From Verrucomicrobiota bacterium (GTDB lineage: Bacteria > Verrucomicrobiota > Verrucomicrobiia > CAIQCK01): a DNA stretch of 64,000 bases. The position numbers and the translations under genes were made by a program. A model generated the notes under the pieces. The model made no database searches. It was not told where the DNA came from and saw nothing but the letters and a program-made list of their open reading frames with translations. The DNA is taken from the NCBI GenBank assembly GCA_016222825.1, contig JACRQF010000010.1, positions 310,001 through 374,000 on the forward strand, written 5' to 3'. Positions 1-64,000 of the stretch are shown one piece after another. Each line of letters begins with the position of its first letter. Position 1 is the first letter of the stretch.

Positions 1-1
1 T

Positions 2-226
2 GATAGCGCCTTTCTAATTGCCGATTTCATTGGTCACCGCGGCGGCGTCTATTTCGAAGCAGGGTATGCAATGGGGCTCGGACTACCAGTCATCTGGCTT
101 TGCAGGGAGGATGAGATTGATAAAGCTCACTTTGACACACGTCAATACAATCACATTGTCTGGCGCGAACCAGCCGATCTCTGCGAGAAGTTGTTTAGCA
201 GGATAAAAGCAACAATCACAAGTTGA
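2..226 (+). CDS. Nucleoside 2-deoxyribosyltransferase-like protein, C-terminal part (5' end outside window)
   Basis: An open frame enters from the left edge and ends at a TGA, giving about 74 residues. It reads IADFIGHRGGVYFEAGYAMG and then LPVIWLCREDE, followed by HFDTRQYNHIVW. The GGVYFEAGYAMGLG stretch, the following hydrophobic strand and the FDTRQYNHI segment are typical of the nucleoside 2-deoxyribosyltransferase/TIR-like fold found in many stand-alone bacterial proteins that handle nucleotides or NAD. The catalytic Glu of the family normally sits in the FEAG segment, which is present. The N-terminal part is missing only because the window starts here. The precise substrate cannot be told from this fragment. 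Confidence 0.72.
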   Translation, partial: DSAFLIADFIGHRGGVYFEAGYAMGLGLPVIWLCREDEIDKAHFDTRQYNHIVWREPADLCEKLFSRIKATITS

Positions 227-343
227 GAATTAGGACGTGAAGCGATGAAGCGCCAACGAAACGCCTTGCGCGGCGAATTGCGAAGCTGATACAAGCTGGG
301 CATCGGTTTTCTGCGTCCGTCATCATCAACCTAAAAGGACAAC

Positions 344-1699
344 ATGAACGAAGCCAGCCTCGTCCCGAAATCCACCCGCCGTCAGTTCCTCCAGCAAACC
401 AGTTCGCTCGCCGCGGGCGCCAGCGTGCTCGGCGCGCTGCCCGCCGTTCACGCCGCCGACGACCACGCGATCCACCTCGCGCTGATCGGTTGCGGCCATC
501 GCGGCACCGGCGCGGTCGGCGACGCGATGGGGGTGCAGAACTACGGGCCGGTGAAGCTCCACGCGATGGCCGACCTGCGGGAGGCGACGTTGACGAAGGT
601 GCATGACACGCTGAAGGAAAAGTTCGGCGAGAGGATTGTGGTGGACGACCGGAAGTTCCTCGGCTTCGACGCCTACAAGAAGGCGATTGATACGCTCCGG
701 CCCGGCGACATCGCGATGTGCACCACGCGCGCTTACATCCGGCCGACGCACGTGGAGTATGCGGTGAAGAAGGGCATCAACGTGTTCATGGAGAAACCGT
801 TCGCGCCCGACCCCGGCGGGTTGAAGCGGCTGTTGCGCGCGGGCGAGGAGGCGGAGAAGAAGGGCGTGAAGATCGCCGCCGGCTTCCAGTGCCGTCACTC
901 CCCGGCGCGTCAGGCGATGATCCAGCAGGTGCGCGAGGGCAAGCTGGGCGAGATTCCGTTGATCCGCGCAAACCGTCTCGGCGGGACGATCATGCTCAAA
1001 AGCCAGGGCGAGAAGTCCAACAGCTTCCTGGAGCAGCTCCAGTTTGGCCGCATCCATCTCTACTGGATCGGCTCGGGGCACATGGTGGATTATCTCATCC
1101 ATCAGATAGACGAGTGTTGCTGGATCAAGGACGCGTGGCCGGTTTCCGCCATCGGCATGGCCGGGCGCGTGGCGGACAGCAAGGATTGCGGGCAGAACCT
1201 GGACAACTACTCCATCGAATACACCTTCGCCGACGGGACGAAGGCGTTCTGCGGGTTCTACCGGATCAACAAGGCCCGCAGCGACTTTGCGACGTATATC
1301 CACGGCACAAAGTGCGCGGCGCAGTTCTCCGGCAACGTCCACGCCCCGACGGTGCATCGCTTCAAGGACCAGCGGACCGACGCCGACAACATCGCGTGGA
1401 CGCCGACGCCCGACACGGTCAGCCCGTGGCAATACGAATGGAACGACTTCATCACGAGCATCCGCAACGACCTGCCGCACAACGAGTGCAAGCGGGCGTG
1501 CTATTCCGACATGGCGACGCTCATGGGCCGCGCGGCCTGCCACATGGGCCAGATGGTCACGTGGGACGAGATGATGAAGTCCAACTTCCAGTTCTGCGAA
1601 AACTACGACGCGCTGAACGAGAACAGCCCGCCACCGGCGAAGGCCGACGCGGAGGGCCGGTTCCCGGTGCCGGTGGTCAGCCAGTGGAAAGAGGTCTGA
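344..1699 (+). CDS. Tat-secreted Gfo/Idh/MocA family oxidoreductase
   Basis: A 451-residue NAD(P)-dependent dehydrogenase of the Gfo/Idh/MocA family. Residues 11-16 (TRRQFL) form a twin-arginine motif followed by a hydrophobic Ala-rich stretch ending in AVHA, so it is probably exported folded through Tat with cofactor bound. The nucleotide-binding glycine motif LIGCGHRGTG lies at about residues 47-56 and the family EKP motif at 150-152. The C-terminal half is the substrate domain. An AAAGGA ribosome site lies just before the ATG. Secreted members are greatly expanded in Planctomycetes and Verrucomicrobia and usually act on sugars or inositols; the substrate is not evident. It is convergent with the rhodanese gene downstream. 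Confidence 0.88.
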   Translation: MNEASLVPKSTRRQFLQQTSSLAAGASVLGALPAVHAADDHAIHLALIGCGHRGTGAVGDAMGVQNYGPVKLHAMADLREATLTKVHDTLKEKFGERIVVDDRKFLGFDAYKKAIDTLRPGDIAMCTTRAYIRPTHVEYAVKKGINVFMEKPFAPDPGGLKRLLRAGEEAEKKGVKIAAGFQCRHSPARQAMIQQVREGKLGEIPLIRANRLGGTIMLKSQGEKSNSFLEQLQFGRIHLYWIGSGHMVDYLIHQIDECCWIKDAWPVSAIGMAGRVADSKDCGQNLDNYSIEYTFADGTKAFCGFYRINKARSDFATYIHGTKCAAQFSGNVHAPTVHRFKDQRTDADNIAWTPTPDTVSPWQYEWNDFITSIRNDLPHNECKRACYSDMATLMGRAACHMGQMVTWDEMMKSNFQFCENYDALNENSPPPAKADAEGRFPVPVVSQWKEV

Positions 1700-1702
1700 G
1701 GC

Positions 1703-1718
1703 GAAGGCAGTCGCCTTC
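1703..1718. terminator. Possible weak hairpin between convergent genes
   Basis: GAAGGC-AGTC-GCCTTC forms a perfect 6-bp stem directly after the Gfo/Idh stop codon and before the convergent rhodanese gene. There is no U-tract, so it is at best a weak terminator or a transcript-end stabiliser. Confidence 0.3.
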
Positions 1719-1818
1719 CCTGAAAACAGAATCGCGGGCTGTCGCGTTTTCGCCGCGACGCCCGCGTTCCATGTTCGGCCCCGCGTTTCGTGGAAGAGAA
1801 ATTCTTCCAGCGAGACGG

Positions 1819-2262
1819 TTAGGTTCGCGCGACGATATGCCGGCGATGAAGCATCCCGGCGACCTTCTTCAACCGGTTGGTGGTTTCGTGCTCAACCTCG
1901 AAGTCGCCGTCCTCCCATGCCTTGAATCCGCCTTCGAGTTCCATGACAGGATAGCCCTTGCTGGCAAACTCCAGGCAGGCGCTGGCGGCCAGATGGCAGA
2001 GCAGCGTGTAACAGTAAACGACGTTCGTCGTGTGCTTGTTCAGCCCCGAGAGCTTTCCCCAAGTTCCCTTGGGCAGGTTGATGGCGCCGGGGATGTGTCC
2101 CTTGGCGTAGTCCTCGGCATCGCGAACATCCACGATGACGATGTTCTCGCACGTCTTGATCATGCGGTCCAGTTCCACAGGTCCGGTGGTGAAAGCCAGC
2201 TTGTCCTCAAAGTAAGACGCCGCCTTCACCGGATCCTGAATCCGAGATAGTGTGGTTTGCAT
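1819..2262 (-). CDS. Single-domain rhodanese (sulfurtransferase-like) protein
   Basis: A 147-residue protein containing one rhodanese domain: IVIVDVRDAEDYAKGHIPGA is the classic first half and GGFKAWEDG the classic end. The active-site loop reads VVYCYTLLCHLA, so a Cys is present at the expected place, but the loop is not the canonical CxxxxR type; this variant occurs in a subgroup of small cytosolic rhodaneses. The frame is open 29 codons further upstream, but the ATG at 2262 is preceded by AAGAAAGGGTGCAAT, a good ribosome site, and gives the normal family length. A persulfide-relay role is likely from the family; partners are not evident from the neighbours. Confidence 0.85.
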   Translation of the reverse strand: MQTTLSRIQDPVKAASYFEDKLAFTTGPVELDRMIKTCENIVIVDVRDAEDYAKGHIPGAINLPKGTWGKLSGLNKHTTNVVYCYTLLCHLAASACLEFASKGYPVMELEGGFKAWEDGDFEVEHETTNRLKKVAGMLHRRHIVART

Positions 2263-2283
2263 ATTGCACCCTTTCTTGAGTTT

Positions 2284-2300
2284 CCATTCGTGGCGAATGG
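2284..2300. promoter_or_regulatory. Perfect 7-bp inverted repeat in the rhodanese leader
   Basis: CCATTCG-TGG-CGAATGG lies about 20 to 40 bases upstream of the rhodanese start. It could be an operator or a leader hairpin; nothing in the sequence decides between them. Confidence 0.3.
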
Positions 2301-2411
2301 TGATGACCTTTTCATCAATGAAACCTAGTCCTCCATTGCGGCGCGTCAAATGCGCCGAGCGGCCAGCCTCGCGCGGGAATCGGCTTGGCTTGGACGCGTG
2401 AAGCGGGGTAG

Positions 2412-2687
2412 ATGTTGGGTCAACGCAGGCTTGGCATGACGAACTTCAACCGTATCGCGCTCAGGACAGTCCGGATCACCAGTTGGCCGCTGTTGGTCAT
2501 GGTGGTCGCGTCGTTTGTGACGGGCTACATGATGAGCAACCGCTACGGGCTGGCGGCGACGATGCAGCCGGAAAAGGCGCTCATCATCCACAAGCTGCTG
2601 CACTGGCCGCTGCTGGTCTTGTTGGTGCCGCACACGATCGCGGCAGCGTATCTGGCGCTCAAACGAATGGGATGGATCAAGTCGTAG
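2412..2687 (+). CDS. Small two-helix membrane protein
   Basis: A 91-residue protein with two predicted membrane helices (roughly residues 22-42 and 61-82). Histidines lie near the ends of the second helix (IIHKLLHWPLL and PHTIAAAY), an arrangement that resembles small cytochrome b-like or quinone-site membrane proteins, but I do not recognise a named family. A second possible start (MTNFNRIA, at 2436) has an AGG spaced six bases away and would remove eight residues. It is divergent from the rhodanese gene. Confidence 0.6.
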   Translation: MLGQRRLGMTNFNRIALRTVRITSWPLLVMVVASFVTGYMMSNRYGLAATMQPEKALIIHKLLHWPLLVLLVPHTIAAAYLALKRMGWIKS

Positions 2688-2691
2688 CCGC

Positions 2692-3615
2692 TCAGAAGCT
2701 CGCGTGGCAGCTCAACTGGGCGTAAGGCGCGGGACGGTTGCTGCGAAACACCGTGTGCGGATCGTCGAACTCGAATTCCCGATAGACCATGCACCCCACT
2801 TCGGCTTCGATGGTGAGGTTGGGCAGCACCTTCCATGAAACGCCCGGCCCGACGCGCGCCTCAACAAAGTCGAGCGTCGTGTCGTTGGCCCTGGGGTCCA
2901 CGCCGTGACGGACGCCAAAATCCTCCGCGAGCCGGTAGGAGCCGCCCAACACCCGCGCGCCGAGGAAAAGCTGCCATTGCTTGTTGAGTTCGTATTCCAG
3001 CCGCGGCTGGGGAACGAGCAGGTTGAGCGTCCACTCGTCGGCGAACTTCCAGCGCACACCCGCCGCCGGCACGATCCAGTAACGGCTCCGCGGGTCCACG
3101 CGCAGGCCGAGGAACCACTGGAGATTGGCGTCCACCAGATACGACGCGCCGAAGATCACGGGGCTGTTCAGGTCGTGGAAGCTCAAGTCCTTGAAATCGC
3201 TGTAGAGGCCCGGATGCGCCTCCACGCGCAACAGCCATTGCTCGTTGAGCGCGCAGTCGAAGCCGAGGATGCCGCTGATCTGCTGGAGCGTGTTGGGCAG
3301 CGGCGCGGCGCCGTTCAGGCCGAAGGAGAGCCGCTCCCATTCGACGCCGGCGCGCAGAAGGAGGTTCTTGGTGAGTTCGGGCGAGACGACGTATCGCAGG
3401 CTGGCGTTCTGCTCGCTGACATGGCCGACATCCGTGCCACCCGTGTGCGTCTTGGAGCCGGCGACGTAACCGTAGTTGACATCCAGTTCCATGCCCATGC
3501 CCGCCGCATCGGAGGATTTTGCGGCTTTCGGTTCCAGGACGCTGTCGGCGCCGCCCGCAAGCGGCAGCGCGAGGCAGACGGCCGACAACCACGCAACGGT
3601 GAGTGTTCTCTTCAT
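2692..3615 (-). CDS. Putative outer-membrane beta-barrel protein (DUF6268-like)
   Basis: A 307-residue exported protein. The ATG at 3615 follows AGGAGGTCACTC, an excellent ribosome site, and begins a signal peptide (MKRTLTVAWLSAVCLALP...GGA). The mature part is a series of alternating aromatic/polar amphipathic strands (for example LQWFLGLRVDPRSRYWIVPA, WTLNLLVPQPRLEYEL, WQLFLGARV) and ends in Phe, as expected for a BAM substrate. It resembles the DUF6268 type of barrel. It starts 29 bases after the stop codon of the exported protein upstream, so the two probably form an operon. The cargo is unknown. Confidence 0.72.
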   Translation of the reverse strand: MKRTLTVAWLSAVCLALPLAGGADSVLEPKAAKSSDAAGMGMELDVNYGYVAGSKTHTGGTDVGHVSEQNASLRYVVSPELTKNLLLRAGVEWERLSFGLNGAAPLPNTLQQISGILGFDCALNEQWLLRVEAHPGLYSDFKDLSFHDLNSPVIFGASYLVDANLQWFLGLRVDPRSRYWIVPAAGVRWKFADEWTLNLLVPQPRLEYELNKQWQLFLGARVLGGSYRLAEDFGVRHGVDPRANDTTLDFVEARVGPGVSWKVLPNLTIEAEVGCMVYREFEFDDPHTVFRSNRPAPYAQLSCHASF

Positions 3616-3644
3616 GAGTGACCTCCTGATCTTGGATTCCGCAA

Positions 3645-4679
3645 TCATCGCGCGCCCTTTATATCATCCTGAAAGGCGCGAATCCCCTTTTTAATTTCCA
3701 GCAACATGATGGCCCCGTAGGCGATCCGTTCCACGCCCTTGGTATAGGCCAGTCCCCCGGCGGAGAACAAATCGCCCCGCCACACCAGCGAGCCTTTCTT
3801 GTTCCCCGCCTGGATCGGCCAAATCTCATACAGCGTCGCCGACGCGTAGTAACTCCCGCTGACGTAGTATTCCACGTCCAGAAGCTGGTAACGGTCGCCG
3901 ACCGGCAACGAATAGGTTGCCCCGAGGCACAGCGTGCCGTAGCCCTCCGAGGAGAAAAGGTTCCAGTAATAAAACGGCTTCAGTGTCGGGGCGCTCCCCG
4001 GTGTCAGTCCGGCCTTCTGGATGACCGGGTCGAACTCGCGGGCAATCCGGCTCTTCTCCTTCAACATCAACCGAATCTGCTCCGCTGGAGAAACCGTTTC
4101 GCCCGACACCTCGTAAGGCGCCATCCCATCGAAACCTCTCGTCTGAAACGACGACGCGCGCGCCATCAGGAGCTTCGTCCAGCACGCAGCCACCTCCTGT
4201 GGCGTGGAAGTCTTCTTCAGGCTCGACGCGATTTGCCGGCTTTCAGAGCGGCTCAGGTTCAAGTCGGAATCCCCCGCCGTGGTGGTCAACGTCTTGCTCA
4301 GCAGCCACCGCACCGCGCGCTTGTCCAGCTTGAAGTCCAGGTCGTTGAAATCAGCCGCGTCGGGAGGCAGGCGCACGGAATGAAACCGGTAAACATTCAG
4401 CGACTCGTGCGCCAGGGGATTCCATTGCTGTAATCGCCTGGCCGTCTCCTCCGGCGACGCCGGCACCGCGTAGCACGCCTGCGTCGCAATGCCCGTCCGC
4501 AGGTTCATCAACGCGCCACGCTCGGAAAGAATCTCGCCGTCCAGCAGCCGCTTGACATCCACCTGCCGGAATTCGCTGAACTCCTTCAGGCGCGCCACCG
4601 GGTCGGCTGTCTGCGCGACGCCGCTCTGGCCCAGCACTCCGCACAGCACCGTGAAAGCAATGTATCCCAATCTCCGCAT
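3645..4679 (-). CDS. Exported protein of unknown function
   Basis: A 344-residue protein with a signal peptide (MRRLGYIAFTVLCGVLGQ, ending near VAQTA). The start at 4679 is preferred over an upstream in-frame ATG because the signal peptide begins there and AGGGT precedes it. The mature part is rich in charged helices in the middle and has a Tyr-rich C-terminal region (LLDVEYYVSGSYYASATLYE), suggesting a beta-structured periplasmic or outer-membrane-associated domain. I recognise no family. It is the first gene of a likely two-gene operon with the barrel protein downstream, so a joint envelope role is plausible. Confidence 0.65.
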   Translation of the reverse strand: MRRLGYIAFTVLCGVLGQSGVAQTADPVARLKEFSEFRQVDVKRLLDGEILSERGALMNLRTGIATQACYAVPASPEETARRLQQWNPLAHESLNVYRFHSVRLPPDAADFNDLDFKLDKRAVRWLLSKTLTTTAGDSDLNLSRSESRQIASSLKKTSTPQEVAACWTKLLMARASSFQTRGFDGMAPYEVSGETVSPAEQIRLMLKEKSRIAREFDPVIQKAGLTPGSAPTLKPFYYWNLFSSEGYGTLCLGATYSLPVGDRYQLLDVEYYVSGSYYASATLYEIWPIQAGNKKGSLVWRGDLFSAGGLAYTKGVERIAYGAIMLLEIKKGIRAFQDDIKGAR

Positions 4680-4798
4680 GACCCTATTTCTGTTTCGGCC
4701 CCCGGAAAAAATCAACACGAATTGCGCCCCACACGCTGCCCCAAGGCTGGTTCATGAACCAGCCCCACGCTGCCCGGCTAAACATGCAGATTCGGACT

Positions 4799-5731
4799 CT
4801 AACCGTTGCCGGGTTTCGGCTGCGCCGCGGCGGCGAACTCCTGATAAACCTTCAGCGGCGCGTCGTCGTCGGCCCAATCGGTCAGGACGAGGCGCTGCCG
4901 CAGCGTGTGCTGCGACGCGGGACCCACATCGCGGCCGAGGAGGTTGTGGTAGAGCGAGTTGTGGTGCGCGACGCCGTCCTTCGGGTCGTCGCTGTGGTAA
5001 CTGCTGCACATGCCGAAACAGTCGTCGGGCAGCGCCATCACCACCGCCATCGTCTTGCGGTCGCCGGTGGCGTAGAAGCCGAACGGATACGCATACCAGC
5101 GCGCAATGGCCCACGCGACGGGCGAGTGCGCGCCGTATTCCCAGCGGCCGTCGAAGAACTTCTGCGCGGCGAAGATGTCGCGCGGCCAGCCGTTGTAGCA
5201 GAAGCGCGAGCAGGGATTGTCCAGCGGCTGCGTGAGCACGGCGGGATTCTTCGGGCCGGCGGGGCCGCGATACGGCGTCACGGTGTAGAACGCGGGGTTC
5301 ATCGCCGCGTCGAAGTAGTTGGAGGTGAACAACTCCAGGTCGCGATGCCAGCGCGCGCCGTTCTTGATCGTCACGGTGAGGTCCACCGCGTTCGCCGCCG
5401 CCACGCGGTAGCGCGCCTCGGCTTCGAGGCCGGGACCGAAACCGGGCACGTCGGGCTTGGTCAGCGGCCATTGGACGACCAACTCGTCGCCTTCCAGCTT
5501 CGCGGTGTGCGGCACGTCGCGGCACTGGCTGAACCACTGGTTGCGCGCGAGCACGCGGTAGAGGTGGAGGCAAAAGTGTTTTTCGCGGACGACCTGCCGG
5601 CCCGTGCTCTTCTGGGTGAGCGAGGTGATGCCGTGCAGGTGCGTCTCGGCGTTGGCGCTGAGTTCGCCCTTCATCGCGTCGGTCTCGAACGACCAGACGC
5701 CGGGGCGGTCGGAAGGCTCCAGTTTGTTCAC
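4799..5731 (-). CDS. Uncharacterised protein, possibly a carbohydrate-active beta-sandwich
   Basis: About 310 residues starting at a GTG whose codon overlaps the stop of the upstream fragment (GTGA). A longer frame is open to 6049, but its first 105 residues are the out-of-frame shadow of that fragment, so the GTG is the sensible start. The protein opens VNKLEPSDRPGVWSFETDAM and contains ETHLHGITSLTQ, FTSNYFDAAMNPAFYTVTPY and an Asn/His/Trp-rich middle (CYNGWPRDIF). No signal peptide is visible. The pattern recalls galactose-mutarotase-like sandwiches in glycan loci of this phylum, but that is inference only. Confidence 0.55.
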   Translation of the reverse strand: MNKLEPSDRPGVWSFETDAMKGELSANAETHLHGITSLTQKSTGRQVVREKHFCLHLYRVLARNQWFSQCRDVPHTAKLEGDELVVQWPLTKPDVPGFGPGLEAEARYRVAAANAVDLTVTIKNGARWHRDLELFTSNYFDAAMNPAFYTVTPYRGPAGPKNPAVLTQPLDNPCSRFCYNGWPRDIFAAQKFFDGRWEYGAHSPVAWAIARWYAYPFGFYATGDRKTMAVVMALPDDCFGMCSSYHSDDPKDGVAHHNSLYHNLLGRDVGPASQHTLRQRLVLTDWADDDAPLKVYQEFAAAAQPKPGNG

Positions 5732-6123
5732 GTGAATCTCACTTTCAGGCCGGGGCGCACGGCTTCGGCGTAGGCGGCGGTCTCCTTGCGGAACCGCGCG
5801 ACGCTGTCGAGCGCGAACCGCTTCCGCACGGCCGGATCGTTGAGGTCGAGGCCCGCTTCCTTCAGGTGCAGTGCGCAGGCGTCGCACCAACACGGCTCGC
5901 CGGCCTCGGCGGAAATCTCGAACTCCAGCGCGTCGCACGCCGGGTCGCCTGCGGCGTGGGTCATCCACGGCCAGAGGACCTTGGCGACATAGGGGCTGTT
6001 CAGGCAGAGCGTGCGGCGCGGCTGGCCGGCGACATCGCGTTGCTGCCAATCCGGATGCTGCTCCGCCTGTGCGGGATCATGGCAAACGAGGCAGCGCGCT
6101 TTCATGCGCGATTGTTTAGCCAA
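5728..6123 (-). pseudogene. Fragment of a glycoside hydrolase-like TIM-barrel gene
   Basis: A 131-codon frame that reads like the interior of a GH42/GH29-related hydrolase: EQHPDWQQRDVAGQ, LCLNSPYVAKVLWPWM, EISAEAGEPCWCDAC, then FALDSVARFRKE and AVRPGLKVRF, where the frame stops. The expected N-terminal barrel strands and everything after the VRF strand are missing. The stop overlaps the GTG of the next gene. The clustered Cys residues (CWCDAC) match the part of such enzymes that follows the DGIWFDI-like strand. I read it as a relic left by a deletion or rearrangement; a small functional protein cannot be excluded. Confidence 0.55.
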
Positions 6124-6197
6124 CTCCGCCGCCGATGTCGAGGCGGGAAAGATGCGGCCACCGTGCGCTCGAAAGGCGGCGCGTTTCCCAGCCTCGC

Positions 6198-6398
6198 CGC
6201 GCCCTGCTGATCGTCTCCAACCTCTCCCTGAAAGACGAGCCGTCCGCGTCCCTCAGCCTCGACCTCCAGCGCCTCGGCCTACGCGAGACCGGCCTCAAAG
6301 CCAGGGACGCCCTCACCAGCAAATCACTGGCCCTGCAAACCAACCGGCTCACCGTTCCGCTCCCGTCCATGCGGATGCGGATGGTGTGGATCGAGTAA
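6198..6398 (+). pseudogene. C-terminal remnant of a glycan hydrolase-like (DUF6067-type) gene
   Basis: On the plus strand a frame reads RALLIVSNLSLKDEPSASL, then DLQRLGLRETGLKARDAL and finishes PLPSMRMRMVWIE before the stop. This is the C-terminal beta-sandwich of large glycoside hydrolase-like proteins; the 1,129-residue protein at the other end of this window ends with the matching RALIVVSNLDREP segment. There is no upstream body: within 75 bases the sequence becomes the oppositely oriented fragment at 5728-6123. So two hydrolase scraps meet head to head here. Confidence 0.6.
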
Positions 6399-6481
6399 AA
6401 CCACTCGCAGCCCGCGACTCAGTCGCGAGACATTGTCTATCCATTCCCGCCACGAAGCGGCAGGCTACGAAACATTCACCG

Positions 6482-7567
6482 TTACTTGCGCCGGACGCTT
6501 CTCTTGAGTTTAGCCGAGATATTTGTTATCAACCAATTGCCACGCAGAGGCCTTACGAGCGTAAGGAGATTCTGATTCTCCAAGACTCCGAAAATATGTG
6601 CGATCAGCATTCCAGGACGCTGAAACTTCTCTGCTAGTTTTGTCGCGTCTCGCATTCCGTTTACAACAATCTCAAAAACCACCTGTTCAAATAGCGAATC
6701 ATAACCTTCGCACGAGTTCCTGAGATAACGTTCAATCGCGTAATGCCTAACATCAAAATCCACAATTCCTGGCGACCGGAGTCCTTTCTCGCCATGGATA
6801 TAACCGTGCGCATGAAGGATCTCTAAGCTATCATAGAAATCCTCTTTCCGACTCGGATCCAGTCTGAGCCGGTCCCACAAAGACACCGACCACAGGCGAA
6901 ATCGAAAATCGTTCCCTTCAAGCACCAACTGACATATGTGCGTAAGAATAAATGAATCAAAATCAGTAAGCTCCGAAAGAGCATGATGAAAAGGATTCAT
7001 CTCCCCGCGTGACGGGAGTGGTTTTTCCCATGGCAACTGAACGCGCCACACTTCCATCGGTTCCTGGATATTCTTCAATTCCGCAAGGTTGAGTTTGATC
7101 AAAGGCACGTTGACATTGTCACGAATTTGACGCGCGACATCGCCAGAAACGCATATGCCGCCACGTTCGGCGAGGGGGAATAAACGTGCTGCGACATTCA
7201 CGGCGTGTCCTCTGGGGTCACCGGAATGAGCAGTGACGTCACCAATGTTAATACCGACACGGAGAAGAATCTGTCGTTCTTCAGGGGCTTGTTGATTGCG
7301 CTGATGAAGTTGCTGTTGGACTTGAACGGCGCATTCGACGGCATCGTGTGCGCTCTTGAACAGAACTAAGAATCCATCCCCTGTAGTATTTATTTCCCGT
7401 CCTTGATGACGAGCGAAGATGCAACGCGATAGCTCCTGCAACTCATCAAGCAATTCTGACGCCAGAGCTTCATTTTGTTCCATCAGCGCACAGTAGCCAA
7501 CCATGTCTGTGAACATGATAGCTTCAAGTTTACGTTTCGCTTGTGCGTTAGCTTCAGGCGTGTTCAT
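6482..7567 (-). CDS. Class III adenylate/guanylate cyclase-domain protein with an unknown C-terminal domain
   Basis: 361 residues. Residues 12-180 form a class III nucleotide cyclase domain: FTDMVGY with the first metal Asp at D21, NTTGDGF with the second metal Asp at D64, and the transition-state pair N124 and R128 in NVAAR. The usual purine-selecting Lys before TxGD is Asn (N60), so base preference or activity is uncertain. The C-terminal 170 residues contain a possible winged-helix-like segment (FYDSLEILHAHGYIHGEKGL) that I do not recognise. No membrane segments are visible. Codon use is less GC-rich than in the neighbours. It is a single gene with a candidate promoter upstream at 7639-7667. 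Confidence 0.8.
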   Translation of the reverse strand: MNTPEANAQAKRKLEAIMFTDMVGYCALMEQNEALASELLDELQELSRCIFARHQGREINTTGDGFLVLFKSAHDAVECAVQVQQQLHQRNQQAPEERQILLRVGINIGDVTAHSGDPRGHAVNVAARLFPLAERGGICVSGDVARQIRDNVNVPLIKLNLAELKNIQEPMEVWRVQLPWEKPLPSRGEMNPFHHALSELTDFDSFILTHICQLVLEGNDFRFRLWSVSLWDRLRLDPSRKEDFYDSLEILHAHGYIHGEKGLRSPGIVDFDVRHYAIERYLRNSCEGYDSLFEQVVFEIVVNGMRDATKLAEKFQRPGMLIAHIFGVLENQNLLTLVRPLRGNWLITNISAKLKRSVRRK

Positions 7568-7638
7568 CCAGTAAACTCGGAAGGCGTCAGGCCGAAGCTA
7601 AGTTATCGCCGAAGTAAGCGGCGTTTTCATGGCCTCAC

Positions 7639-7667
7639 GGTCTAGATCAATGGCGAATGTGGGTCAA
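7639..7667 (-). promoter_or_regulatory. Possible promoter of the cyclase gene, overlapped by an inverted repeat
   Basis: On the minus strand TTGACC, 17 bases, then TAGACC lies about 70 bases upstream of the cyclase start. GTGGG-TCAAC-CCCAC (7659-7673) is a perfect 5-bp inverted repeat over the -35 box and could be an operator. The -10 match is poor. Confidence 0.3.
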
Positions 7668-7687
7668 CCCCACAACTCCCGGTTATT

Positions 7688-8230
7688 TTAAAAAATAAAA
7701 ATCGCCGCGGCGAGGACGGTGGTCCACTGGCTGGTGCCGACGGCGGACTGGGTGATGTTGGCGGTGCGGACGATCTTGCCGGAGATCTTGAAGACATCCT
7801 GCTTCTGGTCCCAGTCGGCGTCCTCGTTGAACTCGACGCCGAGGGTGGAGGCGAGCATGGCGGCGGCGGCGTCCTCGGACATGTCGCCGGCGGTCTGGTC
7901 GTTGACGCCGTAGGCGTGGATCTCGCTCAGGTAGCCATACTCGTCCTCGTCGGCGGGCACGGCGACGCCGATGGAGGCGGCGATGAGGCGGTGCGGCTCG
8001 TTGGTGGCGATGCGGGCCAGGACGGCGAAGGTAATCTGGCCGGGCTGGAGCAGCGCCTCGCCCTGTTTGCGGGAGATGATCTTGCAGCGGGGCGGCAGGA
8101 TGGAGCTGACGTGGACGAGGTTGCACATCTCGACGCCGGCGTCGCGCAGGGCCATCTCGAAGGAGCGCAGCTCGTTCTTGTGGGTGCCGACGCCCTTGGT
8201 CAGGAACATCTTGGTCGGGACAAACTGCAT
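7688..8230 (-). CDS. Pyruvoyl-dependent arginine decarboxylase
   Basis: 180 residues, full family length. The self-cleavage site lies in NLVHVSSILPP; cleavage between the two serines turns the second Ser into the pyruvoyl group that decarboxylates arginine to agmatine, the first step towards putrescine and spermidine. ATNEPHRLIAASIGVAVP and EIHAYGVNDQTAG match the family core. It is the last gene of the lpxD-skp-bamA series, nine bases after lpxD, so it is probably co-transcribed with outer-membrane and ribosomal genes. No partner polyamine genes are nearby. Confidence 0.9.
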   Translation of the reverse strand: MQFVPTKMFLTKGVGTHKNELRSFEMALRDAGVEMCNLVHVSSILPPRCKIISRKQGEALLQPGQITFAVLARIATNEPHRLIAASIGVAVPADEDEYGYLSEIHAYGVNDQTAGDMSEDAAAAMLASTLGVEFNEDADWDQKQDVFKISGKIVRTANITQSAVGTSQWTTVLAAAIFIF

Positions 8231-8239
8231 GGTCGGAGA

Positions 8240-9277
8240 TCAGCCCTTCTTCTCTTCGCCGCCTTCGCCGAGGCGCTTCTCGATTTGTTTCACCCGCGCG
8301 AACAACTCTGGCAGCCGGACCTTGCACGCCTCGAGCTTCATCTCTTCCATGGCGGGCCGCGCGACGGCCCCAAAGACCTTGCCCTTGGGCGGCACGTCCT
8401 GATGGAGGCCGCTCTTGGCCAGCGCGATGGCGCCGTCGCCGATGTTGAGATGATCGGCCAGGCCCACCTGCCCCGCCAGGATGACGAAGTCGCCGATGAC
8501 GCAGGAGCCGCTGACGCCGACCTGCGAGCAAATGATGCAGTGCCTGCCGACGACGCAGTTGTGGCCCACTTGGACGAGGTTGTCTATCTTCGTGCCCTGC
8601 CCGATGATCGTCCGATCGAAGCGGGCGCGGTCCACCGTGCTGTTCGCGCCGATCTCCACGTCGTCCTGAATCTCGACGATGCCGAGTTGGGGAATCTTCT
8701 TGTGGCCCTGCGGCCCGCTGTCGTAGCCGAAGCCGTCCGCGCCGATGACGACGCCGGGGTGCAGAATGACGCGGTTGCCGACGAGACAGCGGTCACGGAC
8801 GACGACGTGCGGATAAAGAATGCACTGCGCGCCAACCTTCGCCTCATGCCCGACGTAGGTGTAAGCGCCGATGACGGTGCCCTCGCCTATCTCCGCGCCC
8901 GTCTCGATGACGGCACACGGCTGGATGGAGACGTCCTTTCCGAGTTTCGCGTCCGCCGCGATCACGGCGGTCGGATGGATGCCCGGCGCAAACTTCACCG
9001 GCGGCGGTGCAGTGGCCTCCGTCAGCCGCTGGAAGTCGGCGGAGGGATTGTCCACGCGGATGAGCGTCTGCAGGAGCGGCTCCTTCCAGTCGCGGCCGAC
9101 GAGGATGACCGATGCCTGCGACGCGCGCGCGCGGGCCGCATAGGTGGCGCGGGCCAGGAACGTCACATCGCCCTTGCCGGCGGACAGAATGCTGCGGAGG
9201 CGCGTGACGACGACATCACCGTCGCCGACAAGTTCGCCTCCGAGCAACCCGGAGATTTCGCGAGCGGTCATTCGCAC
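8240..9277 (-). CDS. lpxD: UDP-3-O-acylglucosamine N-acyltransferase
   Basis: 345 residues. The N-terminal uridine-binding domain ([20 protein letters not shown]) is followed from about residue 100 by hexapeptide repeats of a left-handed beta-helix (for example [18 protein letters not shown]). The catalytic His is expected in [13 protein letters not shown] short C-terminal helix follows. LpxD adds the second acyl chain, on nitrogen, in lipid A synthesis, acting as a soluble trimer in the cytoplasm. It lies between skp-like and arginine decarboxylase genes, the classic bamA-skp-lpxD order, so the organism should make lipid A. Confidence 0.96.
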
Positions 9278-9286
9278 GGTTGTGTC

Positions 9287-9985
9287 CTAGGGAGCGGGCG
9301 CGGGCAACGGTGTGCGCGGCGTGGTGCTGGGAGCCGGCAGCGTGGCAGGCCCGGGGCCGGTGCCGCTGGGAAGGCTCGCGGGTGCGTTCGCGTTCAGCTC
9401 CTTCAGGACCATGTCGGTGAAATCGAGCTTCTCGTCGGCATAGACCGCCATCGGGACGCTGGCAACCGTGCCAAACCCGGAGTTGTCCACGATGACGGTG
9501 TAGCTGCCGTCGCGCCCCTTCTTGCGAACCGCTTCCAGGATTTCCTTCAAAATGGCGTCGTTCTGCCGGCGGCGGAGGTCGTTGAGGTATTGCTGGCTGT
9601 TCTGCTCGAACTCCTTCACGGCTTCGAGCGACTTGCGCAATTCGAGCACCTTCTCCTGGACCGACTTGGCCTTCTGCTCGCGCTTCTCCTGGGTCAGCGC
9701 GGGGTTGTTGGCCTCTTCGCGCAGCTTCTGGAACTCCTCGTTGAGCTTGTTGTAATCGTTGACGCGCTGCTGGTAGTCCTTCTTGTAGGCGCCCACGCTT
9801 TCGTCGAAGCTGCGCTGGGCGACCTTGGTCTTGTAGAACTCTTCGTAGAGCTTGCGCATGTCCACGGAGCCGATCTTGGTGGCTTGCGCAGAAGCCGCCG
9901 GAACCATCCAGCCAGCCGCCGCGACGGCCAGCGCCGCGACGAAGGTCATTGCGAACCGATGTTTGTTCATAGTCATGTCAGTCAT
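9287..9985 (-). CDS. skp: OmpH/Skp family periplasmic chaperone
   Basis: 232 residues with a signal peptide (MNKHRFAMTFVAALAVAAAGWM, cleavage near ASA) and the typical Skp pattern: a short beta segment (KIGSVDMRKLYEEFYKT), two long charged coiled-coil arms (roughly residues 60-135) and a closing strand (YTVIVDNSG). Skp holds unfolded outer-membrane proteins for BamA. The Pro/Thr-rich tail (GTGPGPATLPAPST...) is longer than in enterobacteria. Three ATG codons lie close together at the start; the first sits very near AAAGGA. It lies 31 bases after bamA and 9 before lpxD. Confidence 0.88.
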   Translation of the reverse strand: MTDMTMNKHRFAMTFVAALAVAAAGWMVPAASAQATKIGSVDMRKLYEEFYKTKVAQRSFDESVGAYKKDYQQRVNDYNKLNEEFQKLREEANNPALTQEKREQKAKSVQEKVLELRKSLEAVKEFEQNSQQYLNDLRRRQNDAILKEILEAVRKKGRDGSYTVIVDNSGFGTVASVPMAVYADEKLDFTDMVLKELNANAPASLPSGTGPGPATLPAPSTTPRTPLPAPAP

Positions 9986-10016
9986 GTTCCTTTAACAGTG
10001 TCTTGCCTCGTTTAGA

Positions 10017-12380
10017 CTAAAACTGGTAGCCGATGTTGAAGTTAAATCGGCCGCCGCGCTGATTGAAGCCGTCCGTCGTGATCGGAATGCCGTAGTCAAA
10101 CCGGATCGGTCCGATGGGCAGGTCGAGACGGACGCCAAAGCCGAAGTCATCATTGTAACGCCCCATATCATAGTCGAAGGCGTCCTGGTTCACAAAGCCA
10201 ACGTCGTAGAACACGGCGAACCGGATCTTCTCAATGACCGGGATGGTGTATTCGATGGTGCCCCAACCGTAGGTGTTGCCGCCCACCGGCTCGTCGGCGT
10301 TGGCCGCGCCGGGGCCGTTACCGGGCGTGTTCAGGTTGGCCACCTTGGGCGACACGTCGCGGAAACGGAAACCGCGCAGGTTGTTCGGGCCGCCGAGGAA
10401 GAAACGGTTGAACAGCGGCACGCGCGAGCTGTCGCCGTAGCTGTCCACGATGCCGCTGCCGCCGGCAATCAACAGCACGTGCTTCTTGTCGAGCGTGGGC
10501 CACGTGAAAGGAATCGGGAAGTACTGCTGGCTGCGCAGTTCCATCTTGTAAATGTCGGTCTGGCCCTTGAGCGGACCGCCGGCGCCTTGGATCGAGAACT
10601 CCGTCTTGTTGCCGCGCGTCGTCAGGAATACGCTGTCGCGCGTGTCGCGCGTGATGCTCGCCGTCACCGCGCTCTCGGAACGCGCGCCGTTCTCGTCCTG
10701 GAACACCTGCGGCGCGGTGCTCTCCACGTCGGTGATATCCACGACTTGGTAACCGTATTGAATCCGGCCGGAGACGAACGGCATCAGTTCCTTCGTCAGA
10801 TGCACGTCAAAACCCATGCGCCGCTCCGTGTAAATCGAGCTGAGATACTGGCTCTCGGTGCGGAACAGATCGAAGCCCAGCGCCAGCCTCCGGTCCATGA
10901 ACCACGGCTCCGTGAACGAGAGGATGTAGTCCTGGCGCTGCGTGCCCATCTGGACGCGGAAGCGGGCCTTCTGGCCGCCGCCGGTGAAGAACGGCGGGTT
11001 GAAGATGTCGAAGTTGCCCTGGCTGACCTCCGCGAAGCCGACCAACGAGTCCACGCTGGAGAAGCCCGCGCCGAACACCAACTGGCCGGTCCGTTGCTCC
11101 TCCACCTCCACGGCGAGGTCTTTGCGTCCGGGCACGTCCGTCGGCTCGGCGATGGTGTTGACCTTCGAGAAGTAACCCATGTTCTCCAGGCGCTCCTTGC
11201 TGCGCTTGACCTTGACCATGTTGAAGACCTCGCCCGGCTTCACCGCCAACTCTCGGCGGATGACCTTGTCCTTGGTCTTGGTGTTGCCGCGGACGCTGAT
11301 CTTGCTCAGATAGGAGATGTCTCCCTCGGTGATCTCATAAACGATGTCCATCCGGCCGGTCTCGACGTTGGCCTGCTTCACCGGCACGACATGCGCGTCA
11401 ATGTAACCCTTGGCTCCGTAAAAATCACGGACCGCCTCGATGTCCTTGTCGAGCGCCTTCGGCCCGAACGTCTTGCCTTCCGTCATCTTCAGCGAACCGC
11501 GGATGCCGGCGCTGGGGAAAAGCTGGTTGCCTTTGATGTCGAGCTTGCCCACTTGATACTTTTTGCCCTCCACTATGGTCATCCGAATATACATCTGGTT
11601 CGGGTTGATATGGTCAAACTTCACGTCCTTGATGACCATGTCTATGAAACCTTCGTTGCGGTAGAAGTCGCGCAGGCTTTCCAAGTCGTCCTGCCACTGC
11701 TCCTTCTTCATCACGTTGGTGCGCACGATCCACGAGAGCCACCACTTGCGCTTGGTCTTCATCTGCTTCTGCAGCTTCGCCTTGGAGAAGTGGTCGGCGC
11801 CGGTGAACGTGATGTCAATGATCGCCACGCGGGGGCCTTCGCTGATGTTGAACGTCACCACGCCCTGCCCCGTCTGCTGGTCAATGCTGATGTCGTAACG
11901 GATCGCCGCCTGCTCGAAGCCGGCTTTCTCGTAGTATTCCTCGATCTTCTTCTGCGCCAACACCACTTTGCGCTCGTCGAGCGGCTCGCCGACCTTCAGT
12001 TCCATCTCTTTGCGAACCTTGGACGCCTTGACCTTCTCGTTGCCTTTGATGAGGATTTCCTTGATCTTCGCCTTGCCCTGCACGGTGAACAACACCTTGA
12101 TGCCGCCCTCCACGTCTTCTTGCGCGACGTGGACGTTGGTGAAGTAACCGGTCGCGTAGAGGTTGCGCACGTCCTGGCCGAGCGCGGTGCGCGTCGTCTG
12201 CTGGCCGGCCTTGGTCTGGATGTTCGCGAGGATGACGCTGTCGCTAATCGGCACCGGGCCAACGTGGCGGATTTCGATCTCCTTGACTAGGAAACTCGTC
12301 TCCTGCGCGCTCGCCGGCATCAACGCCGCCAGCCAAAGCGCGAAGCAAGACGTTATCAGATTGCGGCACGCGATCTTCAC
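10017..12380 (-). CDS. bamA: Outer membrane protein assembly factor BamA
   Basis: 787 residues: signal peptide, five POTRA domains (about residues 25-430; for example IKEILIKGNEKVKASKVRKE and ISYLSKISVRGNTKTKDKVI), then a 16-strand barrel. The conserved loop motif appears as NNLRGFRFRD. The C-terminus ends GRFNFNIGYQF, a proper beta-signal ending in Phe. BamA folds and inserts outer-membrane proteins. Its start overlaps the dnaB stop by four bases (ATGA), so the two are translationally coupled, and skp and lpxD follow. Confidence 0.97.
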   Translation of the reverse strand: MKIACRNLITSCFALWLAALMPASAQETSFLVKEIEIRHVGPVPISDSVILANIQTKAGQQTTRTALGQDVRNLYATGYFTNVHVAQEDVEGGIKVLFTVQGKAKIKEILIKGNEKVKASKVRKEMELKVGEPLDERKVVLAQKKIEEYYEKAGFEQAAIRYDISIDQQTGQGVVTFNISEGPRVAIIDITFTGADHFSKAKLQKQMKTKRKWWLSWIVRTNVMKKEQWQDDLESLRDFYRNEGFIDMVIKDVKFDHINPNQMYIRMTIVEGKKYQVGKLDIKGNQLFPSAGIRGSLKMTEGKTFGPKALDKDIEAVRDFYGAKGYIDAHVVPVKQANVETGRMDIVYEITEGDISYLSKISVRGNTKTKDKVIRRELAVKPGEVFNMVKVKRSKERLENMGYFSKVNTIAEPTDVPGRKDLAVEVEEQRTGQLVFGAGFSSVDSLVGFAEVSQGNFDIFNPPFFTGGGQKARFRVQMGTQRQDYILSFTEPWFMDRRLALGFDLFRTESQYLSSIYTERRMGFDVHLTKELMPFVSGRIQYGYQVVDITDVESTAPQVFQDENGARSESAVTASITRDTRDSVFLTTRGNKTEFSIQGAGGPLKGQTDIYKMELRSQQYFPIPFTWPTLDKKHVLLIAGGSGIVDSYGDSSRVPLFNRFFLGGPNNLRGFRFRDVSPKVANLNTPGNGPGAANADEPVGGNTYGWGTIEYTIPVIEKIRFAVFYDVGFVNQDAFDYDMGRYNDDFGFGVRLDLPIGPIRFDYGIPITTDGFNQRGGRFNFNIGYQF

Positions 12381-13828
12381 ATCGCCTCCTGTCTTGGTGT
12401 CATGGCAACGTCGCTCTCCTCGATGGCCGACGAGAAAAACCGGGTGATGTCGCGCCGGAACTGCAACGGGATCCTGCCTTGCGGCCCGTTGCGGTTCTTC
12501 GCGACAATCAACACCGCCTGCGTAATCTCCTCAGCCACCACTTCCTCGTCCTTCCGGTCGTCCTTCGGCGCAATCAGCGCCACCACGTCGGCATCTTGCT
12601 CGATTGCACCCGATTCGCGCAAGTCACTTAATCGCGGCTGGCCGCCTTCGCGCTTCTCCGCCTCGCGGTTGAGCTGAGACAAGACGATGACAGGAATGCT
12701 CAATTCCTTCGCCAGCGCCTTCAGCCCGCCGGAAATCGCGGCGATCTCCTGCTGGCGGTTGTCGTAATTGCCGCGCGTGGGCGCGCGCATGAGCTGCAAG
12801 TAATCCACCACCAGCAACTGAATGTCATGGTTCATCTTCATGCGCCGGGCCTTGGCACGCAGCTCCATGATGGTGAGGTCGCCGGTATCATCAATCAAAA
12901 TCTTCGCGCTGCTGATCTTCCCCGCGGAGTTGATCAACGCCTTATACTCCGCGTCGGTGGACAGGCCGCGCCGGATCCGGTTCATGCTGACCTCACCCAC
13001 CGAGCACAACATGCGGATGATGAGCTGCACCGCCGGCATTTCCAGGCTGAACACGCCCACCGGCATCGGATTGTCGGAGTTCAGGATTGCGACGTGCTCG
13101 GCGATGTTCATCGCCAGCGAGGTCTTGCCCATCGAGGGGCGCGCGGCGATGACGATCATGCTGCCGCGCTGCATGCCGTCCAGGCACTTGTCCAGTTCGG
13201 TGAACCCGGTGGCGATTCCCCGCAGCTTGCCTTTGTGCTTCAGGATGTCTTCGATCTCGCGGACAGCGTCGTGGACAACTTCCTGGCTGCTCACCACACC
13301 ATGCGCACTTTTCTCCTGCGCGATGTTGAAGACGAGCTGTTCGACGTGATCAATGAACTTGTCCACGCCCTCGTCGAGCGTCTCGTAGCTTTCCGAGACG
13401 ATCTGCGTGCCGGCTTCGATCAGTTGGCGCAACCGGTATCGCTGGCGGACGATGTTGAGGTAGAATTCCAGGTTTGCCGCTGTCGGCACGGTGTTGGACA
13501 ACTGCGTGATCGCCGCCGCGCCGCCGACACGCTCCAGTTGGTTGCGGCCCGCCAGCTTCTGCGTGACGGTCACCAAGTCCACCGGCTCGCGCTTGTCCAT
13601 CATGTCCACGAGCGTGCGGTAAATCAGCCCGTGGTTTTCGTTGTAGAAGAATTCCCCGCCCCGCGTCTCCGGGTCCTTCGAGGCGAATTTCTCGATGCAC
13701 TCGCTGACCGCCTGCGGGTTCAACAACAGCGACCCCAACAAGCAACGCTCCGCCTCATCGCTGTGGGGCAACGAACGGCCCACGTCGGCCCCTGGAAACG
13801 GCGTCTCCTTGTTGGATGGCGGACTCAC
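12377..13828 (-). CDS. dnaB: Replicative DNA helicase
   Basis: 483 residues. The N-terminal helical domain (SDEAERCLLGSLLLNPQAV) is followed by the RecA-like motor with Walker A in ARPSMGKTSLAMNIAEH (about residues 210-225), Walker B in LLVVDYLQLM, and the H4 region LSQLNREAEKREGGQPRLSD. It unwinds DNA at the fork as a hexamer. No intein is present. It lies between rplI (8-bp gap) and bamA (4-bp overlap); rplI next to dnaB is a widespread arrangement. Confidence 0.97.
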   Translation of the reverse strand: MSPPSNKETPFPGADVGRSLPHSDEAERCLLGSLLLNPQAVSECIEKFASKDPETRGGEFFYNENHGLIYRTLVDMMDKREPVDLVTVTQKLAGRNQLERVGGAAAITQLSNTVPTAANLEFYLNIVRQRYRLRQLIEAGTQIVSESYETLDEGVDKFIDHVEQLVFNIAQEKSAHGVVSSQEVVHDAVREIEDILKHKGKLRGIATGFTELDKCLDGMQRGSMIVIAARPSMGKTSLAMNIAEHVAILNSDNPMPVGVFSLEMPAVQLIIRMLCSVGEVSMNRIRRGLSTDAEYKALINSAGKISSAKILIDDTGDLTIMELRAKARRMKMNHDIQLLVVDYLQLMRAPTRGNYDNRQQEIAAISGGLKALAKELSIPVIVLSQLNREAEKREGGQPRLSDLRESGAIEQDADVVALIAPKDDRKDEEVVAEEITQAVLIVAKNRNGPQGRIPLQFRRDITRFFSSAIEESDVAMTPRQEAM

Positions 13829-13835
13829 GAAACCA

Positions 13836-14435
13836 TCAATTCTTCTTCTTGCCGCCGCCCTTCTTGGCCGCGGGCTTCTCCTCTGCCGGCTCAGCGGCCT
13901 TGGCGGGAGCCTCGGCGCGAGGCTTCTTCGCGCGCGGCGCTTTGGCGGCGGCTTCGGAGGCTTGCGCCTCTTCCGTGCCCGGCGCGGTCTTGCTCACGAT
14001 CGAGAACTTCACATTGGCGGCAACCTCCGGATGCAGCTTCACGTCCACGTCGAACGTCCCGAGCGCGTGGATCGGGTGCTTGAGTTCGAGCTTGTGGTGG
14101 TCAATCTCGAAACCTTCCTTGGCCAGCGCCTCGCTGATGTGATGCGTGGTCACAGCGCCGAACAGCTTGCCGCCGGGGCCGGTCGCCACCGAGATCGAGA
14201 GCGTCAGCTTCGAGAGCTTGTCCGCCAACTCGCGGACCGTCGAGAGTTCGGCGGCTTCGCGCTCGGCGCGGCGCTTCTTGAGCTCGTCCAGTTGGCGCAT
14301 GTTGGCGCGCGTGGCAGGCGTGGCGAGGCGCTGTGGCAACAGGTAGTTGCGCGCGTAACCGTTGGCCACCGTCACTTTGTCGCCCTCGGCGCCGAGATCC
14401 TTGACTTGCTTGAGAAGAATTACGTCAGTTGTCAT
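13836..14435 (-). CDS. rplI: 50S ribosomal protein L9 with a long basic tail
   Basis: 199 residues. Residues 1-150 are an ordinary L9: N-terminal VILLKQVKDLGAEGDKVTVA and GYARNYLLPQRLA, the long connecting helix and a C-terminal domain ending FSIVSK. About 50 residues of Ala/Lys/Pro/Glu-rich sequence (KAPRAKKPRAEAPAKAAEPA...) are added at the end, so the protein is well over the usual 150 residues. The tail is likely disordered and could touch rRNA or neighbouring ribosomes. It belongs to the rpsF-ssb-rpsR-rplI-dnaB cluster. Confidence 0.96.
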   Translation of the reverse strand: MTTDVILLKQVKDLGAEGDKVTVANGYARNYLLPQRLATPATRANMRQLDELKKRRAEREAAELSTVRELADKLSKLTLSISVATGPGGKLFGAVTTHHISEALAKEGFEIDHHKLELKHPIHALGTFDVDVKLHPEVAANVKFSIVSKTAPGTEEAQASEAAAKAPRAKKPRAEAPAKAAEPAEEKPAAKKGGGKKKN

Positions 14436-14474
14436 AGGGGTCCGTGAATGAAAATGGGTTCGGCGTGGCCGGGG

Positions 14475-14723
14475 TTAGCGCACGAGGAGCATGACGCGGG
14501 CGCGTTTGATGGCCAGCGTAATTTCGCGTTGGTGTTTGGCGCAAGCTCCGCTGGAGTGACGGCCGACGATCTTGCCGCGCTCGGTGATGAACCGCCGCAG
14601 CAACTCCGGCTGCTTGTAGTCCACCTCCACTTGGTCTTCGCAAAGCTTGCACTTCCGTTTCGGCATCTCGCTCATGCGAGGCCGAGTTGAATCTCTCTTC
14701 GTTCTTTCCCGTTTGATTGCCAT
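14475..14723 (-). CDS. rpsR: 30S ribosomal protein S18
   Basis: 82 residues containing the S18 core: [41 protein letters not shown] and the C-terminal [14 protein letters not shown]. The two-Cys LCED segment suggests the zinc-type (C+) variant (CKLC with the later CAKH). The start is uncertain: [11 protein letters not shown] at 14723 or the internal MSEMPKRK; neither has a strong ribosome site. S18 binds S6 in the platform, and rpsF lies two genes upstream in the same cluster. Confidence 0.95.
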
Positions 14724-14768
14724 AAGTCCGTCTCAGTTTTTTCGTTAGTCGTCTTTGATTCCAAAAGT

Positions 14769-15248
14769 CTAGAAGGGGATGTCGTCCTTCTCCTTGCCTG
14801 CTGCCGGCGCTTCCGGCGTGATGTCTTCCGCTGGCGTCTCCACGGGCGCGCGGCTCGGACGCTCGGCGCGCTCCGGCGCCGGACCGCCCTCCTGGAACTC
14901 CTGCCCGCCGCTGCGCTGGCCGCTGCCAAGGAACTGCACGCGCTCGGCTACGACGCTGATCCTGCTGCGCTTCTCGCCCTTGTCGTTCTGCCACGTCTCG
15001 TAGCGCAACCTGCCCTCGATCAGCACTGGCCGGCCCTTGCTCAAATACTGCGCCGCCGCCTCCGCCTGCTTGCCCCAAACGGCGATGTCGAAAAAGTTCG
15101 CCTCTTCCCGCTTCTCGCCGGATTCGGTCGTATAGACGTGATTGACGGCGAGGCCGAACTTCGTCAGCGCCATGCCCTTCGGCGTGTAGCTGCGTTCGGG
15201 GTCTCGCGTCAGGTTGCCCAGGAGAAAAACTTTGTTCAACGACGCCAT
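14769..15248 (-). CDS. ssb: Single-stranded DNA-binding protein
   Basis: 159 residues. The N-terminal OB fold (MASLNKVFLLGNLTRDPERS, then ANFFDIAVWGKQAEAAAQYL) is followed by a Gly/Pro/Ala-rich linker and the acidic tip DDIPF, which recruits DNA repair and replication partners. It is placed between rpsF and rpsR, the common bacterial order. The OB fold should tetramerise and coat ssDNA. Confidence 0.97.
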   Translation of the reverse strand: MASLNKVFLLGNLTRDPERSYTPKGMALTKFGLAVNHVYTTESGEKREEANFFDIAVWGKQAEAAAQYLSKGRPVLIEGRLRYETWQNDKGEKRSRISVVAERVQFLGSGQRSGGQEFQEGGPAPERAERPSRAPVETPAEDITPEAPAAGKEKDDIPF

Positions 15249-15258
15249 AGGACTCCTC

Positions 15259-15579
15259 TCACGCCGCGGCCGGCTCTTTCGCTTCCACCTTCTTCTCGAC
15301 TGCTTCCAGGAACATGACGCGGAACACCGTTTCGTTCAGCGTCAGCTTCGCGCGCAACGGCGCAATGGCCGCCGCGGGCGCGTCGAAGACGAAATTGACG
15401 TAGTAGCCGGTGGACTGTTTCTTCGTCGCCCGCGCGAACGTCCGCTTGTCCATCTTCTGGATGGCCTTCACCTTGGCGCCGGCCGTTTCCAGTTCTTTCT
15501 TCAGCGCCTCGATCAGGTCGGGCGCCGCGTCGTCCTTGCCGCCCGTATTGATCACAAACAATGCTTCGTAATGGTTCAC
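15259..15579 (-). CDS. rpsF: 30S ribosomal protein S6
   Basis: 106 residues from a GTG at 15579 that is preceded by AAAGGACGAGTCAA. A longer ATG frame (to 15645) would add 22 unrelated residues and overlap pth, so the GTG is preferred. The product reads NHYEALFVINTGGKDDA, then KMDKRTFARATKKQSTGYYV and ends in an Ala/Glu-rich tail. S6 pairs with S18 on the 30S platform. It is the first gene of the rpsF-ssb-rpsR-rplI series and lies directly after pth. Confidence 0.95.
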   Translation of the reverse strand: MNHYEALFVINTGGKDDAAPDLIEALKKELETAGAKVKAIQKMDKRTFARATKKQSTGYYVNFVFDAPAAAIAPLRAKLTLNETVFRVMFLEAVEKKVEAKEPAAA

Positions 15580-15628
15580 TTGACTCGTCCTTTCACATCC
15601 GGCCGCCGCGTTCTCATTGCCGCGGCGA

Positions 15629-16219
15629 TCAACCGTTAAATTCATTCATCGCGGCGGCCATGCCGCGTTCGATGGCACACGCCACCGCTTTGGCTGCGCG
15701 CGCGACGGCTTCGTCCACCGCCGCCAGTTCCTCTTTGCGGAACCTGCTCAGCACAAAATCCACCAGCGCGTTTTCCGGCGCGCCTTCGCCATGCCGCACC
15801 GGACGGCCGATGCCGATCCGCACTCGCGGAAACTGCTCCGTGCCGGCCATCTCGGCGATGCTCTTCAGCCCGTTGTGGCCGCCGCTGCTGCCTTTCAACC
15901 GCAGCCGCAGCCGGCCCACGTCCAAATCCGCGTCATCCGTCACCACCAGCATCTGCTCCGGCTCGAACTTGTGCCAGTGCAGCAGCGCCACGCACGCGCG
16001 GCCGCTCAGATTCATGAAGGTCATCGGCTTGGCAAGAATAATCTTCCTGCCCGCCAGATGCGCTTCCGCAATCTCGGCCTCAAACTTCGCAGCCCGCTGC
16101 CATCGCGCGCCGGCGTCGGCCGCCAGCTTCTCCATGACGCGATAACCGACGTTATGCCGCGTCTCGGCGTATTCGCGGCCCGGATTGCCAAGTCCAACCA
16201 CCAACCGGATGTCGCCCAT
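15629..16219 (-). CDS. pth: Peptidyl-tRNA hydrolase
   Basis: 196 residues of the bacterial Pth family: VVGLGNPGREYAETRHNVGY with the catalytic His in RHNVG, KPMTFMNLSGRA, the TDDADLDVGRLRLR strand and the GSSGGHNGLKSI motif. It releases stalled peptidyl-tRNA in the cytoplasm. It follows rplY, a neighbour pairing seen in many bacteria. Confidence 0.97.
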   Translation of the reverse strand: MGDIRLVVGLGNPGREYAETRHNVGYRVMEKLAADAGARWQRAAKFEAEIAEAHLAGRKIILAKPMTFMNLSGRACVALLHWHKFEPEQMLVVTDDADLDVGRLRLRLKGSSGGHNGLKSIAEMAGTEQFPRVRIGIGRPVRHGEGAPENALVDFVLSRFRKEELAAVDEAVARAAKAVACAIERGMAAAMNEFNG

Positions 16220-16246
16220 GGCCAGCCCGGCGCCCGTCGCGCCGTT

Positions 16247-17026
16247 TTACTTCTTCTTCGCTTCGGGCTTGGCCGCTTTCGCATCCGGCTTGGCTTCGCC
16301 CTTGCCAGCTTCGGCTTTTCCAGCCTCGGCCTTGCCTTTGGGCTTCTCGCCTTTGCCTTCCTCGGCAGCGCCTTCCTCGCCTTCGACCTTCTTGGCCGTG
16401 ATGACTTCCGGCTCGGTCGCCCCGCCTTCGGCGGGCGTTGCGGCGGCTTCTTCTTCAACCTGCGGCGCGACGACGATGAACACCGGCAAATCCTTGCGGT
16501 CGAGCGCCTCGACACCGGCGGGCAACGTCACCTCGCTGACGTGGATGGCCTGGCCGATCTCCATCTTGGCAACATCCACGTTGATCTGCTCCGGCAAATC
16601 CTTCGGCAGGCAACGCACGCGCAGATAGCGCATCGCGTATTCGAGCACGCCGCCGCTGGTCTTCACGCCGGCAGCCTCACCCACCGGATGCACCGGCACG
16701 CTGGCGGTGAACTTCTCGTCGGCCTTCAGCTCGTGAAAGTCCACGTGCAACACCGTGCCCGTGAGGTGATCATGCTGCACCTCCTGGACCATCGCCAGCC
16801 GCTTGTCCGCGGCGGCGCCGCCCGCAAGGTCCAGTTCCACCAGCACGTTCTCGCTGGTGGAGCTGTGCAACACCTTCCCCAACTCCTTGCCGGAAACCTC
16901 CACGCTCAACGGCTTCGTGTGGGCGCCATACACCACTCCCGGCACAACGCCGGCGGCGCGCAGCTTCTTGACCTCGCCCCGACGGGTGGTCTTCCGATAG
17001 TTTGCTTTCAATGCGACTTGTTGCAT
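16247..17026 (-). CDS. rplY: 50S ribosomal protein L25/general stress protein Ctc with a low-complexity tail
   Basis: 259 residues. The N-terminal L25 domain (VVPGVVYGAHTKPLSVEVSG) is followed by the TL5/Ctc C-terminal domain (LRVRCLPKDLPEQINVDVAK). The last 60 or so residues are Lys/Ala/Glu-rich repeats (KAEAGKAEAGKGEAKPDAKA...). It binds 5S rRNA. It lies 12 bases after prs, and the prs-rplY-pth order is classical. The tail resembles that on L9 in the same cluster. Confidence 0.95.
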   Translation of the reverse strand: MQQVALKANYRKTTRRGEVKKLRAAGVVPGVVYGAHTKPLSVEVSGKELGKVLHSSTSENVLVELDLAGGAAADKRLAMVQEVQHDHLTGTVLHVDFHELKADEKFTASVPVHPVGEAAGVKTSGGVLEYAMRYLRVRCLPKDLPEQINVDVAKMEIGQAIHVSEVTLPAGVEALDRKDLPVFIVVAPQVEEEAAATPAEGGATEPEVITAKKVEGEEGAAEEGKGEKPKGKAEAGKAEAGKGEAKPDAKAAKPEAKKK

Positions 17027-17038
17027 CCGTGAACTCCC

Positions 17039-18001
17039 TTAGAGTTTTTGCGTGTTGTTGATTTCAAAAAGTGAACTCACCGACTCGGCGTTATGGACGC
17101 GCAAAATGCCTTCGCCCAACAGCGGCGCGACGTTCAGCGCCGTCAACTTGAAATTCGGCACCTCACGCGGCGGCACCGAGTTCGTCGTAATCAATTCGTC
17201 AATGTCCGACTTCTGCAGCCGCTCCACGGCCTTGTCGTTCAGGATCGTGTGCGACACACCGGCCAGGATCCGTTTGGCACCCTGCTTTTTAAGGATTCGC
17301 GCCGCCGCCGTCAATGTCCCAGCCGTCTCCGTCATGTCGTCCACGAGCAGCACGGTCTTGTCCGCCACTTCGCCGACGACATACAGCGCCTCCACTTCCT
17401 CGCCCGACACGCGGCGCTTGGCCACGATCGCCAGGTCCGCGTGGAGCATCTGCGCGTAGGAATACGCCATCTTCATCCCGCCCACGTCCGGCGACACCAC
17501 CACCAAGTCCGGCAGGTTCATCTCCTTCAGATGTTTGTAAAGCACCGGCGCCGCGTAGAGATGATCCACCGGCACATCGAAAAATCCCTGAATCTGCTGC
17601 GCGTGCAGGTCCATCGTCAGCACGCGGTCCGCGCCGGCCGTGGTCAGCACGTTCGCAATCAGCTTCGCCGTGATCGGCACCCGCGGCTGGTCCTTGCGGT
17701 CCTGCCGGGCGTAGCCGAAGAACGGAATCACCGCCGTGATCCGCGTCGCGCTGGCCCGCCGCGCCGCGTCAATCAGGATCAGCAACTCCATGATGTGCTG
17801 GTTGGTCGGCGGGCAGGTGCTCTGAACGATATACACATCCCGGCCGCGGATGTTCTCGTTGATCTTCACCATCGTTTCCCCGTCGGGAAAAGAGCTGACG
17901 GTGGCATCACCGAGCGGCAGACCGCAATACTCGGCGATGGCCTGTGCGAGCGGCCTGTTTGAATTTCCGCTAAAAACCTTCATTTCCAACAAATCGTTCA
18001 C
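17039..18001 (-). CDS. prs: Ribose-phosphate pyrophosphokinase (PRPP synthetase)
   Basis: 320 residues: MKVFSGNSNRPLAQAIAEY at the start, FPDGETMVKINENIRGRDVY, the flexible loop PFFGYARQDRKDQPR, and the PRPP-binding loop VLLVDDMTETAGTLTAAA. It makes PRPP from ribose 5-phosphate and ATP for nucleotides and NAD. It heads the prs-rplY-pth group; a 233-base gap separates it from the FHA gene upstream, so a promoter for the housekeeping series probably lies there, although I see no clear box. Confidence 0.97.
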   Translation of the reverse strand: MNDLLEMKVFSGNSNRPLAQAIAEYCGLPLGDATVSSFPDGETMVKINENIRGRDVYIVQSTCPPTNQHIMELLILIDAARRASATRITAVIPFFGYARQDRKDQPRVPITAKLIANVLTTAGADRVLTMDLHAQQIQGFFDVPVDHLYAAPVLYKHLKEMNLPDLVVVSPDVGGMKMAYSYAQMLHADLAIVAKRRVSGEEVEALYVVGEVADKTVLLVDDMTETAGTLTAAARILKKQGAKRILAGVSHTILNDKAVERLQKSDIDELITTNSVPPREVPNFKLTALNVAPLLGEGILRVHNAESVSSLFEINNTQKL

Positions 18002-18234
18002 CGCTACTCCGTCAAAAAAAGAAAAAAGCGCGTCATGACTTCGCGCTTCGAATCAACCGTAAGTCACTTCAACGCCAGTTTGGACCAGCCAACAGCGCGG
18101 CGAAGGATACTGAAAGACCTAGGGGAAGCAAGCGGTTTTTTCCGTTCAGACGGGCCAAAGTCCCCGGCGGACACAACCCGCATCGCCGGGAAGCATGGCG
18201 ACCGCCTTCCCTGCCCGTCAACGGATGCCGTCGG

Positions 18235-19491
18235 CTACGGTTGTCGGGCCGCCATCGGCTGCGCGGCCTTCAAGACGGCGTCCATCTGGGCCACGCGCGC
18301 TTGAATCGGGGTGATTTGCTGGTCCAAGGCGAGAACCTGTTGTTGGTAACGGTTGAGAAGATCGCTTAGCTTCTTTGCTTCCTGAGTGCTCGTCATGACT
18401 TTGATTTGCATGTCGTGGATGGCAGTCGTGCCGTCCCCCGTTCCTTTTCGTGTGTTGTAAACCCAGCGACCATTGAACCAATACCCGCGCCCCGTCGCAT
18501 AGACCCTCGCCTCATCGGCTTTCTTCTGCTCCAAGGCCTGGGTGTTCTGGGCCAGTCCGTCCTGTGCAAGCTTGAGTCGCTCTTGAAGCGATTTACATTG
18601 CGCCTCCCATTGCTGCTTGCTGCTTGCAAGCGCCGCCAGTTGCGCGTCGAGCGCCTGCTTCAGCGGCGCCTGCGCCTCGACGGCAACCGCCGGGTCCGTC
18701 GCGGAAGCGATGAACTTGTCCAGATAGGTGATGGCGTCCGCGTGTTTGTTCTGCGTGATCAACAACATCGCTTGCTGGATGGCCGGGTTGGACGAGGCAG
18801 ACGCAACTTTCGCGGGCGCTGGCGCGGCCGCCGCCGCGGGCGCAGCGGAGGCCGGCGGCGCGGGCTGCGTTGGCGCGGCGGGGGGAGTCGCGGGAGCGGC
18901 CGGCGTCGGTTGCGGCGCCGGAGGCAGCGATGCGGTTACCGTTTCGCGCGGCGTCGCCAAAGGAGTTGCCTTGGCGCTGCTGGCCGGCGGCGCGTCGCCG
19001 AAAGGGTCCACGTTGCTGAGCTTCTGATAGGCCCAGTAAGCGCCGCCAGCCACCGCCGCCAGCACCACGACCTGCACAAGCCTGAGCGCGGCGGTCTTGA
19101 ACGCTGATCCCGCCGAACTCGCGCGGGCGGCGTGGCGTTGCGGCCACATGGGCGTTCCGACGGCAGCCGGCGCGACCGACGGCACCGGCAGCGTCAGCTT
19201 GATCTCCGTGGTTTCAAACTGCGCCTCCACCGAACCAAAAGCCACCTTGTCGCCGTCCTGCAACGTCGCAACGATCACCTTCTCCCCGCGGATGCGGGTG
19301 CCCAAGCCGGAGCCAAGGTCCCGCAACACGCATTCCCGGTTCTTGCGGACAATGGCGGCGTGGCGCTCGGCCACCGAGGCATCGTCAACGCAAATCCCGT
19401 TCTCCGGCGAGCGCCCGATGGTGATTTCCTCGCCGATCAACTCGGCGGTCGCGCCCGCGAGCGGGCCGTTGGTGAAACTGAGCTTGTCCAT
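18235..19491 (-). CDS. FHA-domain membrane protein with a coiled-coil tail
   Basis: 418 residues. Residues 1-95 form an FHA phosphothreonine-binding domain with GRS (26-28), S39 and H44, but the usual Asn of the GSxNGT loop is Leu (GSGLGTRI), which may weaken binding. A single membrane helix follows at about 135-157, then a Pro/Ala/Thr-rich linker (180-240) and a charged coiled coil (about 280-415) with a Trp/Tyr motif (GRGYWFNGRWVYN) that would lie outside the cytoplasm. AAGGAGGACG precedes the ATG. A link between a phospho-signal inside and the envelope is suggested by the layout only. Confidence 0.82.
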   Translation of the reverse strand: MDKLSFTNGPLAGATAELIGEEITIGRSPENGICVDDASVAERHAAIVRKNRECVLRDLGSGLGTRIRGEKVIVATLQDGDKVAFGSVEAQFETTEIKLTLPVPSVAPAAVGTPMWPQRHAARASSAGSAFKTAALRLVQVVVLAAVAGGAYWAYQKLSNVDPFGDAPPASSAKATPLATPRETVTASLPPAPQPTPAAPATPPAAPTQPAPPASAAPAAAAAPAPAKVASASSNPAIQQAMLLITQNKHADAITYLDKFIASATDPAVAVEAQAPLKQALDAQLAALASSKQQWEAQCKSLQERLKLAQDGLAQNTQALEQKKADEARVYATGRGYWFNGRWVYNTRKGTGDGTTAIHDMQIKVMTSTQEAKKLSDLLNRYQQQVLALDQQITPIQARVAQMDAVLKAAQPMAARQP

Positions 19492-19724
19492 AGGCTAACG
19501 TCCTCCTTCTTTGGTTGCAGAAGCCGCGAGTAGGCAGGCCACTTCCCTGCTTTCGGCGGCGTCCATCGAATCCACGCTATCCCCGGCTGCACCAAAACCC
19601 TGTTGCAGTTTCATGGTGATAGAACTTGTTGAATTCTTCGTCGTCTGTGTAACAAGACCACGCAGCCGGGTCAACGCCAAATCCCCAACAACTCCGGGGT
19701 TCATTTCATGCCGCCCCTCGATCA

Positions 19725-19830
19725 AGAGGCCGGGTTCGGCGTGCCAAAGCCCGCGTCATTCACGCCCATGTCCGCGTAGCCGAGATTGTCCGCCACGATG
19801 AGGATCACGTTGGGCAAACGCTCAACTGCT
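19725..19830 (-). pseudogene. Sulfatase N-terminal remnant
   Basis: On the minus strand the sequence reads RLPNVILIVADNLGYADMG, then VNDAGFGTPNPAS and a stop. PNVILIVADxLGYADMG is the first strand and metal-binding Asp pair of type I sulfatases. The normal protein would run on for some 400 residues, including the Cys/Ser-x-Pro-x-Arg active site, none of which is present. It is therefore a truncated relic, perhaps of a sulfated-glycan locus. Confidence 0.65.
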
Positions 19831-19905
19831 AGTGCGAGCCGCGTCAGAGCGCAACCAGCAGGAGGGAAATCCACAACCGCACGGCAGGTATGGAACACGA
19901 TCTAT

Positions 19906-20076
19906 TCAGCGACGCGCCTTTCCGTATCTCGCAATTGCTGCTTTCGTGAACGAGTCATGGAACTCCTTCTGTTCGGCCCCCGTCATGTCGAATTGCTCCA
20001 GGAGGATCATCACGCGAGGGGGTTCTTCGGGTCCACCGATGTCGCCGTCTCCTTTGAAAACAAAAGCATTGAACAT
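19906..20076 (-). other. Short open frame of unknown status beside the sulfatase relic
   Basis: A 56-codon frame (MFNAFVFKGDGDIGGPEEPP to AIARYGKARR) with a protein-like composition, possibly the tail of a lost gene. The frame stays open further upstream, but that part is antisense to the tRNA-Leu gene. No ribosome site is evident and I recognise no family. The rest of the 635-base gap between the FHA gene and the tRNA holds only the sulfatase relic. Confidence 0.3.
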
Positions 20077-20126
20077 CCGGCAGGGCGCGGCTAGAAGTGG
20101 CGCTGTGCGGTTTTCCGAACCGTGGC

Positions 20127-20210
20127 GCGGGCGTGGCGGAATGGCAGACGCATCCCGTTTAGGGCGGGACGCCGCAAGGCTTACAGGTTCAAGTCCTGTC
20201 GCCCGCACCA
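20127..20210 (+). tRNA. tRNA-Leu (anticodon UAG), CCA encoded
   Basis: 84 bases. The acceptor stem is GCGGGCG paired with CGCCCGC, followed by A and an encoded CCA. The anticodon arm is TCCCG-TTTAGGG-CGGGA with TAG as anticodon, a short variable arm follows (class II, Leu) and the T arm is ACAGG-TTCAAGT-CCTGT. It reads CUN Leu codons. Confidence 0.93.
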
Positions 20211-20280
20211 GTTCTTCCAAGGACGCAGGGAGGCCGCACGCGGGGACTTGCGCCGTGTGCCGGCGCGCGTTACCCGGCCC

Positions 20281-21648
20281 TCATTGGATGGGCACGGTCA
20301 TTCCCGGCCCGACAGGACCGCACGGCTGCCGCCGGACTCTTTGGGCGTCGCGGACTTGAGCCAGGAGCGCGGGGATTGTCTTGAGGATGATTTTCAGGTC
20401 CAGCCAGAGGGATTTGTTCCGAACGTAGGCGATGTCCAACTGCATCATTTCGGTGAAGGTGGTCCGGTTCTTGCCGCTGACCTGCCAGAGGCCCGTCAGC
20501 CCCGGCAGGGCGTTGAACCGCTCCTTCTGCCACGGCTCATACTTGTCATATTCGTAAGGCATGCAAGGGCGCGGGCCGACGAGGCTCATCTCGCCGCGGA
20601 GCACGTTGATGACTTGCGGCAACTCGTCCAGCGCGGTCACTCGAAGCAGCCGGCCGCAGGGGATGAGCCGCAGGTCGCCGTGCGAGTCCATCTTCGTCAT
20701 CGGCAGGTTGGAGCCGATCAGGTGATTCAAATGGGCTTGGTGAACCGAGGTGTCGGCGCCGGCCGCCATGCTGCGGAACTTGAGGCACGTGAACCGCCGG
20801 CCCCGCCATCCCACGCGCTCCTGCCGGAAAAGCACCGGCCCGCCAGAGGCCAGTTTGACCGCCAGCGCAACGAGCAGCATCAGCGGAACCAGAAGAGGAG
20901 ACGCAACACCAACGCACCCCACGTCCAGCACCCGCTTCCAGAGCGGCGCCCGCATGGAGCCAGCGCCGTCCAACGCCCCGAAACGGGGTTCAACGGTCGC
21001 CGCGTTTGTCTTCAGCGCGCGGAGCCGTGGACGGGAGCGATATCGCCGAAGACCCGCCAAAGCCCAACCGCCCACGCCCAGCAGCGCCGACGCGCCCGGC
21101 TCAGGCACCACGGTCAGCGTGAACGTCCCCGGCGGCCCAAACTCGGTGATGTCTTCGCCCGGAGTGTTGTTGATCAGTTCCGCGCCTTCGGTCGTGAACA
21201 CGTAACTGCCCGGCTGCAAGGAACTGGTGTTGAAATAGTAGGTGCCGATCGCCCGGTCCGTAAACGCCGCATAATCATCGTCAGGATACCAGTTGGTGAT
21301 GCCGTCGTGGGTTCCGCCAACCAAGGCGCCGCCCACCGGCGCCTGGCCGAAGCCGTCGAGGTCCCCCGCCACGAACGGGTCGTTCAGCGCCGTCAGTGGC
21401 GCGACGGCCCGGTAGGTCAGGGCGTCTGCCGGCGTCGTGGTGATGTAGTAATAGAGCCCGCCCACCGGATGGCCGTCGCTGTCCGCGCGAAGGTCCAGCC
21501 CATACGTGGGCGTTCCCATGATGACCCAATCAATCGAGACCGCGGCAGTGCCCGACTTGACCAGTTTGAGTTGCGGACTGGCAACGGCCGTCGCCATCCC
21601 CACCCAGACGGTGAGGGCCAGAAGCGCCAATGTTCTCAACGGTCTCAC
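20281..21648 (-). CDS. PEP-CTERM protein fused in frame to an exopolysaccharide sugar transferase
   Basis: 455 residues from a GTG at 21648. Residues 1-24 are a signal peptide and 25-180 a beta-rich exported domain (GGLYYYITTTPADAL, IGTYYFNTSSLQPGSYVF). Residues 181-206 are a full PEP-CTERM sorting signal: VPEPGASALLGVGGWALAGL followed by RRYRSR. Instead of ending, the frame runs through a 25-residue linker into a bacterial sugar transferase (WcaJ/EpsL type) from about residue 232: WKRVLDVGC, the GGPVLFRQERVGWRG and CLKFRSM motifs, LRVTALDELPQVINVLRGEM, SLVGPRP and LPGLTGLWQVSG. Such enzymes load a sugar phosphate onto undecaprenyl phosphate on the cytoplasmic face, which fits the PEP-CTERM helix topology. 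An internal ATG at 20955 could also start the transferase separately. Confidence 0.82.
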   Translation of the reverse strand: MRPLRTLALLALTVWVGMATAVASPQLKLVKSGTAAVSIDWVIMGTPTYGLDLRADSDGHPVGGLYYYITTTPADALTYRAVAPLTALNDPFVAGDLDGFGQAPVGGALVGGTHDGITNWYPDDDYAAFTDRAIGTYYFNTSSLQPGSYVFTTEGAELINNTPGEDITEFGPPGTFTLTVVPEPGASALLGVGGWALAGLRRYRSRPRLRALKTNAATVEPRFGALDGAGSMRAPLWKRVLDVGCVGVASPLLVPLMLLVALAVKLASGGPVLFRQERVGWRGRRFTCLKFRSMAAGADTSVHQAHLNHLIGSNLPMTKMDSHGDLRLIPCGRLLRVTALDELPQVINVLRGEMSLVGPRPCMPYEYDKYEPWQKERFNALPGLTGLWQVSGKNRTTFTEMMQLDIAYVRNKSLWLDLKIILKTIPALLAQVRDAQRVRRQPCGPVGPGMTVPIQ

Positions 21649-21676
21649 TTGGTCTTGTCTCTTCTTGCGATGGGGT

Positions 21677-24600
21677 TCAGTCCAACGTGATGGTGACGCG
21701 GCTGGGAGCGACCAGGCTCGCGCCGCCGGTGGGATTGAGCAAGTCCAGTTCGATGGTGCGCCCGACCGCCGCTTCGTTGCCCAGCAGCGGCACGATGAAC
21801 GTCTTGCTTGTCTCGCCGTCGGCGAAATGGATCGTCTCGGCCACCGGGTTGTAATCCGTCCACGGCGCCGCCGTGCCGCCGGTGGTGGCGATGCTCACGC
21901 TGGCCGCTCCCGCGCAGCCGCCAAAGCGCGTCACGGTGACGACCGCGCCGTTGCCTTCCGCCAACGCCCTGCCCGCTGCCGCGCTGAACCGGAACATGCC
22001 CGGCGTCTCGAACTCCTCGTCCGTGATCGTCAGCACGGCGCTGGTCTGCGCACCCAGTGTCGCGCCGCCGCCCGGATTGCTCAACGTCAGGTTGACGGTG
22101 CCTTCGCCCGTCCAGAGCAGGCCGTTCAGCACGATGATGCTGATGGCCTTGCTCGTCTCGCCCGCCGCGAAGCTCAGCGTGCCGGCCGCGCTGAGGTAGT
22201 TGATGCCGGCGATGGCGGTGCCGTCGCTCGTGGCGTAGGCCACCGTCACAGGCAGCGTGCCGTCGGCGCGCGTGACGGTCACCAGCATATTTGTCGCGGT
22301 CGCCATCACGCCGTAACCGGCGGCGCTGAACTCCACCGTGCCCGGCTGGCCGCCGCCGCCACCGCCCGGCGGCGTCGTGGGCGACGCCAGCATGTGGGCG
22401 AGCGTGTTCTTGACGGCCTGCTGGTCGCCGATGGTGATGCCGCCGCTCAGGTTCAGGTCGCTGAGGTAATTGGCCGATGTCAGGGCCCTGCCGAGCGCGT
22501 TCTTGACGGCCTGCTGGTCCCCGATGGTCACCGAGCCGTTGCGGTTCACGTCGCCGTAGAGGGCGCGCACCGCGACGCTGCTGACGCCGCTGACCGCGTT
22601 GCCGGCGAGGTCGGTGATGCCGGGCATGGCGACCGTCACGATGGTCTGGTCCACAACCGCCGTGAGGTTCAACGTCAGGCTACTGCCGCTGATCGTGGCG
22701 CTGCTGAACGTCGCGTTGGCAATCGTGAAGTCGTTCGCGCCGATCTGGCCGTCGGCGGCGACGATGCTCTTGTTGAACCCGATCACGAGCTTCGTCGGTC
22801 CGTCCTTGCGCGGCTCCACGGTGACGGTTGAACCGAGCGCCAGCGGCATGTCGAACGTCCCGGCGCCGCCGTGCGTCTTGCGCGACACCGCCGCGGTGAT
22901 CGTGGGGCTGGCCGTGTCAATCGTCACCACGGCCGCGGCCGACGTGACGGACTGCGCCATGCCGGGCTGCGTCTGCCGGGCAACGATGCTGTGCGCGCCG
23001 CTGGCCAACGCCGCGGTGCCACTGGTGGTCACGTCGGTGGTCGCGCCGGCCGCCGTGGCCGAACCGATGGCGGTGCCGCCGTCGTAGAGCACGACCGTCG
23101 CGCCGGCAACCGTGCCTGTCACCCGGAAGGCGAGCCGCTTGTTCGCAGTGCTATTGTCGAGATTGGTGAGGTTGTCGCTGGTGGACGCGCCCGTGTCACT
23201 CGCCGCCAGCAGTTGCACGCTGGTCGGCGCCGCGCTGGGCAGGCTGTTGGTGAAGACCATGTCCGCGCCACGAGTGAGGCCCGCGCTGTTGGTGGCCACC
23301 AACTGATAATGATACGCCGCGCCAGGCGTCAGTCCTGTCAGCGCCGCCGCCACCGCCACGTCCTCGACGCCGTTCCCGACGGATTGCAGCGCCGTGACGT
23401 TGCCGTAGCTGGCATCCAGGCCCCAATGGAAATAGATCGCTGTCGCCAAGCCGTTCGGATTGACGCCGCCGTTGAGCGTGGCTACGTTGCCCGCCACGCC
23501 CGTCGCCGGCCATGTCGCCACCCACGTTCCGCCCAGCAGGTCCACCGGGTCCACTTCCACCGGCGAGAGCCAGATGCCCGTGATGCCAGGGCCCACGCCC
23601 AACTGACCGTAACGGTTGCTGCCCCAGCCCCACAGCGTGTGAGGCAGGTCGGCCCTCAACACCACCGTGTGCGACGCGCCGGCCACGACCGGCGCCATGC
23701 CGTTGAACGCCGGCACCTGCACCGGCGCCAGCCGCGTCGTCGTCGTGCCGTCGCCGAGCTGGCCGTGGCTGTTGTAGCCCCAGCACCAGATGGTGTGGTC
23801 GCTCTTCGCCACCACGTTGTGCGCGTCGCCCGCGGCGATGGCCGTCACGTCGGTCAGGCCAAACACCTGCACCGGCGTCAACCGCTGCGTCGTCGTCCCG
23901 TCGCCGAGTTGTCCCTTGGTGTTCAGGCCCCACGCCCAAACCGTGCCGTCGGCTTTCAGCGCCACGCAATGGTCGAGACCCGCGCCCACCGCAATCACAC
24001 CGCTCAAGCCGCTGACCTGCACCGGCGTGCGGCGATCCGTCGTCGTGCCGTCGCCGAGCCGGCCGTTGGCGTTCCAGCCCCACGTCCAGACCGTGCCGTC
24101 GCTCTTCAACGCCACCGAATGATACTGGCCGGCCGCGACGGCCCGCACGCCGCTCAGGCCCGGCACCTGAATCGGCGTCAACCGCCGCGTGATGGTGCCG
24201 TCGCCGAGCTGGCCGCTGCCGTTGTTGCCCCAAGTCCAGACCGTGCCGTCGGCGCGCAACGCCATCGAGTGATAGTAGCCGGCGGCGATCGCGGTCACGC
24301 CGTTGAGGCCGCTGACCCGCACGGGCGAGAGCCGCGTCGTGGTGGTGCCGTCGCCGAGCTGGCCGGAGGTGTTGTAGCCCCACGCCCAGACCGTGCCATC
24401 CTGCTTCAACGCCATCGAGTAGAGGTCCTTCGCGGAAACCGTTGCGACGCCGCTCAGCGTCACGAGTTGCTCCGGGATCAACTGGCCGGTCACGGTGCCG
24501 TCGCCGAGCTGGCCGTTGTCGTTGTTGCCGATCACCCACACCGTGCCGTCAGCCTTCAGCGCCACCGTGTGCAGGCGGCCCGCAGCCACCGCCGGGATTG

Positions 24601-27600
24601 GCACGCCCTCGCCTATCGTCAGGCTCACGCTCTGGCTGGCCGCCGCGCCGTTCGCGTCGGTCACTTCCAGCGTGAAGCTGTAGGTGCCCGCGGTCGTCGG
24701 CGTGCCGCTCAACAGACCGTCCGCACCCAACGTCACTCCTGCCGGTAACGAGCCGCCGGTCACGAGCCAGGAGTAAGGTCCGGTGCCGCCCGTCGCCAGC
24801 AACGTCTGGTTGTAAGCGCCGCTCACCGTTCCGCCCGGCAGCCAACTGCCCAGCGTGAACGAGATCACCGTCAGGCTAAAGGTCCGCTCGGCGTAGAGCG
24901 CGTCCGAGCCGGTCACGCGAACGCGGAAGGTCGTGCCGGTTGACGTCGGCGTGCCGCTGATCGTGCCGCCGCTGGCGAGAGTCAGGCCCGCCGGCAGGCT
25001 GTTCGACACCACCGTCCAACTGTAAGGCGTGCCGCCGCCGCTCGCCGACAACGCCTGAGAGTAGGCGCTGCCCGCCGTCGCGGCCGGCAACGGCGACGCC
25101 GTTGCGATCACCGGCGCGACGCCGCTGTTGGTGAAGACCCTGTCCGCGCCGTAGCTGATGCCTGCGCTGTTGGTCGCCACAAGCCGGTAGTGGAACACGC
25201 TGTAAGCCGACAAGCCCGCCAGCGGCGCAGTCACCGCAACCTCTGCGCTGCCGCTGCCAACCGCCTGCGAGATCGTGACGCTGCCGTAGTTGGTCGTCGC
25301 GCCCCACTGGAACTGGGCGGTCGTCGCACGGCCTCCGGGATTGACCGTGCCGTTGAGCGTCGCCGCCGTGCTCGTCACGCCCGTCGCCGCCAACGTCGTC
25401 GCGATAGGCACGCCCTGCGAGTTAAAGCCGCCGACCTGCACCGGCGTGCTCCAGAGCGCGGTGGTGCCGTTGCCCAACTGCCCATAGACATCGCTGCCCC
25501 ACGCCCAGACCGAACCGTCACTCTTCGCCGCCACGGAATGGCCGTTGCCTGCGGCGATGGTCGCGCCGTTGCTGAAACCGGCCACCTGCACGGGCGCGCG
25601 CCGCTCCGTCGTCGTGCCGTCGCCGAGCTGGCCCTTGGTGTTCGCGCCCCACGCCCAAACCGTGCCGTCGCTCTTCAGCGCGATGGAATGCGTGTCGCCA
25701 GCCGCAATCGCGATCACATCCGTCAGGCCGCTCACCTGCACCGGCGTCGTCCGCTGCGTGGCAGTGCCGTCGCCAAGCTGGCCGTTGCTGTTGTAGCCCC
25801 ACGCCCAAACCGTGCCATCGCTCTTCAGCGCCAGGCTGTGGCTCACACCCGCCGCCACCGCCGTCACGTTCGCCAGACCGCTTACCTGCACCGGCGTCAT
25901 TCGCCGCGTCGTGCTGCCGTCGCCAAGCTGGCCGTTGCCGTTGTAACCCCACGCGTTGACCGTGCCGTCACTCTTCGCCGCCAAAGAATGATACTGGCCC
26001 GCCGCCACCGCCGTCACGTTCGCCAGACCGCTTACCTGCACCGGCGTCATTCGCCGCGTCGTGCTGCCGTCGCCAAGCTGGCCGTCGCTGTTGTGGCCCC
26101 AAGCCCACACCGAGCCGCCCGACCGCACCGCCAACGTGTGGTAATAGCCCGCCGAGATCGCCGTCGCGCCGTTGAGGCCGCTCACCTGCACCGGCGTTGA
26201 ACGGCTCGTCGTGCTGCCGTCGCCCAACTGCCCCATCGCGTTCCAGCCGCAGGCCCAGACGGTGCCGTCGTTCTTCAGCGCCACCGTGTAGAGGTCCTTC
26301 GCCGAAACTGTGGTCAGGCCGCTCAGCGAAGTCACCTGCACTGGCAGCAGCCGCTGCGTCGTCGTGCCGTCGCCGAGCTGCCCGTTGTCGTTGTTGCCCC
26401 AACTCCAGAGCGAGCCGTCGCCCTTCATCGCCACGGTATGCCAACGTCCCGCGCCCACGATCGGAGGCACCACGCCGTCGCCAACAGTCAAGCTCACCGG
26501 CAAACTCGCCGTCACGCCCGTGGCCGTGTCCGTCACTTCGATGGTGAAGCTGTAACTCCCGGCGACCGTCGGCGTGCCGCTCAAGACACCGCCGGCAGCC
26601 AGCGCCACTCCCGCCGGCAACGCGCCGCTTGTCACAAGCCACGTGTAAGGCCCGGTGCCGCCGCTCACCGTCAACGTCCGGTTGTAGCTCGCGTCAATGA
26701 CCGCCGACGGCAGCGCAACGCCGTAGCCGAACGAGAAAACGGTCAGGTTGAAGTCGCGCTCCGCGTAGTAGCCGTCCGCGCCGGTTGCGCGCACGTGGAA
26801 ATTCGCCGCGCCCGCCGCCGTCGGCGTGCCGCTGATCGTGCCGTCGGCCGCGAGCGTCACGCCCGCCGGCAAGCTGCCCGACACCACCGACCACGTGTGC
26901 GGCGCCAGCCCGCTGCTGGACGAGAGCGCCGTCGAATAGGCGCTGCCCACAAACCCGCCCGGCAGCGGCGAGAGCGTCGCGATGATCGGCACGACGCCGT
27001 TGTTGGTGAACACGAGGTCCGCGCCATAGACCGTGCCACCGATGTTCTCCGCCACCATCTGGAAGTGATAAACACCGTAAGGCGTCAGCCCCGTCAGGCC
27101 CGCGGACACCGCGACGTTCGTCGTCGCGCTGCCGAGGGATTGCGGCGCGGTCGTGTTCCCGTAGCTGGTCGTTGTGCCCCAACGGAAATACGCCGTCGTC
27201 GGCCAGCCGTCGGGAATGACATTGCCGTTGAGCGTGGCCGTGCTGCTGCCCACGCTCGTCGCCGCCCGCGTCGTCACCAGCGGCGCGCCCATGATATTCA
27301 GATTGTTCATCGCCACCGGCGGCATGGAATACTCCGGCACGCCGTTGCCCAACTGCCCGTAAGCGCCGCCGCCCCAACTCACAATCGTGCCGTCGGACTT
27401 CGCCGCCATCGTGTGGGCTTCGCCGGCCGCGACTGACGCGCCGTTGCTGAAGCCCGCCACCTGCACCGGCGTCGAGCGGTCGGTGTCCGTGCCGTCGCCC
27501 AACTGGCCCTTGTGGTTCCAGCCCCACGTCCAAACCGTCCGATCCGACTTCAACGCCACCGCGTGGTAATGCCCGGCCGCAATCGCCCGCACGCCCGCCA

Positions 27601-30600
27601 GTCCGCTGACCTGCACGGGCGTCAGGCAGTTCGTCGTGCTGCCGTTGCCCAACTGGCCCTTGTTGTTGAGGCCCCACGCCCAGACCGTGCCGTCCCTCTT
27701 CAGCGCAAAAGTGGTATGAACGCCAGCGGCAATCGCCTTCACGTCTGTCAAACCGGGCACTTGCGTCGCCACCATACGGTTCGTCATGGGACCAAGACCC
27801 AATGCACCGTTCTCGTTGTTGCCCCACGTCCAGACCGTGCCATCCATGTCGAGCGCCACCGAGTGATACTGGCCGGCCGCCAGGGAGAGCACGTTCGTCA
27901 AGCCGACCACCTGCACCGGCGTCATCGAATACTCATAAACGTAACCGTCGCCGAGCTGGCCGTTGAAGTTGTTGCCCCACGTCCAGACCGTGCCGTCCCA
28001 CTTCAGAGCCAGCGAGTGATAGTAGCCCGCCGCAACCGCCGTCATCACGTCGTCGAGGCCCGTCACCATCACCGGCGACGAGCGGTTCGTGGTCGTGCCG
28101 TCGCCGAGCTGACCGTTGTTGTTGTTGCCCCACGTCCAGACCGTGCCGTCGGCTTTCAGCGCCACCGCGTAATGATCCTTGCAACTGGCAGACCTGATCT
28201 CGCTCAACCCCACCACCTGCCGGGGCGTGAGCCGCGGGCTTACCATCGTGCCGTCGCCAACCTGGCCGAGTTCGTTGAAGCCCCAACTCCACACCGTGCC
28301 GTCGCCGCGCAACACTACCGTGTGCATCCGGCCCGGTCCGAGGCCCTCGATCGGGTCCACCTCGATCTCACCCAGCGTGTAGAGCGCGTGCGTGTCCCAA
28401 TAGAGCATCGGCAGCAGGCTCGGCAGGTTCGTCTGGCTGAACCGACCCACGTCATAGTTGAAGTCGAAGATGTTGAACAAGTCGCCCGCCATCGGCATGT
28501 AGCCGAGCAGCGACACATCCAGCGTGCCGTTGATGTTGAACGTGCCGTTGATAATGAACTGGTCGAACTCCCAGATGTTGGTGCCGCCGAGTTGCATCGC
28601 CATCATGCTCCCCGGCAGCATCATCACGTCGCCGTTGGCAACCAGCGGGCCGAGCAGATTGCCCGGGGCGATGGTGCCCGCGTTAGTGATCCAAGCCGTG
28701 TTGATCGTGCCAACGCCGGTCAAGGTGGCGTTGGTGTTGATGAAGAGGTTGTTCGTGAACACATGCGTCCCGCCCAGCAACCGCAACGTCGCCGCATCCG
28801 TTCCGTTGCCGACACTGAACAGCGAGCCGTTGTCCACCACGCTGCCGCCGCTGTTGAGCGTGCCGCCGTTGAAGTTCATCACGCTGAGCGCGCCGTTGGT
28901 GAGGTAGAACTGCCCTGCCGTCACCGTGCCACCATCCAGCGTGAACGTGCCGTTGCGGTTGTCGAGCACGGTGCTCGCGTTGACGTTGCCGTTCGACACG
29001 ATCAGCGTCGCACCGCCGTCGTTGATGAAGGTGGCGAGGTTCCCCGTGCCACCGGTGACGAGCCACGAGCCGAGGTTGGTCGCCGTGGTCGCGTTCTGCC
29101 GCCCGCCGCTCTGCCAGACGCTCGCGCCGGGCAGGTTCAGGAAGAGGTCCGCCGTGTTGGTGCCGCCGCTGATCTCCACCGTCGCGCTGTTGGTGAAGAG
29201 TGGCGTCACCAGCACGCCGCCGCTCTGCGCGAACGCTCCCAGGTTGTTCACCTCCGTGGAAACCGTCGCCGCGCCGCCCGTGACGTTGAGCCGTCCCGTC
29301 GCGAGGTTCGTGACGCCACCGGAGACGGTCAGCGTCCCGCCATTCATGCCGAACAGGCCGCCATTCAACACCATCGGCGTCGTCACGCTGCCGTCGTTGA
29401 TCGCCACGACGCTGTTTGCCGCGTCGAGCGAGTAGAGGTTGTCCGCGACCACCACGCCGCTGTTGATCGTCAGCGTGCCGCTGCGGACATCAAGCACGCC
29501 GTTGCCCGCCGCGTTGGTGGCGTAGAGATTGCCGCCGGAAACGGTGAGCAGGTTGTTGCTGGATGTCGTCGGATCGTAGCCGACCATGACATTCGAGGCC
29601 ATCACGCTGCCGCCGTTGGCGATGGTCAGACTGTTGCCGGAGCCAGCTTTGCCAACATAGAGGTCCCGTGCGTTGCTCCAGACCGAGCCGGCGCCTGTCA
29701 CCAGCACCGTGTTGTTGCTGGCAGTGCTACGATAGCCGATGTAGCCGAGTTCACTGATCACCTGGCCGCCGTTGGCGATGGTCAGGCTGTTGCCGGAGCC
29801 ATCATCACCGACAGTGAGGCCCCATGCGTTGCTCCAGACCGAGTTGGCGCCCGTCACTTCCACCGTGTTGTTGCTGGCAATGCTAATACCACCGATGCTG
29901 CCGCTGTCGTCCAACACCCGGCCGCCGTTGGCGATGGTCAGGCTGTTGCCGGAGCCAGCACCACCGACAGTGAGGTAATAATTGCTCCAGACCGAGCCGG
30001 CGCCTGTCACCAGCACCGTGTTGTAGCTGCTGGTGCCATAATTGTAGGAGCCGATTACGCCGTGGCTGTCCAACACTTGGCCGCCGTTGGCGATGGTCAG
30101 GCTGTTGCCGGAGCCAGCATAACCGACAGTGAGGTCCCGTGCGTTGCTCCAGACCGAGCCGGCGCCTGTCACCAGCACCGTGTTGTTGCTGGCAGTGCTA
30201 CCATCGCCGATGAAGCCGTAGTCACTGATCACCTGGCCGCCGTTGGCGATGGTCAGGCTGTTGCCGGAGCCAGCATCACCGACAGAGAGGTAATAATTGC
30301 TCCAGACCGAGCCGGTGTCCGTCACTTGCACCGTGTTGTTGCTGGCGCCGCTAACGTAGCCGATGAAGCCGTAGTCACTGATCACCTGGCCGCCGTTGGC
30401 GATGCTCAGACTGTTGCCGGGGCTATACCAACCGACTATGAGGCTCCCTGTGTTGCTCCAGACCGAGCCGGCGCCCGTCACCAGCACCGTGTTGTTGCTG
30501 GCATCACTCGTATTGCCGATGATGCCGCTCTGGTTGAGCACTTGGCCGCCATTGGTGATGATCAGGCTGTTGCCGGTGCCGGCGTCGCCGACATAAAGCG

Positions 30601-33600
30601 CCCGGTTGTTGGCGTTCTGCAAGACCGAGCCGGCGCCAGTCACCACGACCGAGTTGTTGCTGGCGCTCGCGTAGCGGCCGATGTAGGCCTCGCCATACCG
30701 GTTGATGACCTGGCCGCCGTTGCTGACGATCAGGCTGTTGCCGGAGCCATAGTAACCGACGCCCAGATGATAGTAGTTGCTCCACACCGTGCCCGAACCG
30801 TTCACTGTCACTGTATTGTCAGACGCACCCGCGTTGTAGCCGATCCATCCCGAACCGTTGGTGACCAACGCGCCGTCGTTGATCATCAGGCTGTTGTTGG
30901 CGCTGCTCTGGCCGATATACACGGCGCCGGCATTGGCCCAGAGCGAGTTCGCGCCGCTGACCAAGACAGCATTGCCACTGCTGAAACCCGTGCCCACCCG
31001 GCCGCCCGCGGTGACGACCCGCCCGCCGTTGGTGACGACGAGATTGTTACCTGAACCAAACCAGCCCACGTAGAGTTCGTTGGTATTGTTCCAGACCGAG
31101 CCTGCGCCCGTCACCAACACACGATTATCCGTCGCCCCGCTGTAGTAGCCAATGTAGCCGTCGCCGTTGATGACCTGGCCGCCGTTGCTGATCACGAGGT
31201 TATTGCCAGAACCTGAGCCGCCAACCCGGAGATGAGCGGCGTTGCTCCACACCGAGCCAACGTCGCTCACCGTTACCAAGTTGTTGCTGCTCGAAGCAGC
31301 GGACCCGATCGTAGCTGAAGCCGGGCCCAACACCCGGCCGCCGCCACTGATCATCGCCTCGTTGAACGAACCGGCGTTGCCGATAGTCAGCGAGCCGTTG
31401 AGAAGACCGCTACTGACCGCCAAAATCCCGTGATCTTCGCTGACGAAGTTGGTCAGGTTCGCGGTGCCGCCGGAGATTGTCCACGCGCCGAAGTTCGTCG
31501 CCACGCCCGCGTCCTGCTGGCCGCCGCTCTGCAACACGATGCCGGACGCTTGGTTCAGGAACGTCGCCGCCTGGTTCTCGCCCGCGCTGAGCGTGAAGCC
31601 GCCGCTGTTGTTGAAGTCCTGCGCAGCGAACACGCCGCCGGTCTGGTTGAATGAGCCGAGGTTGTTCGCCGGCCCCGTGACAGTCGCCGAGCCTCCACTG
31701 AAGTTAAACGCGCCGCCAGCCGCGTTGGTGAAAACGCCGCCCACGTTCAGCAGTCCGTCGGCCATGCCGAACTGGCCACCGTTCACCAGCACCGGTGTCG
31801 TCAACGTGCCAATGTTCATCGCCACCACGCTGCCGGCCTCCGTCACGAACGATCCGTCTGCCGTGACGATGCCGGCATTCATCGTCAGCGTTCCGGTTCC
31901 AGCGTTGACGAAGTTCGTCAACTTCGCCAGTCCTCCGCCGGAGATTGTCCACGCGCCGAAGTTCGTCGCCACGCCCGCGTTCTGCTCGCCGCCGTTCTGC
32001 TGGATGACACCGGCGAGTTGGTTCACAAGCAACGCCGCCGAGTTGGTGCCGCCGTTGAGCGTCAACGCGCCGCTGTTGCCCAAGTGCGCCGACTCAAAGC
32101 CGCCGCCGGTCTGCGTAAACACTCCCTGGTTGTCCATCTGCGCCGTCACGCCCGCCTGGCCGCCGCTCAAATCGAACGTCGCTCCCGCCGCGTTGGTGAA
32201 CGCACCCGCCACGCCGAGCGTGCCGCCCGCCACGGCGAAGTCGCCGCCGTTGAGCACGGTTTGCGCCGCGAGGCTGCCGCCGTTCAACGCCAACGCGCTG
32301 CCGTTGGCCGTCACCAATCCACCGACGTTGAGCACGCCGTTATTGATGGCCAGCGCGCCTGCGCCGTCGTTGACGAAGTTGGTCAGGTTCGCCGCACCGC
32401 CGGTGACCATCCACGCGCCGAGGTTGGTTGCCACGCCCGCGTTTTGCTCGCCGCCGCTTTGCAGCACCGCGCCCGCGGCCATGTTCACAAACAACGCCGA
32501 CGTGTTGGTGCCGCCGCTGAGCGTGAACGTGCCGTCGCTGACGAAGTTGGCCAGGTTCGCTACGCCGCCGGAGATCGTCCACCCGCCAAGGTTGGTCGCC
32601 ACACCCGCGTTTTGCTCGCCGCCGCTTTGCAGCACCGCGCCCGCGGCCATGTTCACAAACAACGCCGACGTATTCGTGCCGCCGCTAAGCGTGAACGCAC
32701 TGTCATTGTAGATGTTCGTCAGATTCGCCAAGCCACCGGAGATCTCCCACACGCCGAGGTTGGTGACCACGCTGCCATTCTGCGCGCCGCCACTGAACAA
32801 AAACACGCCGCTGTTGGCCAGCACCGCCGCGTCGAGCACACCCCCGTCCTGTGTCCACGTCCCACTGTTGTCCACCAGCACCGATACCGCCGCGCCGCCG
32901 CTTTGATTGACGGTGCCAGCATTGCTGAATGCACCAGCCACGTCCAACGCGCCGCCCGTCATTCCAAAAGCCCCGTTGTTTGCCACCAAACGCGTCTGCA
33001 TGTTACCGCCACTGACCGTCAGCGAGCCGGCGGCGTCGTTGATGAAGTTGGTCAGGTTCGCCACGCCGCCGGCGACCGTCCATGTGCCGGAGTTCGTCAC
33101 TGTGTTCACATTCTGCTCGCCGCCGCTCTGGTTCACGACGCCGGTGAGCAGGTTCAGGAACAACGCCGCCGAGTTCGTGCCGCTGCTGATCGTCAGCGTG
33201 CCGCTGTTGGAGAATTCCGCCGGGTCAAACATGCCGCCGCTCTGCGTGAACGTCCCTTGGTTGTCCATCAGCACCGGCACCGTCGCGGTGCCCCCGCTGA
33301 GGTTGAACACGCCGCCCGCCGCGTTGGTGAACGCGCCCGCCACGTCCAACGCGCCGCCCGCCATGTCGAACTGGCCGGCGTTCACCAGCACCGGCGCAGT
33401 GAGCGTGCCGCCGTTCAGCGCCACGTTGCCGCCGAGGCTGGTCACGAATGAGCCGGCAGCGTTGACCGTTCCGTTACTGATCGTCAGCGTGCCACCGTAG
33501 CTGGTGAAATTGGTCAGGTTCGCGACACCGCCATTGATGATCCACACGCCGCGGTTGGCCGCCATGTTCGCGTTCTGCTCACCGCCGCTGAAGAGCAGCG

Positions 33601-36600
33601 TGCCGCTGTTGAACAACCACTCCGCGCTGAAGGCGCCTCCGCTCTGTGTCCATGCTCCTGCGTTGACCATTTGCAACCGACTCGTCGCGGTGCCGCCGCC
33701 AAGGTTGAACGAACCTCCGACACTGTTGGTCAACAAAATCGTGTTCAACGCCCCTCCTGACATGGTGAATTGGCCACGGTTCTGCGCATACCTGGCTGTT
33801 ACGCTGCCATCGCTCAGCGCCAGGAAGCCTCCCGTGTCCACGAGCAGGGAAGGATAATCAAAGCTAGGAGCGGTGGCATGAAGCGAGCCGCCCGAGACAC
33901 TCACCAGATTGCTCGTGCCGCCCCCCACATAAACACTGGCTGCTGTTACCAAGCCGTTGTCCGTGAGAACGAGACTGTTGCCGGAACCAGGGCCGCCAAC
34001 GAAGAGATAGCCCCAGTTACTCCACACGGAGCCGGAGCCGCTTACGAGAACGGTATTGCTCCATCCTCCCTGCCAGCCGCCAACCTGCCCCTGAGCAGCG
34101 ATCACCTTGCCGCCGTTCGTAATGGTCATGACGTTATCGAAGCCCCAGCGGCCGATAAGAAGCGACCCGGCATTGCTCCAGAGCGAGCCAGAACCGGTCA
34201 CGAGAACAGCGTTGCTCCATCCATTGCCTACGGCATTGTCTGCCAGAAAACCCTCGGAGAACACCTGTCCTCCGTTGGCGATGGTCAGGCTATTGTTGGC
34301 AGAACCGCCTTGGCCAACAATGAGCGGACCACCACTCCTCCAAACCGAGCCGGAATCCGTGACCAGCGCGCTATTATTGTGAGCACGGAAGTGTTCGCCG
34401 ATAACTCCCCAGTCATCGTTTTCCATCTGACCACCGTTGTTGATGATCAGTTGGTTGCCGGAACCGTAGCTGCCGACAACGAGCGACCGGTTCCTCCAAA
34501 TCGAACCTGAGCCGCTCACCAACGCCACGTTGTTGCTGCTGAATTCAGTCTCGCCCAAGACATCGTCGCCACGAACGCCGCTGTTCCAAGGCCCCACCAC
34601 GCCGCCGTTGGTAATGACAAGCTGGTTGAACGATCCCGTGCCACCCACTGTCAGCGCCCCATCAAACGTGCCGCCGGAAACTGTGAGAATGGCCGAGCCG
34701 TCGTTGACAACCCTATCGCTTTGGGCCGCGCCGGCGGCGATGGTCCACGTGCCGAAGTTGGTTGCCGCATACCATCCCGCGACCATAACGCCGCCATTTT
34801 GCTGCACAACGCCGCTCGAAAGATTCAAGAATCTGTTTCCAGTCCAATTCGTCCCACTCCCGACAGTCAGTGTGCCACTGTTCTCAAAGTCCTCTGTGCG
34901 GAACACGCCATTCCCCTGGGTAAACGTGCCCCTGTTGTCCATCGTCATCCATGAATCAAAATCGTTCACATCACCGCCGCTGAGGTTGAACACGCCTCCC
35001 GCCGCATTAGTGAACGCCCGATTCACGTTCAGCGTCCCGCCCGCCATGTCAAACTGGCCGCCATTCACCAACGTCACCGACGTCACGCTGCCGCTGCCCA
35101 GCGTCGCCGCGCCGCCGTTGACGAAGCCGGCCAAGTTGGCCACACCGCCGGAGACGGCCCACGCGCCGAGATTGGTTGCCACATTCACATTCTGCTCACC
35201 GCCGCTCTGCTGCACGGTGCCCGACGCCAGATTTAAGAGCAACCGGGCTGTGTTTGTGCCTGCGTTGATCGTCACCGTGCCGCTGTTGTTGAGCAGCGCC
35301 GAGTCAAATACGCCGCCGCTCTGCGTGAACGTCCCCTGGTTGTTCATCCGCACCGGCACGCTTGCGGTGCCACCGCTGAGGTTGAACGCGCCGGCCGCTA
35401 GGTTCGTGAACGCTCCGGCGACGCTGAGCGTGCCGCCCGCCATGCCAAACTGGCCGGCGTTCACCAGCAACGGCGCGGCCAGATTGCCGCCGTTCATCGC
35501 CACGATGCCGCTGCCGCTGGTCGTGAAGAGACGGTCGGCCGTCACGCTGCCGCTGTTGAGCGTCAATGTGCCACGGCGAATGTCGAGGACGGCTTTGCCC
35601 GCCGCATTGGTCGCGTGAAGGTTGCCGCCGGAAACCGTCAGCGCGTTGCCCGTCGAGAGAGCGTCAAAGCCGACGACCACATTGGTGGCCATCACGCTGC
35701 CGCCGTCGTCAATGCTCAGTTGGTTCAGCGCGCCCGTGTAGCCGAGGAACAAACCCACGCTGTTGCTCCAGAGCGAGCCGGCTCCGCTCACCAGCACGTT
35801 GTTGTTGTCCGCCCCAGCGGCACGCCCCACATAGCTCGCCGCGCCCGCAACAATCACCTGGCCGCCATCGGTGATGGCCAGTTGGTTGCCCGCGCCGGCA
35901 TAACCGACGTTAAGGCCACTGCTGTTCCTCCAAGCGGAGCCAGCGCCGCTGACCAGCGCCGCGTTGTCGTTAGCGCCGGCATTGTTGCCCATGTAGCCAG
36001 TGCTGTCGAAGACCTGACCGCCATTGGTGACGATCAGTTGATTCCCGGAGCCTAAAAGACCCACATAGAAGACGGTGCTGTTACTCCAGACCGAGCCGGC
36101 GCCGCTGACCAGCACCACGTTGTTGCTTGAATCCGCGCTGTTACCCACGTGCCCCCTGCTGTCCGTCACCTTGCCGCCGTCAGTGATGGCCAGTTGATTA
36201 TCGGAGCCATGAACACCCACATAGAGGTAGCTACTGCTGCTCCAGACCGAACCGTTGCCGGTGACCACCACCCTGTTGTTGTCCGCGTTCGCCGTGTTGC
36301 CCAGGTAGCCCATGCTGTTGAAAACCTGGCCGCCGTTGGTAATCGTCAGTTGGTTGCCGGAACTGTTATTGCCCACATAGAGATAGCTGCTGTTGCTCCA
36401 TGTCGAGCCGGCGCCGCTCACCAACACGGTGTTGTTGCTCGATGTGGTCGCGTAGCCCACGTAGCCGGTGCCGTTGAGAACCTGGCCGCCGTCTGCAATC
36501 GTCAGGGTGTTGAACGCACCGTTATTGCCCACATTAAGGCCGGCGCTGTTGCTCCACACCGAACCCGCGCCGCTGACCAACGCCACGTTGCTCCGGCTTC

Positions 36601-39600
36601 CCACGGCCTGACCGATGGAACCAAGCCTGTCAGCCACCACACCACCGTTGTTGATCGTCAGTTGGTTGAACGATCCCGTGCCGCCCACCGTCACCGCGCC
36701 GTTGAGCGTGCCTCCCGAAACCGTTAGCGTCGCCGAGCCGTCGTTGACGAAATTCGTCAGGTTCGCCACGCCGCCGGTGATCGTCCAAGAGCCGAAGTTG
36801 GTGGCGTAATTTACGTCCTGCTCGCCGCCGCTCTGCTGGACGGTGCCGCCCGCCAGATTCAGGAACATGGTCGCCTCGTTGGTGCCCGCGCTAATCACCA
36901 ATGCGCCGCTGTTGATGAACTGCGCGGGATCAAACACGCCGCCGCTCTGCGTGAACGTGCCTTGGTTGCTCATACGCACCGGCACAACCGCGTTGCCACC
37001 GCTCATGTTGAACGCGCCGCCCGTCGCGTTGGTGAACGCACTCGCCACGCTCAACGTGCCGCCAGCCATGTCGAACTGGCCGGCGTTCGACACCGTCGGC
37101 GCGGTCAAGCTGCCGCCGTTCAATGCCACGATGCCGCTGCCACTGGCCGTCTGCAACGCGTCCGCGAACACGCTGCCGCTGTTGAGGGTCAGCGTGCCGT
37201 AGCGAACCTCAATCGCTCCGGTGCCCGTGGCGTTGGTGGCGTAGAGGTTGCCGCCGGAAACTGTGATGGCGTTCCCGCTGGATGACTGGACACCTACAAC
37301 CACGGTCGCAGCCGCCACCGTGCCGTCATCGGCGACGGTCAGGCTGTTGCCGGAACCGGCGTTGCCGACATTGAGGGCGCCGTTGTTGTTCCAAGCGGAG
37401 CCAGAGCCGGTCACCACGACTGCGTTGTTGTTCGCGCTGGAAGCAGCGCCGATCTGGCCCAAACTGTCGAACATTTGGCCGCCATTGGCAATGGTCAGGC
37501 TGTTGCCGGAGCCCCCGTTGCCAACACCCAGTTGACCGCTGCTGTTGCTCCAGACGGAGCCGGCACCAGTCACCAAGACCGTGTTGTTGCTCGAACTGGC
37601 GTGCCAACTGATAATGCCCCAAGTGGAGAGAAGCTGGCCACCGTTGGCAATGGTCAGGCTGTTGCCGGAACTTTCGTAGCCCACAGCAAACTCCACGCTG
37701 TTGTTCCAGATGGAGCCAGCGCCGGTCACCAACGCCGTGTTGTTGCTCGCGCTGGTGTGCAAGCCAACAAAACCCTCGCTGTTGAAGACGTGGCCGCCGT
37801 CGGCAATCGTCAGGCTGTTGCCGGCGCCATTTACGCCCACACCCATGTTAACGCTGCTGTTCCAGACGGAGCCGGTGCCGGTCACCAAGACCGTGTTGTT
37901 ATTCGCGCCGGCGTTCACGCCGATCTCGCCGCCGGTGTTGAAGACCTGGCCGCCGTTGGTAATGGTCAGGCTGTTGCCGGAGCCAGAGTTGCCGACATAG
38001 AGGCTGCTGCTGTTGCTCCACACGGAACCGTTGCCGGTCACCAAGACCGCGTTGTCGCTCCCGTTGGCGTAGTAGCCGATGACACCGAGGTTGTTGAAGA
38101 CCTGGCCGCCAGCCGCAAGGGTCAGGCTGTTGCCGGAGCCAGAGAGGCCGACAGACATGTCGCTGCTGTTACTCCAGACCGATCCGGTGCCGGTGACCAG
38201 CACTGTGTTGTTGCTCGCGCCGCTGCCGCTGCCGATGCGTCCGACGCTGTCGAAAACTTGGCCGCCGTTGGCAAGAGTCAGGTTATTGTTAGCGCCAGCG
38301 TTGCCGACATACACGTCGCTGCTGAAGACCCGGCCACCGTCGTCAAGGGTTAGACTGTTGCCGGAACCAAAGTAGCCAACGTGCAAATTGACATTGTTGC
38401 TCCAGAGGGAGCCAGAGCCGGTCACCAAGACCGTGTTGTTGCTCGAGCTGGTGTTATAGCCGATGACGCCGCTGATGTCGGAGACCCTGCCGCCGTTGGT
38501 GATGACCAGGCTGTTGCCGGAGCCGAAGTAGCCGACAGACATGTCGCCGTTGTTGCTCCAAACGGAGCCGGGACCGGCAACCAACACCGTGTTGTTGCTG
38601 GCGTCGGCCGTGTAGCCCACGTAGCCGCTGGTGTTGCGGACCTGCGCGCCGTCGCTGACAGTCAACTGGTAGCCGGACCCGGCCGCGCCCACGAACAGGC
38701 TGCCGCTGTTGTTCCAGAGCGAACCCGCGCCGGTGATGGTCGCGTAGTTGAAGTTGGCAATGCCCGTGGTGCCGATCTGGCCGCCGGTCGCGTTCACCAC
38801 ACCGCCGTTGGTCACCGTCAGCGCGTAGAACGCCCCGGCGGGACCGATCACGTAGGCGCCGGGGTAATTCACCGTGATGCCATCAATGATGTTCGTGAGC
38901 GGCGTCGCCGGAACCAAGTTGATAGTGAGGCTGAAGTCGTTCGTCGAGGTGAGGCCATCGCTGCCGGCCACCAGCACTGTGAAGCTGTTCGCCCCCACCG
39001 CGCTTGGTCGGCCACTGATGACACCATCGCTGCTCAGGCTCAATCCCGGCGGCAGACTGCCCGTCCCCAGCGACCACGTGTAGTTGGTCAAACCGCCCGT
39101 CGCCGCCAACGTTTGGCTGTAAGGCACGCCGATCACGCCATCCGGCAGCGGTGTGCTTGTGATGACCGTCGGTGCCACGCCCAGGTTGGTGAACACCATG
39201 TCCGTGCCGTAGCTGGTTCCCGCCGCGTTGGTCGCAACCAACTGATAGTGATACACGCCATGCGGCGACAGCCCGCCCAGCGCCGCCGTCACTGTCACGT
39301 TCGTGCTCGCGCTGCCCACGTCCTGCCATGATGTGACGCTGCCATAGTCGGTGTCGCTGCCATACTGGAATCGCGCGCCCGTTGCCAACCCGTTTGCGTT
39401 CACCGTGCCGTTGAGCGTCGCTGCGCTGCTGGTCACTTCCGTCGCAGACAATGTCGCCACCTCCGGCGCTACCAACGGCACGCCTTTGCTGATGCGGCTG
39501 TTCCCAATGTCCGCCACGAACATGCTGCCCGCGCTGTCCACCGCCACGCCAAAAGGATCGTTGAACCGCGCCGCACTGCCGGTGCCATCCGCACTGCCGC

Positions 39601-40424
39601 TATTCCCCGCGCTACCCCCGATCGTCGTCACCACAACGGCGGGTGTCATTTTCCGAATCGTGCAGTTGCCGGAGTCCGCCACAAACACGTTGCCCGCGCT
39701 GTCCACCGCCACGCCGGAAGGCCAGTAAAACTGCGCCGCGCTGCCCGTGCCATCCGCACTGCCAGAAAACCCCGCGAGACCCGCCAGCGTCGTCACCACT
39801 CCAGCCGCCGTCACCTTCCGGATCGTGTGGTTCCTAGAGTCCGCCACGAACACGTTGCCCGCGCTGTCCACCGCCACGCCGGTAGGATAGTAGAACCGCG
39901 CCGCGCTGCCCGTGCCATCCGCACTGCCAGAGGCCCCCCCGAGACCTGCCAGCGTCGTCACCACGCCCGCGGGTGTCACTTTCCGAATCGTGTTGCCGGC
40001 AAAGTCCGCCACAAACACGTTGCCCGCGCTGTCCACCGCCACGCCGGGCCACGAACACGTTGCCCGCGCCGTCCACCGCCACGCCGCGAGGCCTGTTAAA
40101 CCGCGCCGCGCTGCCTGTGCCGTCGGCACTGCCAGAAGACCCCGCGAGACCCGCCAGCGTCGTCACCACTCCAGCCGCCGTCACCTTCCGGATCGTGTGG
40201 TTGTAGGTGTCCGCCACAAACACGTTGCCCGCGCTGTCCACCGCCACGCCGGTAGGATAGTAGAACCGCGCCGCGCTGCCCGTGCCGTCATCCGCGCCCG
40301 TTACGGTCGGCATGCCGGCGAAGTTGGCCCAAGCGTAGGCGATGTCGCCTTGCGCATGGACTGAAACAACGGCCGCTGACAAAGCCAGCCCTGTTGCGAT
40401 CAGACTCAGTAGACTCTTCTTCAT
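21677..40424 (-). CDS. Giant secreted multi-repeat protein, frame interrupted near 40047
   Basis: About 6,250 codons. The true start is the ATG at 40424 (GAGAGGTG ribosome site) with signal peptide MKKSLLSLIATGLALSAA to VHAQG; an apparent start at 40129 in the other frame is an artefact of a frame break inside the NHL repeats near 40047. Order from the N-terminus: NHL repeats; fibronectin-like and putative-Ig (He_PIG) domains; a roughly 3,500-residue beta-helix-like repeat region; then three rounds of seven RCC1 repeats separated by fibronectin-like and putative-Ig domains; two Ig-like domains; a type I dockerin-like domain; two Calx-beta domains ending SRVTITLD. No PEP-CTERM, LPxTG or type IX tail is visible. 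It is probably a surface or released adhesin/scaffold. The PEP-CTERM-transferase gene follows after 28 bases. Confidence 0.82.
21680..22345 (-). other. Two Calx-beta domains at the C-terminus of the giant protein
   Basis: The domains read VEFSAAGYGVMATATNMLVT ... GINYLSAAGTLSFAAGETSK and FRFSAAAGRALAEGNGAVVT ... YNPVAETIHFADGETSKTF. DYxxxxGTLxFxxGETSK is the Calx-beta signature; these modules bind calcium and stiffen adhesins. Confidence 0.85.
22395..22565 (-). other. Type I dockerin-like calcium-binding pair
   Basis: Two copies of a calcium-loop helix: YGDVNRNGSVTIGDQQAVKN and DLNLSGGITIGDQQAVKN, separated by about 30 residues. D-x-N-x-x-G-x-x-x-x-x-D matches the dockerin loop. No cohesin gene is seen in the window. 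Confidence 0.8.
22570..23535 (-). other. Ig-like and fibronectin-like domains between the last propeller and the dockerin
   Basis: From N to C: a fibronectin-like unit (ATLNGGVNPNGLATAIYFHW ... LTPGAAYHYQLVATNSAG), a bacterial Ig-like unit (GTVAGATVVLYDGGTAIGSA ... VTIDTASPTI) and a second Ig-like unit (VVDQTIVTVAMPGITDLAGN). Confidence 0.7.
23540..24595 (-). repeat. RCC1 propeller 3 (seven repeats)
   Basis: Seven repeats of about 50 residues built on HxxALKxDGTVWxWGxNxxGQLGDGT. The seven core words are WVIGNNDNGQLG, WAWGYNTSGQLG, WTWGNNGSGQLG, WTWGWNANGRLG, WAWGLNTKGQLG, WCWGYNSHGQLG and WGWGSNRYGQLG: one complete seven-blade propeller. Confidence 0.88.
24600..25395 (-). other. Fibronectin-like plus two putative-Ig (He_PIG) domains, copy 3
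   Basis: A fibronectin-like unit (ATLNGTVNPGGRATTAQFQW) is followed by two He_PIG units marked by SNSLPAGLTLASGGTISGTP and GGSLPAGVTLGADGLLSGTP. It separates propellers 2 and 3. Confidence 0.75.
25400..26470 (-). repeat. RCC1 propeller 2 (seven repeats)
   Basis: Seven RCC1 repeats with core words WSWGNNDNGQLG, WACGWNAMGQLG, WAWGHNSDGQLG, NAWGYNGNGQLG, WAWGYNSNGQLG, WAWGANTKGQLG and WAWGSDVYGQLG. Two adjacent repeats share STTRRMTPVQVSGLANVTAV almost exactly, also at DNA level, showing recent duplication. Confidence 0.88.
26480..27285 (-). other. Fibronectin-like plus two putative-Ig (He_PIG) domains, copy 2
   Basis: A fibronectin-like unit (ATLNGNVIPDGWPTTAYFRW) is followed by He_PIG units with SGSLPAGVTLAADGTISGTP and SGALPAGVALAAGGVLSGTP. 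Same order as the linker between propellers 2 and 3. Confidence 0.75.
27290..28345 (-). repeat. RCC1 propeller 1 (seven repeats)
   Basis: Seven RCC1 repeats: WSWGFNELGQVG, WTWGNNNNGQLG, WTWGNNFNGQLG, WTWGNNENGALG, WAWGLNNKGQLG, WTWGWNHKGQLG and VSWGGGAYGQLG. It follows directly on the end of the beta-helix region. Confidence 0.88.
28355..38880 (-). repeat. Roughly 10.5-kb beta-helix-like repeat region of the giant protein
   Basis: Two repeat classes alternate. Class A, about 50 residues, is built on NNTVLVTGAGSVWSNS, then VGxxGSGNSLTIANGGQV and GxIGxxxxAS. Class B is built on GGTLxVAGAFTNAAGGxFNL, SGGTATVPVxMxNQGTFTQS and QQSGGEQNVxxATNxGxWTI. At DNA level class A units at about 29600-30600 recur every 150-160 bases with very high identity. 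The Asn/Gly/Ser-rich pattern with one aliphatic strand per turn resembles autotransporter-type beta-helices. The block ends in a beta-sandwich-like cap (LVANGDVMMLPGSMMAMQLG). Confidence 0.8.
38905..39470 (-). other. Fibronectin-like and putative-Ig (He_PIG) domains, copy 1
   Basis: A fibronectin-like unit (ATLNGTVNANGLATGARFQY ... LSPHGVYHYQLVATNAAG) and one He_PIG unit (GTGSLPPGLSLSSDGVISGR) link the NHL array to the beta-helix region. Confidence 0.75.
39480..40310 (-). repeat. Array of 165-bp NHL repeats with one truncated unit
   Basis: Units encode PTGVAVDSAGNVFVADSxNH, TIRKVTAAGVVTTLAGLAG and SSGSADGTGSAARF. The shared CACGTTGCCC word recurs at 39686, 39851, 40016, 40056 and 40221, and a one-base variant at 39521. 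The steps are therefore exactly 165 bases, except for a single 40-base step. The array should form an NHL beta-propeller near the N-terminus. Confidence 0.9.
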
Positions 40425-40957
40425 AACGCACCTCTCAAAAAACTTCATGCCTTCACACACTTGCGCGTTTCGCGCGCCACTCACACCTACCCGCGCGCGC
40501 TTGTTCCCAAAGCCAGCCATGACTCACACCGTCCTCGCTTAATTGTCAGTCGCTTTCGCCTCTCTCAGCTTTCGCACGCTCCATGTTCACGACACTCGCA
40601 TCGAACCTCCTACGGGTTCTATATGGCGCGGAGACTACTCCACTTCCCTGACAACCGTCGAGGGGGTTTTCCCTATTTTTATGAGAGGGTTTTTGCCCTC
40701 ATGATCTTCGTCCCCGAAGGCAGTCAACCGCCGCAGCAGTCAACGCAAGGAGAACCCGCCACCCCGTTATTGGCACGCCTGGGCCAAGGGCCCGGGCGAC
40801 GGCGTTGCTGGCGCAGATGAACCGTGATCCGGGCGCGATCCACCTCAACAACGTTCACGGGTGAACCCATCCCGCAGACTGAGTTCAGCGCGGCTTGTGC
40901 TGGACGCGGGCGTGGCGATTCGTTAACAGTCTCTCCCAACAGAAGGAGATTGACTCG
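40425..40957. other. Divergent spacer without a gene
   Basis: 533 bases between the giant gene and the nitroreductase gene. I find no credible coding frame. Two small hairpins sit in its middle: AGGG-GGTTTT-CCCT followed by ATTTTTAT (40661-40682), and GAGGG-TTTTTG-CCCTC (40685-40700). These could be terminator-like or leader elements. No convincing sigma70 or sigma54 boxes were found for the giant gene. Confidence 0.4.
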
Positions 40958-41494
40958 ATGGAATTCTTTGATGTCATGCGAGCACGGTTTTCCGTGCGGA
41001 CGTATCAGGACAAACCGGTGGACGCCGCCGCGTTGCGAACCATTCTGGAAGCGGTCAACGGCGCGCCATCGGCGTTCAACGCGCAGGCCTGCGAAATCGT
41101 CGTCGTGCGCGACGCCGGGCGGAAAGAGCAGCTCGCCAAGGCTTGTTTCAACCAGATGTTCGCGGCCACGGCGCCGGTGATGCTGGTGTTCTTCGCCAAT
41201 CCGGACCGCAACCGTGAAAAAATTGGCGAAACCGGCGCGGCAGTCTATAGTCACGAGGACGCGACGATCGCGTGCGACTATGCGCATCTCGCCGCCGCGG
41301 CGCTCGGCTTGGGAAGTTGTTGGATTGCCGCCTACGGGCAGAAAGCCGTGAGCGAGGCGCTCGGCGCGCCGCCTTCGTGGTGCCCGGTGGCGCTGTTGTG
41401 CATCGGGCATCCTGCGGAGGCGGCCAAGCCACGCGAACGGCGTCCGCTAAACGACATCGTTCACGAGGAGCAAGCGCGAAAGCAACCACTATGA
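40958..41494 (+). CDS. Nitroreductase family protein
   Basis: 178 residues from the ATG at 40958, chosen because AGAAGGAG lies nine bases before it; a longer frame from 40895 adds only non-family residues. MEFFDVMRARFSVRTYQDKP is the start of nitroreductase-like FMN proteins; NGAPSAFNAQACEIVVV and CDYAHLAAAALGLGSCWI follow. The enzyme is an FMN/NAD(P)H-dependent reductase; it lacks the long C-terminal extension of NfsB-type enzymes. The stop overlaps the next gene's ATG (ATGA), so it is coupled to the flavin reductase-like gene. Confidence 0.9.
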   Translation: MEFFDVMRARFSVRTYQDKPVDAAALRTILEAVNGAPSAFNAQACEIVVVRDAGRKEQLAKACFNQMFAATAPVMLVFFANPDRNREKIGETGAAVYSHEDATIACDYAHLAAAALGLGSCWIAAYGQKAVSEALGAPPSWCPVALLCIGHPAEAAKPRERRPLNDIVHEEQARKQPL

Positions 41495-42012
41495 AGAAGA
41501 ATGACATCAAGCCGTTCGACCTCTGGAAGGAAACCATGCAGCGGATGGGGCGGGATGGACTGCTGCTTTGCACGGTCGGCAGCGACGGCAAACCCAACGC
41601 CATGAACGTCGCCTGGCTGACCGGTGGCTTGATCTGGGGTCGCCCCATCATCACCGTGCTGGTCCGGACCGACCGCCACAGCTTCAACAACATCGAGCAG
41701 ACCAACCAGTTCACGGTCAACGTGCTGACATCGGAGTTCGCCGATGCGCTGCTCTATCTCGGCACCGCCTCCGGCGCTTCCGAAGACAAATTCGCCAAAT
41801 CCAAGCTCACGCCTGTTCCCGCACAGGTCGTCGAGCCGCCGCTGATTGCGGAAGCCGTCGTGCATTACGAGTGCCGCGTCCTGCACAAGAATGACGTGAT
41901 CGCGGAGAACCTGACGCCCGATATCAACGGATTCGGCGCGAACCATCGCGTCTATTTCGGCGAGATTGTCGCGGCAAGCGCCGCTCCGGACGCAGCCAAG
42001 CGGCTTGAGTAA
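41491..42012 (+). CDS. Flavin reductase (flavoredoxin-like) FMN-binding protein
   Basis: 173 residues starting MKKNDIKPFDLWKETMQRMG. It shows the split-barrel flavin reductase pattern: GLLLCTVGSDGKPNAMNVAW, then GRPIITVLVRTDRHSFNNIE, QFTVNVL and a closing HYECRVLHKNDV/HRVYFGEIV. It would bind FMN and pass electrons. ATG overlaps the nitroreductase stop by four bases, suggesting the pair acts together. Confidence 0.87.
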   Translation: MKKNDIKPFDLWKETMQRMGRDGLLLCTVGSDGKPNAMNVAWLTGGLIWGRPIITVLVRTDRHSFNNIEQTNQFTVNVLTSEFADALLYLGTASGASEDKFAKSKLTPVPAQVVEPPLIAEAVVHYECRVLHKNDVIAENLTPDINGFGANHRVYFGEIVAASAAPDAAKRLE

Positions 42013-42043
42013 GGCAGCCGCAGTCAAATCGCGCTGCAACAAC

Positions 42044-43024
42044 TCATTTGTTCAATACGCCGGACAACATCCGGCCGTAGCCGCGCCCCATTTGCAGGAT
42101 TTGCCAGCCAACCCAGAACACGACGCCCATGTAGATCAGTTTCGGCAGCCATTCCGCCAGCGTGCGCAGCCGCCGCCGGCTCTCCTCGAAGAAATGTCGC
42201 TCCAGATGTTCGAGCATGTCGTCGAGCTTGCCGCTCTCCTGCCCCGTCGCGATCAGGCCGAGCGCGTCGGGCGGCAACACGTCCGCCATCGCCGTCACCA
42301 GCGGTTCGCCGCGCTTCAACTCCGGCGCCGCCGCGCGCGCCGCAGCCGCCATCAACGCACTGCCGGAAGCCGCGCCCGCCCGCGGCATCGCCTCCAAGAT
42401 GCCAATGCCCGCGTTCAGCAACGCCTTCAGCGCGGAGAACAGCCGCGTCAGCGACAGATCACGGTGGATTTTTCCCACCACCGGCACTGCAAACACCAGC
42501 CGGTCGGCCAACACGAGCTTGGAGCGGTCCCGCGAGATTTGCCGGGCCATCCACCAGATCATGCCCGCCGCCACATACAGAAATGCCAGCGATGACAGGA
42601 TCGCCCGCCCGTAAGCGCTGAAATCCTGCGCAAACACCAGCATCGGCAGCGGCCCCACAACCACCGACAGGTGCAGCAAGAGCAGCGGATAGAGCATTTG
42701 CGCCCGGATTTCCCTCCGGATCGCCTCCATCTGCTCCATCATCTCCGCCAACTGCCGCAGCACGCGCTCCACGCTGCCCGTCTGCTCGCCAACGTGAAGC
42801 AACTCGCGATGGAGCACCGGAAACACCGCCTCCTGTTCGCTCAGGGCTTCCGTCAGGCCGCCGCCTGCGCGGATGCGCTCCAGAACCGCCGCGCTCACCC
42901 CGCGCAGCCTCCTGTCCGGCGCGGCCCTCTTCAGGGTTTCCAACGCGCGCTCCATCGGGACGCCGGCGTTCAACATCGCCGCCAGTTGCCGGTAAAACGC
43001 CGTAAGATGGAGCTGTCTGGCCAT
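42044..43024 (-). CDS. Type II secretion/type IV pilus inner-membrane platform protein (GspF/PilC family)
   Basis: 326 residues with two T2SSF domains: residues 1-110 (YRQLAAMLNAGVPMERALET, LLHVGEQTGSVERVLRQLAE) and about 190-300 (RLFSALKALLNAGIGILEAM, IATGQESGKLDDMLEHLERH), each followed by membrane helices (about 113-160 and 300-318). These proteins hold the assembly ATPase at the membrane and help polymerise pseudopilins. It is divergent from a pseudopilin gene, with no ATPase or secretin nearby. Confidence 0.9.
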   Translation of the reverse strand: MARQLHLTAFYRQLAAMLNAGVPMERALETLKRAAPDRRLRGVSAAVLERIRAGGGLTEALSEQEAVFPVLHRELLHVGEQTGSVERVLRQLAEMMEQMEAIRREIRAQMLYPLLLLHLSVVVGPLPMLVFAQDFSAYGRAILSSLAFLYVAAGMIWWMARQISRDRSKLVLADRLVFAVPVVGKIHRDLSLTRLFSALKALLNAGIGILEAMPRAGAASGSALMAAAARAAAPELKRGEPLVTAMADVLPPDALGLIATGQESGKLDDMLEHLERHFFEESRRRLRTLAEWLPKLIYMGVVFWVGWQILQMGRGYGRMLSGVLNK

Positions 43025-43154
43025 GGGTCGCGCGGAATGTTTATCCGCCCCGCTCCCTCAACGCAACAGGGAACGCCGCGCACGGTTGCTGGATATTGAC
43101 CTTGAGGCCGGCGGCGGTGTAGTGTGCCGCGAAATGTCACACACTGCCCGGAAC

Positions 43155-43961
43155 ATGAATACGTTCGCGCTGTCCCGTCTCTCCGCGCGGCCCGCCCGCA
43201 GGCCCCGACGCGCCGCGTTTACACTCGTGGAGTTGCTGGTCGTCATGGTCATCATCTCCATCCTCGTCGGCATGGTGTTTCCGATGGTCACGGGCATCAA
43301 AGAGAAGGCCAACGTCGTCGTGTGCACCGGCAACCTCAAGCAGCTTTACAACGGCCTGATGGCGTTTGCCGCGGACAACGAAGGCCGATGCCCGCTGAAC
43401 GAAACCGACAACTCCTCCACCTTCCTGGGCGTCCCGAACAAGCCGAACTGGATCGCCAGTTCCGGCCTGTCCGGCACCAATGGCTACCTCTCGATCACCA
43501 TGGGAAGCCTCTGGCGTTACGTAAACGACACCCGCGTCTATCGCTGTCCCTCGCGCCCCAACAAGGACTACGTCCGCAGTTACTCGATGGCCAGCTACTT
43601 CAGCGGCGCTGACGACGTCAAGACCAAGGTGACGCCCGCCTTCGACAGGGTCGTTCATCCACGCGCGCAGAAGTTCATCGAAGCCGAGCGGCCCGCGCAG
43701 ACCTTGCTGCTGACGGAGGAGAATCCTCCCGGTTTCCCGCCCGAAGACGGCCGCTCCTTCCTCAACGACGGCTACTTCGCGCACGACGATCCCCATCGCG
43801 AGCAGCCCGGCTCCTACCACAACGCCGACCCGTTCACGCTTCTGGGCGGCAAGGCCAATGTGATCTTTGTGGACGGCCACGTGCAGTTGCTCAATCCGCA
43901 ACAGGCCAGCCTCGCTTTCGAATCGTTCTTCCGCGACGTCGCAACCAAAACCAAACGCTAA
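43155..43961 (+). CDS. Type II secretion-type pseudopilin (prepilin N-terminal methylation domain)
   Basis: About 268 residues. A basic leader (RRPRRA) precedes AFTLVELLVVMVIISILVGM, the prepilin helix with the conserved Glu at position 5 after the cut. The residue before the Phe is Ala instead of the usual Gly. The C-terminal part has FAADNEGRCPLNETD and an NVIFVDGHVQLLN ending, the H-x-DG type motif of the Verrucomicrobia/Planctomycetes pseudopilin family. The start is uncertain: 43155 or an ATG at 43134; neither has a ribosome site. Confidence 0.85.
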   Translation: MNTFALSRLSARPARRPRRAAFTLVELLVVMVIISILVGMVFPMVTGIKEKANVVVCTGNLKQLYNGLMAFAADNEGRCPLNETDNSSTFLGVPNKPNWIASSGLSGTNGYLSITMGSLWRYVNDTRVYRCPSRPNKDYVRSYSMASYFSGADDVKTKVTPAFDRVVHPRAQKFIEAERPAQTLLLTEENPPGFPPEDGRSFLNDGYFAHDDPHREQPGSYHNADPFTLLGGKANVIFVDGHVQLLNPQQASLAFESFFRDVATKTKR

Positions 43962-43974
43962 CCCGCAAGCCACC

Positions 43975-44295
43975 ATGAAGTCCCGTCAGCTTCTCATTCT
44001 CATTGGAACCGCCGTCGTGCTCGGCGCGGTGTGGTTGATGCTAGGCGGCGCCAGCCTTTTCACCACGCCGAAAACTGAAAAGCTGCTGATGTGCGGCAAC
44101 GCCGACTGCGCCAACGAGTTCAAGGCGCAGTTGCCGGTCAAGTTCCAGGACTACCCGGCCAAGTGCCCGAAATGCAGCCAGCGCAGCGCCTTCGTCCTCA
44201 CGCGCTGCTGGAGATGCAGCGCCCCCTACCCCCTCGACCTGAAGCATCCGCTCGAAAAATGCCCCAAGTGCGGCTGCGAGCTGCCCAAGTATTGA
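43975..44295 (+). CDS. Membrane-anchored zinc-ribbon protein
   Basis: 106 residues starting MKSRQLLILIGTAVVLGAVW, one membrane helix at about 5-27. The rest carries Cys pairs CGNADC, CPKCSQ, CWRC and CPKCGC, enough for two zinc ribbons. It starts 13 bases after the pseudopilin gene and is probably co-transcribed. No enzymatic motif; function unknown. Confidence 0.72.
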   Translation: MKSRQLLILIGTAVVLGAVWLMLGGASLFTTPKTEKLLMCGNADCANEFKAQLPVKFQDYPAKCPKCSQRSAFVLTRCWRCSAPYPLDLKHPLEKCPKCGCELPKY

Positions 44296-44347
44296 CGCAG
44301 CACTACTCTCCAAGCTGCTTTGCGTCTGACAGCGCCTGACCGCCAGT

Positions 44348-44376
44348 TGACCCGCAGCGGGGTCTCGTCTATGCTG
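44348..44376 (+). promoter_or_regulatory. Sigma70-type promoter for folE
   Basis: TTGACC, 17 bases, TATGCT. The -10 box ends 27 bases before the folE ATG, leaving a short leader with CCGGAG as ribosome site. Confidence 0.6.
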
Positions 44377-44402
44377 CCCGCGCGATTAATACCGGAGCAC
44401 TC

Positions 44403-44984
44403 ATGATTCGTCAGGTGGACCAAAAGAAAATCGAAAAGGCCATGCGTCAGATTCTCGAAGCCATTGGCGAGAATCCCGGCCGCGAAGGTTTGCGGGAGAC
44501 GCCTGCCCGCGTCGCCCGGATGTATGCGGAGATCTTCAACCATGGCGGAGAGAATCCGCGCGAAGCGTTGGGCGCCACGTTCAAGGAAGATCATCACGAG
44601 GTCGTGCTCGTGAAGGACATCCCGTTTTACTCGATGTGCGAGCACCACCTCATGCCGTTCTTCGGCAAGGCGCACGTCGCCTACATCCCCCACGGCAAGA
44701 TCGTCGGTATCTCCAAGCTGGCGCGCGTGGTCGAGGCCTTCGCCCGCCGGCCACAGGTGCAGGAGCGGATGACCAGCCAGATCGCCGACCTCATCAACGA
44801 AATGCTCCGACCCACCGGCGTCGCCGTCATCATCGAAGCCATCCACACCTGCATGACCATGCGCGGCGTCAAGAAGCCCGGCTCCTCCGTCATCACCAGC
44901 GCCATGCGCGGCGACTTCCGCAAGCGCATCACCAGCCGCACGGAAATCATGTCGCTCATCTACGGCCGCGTGATGACGCCGTGA
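44403..44984 (+). CDS. folE: GTP cyclohydrolase I
   Basis: 193 residues of the FolE type I family: [20 protein letters not shown], the zinc site in [40 protein letters not shown], and the second Cys in [15 protein letters not shown]. It converts GTP to dihydroneopterin triphosphate, the first step of folate or preQ synthesis. A good promoter lies directly upstream and a repeat-filled spacer follows. Confidence 0.96.
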
Positions 44985-44996
44985 GGTTTCGCAACT

Positions 44997-45070
44997 CGTG
45001 ATTCGTAATTCGTAATTCGGTTGCATTTTTCCACCCACGAATCACCAGTTACGAATTACCAGTCACGAAT
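44997..45070. repeat. Interspersed ATTACGAAT/ATTCGTAAT repeat
   Basis: The spacer holds CGTGATTCGTAATTCGTAAT on the left and CGAATCACCAGTTACGAATT on the right: tandem and inverted copies of a CGTGATTCGTAATT word. Similar words occur at 46413-46480, 47629-47660, 50550-50570 and 53964-54018. Confidence 0.65.
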
Positions 45071-45079
45071 CCCGCCTCC

Positions 45080-46414
45080 GTGAAAAAAGTCTTCATCAAA
45101 ACCTATGGCTGCCAGATGAACGAGCGCGACAGCGACGCCGTGGCCGCCATGCTGCTCGACCGCGGCTACTCGCTCGCTAAGTCCGAACGCGATGCCGATG
45201 TCATCCTTCTAAACACATGCTCGGTCCGCGACCTTGCCGAACAGAAAGCGATCGGCAAGATGGGCCTCCTGACGCGCAAGAAACACCGCCGCAGCGATCT
45301 CGTCCTCGGTTTCATGGGTTGCATGGCCCAGCGGCTCGGCCCGAAGTTGCTCGACCGCCTTCCCAAAGTGGACCTCGTCATCGGCACCCAGAAGCTCCAC
45401 CGCATCCCCGACCATCTCGACCAGTTTTTCAACAACGGCCACCACCCCATCAGCGACATCGCCGAGGAAGCCGGAAGCCAGGACACGATTCGCGACCATG
45501 CCGCACCCGCCGCGCGCGCCACGGCGTTCGTCTCCATCATGCAAGGCTGCGACATGCAGTGCAGCTTCTGCATCGTCCCGACGACCCGCGGCGCCGAGCG
45601 GAGCCGCTCCATCGAGGACATTCTCGCCGAGGTCCGCGCCCTCGTCACTTGCGGCGTCAAGGAAGTCACCCTGCTCGGCCAGATCGTCACCAGCTATGGT
45701 CGCGGAGTGATTCCGATTCGCGACGGCAAATCGCCCTTCGTTCAACTGCTCGAAGCCGTTAACACCGTGCCGGGCCTTGAGCGCATCCGTTTCTTCTCAC
45801 CGCATCCGCAAGGCTTCCGCGACGATCTCATCGAGTGTTTCGGCCGGCTCGAAAAACTCTGCGAGCACGTCCACCTTCCCGTCCAGAGCGGCAGCGACCG
45901 CCTCCTGAAGGCCATGTGCCGCACCTACACCGTGGACAAATACCGCCGCATCGTCGCCAAGCTCCGCGCCCGCGTGCCCGACATTGCCCTCTCCACCGAC
46001 ATCATTGTCGGCTTCCCCGGCGAGACCGACGCCGACTTCGCCGCCTCTGTCCATCTCTGCGAAGAGATGCAATACGACAACGTCTTCCTCTTCAAATACT
46101 CGAACCGCTCCGGCACGCCCGCCGCAGCGATGCTGGACCAAGTTCCGCAAGAGGAGATCGTCCGCCGGCATCATCAACTCTGGAAACTGACCGAAACTCA
46201 CGCCGCGCGCTGCAATGCCCGCCTAATCGGCCACCCGGCCCAAGTGCTCATCGAAGGCGAACCGGAAAGCAAGAAGGTCGAAGGCCGTCTCTTCGGCCGC
46301 ACGCGCTGCAATCGCTTGGTCTATTTCCCCGGCACCGGCCACCAACGCGGCCAGTTGCTCGACGTTCACATCAGCCGCGCCAAGTCCCACACCCTCTACG
46401 GCGAACCTGCTTGA
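45080..46414 (+). CDS. miaB: tRNA-2-methylthio-N6-dimethylallyladenosine synthase (MiaB family)
   Basis: 444 residues from a GTG. The N-terminal UPF0004 domain holds the first cluster ligands C11, C47 and C81; the radical SAM domain has C157, C161 and C164 in CDMQCSFC; a TRAM domain follows (VLIEGEPESKKVEGRLFGRT). It adds the methylthio group to i6A37 of tRNA. YSNRSGTPAA and VHLPVQSGSDRLL are MiaB-family core motifs. No strong ribosome site precedes the GTG because the interspersed repeat ends there. Confidence 0.93.
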   Translation: MKKVFIKTYGCQMNERDSDAVAAMLLDRGYSLAKSERDADVILLNTCSVRDLAEQKAIGKMGLLTRKKHRRSDLVLGFMGCMAQRLGPKLLDRLPKVDLVIGTQKLHRIPDHLDQFFNNGHHPISDIAEEAGSQDTIRDHAAPAARATAFVSIMQGCDMQCSFCIVPTTRGAERSRSIEDILAEVRALVTCGVKEVTLLGQIVTSYGRGVIPIRDGKSPFVQLLEAVNTVPGLERIRFFSPHPQGFRDDLIECFGRLEKLCEHVHLPVQSGSDRLLKAMCRTYTVDKYRRIVAKLRARVPDIALSTDIIVGFPGETDADFAASVHLCEEMQYDNVFLFKYSNRSGTPAAAMLDQVPQEEIVRRHHQLWKLTETHAARCNARLIGHPAQVLIEGEPESKKVEGRLFGRTRCNRLVYFPGTGHQRGQLLDVHISRAKSHTLYGEPA

Positions 46415-46480
46415 CCAATCACCCATCACCCGTCACCAATTACTGGTTACTGACCACTGATTACTGATTACTGATTTTAG
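46413..46480. repeat. Interspersed CAATCACC/ATTACTG repeat
   Basis: Runs of CAATCACCCATCACC, then CCAATTACTGGTTACTGACC and ATTACTGATTACTGATT fill the spacer between miaB and the next gene, as tandem variants of the same short word. Confidence 0.6.
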
Positions 46481-46482
46481 CC

Positions 46483-47034
46483 ATGTATTACTTCGTCCCG
46501 CTCAAAGCCGTCGCCATTGCCGTCGGCACGGCCATCATCGCCACGCGCCTCCCTGGCATCCTGAAGCCACAAGCCTACCGCGACTGGCTGCGCAAGTTCC
46601 CGCGCGCCGTCGTGCCCGGCATTGTCTTCCTCAGCATTGCGCTGATCTGGTGCCTCATCATCGTCAACGGCGCGCGCGAGGACGGCATGGCCGTGCCCAA
46701 GAACTTCGTCTATCTGTTCCTCATCGGCGTTTACGTCGGCCTCATTGCGCTGAAGTTCGACTTCCTCGCCGTCCGCGGCCTCTCCATTCTGTTGCTGATG
46801 ATCGCGAAGGTCGTGGTGGATTCCGCCAACCAGCTCGAAACGCCCTGGCGGCTCGTCATGACCGTCATCGCCTACATCTGGGCCATCCTCGGCATGTGGT
46901 TCACCGTCTCGCCTTATCGGATGCGCGACATGATCGAATGGTCCATCGCAAGCGACAGCCGCCTGCGCACGCTCTCCGCTGTTGGTTGTGTGTTCGGCTT
47001 GTTCCTCATCGGTCTCGGACTGTTCGTGTATTGA
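46483..47034 (+). CDS. Multi-pass membrane protein of unknown function
   Basis: 183 residues with about five or six hydrophobic helices (for example AVAIAVGTAIIATRLPGI, VVPGIVFLSIALIWCLIIV, FVYLFLIGVYVGLIAL, LVMTVIAYIWAILGMWF, CVFGLFLIGLGLFVY). Small charged loops and no known motif. It stands alone between repeat-filled spacers. Confidence 0.7.
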   Translation: MYYFVPLKAVAIAVGTAIIATRLPGILKPQAYRDWLRKFPRAVVPGIVFLSIALIWCLIIVNGAREDGMAVPKNFVYLFLIGVYVGLIALKFDFLAVRGLSILLLMIAKVVVDSANQLETPWRLVMTVIAYIWAILGMWFTVSPYRMRDMIEWSIASDSRLRTLSAVGCVFGLFLIGLGLFVY

Positions 47035-47054
47035 GATGATTGCGGTATCCTTTT

Positions 47055-47120
47055 GGCAAAATCATCGGGGGCAAAATCATGGCTGCGAGGAACATGATTT
47101 TGCCCCACATGATTTTGCCC
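47055..47120. repeat. Four-copy GGCAAAATCATG repeat cluster
   Basis: GGCAAAATCAT occurs twice on the plus strand (47055-47065, 47070-47080) and twice inverted as CATGATTTTGCCC (47093-47105, 47108-47120). The inner copies can form a 12-bp stem. It lies immediately upstream of the glycosyltransferase gene. Confidence 0.7.
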
Positions 47121-47133
47121 TCCGCCCATTCTG

Positions 47134-48090
47134 ATGCTCTCCCTCCCCGACAATCCCCGCATCCTGGTGATCCGCGGCGGCGCGATTGGCGATTTCATCC
47201 TCACCTTGCCGGCCATCGGCGCTCTCCGCCAACGCTGGCCGTCCGCGCGGCTGGAAATCCTCGGCTACCCGCGCATCGCCGCGCTCGCCGAGGAGCGTTA
47301 CTACGCCGACGCGGTCCGCTCCATTGACGCGGCCGCGATGGCGCGATTCTTCGTGCCGGAAGCCGACCTCGACCCGTCGCTCAGCGACTACTTCGCCAGC
47401 TTCGACCTCGTCATCTCCTATCTCTACGACCCCGACGACATTTTCAGCGCCAACCTCGCCCGCGCCGGCGTGCCGCGCCTGTTGCGCGCCTCGGCCAAAC
47501 CCGACCGCGAGCACGCCGCGGCGCACTTCGCCCGTCCGCTCGACTCCCTCGGCCTCCGAGCCGACCCGCCGCATCCGCGCCTCTTCCCCAACGCCGCCGA
47601 CCGCGCCTTCGCCGAGCAGTTCCTAGCGCCAATCACCAATCACGAATTACCAATCACCGTCGTCGCCATCCATCCCGGCAGCGGCGGCGAGCACAAAGTC
47701 TGGCCAACCGACCGCTGGGCCGCCGTCATCCGCTGGCTGCGCGAACAACACCGCTGCGACATCCTCCTCATCGGCGGCGAAGCCGACGACGCCGCCCGCC
47801 GCGCGCTTGCGCCGTTCAACCTGCCCGCCGCGTGGAACCTTCCCCTGCCCCAACTCGCCGCCGTTCTCGAACGCTGCGCGCTCTTTGCCGGCCACGACAG
47901 CGGCATCACCCACTTGGCCGCCGCCGTCGGCATCCCGACGCTCGCGCTCTTCGGCCCCACCTCGCCCGACATCTGGGCGCCGCTCGGCCCGCATGCCCGC
48001 GTCGTCAGCGCGGGCGAAGTGATGGGCGCGCTCCGCGTGGAAACGGTGACGGCGGCGCTGGAAGAGATGCTGCGGGGCGATAGAAAGTAG
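47134..48090 (+). CDS. Glycosyltransferase family 9 (ADP-heptose:LPS heptosyltransferase-like)
   Basis: 318 residues. RILVIRGGAIGDFILTLPAI is the family N-terminus; VVAIHPGSGGEHKVWPTDRW and FAGHDSGITHLAAAVGIPTL mark the C-terminal donor-binding domain, ending with LALFGPTSPDIWAPLG. Likely transfers a heptose or related sugar to LPS core in the cytoplasm. The short interdomain segment ITNHELPIT is encoded by a copy of the interspersed repeat, an in-frame insertion between the domains. Confidence 0.88.
   Translation: MLSLPDNPRILVIRGGAIGDFILTLPAIGALRQRWPSARLEILGYPRIAALAEERYYADAVRSIDAAAMARFFVPEADLDPSLSDYFASFDLVISYLYDPDDIFSANLARAGVPRLLRASAKPDREHAAAHFARPLDSLGLRADPPHPRLFPNAADRAFAEQFLAPITNHELPITVVAIHPGSGGEHKVWPTDRWAAVIRWLREQHRCDILLIGGEADDAARRALAPFNLPAAWNLPLPQLAAVLERCALFAGHDSGITHLAAAVGIPTLALFGPTSPDIWAPLGPHARVVSAGEVMGALRVETVTAALEEMLRGDRK
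47629..47660. repeat. Interspersed repeat inside the glycosyltransferase gene
   Basis: CCAATCACCAATCACGAATT followed by ACCAATCACC is the same short word found in the spacers at 45.0 and 46.4 kb. Here it lies in the coding frame and encodes PITNHELPIT. Confidence 0.65.
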
Positions 48091-48120
48091 CTGCCGTCAT
48101 TACTCGCAGCGGCGGATTTC

Positions 48121-48193
48121 AACACAGAAGCGCAGAGGACGTAGAGATGCGCGGAAACCCTGCAATACTCTGCGCTCTATGCGCCTCTGCATT
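48121..48193. repeat. Imperfect inverted repeat (CAGAGGCGCAGAG type)
   Basis: AACACAGAAGCGCAGAGGAC and following bases on the left pair imperfectly with CTCTGCGCTCTATGCGCCTC on the right (48169-48193). This is the CAGAG/CTCTG type of intergenic repeat. The rest of the spacer 48091-48313 shows no gene. Confidence 0.5.
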
Positions 48194-48313
48194 CAACTTA
48201 AGCACTCACTCGCCAAGTCAGACCAAGTCCGAGCTTGAGTTTTCTAAGCCTTTTTCTAATCTCGCGACGGTATGAGAATGACGCGTAGGAGGTAGAACAC
48301 GCGGGAAGATGCA

Positions 48314-48925
48314 ATGAGATCAAAGATCGAACACGCTATGCCAGTTGCTGCCTCAGCGTCATCATCGTATTGCAGAGCCATCGCCCGCATGTTCGCGGCT
48401 CTACTTTTGGGGACTCTATTGGCTCTCCTGGCTGATGGATACGTGTGGTGGATGGCATGGCCGCCAGACGGGGGGATACCCGCTAACACTTTAACTGTGT
48501 GGGCTGGACCCGTAGCCGAGTGGGGTGGCATAGATTGGGTTCCTCTGTTCGTGCGTCCTGTCGCAGACACGATCGGCTTTATTGTAAGAGCCTGCTTTGG
48601 TTTGTGGGGTTTCCTTTATCTCTTCTTCTTGTCGTGGATGGTTTACCGCCTCAAACGAGAACATGTTCGTAAGAGCCACACAGCATGGTTAATAGTGCTA
48701 TCGCATTTTATTTTCATGCACATCCAGTTAACCAACCTTTTTTTGAGGTCAGAATACAGAATGCCGGATTGGCCAGTAGAGGAATACCCGATGCGGGTTG
48801 CAGTCATCAGCGTAGTCTTGCTTCTCTTGTGTCTGGAGCCATTCTTCATGAGTAAACTCCGCAAGCGGGCCACACTGCCGGGAGAGTCCGATCCCATCCC
48901 CCAGAGCCAAGGACCAACCACGTAG
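48314..48925 (+). CDS. Membrane protein of unknown function
   Basis: 203 residues with about four membrane helices (near 25-45, 88-110, 123-142 and 158-178). The first loop is Trp-rich (GYVWWMAWPPDGG) and the tail is polar. Base composition is clearly less GC-rich than in the neighbours, which hints at a recent arrival. No family recognised. Confidence 0.6.
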   Translation: MRSKIEHAMPVAASASSSYCRAIARMFAALLLGTLLALLADGYVWWMAWPPDGGIPANTLTVWAGPVAEWGGIDWVPLFVRPVADTIGFIVRACFGLWGFLYLFFLSWMVYRLKREHVRKSHTAWLIVLSHFIFMHIQLTNLFLRSEYRMPDWPVEEYPMRVAVISVVLLLLCLEPFFMSKLRKRATLPGESDPIPQSQGPTT

Positions 48926-48972
48926 AATTCCTTATCGCCCGGCTCCTTGACTCAAAAGATGCTCCTAATAAT

Positions 48973-49158
48973 TCATGCAACCAGCAAAGTCACGCGGCAG
49001 TCTTGTTTCTGGCGGACGGGATCGTAAACGTTGAGATAATCCTGGCCGGGGTGTTTCCAAGAGTAGTCGCAGCACATGGCGCTGGCCATCAGTTCGCAGG
49101 AGTATTTCGGGCAGGTGAACCAGAGGCCGATAGCGCAGCACAACGCGCCGGCCCCTTC
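48973..49158 (-). pseudogene. Cys-rich gene remnant after the microcompartment operon
   Basis: A frame with no proper start reads GAGALCCAIGLWFTCPKYSC, then ELMASAMCCDYSWKHPGQDY and LNVYDPVRQKQDCRVTLLVA before a stop. The composition is clearly protein-like, but the 5' part is cut off by the end of the adjacent BMC-operon gene, which uses another frame. I cannot name the family. Confidence 0.45.
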
Positions 49159-49159
49159 C

Positions 49160-50488
49160 TTACCTCGTGATGCCGAGCTTGTTATTCAGCCGCGCTTTGA
49201 AGTAGGCAACGCGCTCGGCGTTGCTCATGCGGGCGAAATCGGGCGAGCCGTCGGGGAACGTCGGCCAGGAGGTGATCGCGGCTGGCGGCGTGTAGGAAAC
49301 GGTCGTCGTGCCGTTCTTCTGTAGCGGCGGTCTCTGACCGCCGGCTGTTTCTTTTGCGGGAGGACGGCGGTCAGAGACCGCCGCTACAGGTTTCTTCGAA
49401 ACCGTCACGGTGGTGCCGCCGGCGTAGCTCATGGAGGTATCGGTGAGTTGCAGGTCATCCTCCAACGAACGCTGGGGCTTGATGCCCAGCCCTTGCAGGA
49501 CGCCGTGGTAGGCGCGCACGGCTTCCTCCGGCTGCACCTGGCCGTCCACGATTCGCCGCAGCATCTCGATGAACGCAAGCTGGTGCTCGGCGTTGTTGAT
49601 CTTCCGGCCGAAGAGCGCGACGCGCGCGCCGTATTTCTGCGCCTCGGCGATGAGCTTGAAGGCGTCGTAGGTGGTGCCGGCGCCACCGCCGAGGATGCCC
49701 ACGGGCAGGCTCGGGTCGTAGGCGGCCAGTTCCTCGGTGAACTTCGGGCCGTGATAGACCATCTTCAGGAACACCGGCCGGCCGCGCTCGGTGACGCCCG
49801 CCAGCGAGCGCACGATGTTGTCGTTGACGAACGCGCCCATCGTCTCCGGCGCAAGGCCGCTGTCCACGTTCGGGTCGAAGATTTCGAGAAAGTAACGAAA
49901 GCCCTTCCGCTCCGCCTCCTCGCGGAACTCCTTGAACTCGCGCAGCGTCTGCATGTCGCGATGGATGCAGTTGACGAAAGTGACGGAGTAGAGGCCGAGG
50001 TTCGCGCCGAGAACGCGCTCCTTCGGCTCGCACTCGACCTTGCCGCACTGGATGTGGTCAATCGTCGCGCTGCGGAACGGCCGCGAAGGCTCGCTGGCGT
50101 AACGGTTGCCGCGCACGACCCAGATGTCGGTGGTGTCGTTGGCGCGCGCCGCGGGCGTGATGTGGGTGTTGTCGAAAAGGCGCTCCTTGATCGTGAGCCG
50201 CTCGTTGGTCGAGGCGGACATGAGCATGATGTCAATCAGCCCCTGCCGCGTCACCTCGCGAATCAGCTCGCAGAAATCCTCCGTCGTCCGGTATTTCGCC
50301 TCCTCTGGCCGGAACGCCTCCGGCGACTTCAGCGCGCGCACGCGCGGATCGCTCTGGCTGAGGCGGCCGAAGGACTCGATGCCGCGCGCCATGTCGGGGT
50401 CCTTCGCGTCGGCGATGATGAACGTCCGGGTCTGCGGGTTGCGGCGGATTTCCGCCAGCTTGATGTCGAGGGATTTATTCATCGGCAA
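49160..50488 (-). CDS. LacD/DeoC-like TIM-barrel protein, last gene of the microcompartment operon
   Basis: 442 residues. Residues 20-335 look like a class I aldolase barrel of the LacD/DhnA type: FIIADAKDPDMARGIESFGR, LIDIMLMSAS, then RPVFLKMVYHGP with K242 at the place of the Schiff-base Lys, PVGILGGGAGTTYDAFKLIA and ARVALFGRKINNAEHQLAFI. Residues about 366-392 are encoded by an inserted 71-bp inverted repeat. The C-terminus (PDFARMSNAERVAYFKARLN) is an amphipathic helix that could target the shell. It probably helps sugar-phosphate cleavage or isomerisation, but this is inference from fold and context; 90 bases separate it from the class II aldolase gene. Confidence 0.75.
   Translation of the reverse strand: MPMNKSLDIKLAEIRRNPQTRTFIIADAKDPDMARGIESFGRLSQSDPRVRALKSPEAFRPEEAKYRTTEDFCELIREVTRQGLIDIMLMSASTNERLTIKERLFDNTHITPAARANDTTDIWVVRGNRYASEPSRPFRSATIDHIQCGKVECEPKERVLGANLGLYSVTFVNCIHRDMQTLREFKEFREEAERKGFRYFLEIFDPNVDSGLAPETMGAFVNDNIVRSLAGVTERGRPVFLKMVYHGPKFTEELAAYDPSLPVGILGGGAGTTYDAFKLIAEAQKYGARVALFGRKINNAEHQLAFIEMLRRIVDGQVQPEEAVRAYHGVLQGLGIKPQRSLEDDLQLTDTSMSYAGGTTVTVSKKPVAAVSDRRPPAKETAGGQRPPLQKNGTTTVSYTPPAAITSWPTFPDGSPDFARMSNAERVAYFKARLNNKLGITR
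49319..49389. repeat. 71-bp perfect inverted repeat inserted in a coding region
   Basis: The left arm, 25 bases, starts CTGTAGCGGCGGTCTCTGAC; the right arm (49365-49389) is its exact complement and ends GAGACCGCCGCTACAG. A 21-base spacer lies between. It encodes VAAVSDRRPP ... GGQRPPLQ within the aldolase-like protein. It looks like a small non-autonomous mobile element. Confidence 0.85.
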
Positions 50489-50490
50489 CC

Positions 50491-50571
50491 GCGGCCCGTG
50501 ATCCGCAATCTATGGCTCTGGCTCTGAACGACTGCCACCGCTAAAGCCACAAATTACGAATCACGGGCCGC
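50491..50571. repeat. 12-bp inverted repeat in the aldolase/TIM-barrel gene spacer
   Basis: GCGGCCCGTGAT (50491-50502) and ATCACGGGCCGC (50560-50571) are perfect complements and enclose 57 bases; ATTACGAATCACGGG links it to the interspersed repeat family. It could form a hairpin between two operon genes. Confidence 0.6.
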
Positions 50572-50578
50572 GATCCTT

Positions 50579-51616
50579 TCATTTGCTCAGCGCCTTCACC
50601 ACTTCTTCGGTCACGATCTTCACGATCGCTTCCAGATCCGGTCCCGACGGCGATGATTCGTTCGCGTTGGAACAAACCACGCCGGGCCGGAACTCGCACG
50701 CGCAATAGTCCGCTTCCTTCAAACCGGTGCGCTCGTCGGGCAGGCCGAGGCCCTGCTTGATCTTCAGCAGGTCGCCGATCTTGCTGCTCGGAATCTGCGT
50801 GAACGCCGAGCCGAGGTGCGACGCGATGACAACCGTGCGGCAATACGCGTCCACGATCTCCATGAACCAGTAAGCCTTCTCCAGGTCCTCGTTCCAGGTG
50901 AGGACGCCGTGGTTCTGGAGCAGGATGCAGTTGTGGTCCTTGCAATACGGCAGCACCGTCTCGGCGAACGCCTGCGTGCCCGGCGTCTCGTATTTCGCCT
51001 TGGCGACCGTGCCGACGAGCACCTCCATCTCCGGGATCATGCAACGCGGCACTTCCGCGCCGGTGATCGCGAACGCCGTCGCGTGCGGCGGATGCGCATG
51101 GACGCAGGCGCGGGCTTTCGGCTGCGCCTTCATCGCTTCGAGGTGCAGGAAAATTTCGCTGGTGCGCTTGGCGGTGCCGGCGATTTGGTTGCCGGCGAGG
51201 TCCACCATGCAGATGTCCTCCACGCGCATGATGCCCTTGCTCACCAGCGTCGGCGTGCAAAGCACTTCGTTCGGGCCGATGCGGTAGCTGACGTTGCCGC
51301 CGTTGCCGTCCACGTATTCGCGCTTCCAGAGCCGGTGCGACACGCTGACGATGTGCTCCTTGATGCGCTGCGCTTCCGGCGAGTTGAACAGCTTGACGTG
51401 CTCGGGCTTCCATTTCGGCTCGGCCGCCGCGGCGGGCGCGCTGGAACCGTTGCCGTTCCCGGCGGTGGATGCACCGTCAAACTGGATCGTGACGCCGATG
51501 CTGCGGAGAAAATCCTTCGCCGACGGCGTGACGATGGCGTCAGCCGGCGCGGTAAAGGTCTTCGCTCCGCTGGCTTTCAGTCCTGTGACGTCTTTGAGTG
51601 CGATGACTTGTTTCAT
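50579..51616 (-). CDS. Microcompartment class II sugar-phosphate aldolase (fuculose/rhamnulose-1-phosphate type)
   Basis: 345 residues. Residues 75-300 are a class II aldolase domain with the zinc ligands H173 and H175 in VHAHPPH, H236 in LLQNHGVL, and the catalytic Glu probably E154 (SEIFLHLE). It would split L-fuculose or L-rhamnulose 1-phosphate to DHAP and L-lactaldehyde. Residues 1-48 form an extra domain (KASGAKTFTAPADAIVTPSA) followed by an Ala/Gly linker. The C-terminal helix (PDLEAIVKIVTEEVVKAL) is a classic encapsulation peptide. It starts three bases after a BMC-P gene, which supports action at the shell. Confidence 0.88.
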   Translation of the reverse strand: MKQVIALKDVTGLKASGAKTFTAPADAIVTPSAKDFLRSIGVTIQFDGASTAGNGNGSSAPAAAAEPKWKPEHVKLFNSPEAQRIKEHIVSVSHRLWKREYVDGNGGNVSYRIGPNEVLCTPTLVSKGIMRVEDICMVDLAGNQIAGTAKRTSEIFLHLEAMKAQPKARACVHAHPPHATAFAITGAEVPRCMIPEMEVLVGTVAKAKYETPGTQAFAETVLPYCKDHNCILLQNHGVLTWNEDLEKAYWFMEIVDAYCRTVVIASHLGSAFTQIPSSKIGDLLKIKQGLGLPDERTGLKEADYCACEFRPGVVCSNANESSPSGPDLEAIVKIVTEEVVKALSK

Positions 51617-51619
51617 AGT

Positions 51620-51910
51620 CTATTTCTTTGGCGGCATGTAATTGATCGTGTCCACGATGAGCGCGTTGTAAGCGTCAATCGGGGTGTCCTGCTCAAATGG
51701 TTGCGCGGCCTCGCGGCCCTCGACGTAGCCGATGATGTTCCCGACGCCGGCGCCGAGGTTGTCGTAGCAGACCAGCGACGGCTCGGTCGGCTGGCCCTTG
51801 CCCGCAAGCGCCTCGCGGTTCAACGGCTGCACGACGAGCCAGCGGCCACCGGTGAACGAATCCACCTGGCCTGACAGCGTCACTTTGCCGATGACCTTGC
51901 CGAGCTTCAT
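51620..51910 (-). CDS. BMC-P (EutN/CcmL) pentameric shell protein
   Basis: 96 residues from the ATG at 51910, which overlaps the previous gene's stop (ATGA); a longer frame to 51958 is not needed. MKLGKVIGKVTLSGQVDSFT, then WLVVQPLNR, CYDNLGAGVGNIIGYVEGRE and DAYNALIVDTINY are typical EutN/CcmL elements. The pentamer closes shell vertices. Confidence 0.93.
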   Translation of the reverse strand: MKLGKVIGKVTLSGQVDSFTGGRWLVVQPLNREALAGKGQPTEPSLVCYDNLGAGVGNIIGYVEGREAAQPFEQDTPIDAYNALIVDTINYMPPKK

Positions 51911-52164
51911 GTGTCTATGATTCCAACGATGCTGTTGCGAATCGGCGTCTTGCGGCACTTCACCAACTCGGTCGCGTGTTTGCCGTCCGTGCTCACCATG
52001 ACGCGCGAGTGAAGCCCCGAACCGAGCGGGTCAATCGCTATCGTCGGCGAGCCAACCTCCGCGCCGTCCGCGGTGATCGGCTGGCAAATCACGAACCGCC
52101 AGCCGGTCGCACTCGCGTGCTTCACCGTGGCTGTGATATTGCCATCTACGCGACAGAGCATCAT
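51907..52164 (-). CDS. BMC-P (EutN/CcmL) pentameric shell protein
   Basis: 85 residues: MLCRVDGNITATVKHASATG, RFVICQPIT, then IAIDPLGSGLHSRVMVSTDG and NSIVGIIDT. A compact BMC-P vertex protein, clearly different in sequence from the next one. It starts three bases after the aldehyde dehydrogenase stop. Confidence 0.93.
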   Translation of the reverse strand: MMLCRVDGNITATVKHASATGWRFVICQPITADGAEVGSPTIAIDPLGSGLHSRVMVSTDGKHATELVKCRKTPIRNSIVGIIDT

Positions 52165-52167
52165 GGT

Positions 52168-53628
52168 CTAGTAAATCCTCAACGCGCCGGACATCGTCAG
52201 CCGGCGGAACCGGGTGTAAGTGAGCGGCGTCGTGATGCCCTCGCCCGTCGGCGTCGCGATGGAATAGCTCAGGTAGCCTTCGCCGCCGCCGCCGAGACCG
52301 GCGGTGCACGGGCCGTTGGCGACGAAGATCGTCGTGTTCATCACCCGCGCCATCTCGGTGATCGTGTCCAGATTGCGCGAGTGAATGATCGCGGTGTGCC
52401 GATAGTTATGCTCGGCGTGCTTTGACCGCTCAATGCCCTCGGCCGCGTCGCGCACGCGCACGACCGGCACGAACGGCATCATCTGCTCTTCCTCGACGAA
52501 CGCGTGGTCCGCGTCCGTCTCGCCGAAGAGCAGCTCGCAACCGGACGGCACGTTCGCGCCGGCAGCTTGCGCCAATACGCTTACGTCCTTGCCGACGAGC
52601 TTCTTGTTCAGCACCGGGTGCGGGCAGCCCGCGCCCTGGCTTTTCTCAAATGTAAACGCTTCCTTCGTCAGCGCCTCGATTTGCTGTGCGTTCAACTCGA
52701 ATGCGCCGGCCTTCTTGAACGCGGCGATGAAACCGTCCCACGCTTTGGCGGTGATGAAGATTTCCTTCTCGCCGATGCAGAGCAGGTTGTTGTCGTAACC
52801 GCCGCCGGCGATGATGCCCTTCGCAGCGTTGTCGAAGTCCGCCGTCTCGTCCACGACGACCGGCGGGTTGCCGGGACCGGCGCAGATGGCGCGCTTGCCA
52901 GAAGCCATCGCAGCCTTCACGACCGCCGGACCACCGGTGACGCACAGGAGCGCGATGTTCGGGTTGGTGCAAATCGCCTTGAAGCTCTCCATCGTCGGAG
53001 GCTCGGCCGTGCAAAGGAGGTTCTCAATGCCAAGCGCGCCGTGAATCGCCTCGTTGAAGGCGCGCACCGCCATCGCCGCGCACTTGCTGGCGGCTGGGTG
53101 AGTGTTGAACACGACCGCGTTGCCGGCAGCAACCATGTTGATTGCGTTGCAGCCGAGGGTTGGAATCGAGTGCGTCGAGGGCGTGATGGCGCCGATGACG
53201 CCGAACGGAGCACACTCATCAATCGTCGCGCCGTTGTCGCCGGTCATCGCCACGCGGCGCAGGAAATCCACGCCGGGGACTTTCTTCAGCACCTTCAGCT
53301 TCTCGATCTTGTGGTCGAGCCGGCCGATCTTCGTTTCTTCCAACTCGATCCGGCCCCACGACTCTGCGTTCTTCTCGCAGAGGGTCTTGACGATCTCTTC
53401 AACCTTCCGGCGGCCTTCAACACCGGCTTTCGCAAGCTGCTTCTGCGCGTGTGCAGCGGCTTCGCAGGCTTCGTTCGCGTCGGCGAAAATGCCAAACCGG
53501 TTCGGCGCTCCGGCCTTTCGCGCGGACGGGCCGTGCGATGCCGGAGCCGGCGACTGTTGTTTCAGCCGCGCGATGACGTCCTGAACCAAGTCGCGAATCT
53601 GTTGTTCGTTAATCGCAGGTGCGCTCAT
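52168..53628 (-). CDS. Microcompartment CoA-acylating aldehyde dehydrogenase (PduP/EutE-like)
   Basis: 486 residues. An N-terminal amphipathic helix (residues 6-24, INEQQIRDLVQDVIARLKQ) is an encapsulation peptide, followed by a polar linker. The catalytic Cys is C284 in NNLLCIGEKEIF; AAGNAVVFNTHPAA and GPGNPPVVVDETAD are family motifs of the CoA-acylating group. It oxidises lactaldehyde or propionaldehyde with CoA and NAD to acyl-CoA, which PduL then phosphorylates. It lies between two BMC-P genes. Confidence 0.93.
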   Translation of the reverse strand: MSAPAINEQQIRDLVQDVIARLKQQSPAPASHGPSARKAGAPNRFGIFADANEACEAAAHAQKQLAKAGVEGRRKVEEIVKTLCEKNAESWGRIELEETKIGRLDHKIEKLKVLKKVPGVDFLRRVAMTGDNGATIDECAPFGVIGAITPSTHSIPTLGCNAINMVAAGNAVVFNTHPAASKCAAMAVRAFNEAIHGALGIENLLCTAEPPTMESFKAICTNPNIALLCVTGGPAVVKAAMASGKRAICAGPGNPPVVVDETADFDNAAKGIIAGGGYDNNLLCIGEKEIFITAKAWDGFIAAFKKAGAFELNAQQIEALTKEAFTFEKSQGAGCPHPVLNKKLVGKDVSVLAQAAGANVPSGCELLFGETDADHAFVEEEQMMPFVPVVRVRDAAEGIERSKHAEHNYRHTAIIHSRNLDTITEMARVMNTTIFVANGPCTAGLGGGGEGYLSYSIATPTGEGITTPLTYTRFRRLTMSGALRIY

Positions 53629-53638
53629 GTTGTTTCAA

Positions 53639-53950
53639 TCACTTGCCGGTCTTGAAGATGATCTTGCCCCCGACGTCCACGGCATCCACGATGCCCACGA
53701 CGACGGCGTCCACCGGTGCGTCCTTCAGTCCGTTGGCGAGCCGGGCGGAACTGCCCTGGCAGAACATCACCATCTCGTCCTCGCCCGCGCCGACGCTGTC
53801 CACCGCAACAATGGTGTTCACGCCGGCCTTGAGCTTCGTGTGGTCCTTGTCGTCCACGAGCATTGGCCGAAGGATGAGCAGCTTGCGGCCGACCATCTTC
53901 GGATCCTTCTTCGTGGCAACAACCGAGCCTTCAACTTTGGCTAGGAACAT
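53639..53950 (-). CDS. BMC-P (EutN/CcmL) pentameric shell protein
   Basis: 103 residues: MFLAKVEGSVVATKKDPKMV, RKLLILRPM, then VAVDSVGAGEDEMVMFCQGS and DAVVVGIVDAVDVGG. It carries the GAGxxxxV vertex motif. It starts 74 bases after the preceding BMC-H gene's stop, with a palindromic repeat in the spacer. Confidence 0.94.
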   Translation of the reverse strand: MFLAKVEGSVVATKKDPKMVGRKLLILRPMLVDDKDHTKLKAGVNTIVAVDSVGAGEDEMVMFCQGSSARLANGLKDAPVDAVVVGIVDAVDVGGKIIFKTGK

Positions 53951-53963
53951 AGGGCCTCCGTTC

Positions 53964-54018
53964 TAATACGTAATGCGTAATACGTAGGTTCTGCCTTACG
54001 CATTACTCGTTACGCATC
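53964..54018. repeat. TACGTAATGCG inverted repeat between shell genes
   Basis: TAATACGTAATGCGTAATAC on the left and TTACGCATTACTCGTTACGC on the right form an imperfect stem in the spacer between BMC-H and BMC-P genes. It belongs to the same family of short AT-rich words as the other spacer repeats. Confidence 0.65.
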
Positions 54019-54023
54019 TCGCT

Positions 54024-54311
54024 CTACTTCTTCGCCGTTGCGATCTTCGGCAGCACCACGCCGGTTTCCTCGTGCGGACGAGCGATGACGTGGACGCTGA
54101 CGACCTGGCCAATGGCCTTCGCCGCTTGCGCGCCGGCGTCGGTCGCCGCCTTGACGGCAGCCACATCGCCCACCACCACGGCGGTCACAAGGCCGCTGCC
54201 GACCTTCTCCATGCCGACGAGTTTGACGTTGGCGGCCTTGAGCATCGCGTCCGTCGCCTCGACGAGCGCCACCAAACCTTTTGTTTCAATCATTCCAATT
54301 GCATCTGCCAT
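54024..54311 (-). CDS. BMC-H hexameric shell protein
   Basis: 95 residues: [40 protein letters not shown] and [13 protein letters not shown] standard single-domain BMC protein (PduA/CcmK type); six copies form a shell facet tile with a central pore. A short Lys/Ala tail follows. One of three BMC-H paralogues in this operon. Confidence 0.96.
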
Positions 54312-54331
54312 GTTCGTTCTCCTGTTCTCTG

Positions 54332-55453
54332 CTACTTCCGATTTTCTAAAAGTTTCTTCACTTCGCGCGCCACGACGATTTCCTCGTTCGTCGGCACGAC
54401 CATGATATTCGCACGTGAATCGGCCGTGCTAATGACTGCTTCCTGACCTCGCTGATAGGCCGCGTTCTTCGCCAGATCGAGCCGGATGCCGAACCAATCA
54501 AGGTTTGCGCAAACCATCTCGCGCAGCCGCGACTGGTTCTCGCCAATGCCGGCGGTGAACACGATCGCGTCCGCACCGTTCATCTGGACCAGGTAAGCCC
54601 CGATCCAATGCCGGATGTCGTGCGCAAACACCTCCATCGCCAGCTTCGCCCGCGCGTTGCCCTGATCGGCAGCGGCCACGATGTCGCGCACGTCGTTTGA
54701 GACGCCACTAATGCCGTGCAGACCGCCTTCTTTGTTCATCGAACGCACGATCTGGTCAATCGTCAGCCCATGCGACTTCATCAGGAACGGAATCGCAAAC
54801 GAGTCCAACTCGCCTACGCGGTTGTTGTGCGGCAGGCCCGACTGCGGGCTCATGCCGAGCGAGTTGCCAACGCCACGGTTGCCGTGCGATGCGCCAATGC
54901 TGTTGCTGCCGCCGAGGTGACACGAGATCACGCGGAGGTTACTGCCACCGAGCAGCGTCGCTACCCGCTCGGCGATGTAGCGATGGCTCGCACCGTGGAA
55001 CCCGTATCGCCGCACGCCCCACTCGGCCCATTGCTCCGGCACGGCGTAACGTTTCGCCGCCTCCGGCGCATTCATCCACCACGCCGTCTCGAACAACCCC
55101 ACCATCGGCGTGCGCGGCAGCTTCTCGCGAAACTTCCGGATGCCGGCGATGTAGGGCGGGTTGTGCGACGGCGCGACCTCGTTCATCGCCTCCATCGCCT
55201 TCAGCACGTCTTCGTTCAGCTCTGCACAGCCGAAGACGCCCTTGGCCAGCACGGTCTTGAAACCGACTGCCGTCAGGTCCTCCAAGCATGGCAACGCGCC
55301 GCTGGCCTTCATCTCCGCAAGCGACTTCTCGATCGCGTCGCCGTAGTCGGTGACGCGCTCGAAGCCGCCCTTGGCCAGCGTCGCCTCCGTCGTCATGTCG
55401 AACAGACGATACTTGAAGGAGGTCGAGCCTATGTTGGCGATAAGGATCTTCAC
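54332..55453 (-). CDS. ackA: Acetate/propionate kinase of the microcompartment operon
   Basis: 373 residues, a little shorter than housekeeping acetate kinases. [12 protein letters not shown] is the N-terminal phosphate-binding strand, [15 protein letters not shown] and [18 protein letters not shown] the family signatures, and [14 protein letters not shown] the C-terminal one. It turns acyl phosphate plus ADP into acid plus ATP, the energy-yielding end of the BMC pathway. It lies between two BMC-H genes. Confidence 0.95.
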
Positions 55454-55500
55454 GGTGAACCGCGATCGTTACACGTTATCCGCAGCGGATGCCGCCGCGT

Positions 55501-55782
55501 TTACGCACTGATCCACTTACCGAGACCAGGCAGCTCTTCATGCGGGCGCGGGATGACGTGCACGCTGACGACCTCGCCCACCTGGGCTGCCGCAGCCGCG
55601 CCGGCGTCCACAGCGGCCTTCACCGCTGCCACGTCGCCCTTGAAGAATGCCGCGACCAAACCCGAACCGACCTTTTCCCAGCCGGTGAGTTGGACGTTGG
55701 CGGCCTTCAGTGCTGCGTCGCATCCTTCGAGCAACGCCGTGAGGCCCTTCGTTTCAATCATGCCAATTGCTTGCAGTGCCAT
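55501..55782 (-). CDS. BMC-H hexameric shell protein
   Basis: 93 residues from the ATG at 55782 (AAGGAG 6 bases before it). [20 protein letters not shown], then [20 protein letters not shown] and [14 protein letters not shown] paralogue of the neighbouring BMC-H proteins with its own C-terminal tail ([10 protein letters not shown]). Confidence 0.95.
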
Positions 55783-55792
55783 GTTCGTCTCC

Positions 55793-56062
55793 TTAACCAA
55801 TGAATGACTTCAACAGTTCCGGGCTGGGGCGAGGAATGACATGGCTGGCGACCAACTCGCCAACCTTGCCCGCCGCCGCCGAACCCGCGTCCACCGCGGC
55901 CTTGACGCTACCGACATCGCCCTTCAAGAGGACGGTGACGAAGCCGCCGCCGATCTGGACCGTCTTGATCAGCGTGACGTTGGCGGCCTTCACCGCCGCG
56001 TCGCTGGCCTCGACCGCGCCGACGTAACCTTTCGTTTCTATGATGCCAATGCCTTCGTTCAT
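55793..56062 (-). CDS. BMC-H hexameric shell protein
   Basis: 89 residues: [40 protein letters not shown] and [12 protein letters not shown]. Close paralogue of the next BMC-H, ten bases downstream, but with IGGG in place of VGSG at the pore loop, so the pore chemistry may differ. Confidence 0.95.
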
Positions 56063-56102
56063 GTTTCTCCTATCGTTTCCTCGGGCGGCCTACAGAGCCG
56101 TC

Positions 56103-56774
56103 CTACTTCAGTAACTCCACTTTGCTGTCCGGCCGCAGGCCGCAGGCGTTTCCCTCGTCGGTGTCTATATGCACCTCGAGCTTGAACGACTTGTCCACGC
56201 GGACGACCAAATTTTCAAAAACCGCGCCACATTCGCCGCCGATACGCAGTTTCATGTGATCACCCTGCTTGACGCCGTAGAACGCCGCGTCATCCGGGTT
56301 CATGTGAACGTGCCGCAACGCGCGGATCACGCCTTCCTCTATCTCAAAAAATCCCTTCGGTCCCATCAACATGCAGCCGGGCGTCCCCTTGATGTTGGCG
56401 CTCATCCGCACCGGGATGTCAAAACCAAGCATGATCGAATCCGTGAATGCCAGCTCCACTTGATTCAGCGTGCGGCAAGGGCCAAGGATGCGCAGATTGG
56501 AAATGATGCGGCTCCGAGGACCGATCAGCGTCACCATCTGCTCGGCGGCGAACTGGCCGTCCTGATAGAGCATCTTCATTGGCTTGAGCTGCGCTCCCTT
56601 GCCGAACAACGCCTCCACCGCTTCCTGCGTCAGGTGGCAATGCCGCGCGCTGACGTTGACCACGAGCGGATTCGGCGGGGTCTTGCCCGCCGGCGACATG
56701 GGGCGAAACCGCGCGTAAACCGCCTCGCGCACGATTTGCTCGACTGCCGACCGCTGGATTTGGGACACGCTCAT
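56103..56774 (-). CDS. pduL: Phosphate acyltransferase, PduL type
   Basis: 223 residues from the ATG at 56774 (an in-frame ATG seven codons upstream is possible). The N-terminal helix (VSQIQRSAVEQIVREAVYAR) is an encapsulation peptide. The two zinc-binding beta-barrel halves follow: NVSARHCHLTQEAVEALFG, then ALRHVHMNPDDAAFYGV and KLEVHIDTDEGNACGL. PduL regenerates CoA inside the shell by making acyl phosphate from acyl-CoA. First gene of the operon, directly behind the divergent promoter. Confidence 0.95.
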   Translation of the reverse strand: MSVSQIQRSAVEQIVREAVYARFRPMSPAGKTPPNPLVVNVSARHCHLTQEAVEALFGKGAQLKPMKMLYQDGQFAAEQMVTLIGPRSRIISNLRILGPCRTLNQVELAFTDSIMLGFDIPVRMSANIKGTPGCMLMGPKGFFEIEEGVIRALRHVHMNPDDAAFYGVKQGDHMKLRIGGECGAVFENLVVRVDKSFKLEVHIDTDEGNACGLRPDSKVELLK

Positions 56775-56806
56775 TGCTATTCCAGATTCAATCAATATCT
56801 TTCAAA

Positions 56807-56874
56807 ACCGAGCATGATAAATACCGAATCCGCCAGAATCTGTCAACAACTTCTTGCAATTATTTTCGCTCGGT
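56807..56874. promoter_or_regulatory. Inverted 7-mer pair flanking the microcompartment promoter
   Basis: ACCGAGC (56807-56813) and GCTCGGT (56868-56874) are exact complements. One copy lies at the expected transcription start of the BMC operon and the other upstream of its -35 box. This is a plausible paired operator for the divergent DeoR-type regulator. Confidence 0.45.
56818..56846 (-). promoter_or_regulatory. Sigma70-type promoter of the microcompartment operon
   Basis: On the minus strand TTGACA (56846-56841), a 17-base spacer and TATTTA (56823-56818). The -35 box is perfect. Transcription should start around 56811, leaving a leader of about 40 bases before pduL. Confidence 0.65.
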
Positions 56875-56888
56875 GGCAGATTCAGGCC

Positions 56889-57647
56889 GTGAAAGCGCCC
56901 GAAAGATTGCGCCGTATTGAAGACTTGCTCGGCCAGCACGAGTTTCTGGACCTCTCCACCCTCACCCACGACCTGAAGGCGTCAGAATCCACCATCCGGC
57001 GCGACCTCGACCAACTGGCCGCCAAGGGCGTCCTCACCCGCACCCACGGCGGCGCAATGGCCGTGGACCACAAGACCGACGAACTCAACTTCGTCGTCCG
57101 CGACACCCGCCAAGCGGACGAGAAGGATGTCATCGGCCGCGCCGCGGCGGCGCTGGTGGAAAACGGCATGTCGGTGATCATTGACGGCGGCACCACCACC
57201 TACCACGTTGCGAAGCATCTCGGCGGCAAGCGCATCCAGATCATCACCAACTCTCTCCCCGTCGCCAACCAGTTCAGCAACTCCAGCATGGTGGAAACCA
57301 TCATGTGCGGCGGCTTCATCTTTCCGCGCATCGGCGTGCTGCTGGGCCCGTTGGCGGAGGAAACTTTCTCAAAGCTCCATGCCGACGTTGCCATCATGAG
57401 CGCCGGCGGCCTCACCGCCGAAGGCATCACGAACTCCAACAACCTGATCGTGGCCGTGCAGCAGAAGATGATGGCCGCCGCCAGCCGCGTCATCCTCTGT
57501 CTGGATCATACCAAGTTCGGCCGGCGCGCCCTCTCCTTTGCCGCACCGCTGGAGAAGATTCACACCGTCATCACCGACAAGGCCACCCCGCGCGACCAGA
57601 TTGCCATACTACAAAAGCAGCATATCGAGGTCATCGTCGCCCGCTAA
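56889..57647 (+). CDS. DeoR-family transcriptional regulator of the microcompartment operon
   Basis: 252 residues from a GTG at 56889. An in-frame ATG at 56814 would add 25 residues but would put the start inside the BMC promoter, so the GTG is preferred. The N-terminal winged helix (ERLRRIEDLLGQHEFLDLST, ASESTIRRDLDQLAAKGVLT) has the DeoR signature, and RTHGGAM follows. The C-terminal sugar-phosphate-sensing domain has IIDGGTTTYHVAKHL and TNSLPVANQF. It is divergent from the operon and probably represses it until a sugar phosphate binds. Confidence 0.92.
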   Translation: MKAPERLRRIEDLLGQHEFLDLSTLTHDLKASESTIRRDLDQLAAKGVLTRTHGGAMAVDHKTDELNFVVRDTRQADEKDVIGRAAAALVENGMSVIIDGGTTTYHVAKHLGGKRIQIITNSLPVANQFSNSSMVETIMCGGFIFPRIGVLLGPLAEETFSKLHADVAIMSAGGLTAEGITNSNNLIVAVQQKMMAAASRVILCLDHTKFGRRALSFAAPLEKIHTVITDKATPRDQIAILQKQHIEVIVAR

Positions 57648-57812
57648 ATTGCAGCGGCGCAATGCGCTGTTCCGCCGATGACAAAACACAACAGACATGG
57701 ATCGCCACTCATCACGCCGCGCTTGCAGACGGCGGGCCACAACTGATAAAGAGATTCCCGCTGAGCAACACCGCCCGATGCCGGCGTTGCGATTTGCCCA
57801 AATAGATTGATC

Positions 57813-59435
57813 ATGAAACTAACTCGCATGTCCTCGTTCGTCTTCACCGCAGCTTTTTCCTTCGCCGCGCTCGCCTTGGTGAGCGGCGCGTTTGCCAGCA
57901 GCGACTGGCCGCAGTGGCGCGGGCCGTTGCGCAATGGCATCCTGCCGGACAGCCCCCCGCTGGCCGGCGAATGGCCCAGCAAGGGGTTGGCAAAGCTCTG
58001 GGATAGCGAGGCGATTCCGTCGGACGACGACGGCGGCCACGGCAGCGTGGTGGCGGCGGGTGGGCGGGTGTATGCGAGCATCGTGTGGCACAGGGACGTG
58101 CCGACGGAGACGCGCGCCATTGACGACCTAGTGATGCGGCAGCTTGGCTACCAGTCGGTTGCCGGCTGGCCGAAGGAGACGGTGGCGAGCATGGAGAAGG
58201 AGCGGCTTGCGCTCGACCCGAACCTGAAAGGCGCGGCGCTGGACAAGGTCATCGCGGACTGGCTGGAGAAGAACCTCGACAGCAAGAAGCGGCAGACTAC
58301 CGCCGGCTTCGTGCGCGGCCGGTTCGAGAAGCGCGGCGACGCGATCCCGCTGGACGTTTATGACAAGCTGCTGACGGTCTCGAAGACGCGGTTCCCGAAT
58401 CAGGCAGCGATGGAGAAGTGGGTCAACGAGCAGGACTTCAGCGAAAAGATCAAGAAGCAGATCATCACCGCCGTGCCGCCGACGATGAAGGTGGCGGATG
58501 ATGTGGTAATCTGTCTCGACCTCGCCACGGGCAAGACGCTCTGGAAATGCAAGTCGCCCGGCGAGGCCACCGGGCGCATGGCCTCCAGCACGCCTTGCGT
58601 GGCCGGCGGGCGCGTGTTTGCGCTCGGCAGCACGCACTGCTACGCCGTGGACGCGAACAGCGGGAAACTGATCTGGTCCGCGCCGATGCCCGGCAAGGCT
58701 CCGGCGTCATCGCCGATGGTCACGGACGGCGTGTTCGTCATGAACACCGGCAAGCTCGCGGCGTTTGACGCGGCGACAGGCAAACAACTCTGGGTGCAGC
58801 CCAAGGCCGGCGGTGGCAACTCGTCGCCGGTGGCGTGGAAGTGCGGCGACAAGACCGTGGTCATCTGCAACGGCCGTGGCGTGATGACGGGTGCAGACCT
58901 CAAGACCGGTGATGTTCTCTGGACGACACCGGCTGGCGGCGATTGCACGCCCGCGGTTGTCGGCGACTCGCTCGCCGCGCAGGCCAACAACCCGAAGATC
59001 GGCATCTTCGCCGGCAAGCTGACGGCGACCGGTTTCAACAAGCTGTGGAATTACCCCATTGACCCGCTGCGATCACAATCCAGCCCGCTCATCCTGGACA
59101 ATCAGGTCTATCTGATGGACGACAACGTCCACTATTGCTTCGACTTGGCGACTGGCAAAGAGTTGTGGCAGGAGAAGACACCGGGGTCAACGATCTCGTC
59201 ACCCGCTTTCGCCGACGGGAAGATTTTCCTGCTGGCCAGCGGCGGTTCCAAGGTTCTCATGTTCAAGCCCTCGGCGGAGAAGCGCATACAACTCGGCAAG
59301 GCCAACACCCGCGCGATGTGGGTGCCGTCGCCCACCATCGCGGGCGGCAAGCTCGTGGTGCGCGGCCGGCAGGCCATCTCGTGCTACGACCTGACAGCGA
59401 AGCCCCCCGCTGTGGCGAAGGCATCGGGCCAGTGA
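57813..59435 (+). CDS. Exported PQQ-like (BamB-type) beta-propeller protein
   Basis: 540 residues from the ATG at 57813; a TTG two codons earlier is less likely. The signal peptide runs to about ALVSGAFASS. DWPQWRGPLRNGI is the usual opening of secreted PQQ-like propellers in this phylum. Repeats such as VICLDLATGKTLWKC, CYAVDANSGKLIW, LAAFDAATGKQLWVQ and YCFDLATGKELWQEKTPG form the blades; an extra helical, charged segment (residues 110-215) interrupts the first blades. Periplasmic or surface location; no enzymatic site is evident. Confidence 0.85.
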   Translation: MKLTRMSSFVFTAAFSFAALALVSGAFASSDWPQWRGPLRNGILPDSPPLAGEWPSKGLAKLWDSEAIPSDDDGGHGSVVAAGGRVYASIVWHRDVPTETRAIDDLVMRQLGYQSVAGWPKETVASMEKERLALDPNLKGAALDKVIADWLEKNLDSKKRQTTAGFVRGRFEKRGDAIPLDVYDKLLTVSKTRFPNQAAMEKWVNEQDFSEKIKKQIITAVPPTMKVADDVVICLDLATGKTLWKCKSPGEATGRMASSTPCVAGGRVFALGSTHCYAVDANSGKLIWSAPMPGKAPASSPMVTDGVFVMNTGKLAAFDAATGKQLWVQPKAGGGNSSPVAWKCGDKTVVICNGRGVMTGADLKTGDVLWTTPAGGDCTPAVVGDSLAAQANNPKIGIFAGKLTATGFNKLWNYPIDPLRSQSSPLILDNQVYLMDDNVHYCFDLATGKELWQEKTPGSTISSPAFADGKIFLLASGGSKVLMFKPSAEKRIQLGKANTRAMWVPSPTIAGGKLVVRGRQAISCYDLTAKPPAVAKASGQ

Positions 59436-59490
59436 CACGGTAGCGTATCGGCTCGTCGCGAGTAGAGCTGCTGCAAGAGCGTCGCAGGAG

Positions 59491-62400
59491 TCATTCCGCC
59501 GACAGTTTCAGCAGCCGGTATCGCTCCGGCTCGATGTCCAGTGCGAACGCGCCGTCGCGGATCTCGATGCTCTTATCGAGGATGGCGTCCTCCACCCGCA
59601 ATGTTCCCGACGCCGCCATGCCCAGCGCCGGCAGGTTCAGCCGCACGACAGCGTTCTTCGCCGGCTCGCGGTCGAGGTTGGAGACGACGATCAGCGCGCG
59701 TTTGCCGTCGGCGCTCACGAACGCGCTGCTCAACAACGTTGCCAACTCGGCGCGCACGGCCCACTGGCCCTCGTGGTAGAGGAAACGGCGCACGCGCTCA
59801 TCAAGCGGCAGCCAGAGCCGCGCCTGCCAAAAACGCGGAATCGGCTGGCCGCGGTCGTCGTAGTTCCAACTCTTCGGCTCGAAACCGCCGCCAACGGCCT
59901 TGATCATGCCACCGTGCAACAGGATCACCGAGGCGAGGTTGTTCACCGACATCTCCAGCCGCTTGAAGTTCTTGTTCATGCCGAGATACGGCAGGCCGTA
60001 TTTGCGGGCGTCGTAGGCGGCGCGATAATCCTCCAGCGGCTCCCATGCCTCGCGCAGCTTCGTTGCATGCATCGGCCGGCCCTCACCTCGGTGAAACACG
60101 TCGGCGTAGATGTTGACCGGCCAGACGCTGCCGGCGAAGTTGACCACCACGCCGCCGTCCTTGATCTCGCCATGCACAAGGTTGTAGATGCGCCGGAACA
60201 ACTCGCGCGTGGCCCGCACCGGGTAGGTCGGACGGACGCGCCCCCGCTCGTCCACCCAGCCGTTGCCGATGCGCAGGTTCTGGTCGGTGAAAAGGTTGGC
60301 GGCGGAGTCCCAGAACACGCCGTCGTTGCCATACTCGCGAATCAGTTGCGCGTGCATCCACGCCATGTAGTCCGCGTAAGCGCCCTGCAAGCCCGCCGCC
60401 TGCCGCCACGTGCCGAAGCCGGAGTTCTCCGCCGGCGCACGCGTCATCTCGCGGCCGAAGTGTTTCCACTCCTCGCTGTCGGCTGCGACGCCCCAACCGG
60501 TGTAGAGGCTCACGGTCAGGCCGTGCTTGTGCGCGAACGCGATGCCCTGCTTGAGTTCCTCGCGCCGCTTCGGCTCCGGGGGCTGCGACGGCCAGCCGCT
60601 CCAGACACTTCCCTTGCTGCCTTTCCAGCCGCCGTGATACACAACGCTCTTGCCTCCGAGTGCCGCGGTGTCTTTGTAGAACTGCTCGTCTGTGCTCGGC
60701 CCTCCGATTTGAACCAGATGATCCACGCCCACGCGCGGCATCGGCCGATAAGGCGACGCCATCAGGCCGAACTGCAACGCCAGCGGCTTTTCCAGCTTCG
60801 TGGCGTGGTCAACGAAGTTGATCCGCATCGCGCCCGGTTGCACTTCCAGCACCTGCGCGGGTTTCTGAATCCTCCAGTTCACAGGTCCCTCGGCCGTGAA
60901 CGCCAGCCCCGCCCGCTCGTCGCCGATCCACAAGTAGGGCGTGAACGGCATCAACGACTCGACCGCCGGACCCGGCTGGCCGCCCTTCACCGGCGTCAGC
61001 GGCTTGTCGCCGAACGCGGGGTCGTCAAGAAACCGCTGCAAGTCCATCAGCTTCGCGCGCTGCGGCGAAACCGGAAGCGTGAGCCGCGCGCGCTCCACCT
61101 GCAACGGCCCGCCGCGCGGTCGCAACTCCACCTCATACCAAGCCAGCCCGTCGAACTCGACGGTCACAGTGCCGCTGAGCGTCGCTCGCTCGTTCTCCAG
61201 CGTCGCGCGATAAACCGCCCGGCCCGGCGTCGCCTCGGCAAGTTCCAGCGATTTCACCGTCCACGCCAGCGGCTTGCCGTCGGCGACGACCTCGAAGCTC
61301 GCTGGCGACGGCAGCAACTCGTGACCCTGGCTGACGATGCTCGTGGGGAAGAACTTGTCGAACTGATAGACCCGACCCCACACCTCAACGCGACCCGCGC
61401 GCGTCGCCACCACCGGCGTCCACGGCTTCGACACGGCGAGCTTCTTGCCCTCGGTGTTGTTGTGCCACGGCGGCAGCGGCGGTTTCTCGACCGGCGCTTC
61501 GGCCGCGGCGAGTTCCTTGCCGTCGGCGGCGTTCACCACGACACGCACGCGATAGAAGCCCGGCTGAAGTTTCCCGGTCGGTAGCGCGGCTTGGACAGCC
61601 TTGGCGTCAGCGTGCACCGCGATGCGCTGTTCGAGTTCGGTCTTCGTGGAGCGGATCGAGAATGTCGCTGTGGCGTTGCTGCTGGCGGCGACCTTCCGCA
61701 GGTCGGCGCGGACATCAATCACCTGCGCGTGCAGCCAATACGGTTCGACCGTCAGTGCCAGCGGCGCTTCGACGCGAAACGGCGTCACGCCCTGCGCCAG
61801 CGGCTCGCCGCCCGCGCCGCGAAACTGGAAGACGACCAGATACTCGCCCGGCCCGGCGAGCTGGAGCAACCCGACGCCGCGCCGCTGGCCCGACGGCACC
61901 GCGACGCTCTGTTTGCGTTGCGCACCCTCGACAGCGTCGTAGCACTTCAGCGCGTCGGCGATCACCTCCGAGAGCTTCGTGCCCTTGTAGAAATCGGTTC
62001 GTCCCGCTGCGTAATCCTGGTCGCCACCGGAGTCCACGTTCTCGTAGAAGCTCTTCGGCCCGCCCGACGCGCCCGGCTTGCGGCGCAACAACGTAATGTC
62101 CGCCTCGACCCTCACGTCGCCAGCGCCCGTGTTCACCAACTCGAACTCGACCGCGAGTTTCCCGTCGCCGGCTTCGCGCGCCTGCACGAACCGCGCCGAG
62201 GGCGTCGCCGGCCCACCGAAGCGCAGCAAGCCGAAGTTGGCGAAGTCGTGCCAACTGCGGCCGCGGAACGACCACTGCGATATTTTCTTGAACGGCGTGC
62301 GCTGGTTGTCCACGACATCGAAGCCCCACACGTCGCCCGGCTTCGGCGGCTCCGTCTGCAAGCTCGCGAAAGAAATCGCCATCTCGCCTTCCCATCCCGT

Positions 62401-62880
62401 CTCCGTGACGCGCGCCGCCTGCCGCCACGGCGCATTCCAGTTGCGGTCGGTGCCCGGCTGGCCGAAGCCCTCGCCAAACGCGCCGCTGGCGTAGAGCGCG
62501 AAGTTGAAGTAACGCTTTCGCGTCCGTTGCGGGTCAACCGCCACCTCGACCAGGTCGCCGCCGCGCCACGAGTCCACGTGGCCCGTTTCCGTCGGCGACA
62601 TCGGCTGCCGCACCTGAGCCGGCCGCTCGATGCGAAACGCGATGTAGAGGTTCTCCTTGTCGTAACCAACAAAGCACTGCCGCTCGAATTCATCCGCCAC
62701 GCCGTCCGGCGCGGTCTTGAACGGCCCGATCAGCGCGGCGGTCTGCCACTCGGCGCGCCCCACGTTGCCATCAATCACCGGCGCCTGTGCCAGCAGCGGC
62801 GCAGTGGCGACGGGCGTGCGACGCCACTCCACATCATCCGCAGCCACGGCCGCGGCCAGAATCAATGGCAACCACTTCAT
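59491..62880 (-). CDS. CBM9-DUF6067 glycoside hydrolase-like protein
   Basis: 1,129 residues with a signal peptide (MKWLPLILAAAVAA). Residues about 25-215 form a CBM9-like carbohydrate-binding domain (APVIDGNVGRAEWQTAALIG, NLYIAFRIERP, WEGEMAISFASL). The middle is beta-rich. Residues about 715-1,000 form a barrel-like hydrolase domain (LGGKSVVYHGGWKGSKGSVW, GLTVSLYTGWGV, YGNDGVFWDSAANL, with Asp in the last as a possible catalytic residue), and a C-terminal sandwich ends RALIVVSNLDREP. Exported glycan degradation is likely; the linkage is unknown. Its ATG overlaps the stop of the LamG-like gene (TAATG). Confidence 0.82.
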   Translation of the reverse strand: MKWLPLILAAAVAADDVEWRRTPVATAPLLAQAPVIDGNVGRAEWQTAALIGPFKTAPDGVADEFERQCFVGYDKENLYIAFRIERPAQVRQPMSPTETGHVDSWRGGDLVEVAVDPQRTRKRYFNFALYASGAFGEGFGQPGTDRNWNAPWRQAARVTETGWEGEMAISFASLQTEPPKPGDVWGFDVVDNQRTPFKKISQWSFRGRSWHDFANFGLLRFGGPATPSARFVQAREAGDGKLAVEFELVNTGAGDVRVEADITLLRRKPGASGGPKSFYENVDSGGDQDYAAGRTDFYKGTKLSEVIADALKCYDAVEGAQRKQSVAVPSGQRRGVGLLQLAGPGEYLVVFQFRGAGGEPLAQGVTPFRVEAPLALTVEPYWLHAQVIDVRADLRKVAASSNATATFSIRSTKTELEQRIAVHADAKAVQAALPTGKLQPGFYRVRVVVNAADGKELAAAEAPVEKPPLPPWHNNTEGKKLAVSKPWTPVVATRAGRVEVWGRVYQFDKFFPTSIVSQGHELLPSPASFEVVADGKPLAWTVKSLELAEATPGRAVYRATLENERATLSGTVTVEFDGLAWYEVELRPRGGPLQVERARLTLPVSPQRAKLMDLQRFLDDPAFGDKPLTPVKGGQPGPAVESLMPFTPYLWIGDERAGLAFTAEGPVNWRIQKPAQVLEVQPGAMRINFVDHATKLEKPLALQFGLMASPYRPMPRVGVDHLVQIGGPSTDEQFYKDTAALGGKSVVYHGGWKGSKGSVWSGWPSQPPEPKRREELKQGIAFAHKHGLTVSLYTGWGVAADSEEWKHFGREMTRAPAENSGFGTWRQAAGLQGAYADYMAWMHAQLIREYGNDGVFWDSAANLFTDQNLRIGNGWVDERGRVRPTYPVRATRELFRRIYNLVHGEIKDGGVVVNFAGSVWPVNIYADVFHRGEGRPMHATKLREAWEPLEDYRAAYDARKYGLPYLGMNKNFKRLEMSVNNLASVILLHGGMIKAVGGGFEPKSWNYDDRGQPIPRFWQARLWLPLDERVRRFLYHEGQWAVRAELATLLSSAFVSADGKRALIVVSNLDREPAKNAVVRLNLPALGMAASGTLRVEDAILDKSIEIRDGAFALDIEPERYRLLKLSAE

Positions 62881-63659
62881 TATCGTTCTCCTTTCGCAGG
62901 CGCAAACAGCGCCAGCCCTTGCGCAAAGTGATGTGCGCCTTTGATGACGCCGCCGCCTTCGCCGCTGAGGCCGCTGATGACCCGCGCGTTTGTTCGACCC
63001 GCTTTTGCCGGCTGATCAAACACATCCAGCAACAGCGTATGGATATCCGCAGCCGGCTGCGCGTTCTTCATCGTCTCTGCTGGTCGAGCCATACAGGACA
63101 CTCGCACGGCGTGCAGGATGATTCGACAGTCGCGGGCATCTGGATCACCGATGATCAGCGACCGGCCGGCGAGTGGGCCGCTAAGCCAGAGTTGTTGCTT
63201 GCGCCCGCCGGCCTCGCGACCGTCGAAAGCCAGCTTCATATCGCGTCCGCTCCACGTGAACGCGACGTGATGCCGCTGGCCCGGCTGCCAGTCGCGCGGC
63301 GCTGGGGCCGGCACCGACAACAACCCGTCCTGCACGCCCACCGCGCTCATGGATACGGCGACCTGATGCTGGCCGTTCTTGGACAGCCACGCCGCGCTCA
63401 TCGAGAAATGCTCCGGCACGCGAAACCCGAACAGCGCAAACGCCCGCCGATACTCCTTCGGCTTCGTCGCTGGATAAAGCTCGGTCATCGGCGTCAGCCA
63501 CAATTCGATGGTGCCCTCCTCCAGTCGCAAGTTGCCGGGGGCGGGATACTCGATGCCGCCGGCCCGCGCCAGATCAGCAGCGGCAACGGAAAGAACGGCG
63601 GCCAGAATCAGCAATGTGGCTGGGCCGCGCGGATGTTGCCGGCGGGATGGAGGGTTCAT
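62880..63659 (-). CDS. Exported LamG/concanavalin-like domain protein
   Basis: 259 residues. A signal peptide (GPATLLILAAVLSVAAADLA) leads into a jelly-roll: RLEEGTIELWLTPMTELYP, WQPGQRHHVAFTWSGRDMKL, AFDGREAGG and SLIIGDPDARDCRIILHAV. This is the LamG fold that binds sugars or proteins. Translationally coupled to the CBM9-DUF6067 gene by a one-base overlap, so probably one glycan-degrading operon. Confidence 0.8.
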   Translation of the reverse strand: MNPPSRRQHPRGPATLLILAAVLSVAAADLARAGGIEYPAPGNLRLEEGTIELWLTPMTELYPATKPKEYRRAFALFGFRVPEHFSMSAAWLSKNGQHQVAVSMSAVGVQDGLLSVPAPAPRDWQPGQRHHVAFTWSGRDMKLAFDGREAGGRKQQLWLSGPLAGRSLIIGDPDARDCRIILHAVRVSCMARPAETMKNAQPAADIHTLLLDVFDQPAKAGRTNARVISGLSGEGGGVIKGAHHFAQGLALFAPAKGER

Positions 63660-63666
63660 AACAAAA

Positions 63667-63999
63667 TCATGGCCCAGGCACCCGGCTGAACGCTGCGAGC
63701 GTGTCGCTTTCCTTCAGCGTCAGGCCGATATAGAACTCGGTTTCCTTCTCGTTCCATCGCCCCATCACCCAATGGTCAGCTCTGCGCGCCAGAAAACCAA
63801 ATCGCACCGCGCCCGGCGTCAAATCAGCGCCAGCCGCTCCATCGTGCGAAAGCCACTTCGCGCGGAAAAGCTCCTGGACCTTCGTTTCGCTGCCGTCGAG
63901 TGTCACCGTGTCACCCGCGCGTTTCGCCGCCGCCTCAAACGGCGTCGGAGGCTCCGCAGGCGTGAACGGTATCATGAGATGCCATTCCTTTGCGTTGCC
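63667..63999 (-). CDS. C-terminal part of a gene running off the right edge
   Basis: 111 codons are visible; the frame is open to the window edge (GNAKEWHLMIPFTPAEPPTP), so an apparent internal start at 63975 is probably not the true one. The visible part contains WLSHDGAAGADLTPGAVRFG and HWVMGRWNEKETEFYIG, beta-rich in character. It ends seven bases before the LamG-like gene and is the upstream gene of that operon. Family not recognised. Confidence 0.6.
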   Translation of the reverse strand, partial: GNAKEWHLMIPFTPAEPPTPFEAAAKRAGDTVTLDGSETKVQELFRAKWLSHDGAAGADLTPGAVRFGFLARRADHWVMGRWNEKETEFYIGLTLKESDTLAAFSRVPGP

Positions 64000-64000
64000 G

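Follow-up and report, generated by a model that had tools for sequence, protein, structure and literature searches.

The fused gene and its surroundings

The DNA analysed here (the window, whose positions are used throughout) comprises 64,000 nt of a Verrucomicrobiota bacterium (GCA_016222825.1, JACRQF010000010.1:310,001-374,000). On its reverse strand, positions 21648-20281 hold a single open frame of 455 aa that runs from a GTG at 21648 to a stop codon at 20283-20281. The frame opens with a signal peptide (residues 1-24, 21577-21648), recognized by a hydrophobic N-terminus followed by 'AVASP', by alignment with the signal peptides of homologues and by a helix in the predicted model. This is followed by an exported β-sandwich domain that appears cohesin-like in AlphaFold2 and Foldseek analysis (residues 25-180, 21109-21576), the PEP-CTERM tail VPEPGASALLGVGGWALAGLRRYRSR (residues 181-206, 21031-21108), a linker (residues 207-234, 20947-21030) and the catalytic domain of a small monotopic phosphoglycosyl transferase (PGT; residues 238-429, 20362-20937), identified by PF02397, Foldseek and phmmer. 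The protein ends in a short C-terminal extension after the PGT domain. Separate PEP-CTERM homologues start in the region that aligns with the GTG, and each half has homologues over its full length, which argues against a frame open by chance. The join of a PEP-CTERM protein and a PGT in one frame is thereby confirmed, and the parts listed in a preliminary description of this DNA (signal peptide, exported domain, PEP-CTERM tail and transferase) were all recovered from the open frame and the domain searches.

Directly upstream of the fusion, on the same strand, lies an 18,453-nt open frame (21677-40129) whose stop is situated 28 nt before the GTG. It encodes a giant exported-type protein of 6150 aa, in which domain searches revealed RCC1 repeats, He_PIG and Calx-beta, and inspection by eye autotransporter-like repeats. 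A type I dockerin domain of this protein is located at 22400-22558 on the reverse strand (PF00404 above the cut-off). On the other side a convergent tRNA-Leu (20127-20210, forward strand) is found at 70 nt from the 3' end of the fusion. Synteny with three genomes of the same genus (G001-G003; the window's own genome is G000) breaks at 18144 and at about 40896, and the flanks are on different contigs in these relatives. This implies that the giant gene and the fusion stand in a rearranged, lineage-specific region, a plausible setting for a new gene neighbourship and for the fusion. Integration at the tRNA-Leu was considered and dropped, as this tRNA, with its near flank, is conserved across the genus next to different genes and no integrase was noted. 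The FHA-domain protein encoded at 18235-19491 (reverse strand) has a paralogue at G000:C4:70831-72159 (62%) and tandem copies in G003:C12. Dockerin-bearing large proteins related to the 6150-aa protein occur in the genus, and 17 dockerins were counted in G003.

The PEP-CTERM tail

When the fusion was searched with TIGR02595 (PEP_CTERM), residues 181-202 scored 17.1 bits against a cut-off of 16. The motif reached 22.4 in a genome-wide scan with this profile, above the cut-off, and 17.2 with Pfam PF07589, slightly under the cut-off of 20.7. Separate PEP-CTERM homologues, which are 35-54% identical, stop at the tail, a few residues from the basic cluster. Among the 26 TIGR02595 matches above the cut-off in the own genome, 23 are followed by 0-18 residues and the remaining three by 36 (a doubtful motif without basic cluster), 68 and 253 residues. 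The last is the fusion, whose motif is not at the extreme C-terminus. An exosortase gene elsewhere in the genome, a point raised by the preliminary description, was found twice, in the form of two PF09721 genes above the cut-off.

The action of exosortases on their substrates, and the reason why their genes accompany exopolysaccharide genes, are still largely inferred from comparative genomics. With the PEP-CTERM/exosortase (EpsH) substrates of TIGR02595 (PMC1569441) the fusion shares the signal peptide, the PEP motif, the short hydrophobic helix, the basic cluster and the presence of exosortases in the genome. These substrates usually end near the motif, whereas the fusion continues for 253 residues, an enzyme included. 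It was described that 87% of the PEP-CTERM proteins have less than 10 residues after the motif, with a median of three, and the few whose tails are far longer were proposed to be possibly non-functional (Haft et al. 2006, PMC1569441). Exosortase may therefore not cut the fusion.

The transferase is a small monotopic PGT

PF02397 covers residues 238-429 with an E-value of 1.6e-59, over positions 1-178 of the 179 in the profile. The predicted catalytic pair Asp341-Glu342 (20623-20628, reverse strand) is retained in 'TALDELPQ', which aligns with 'TSLDELPQ' of WbaP and with all separate homologues. The best sequence relatives in the PDB are WbaP and PglC (WbaP 8t53, E 1.6e-34, phmmer), and the predicted model matches the fold of PglC 8g1n with an E-value of 2.5e-12 and a TM-score of 0.75 on the target (Foldseek). 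Because the N-terminal four-helix bundle and the accessory domain of the large WcaJ/WbaP-type PGTs are absent, the fused transferase is a small monotopic PGT. The earlier label 'WcaJ/EpsL-type' was right as to a complete sugar transferase (PF02397); its type has to be corrected to a small, PglC-like enzyme that consists of the catalytic core.

The fusion has in common with the small monotopic PGTs (PglC; PF02397) the catalytic core, the re-entrant helix and the Asp-Glu dyad. It differs in the 234 residues ahead of the core, which comprise an exported protein plus a helix that spans the membrane, whereas those PGTs are core only. The bifunctional monoPGTs (Bi-PGTs; PMC10942596) likewise carry an extra functional domain, fused to either end of their PGT core. 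Bi-PGTs are defined by a recurrent architecture; in the present case a fusion was seen, but as a single case in the genomes searched. To our knowledge, the partners in Bi-PGTs are cytoplasmic enzymes that modify or transfer sugars, whereas the partner in the fusion is an exported, sorted surface protein across the membrane.

The junction

The linker (21030-20947) counts 28 residues without a stop and has a GC3 of 0.79, similar to the flanking coding parts. The 28 open codons are weak evidence by themselves, as 59% of composition-matched shuffles are open too. With a pLDDT below 50 for residues 199-232 in the predicted model, the linker is predicted to be disordered. The separate PGTs have an N-terminus of 20-22 residues, which matches the linker in the alignment from roughly CTG-212 (21015) onwards. 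This suggests that the PGT half is complete, and the fusion appears to contain both the PEP-CTERM protein and the PGT in full, with about five codons (207-211) left over.

Frame +1 has a TGA that overlaps CTG-212. A one-base shift would consequently end the PEP-CTERM protein where the PGT begins, which is an ordinary two-gene layout. A base missed between 21031 and 20955, by sequencing or in the assembly, could thus have merged two neighbouring genes, and such an error would agree with the out-of-frame TGA at the expected place and with the separate genes in the same-genus relatives. However, a chance TGA within six codons is not unlikely, and the long frame next to the fusion runs 18,453 nt without a stop while DnaB, Omp85, MiaB-like and further neighbouring genes of the window read as full-length, which implies that indel errors must be rare. 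We hold an error to be unlikely.

Slightly less improbable is that one frame serves for two proteins, the PGT being made mainly by internal initiation at CTG-212, TTG-226 (20973) or ATG-232 (20955), and the read-through product being minor or a poorly sorted, long-tailed PEP-CTERM protein. These codons are in frame and lie at or just past the position where the separate PGTs start. Against this reading, CTG is a rare start, and inspection by eye gave no clear Shine-Dalgarno sequence ahead of any candidate.

The two halves in related genomes

The halves are separate genes in 3/3 same-genus genomes (G001-G003), located either on different contigs or at a distance of 160 kb. This largely matches what the preliminary description itself had named as counting against its reading. 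Separate paralogues of the PEP-CTERM half (C16:129.9 kb) and of the PGT half (C1:44.7 kb, 76% identical over the domain) are present in the own genome too, and because of the latter the fused PGT may be redundant. The separate PGTs of the genus are about 74-76% identical to the fused one. In the tree the fused PGT, on a short branch of 0.19, is placed adjacent to but outside the clade of the separate PGTs of the genus, by a fork that is weakly resolved. Pairwise comparison of the fused with the separate PGTs gave a dN of 0.15-0.18 and a dS of 0.9-1.4. The ratios from these pairwise values are about 0.12-0.19, close to the 0.09-0.15 among the separate PGTs. As judged from these substitutions, the fused PGT was constrained for most of its divergence, not necessarily after the fusion.

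A second case was not found when the full fusion was queried against 93 relatives, and the tail plus the PGT, queried against 384 genomes of the class, matched only in the window's own genome. A pattern-based scan of genome contigs, which detects close relatives only, did not yield a second fusion either; these searches could miss a fusion that arose independently in a distant lineage and has an unrelated exported domain. A few matches starting near residue 188-190 (e.g. L050) were rejected as fusions, since they are ordinary large PGTs in which the match extends into the N-terminal domain. The fusion is real, complete and so far unique within the genomes searched. Since none of the relatives searched has the join, a one-off gene fusion is most likely, not a new system.

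The exported domain and the dockerin-bearing neighbour

A dockerin-bearing large protein adjoins the family of the PEP-CTERM half in 5/7 testable loci, which are the window (21031-21648), L038 (3908-4699), L040 (4756-5436, in G001), L044 (4211-5047, in G003, with the dockerin gene downstream) and L045 (1369-2058, in G006). L038 is the paralogue in the own genome, and the dockerin motif of its neighbour was seen by pattern only, as Pfam gave none. Homologues without a dockerin neighbour are L042 (G002) and L046 (the second copy in G006), and L094 and L095 were left out of the count because they are too near contig ends. As some of the dockerin-adjacent loci share descent, they are not all independent. 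In G001 the sole dockerin above the cut-off adjoins the sole full homologue of the PEP-CTERM half. No PEP-CTERM homologue was found beside 18 other dockerin loci, several of which are cut by contig ends, and the idea of such a homologue at every dockerin protein was rejected on this ground.

With the full model as query, Foldseek matched a cohesin of R. flavefaciens (5lxv) at an E-value of 5.6e-4 and a probability of 1.00, with a TM-score of 0.46 on the target. With the half alone, several cohesins were found at 0.015-0.17 (5lxv at 0.015). Over both queries the TM-score of 5lxv on the target is 0.42-0.46; the cohesins stay under 0.5, and other adhesin-type sandwiches score nearby. A match to the cohesin family PF00963 was observed neither in the fusion nor in six homologues, and a sequence search of the PDB with a profile of the exported domain gave no significant match. 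G002, G003, G005 and G006 contain dockerins in the absence of a Pfam cohesin, which leaves room for an unrecognized one. Pfam cohesin domains do occur elsewhere in G000 and G001 and are a possible rival partner for the dockerins. They are found as two neighbouring domains per genome, at G000:C8:456644-457719 (L120, L121) and on G001:C28 (L119, L122).

The fusion resembles the cohesin-dockerin pairs (R. flavefaciens ScaC cohesin, 5lxv) in having a predicted β-sandwich with some likeness to cohesins and in its position next to a gene for a dockerin protein. It differs from them in the lack of a Pfam cohesin match, in a TM-score below 0.5 and in being anchored through PEP-CTERM, where those pairs use sortase or SLH domains, and binding is putative. 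We consider the chances about even that the exported domain has a cohesin-like function. The observations suggest that the small PEP-CTERM family is a candidate PEP-CTERM-anchored, cohesin-like receptor for the dockerin of the 6,150-aa neighbour. In the literature searched, no paper combined PEP-CTERM, cohesin and dockerin. If true, the family would give dockerins a specific partner in bacteria without recognizable cohesins. The PEP-CTERM half may be of more interest than the join.

Proposed origin and topology of the fusion

The reading that we favour, with a probability of roughly 0.58, is that stop loss fused two adjacent genes in this lineage, with both halves apparently intact, the join probably incidental and the exported domain most likely a cohesin-like receptor. 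The small monotopic PGT gene would be a second copy that came to follow immediately behind a PEP-CTERM gene, normally the small partner of a dockerin-bearing large secreted protein. One frame of 455 aa, presumably translated as one chain, would then have arisen when the intervening stop was lost or when the tail shifted by one base. The signal peptide would export the first domain, and the PEP-CTERM helix would cross back, leaving the basic cluster and the linker in the cytoplasm. The PGT would be monotopic at the inner face and load sugar-1-phosphate onto undecaprenyl phosphate. A cut by exosortase at PEP would free the exported domain, to act as a cohesin-like receptor for the dockerin of the neighbour, and a putatively active PGT would stay in the inner membrane by means of the helix. 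The halves are probably separable by exosortase. The exported part outside and the transferase inside, as claimed in the preliminary description, agree with where members of the PEP-CTERM family are known to lie in the membrane. The monotopic inner-face position of the monoPGTs fits the topology as well (PMC10942596).

It had further been proposed that the join ties the sorting of surface proteins to glycan priming. In such a selected, exosortase-processed bifunctional protein, the cut would release the surface domain and free or activate the PGT. The topology and the two exosortases are in line with this, as is the location of the separate PGT, which in three genomes of this genus (G000, G002 and G003) shares its contig with an exosortase gene at a distance of about 24-27 kb. 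Both halves look constrained, and their conservation would also fit a selected bifunctional protein. However, the halves are unlinked in the genus, their separate homologues function without each other, a PGT paralogue persists in the own genome as a gene by itself, and the fusion is a singleton across all genomes searched, the 384 class genomes and the contig scan included. Moreover, no exopolysaccharide cluster was recognized around the fused copy in the gene list of the window. Selected coupling is therefore possible but unsupported, and we regard it as unlikely, though less so than internal initiation or an error. It is decidedly doubtful that one chain combines release of a PEP-CTERM receptor with glycan priming beside a giant dockerin protein held by that receptor, so that adhesin, receptor and primer would be co-produced. 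In the stop-loss fusion that we prefer, the join is probably tolerated. A natural chain with an exosortase target and a glycan-priming enzyme across the membrane would make a convenient reporter, as cutting should change the size and location of both halves.

The frame with the 68-residue tail (L166, G000:C16:156037-156105) may be a precedent for stop loss in the own genome. Nothing was recognizable in this tail, which reaches the start of an apparent next signal peptide and is therefore a second apparent read-through past a PEP-CTERM motif in this genome. Three PEP-CTERM motifs are present inside 4 kb around L166 (C16:152.4-156.1 kb).
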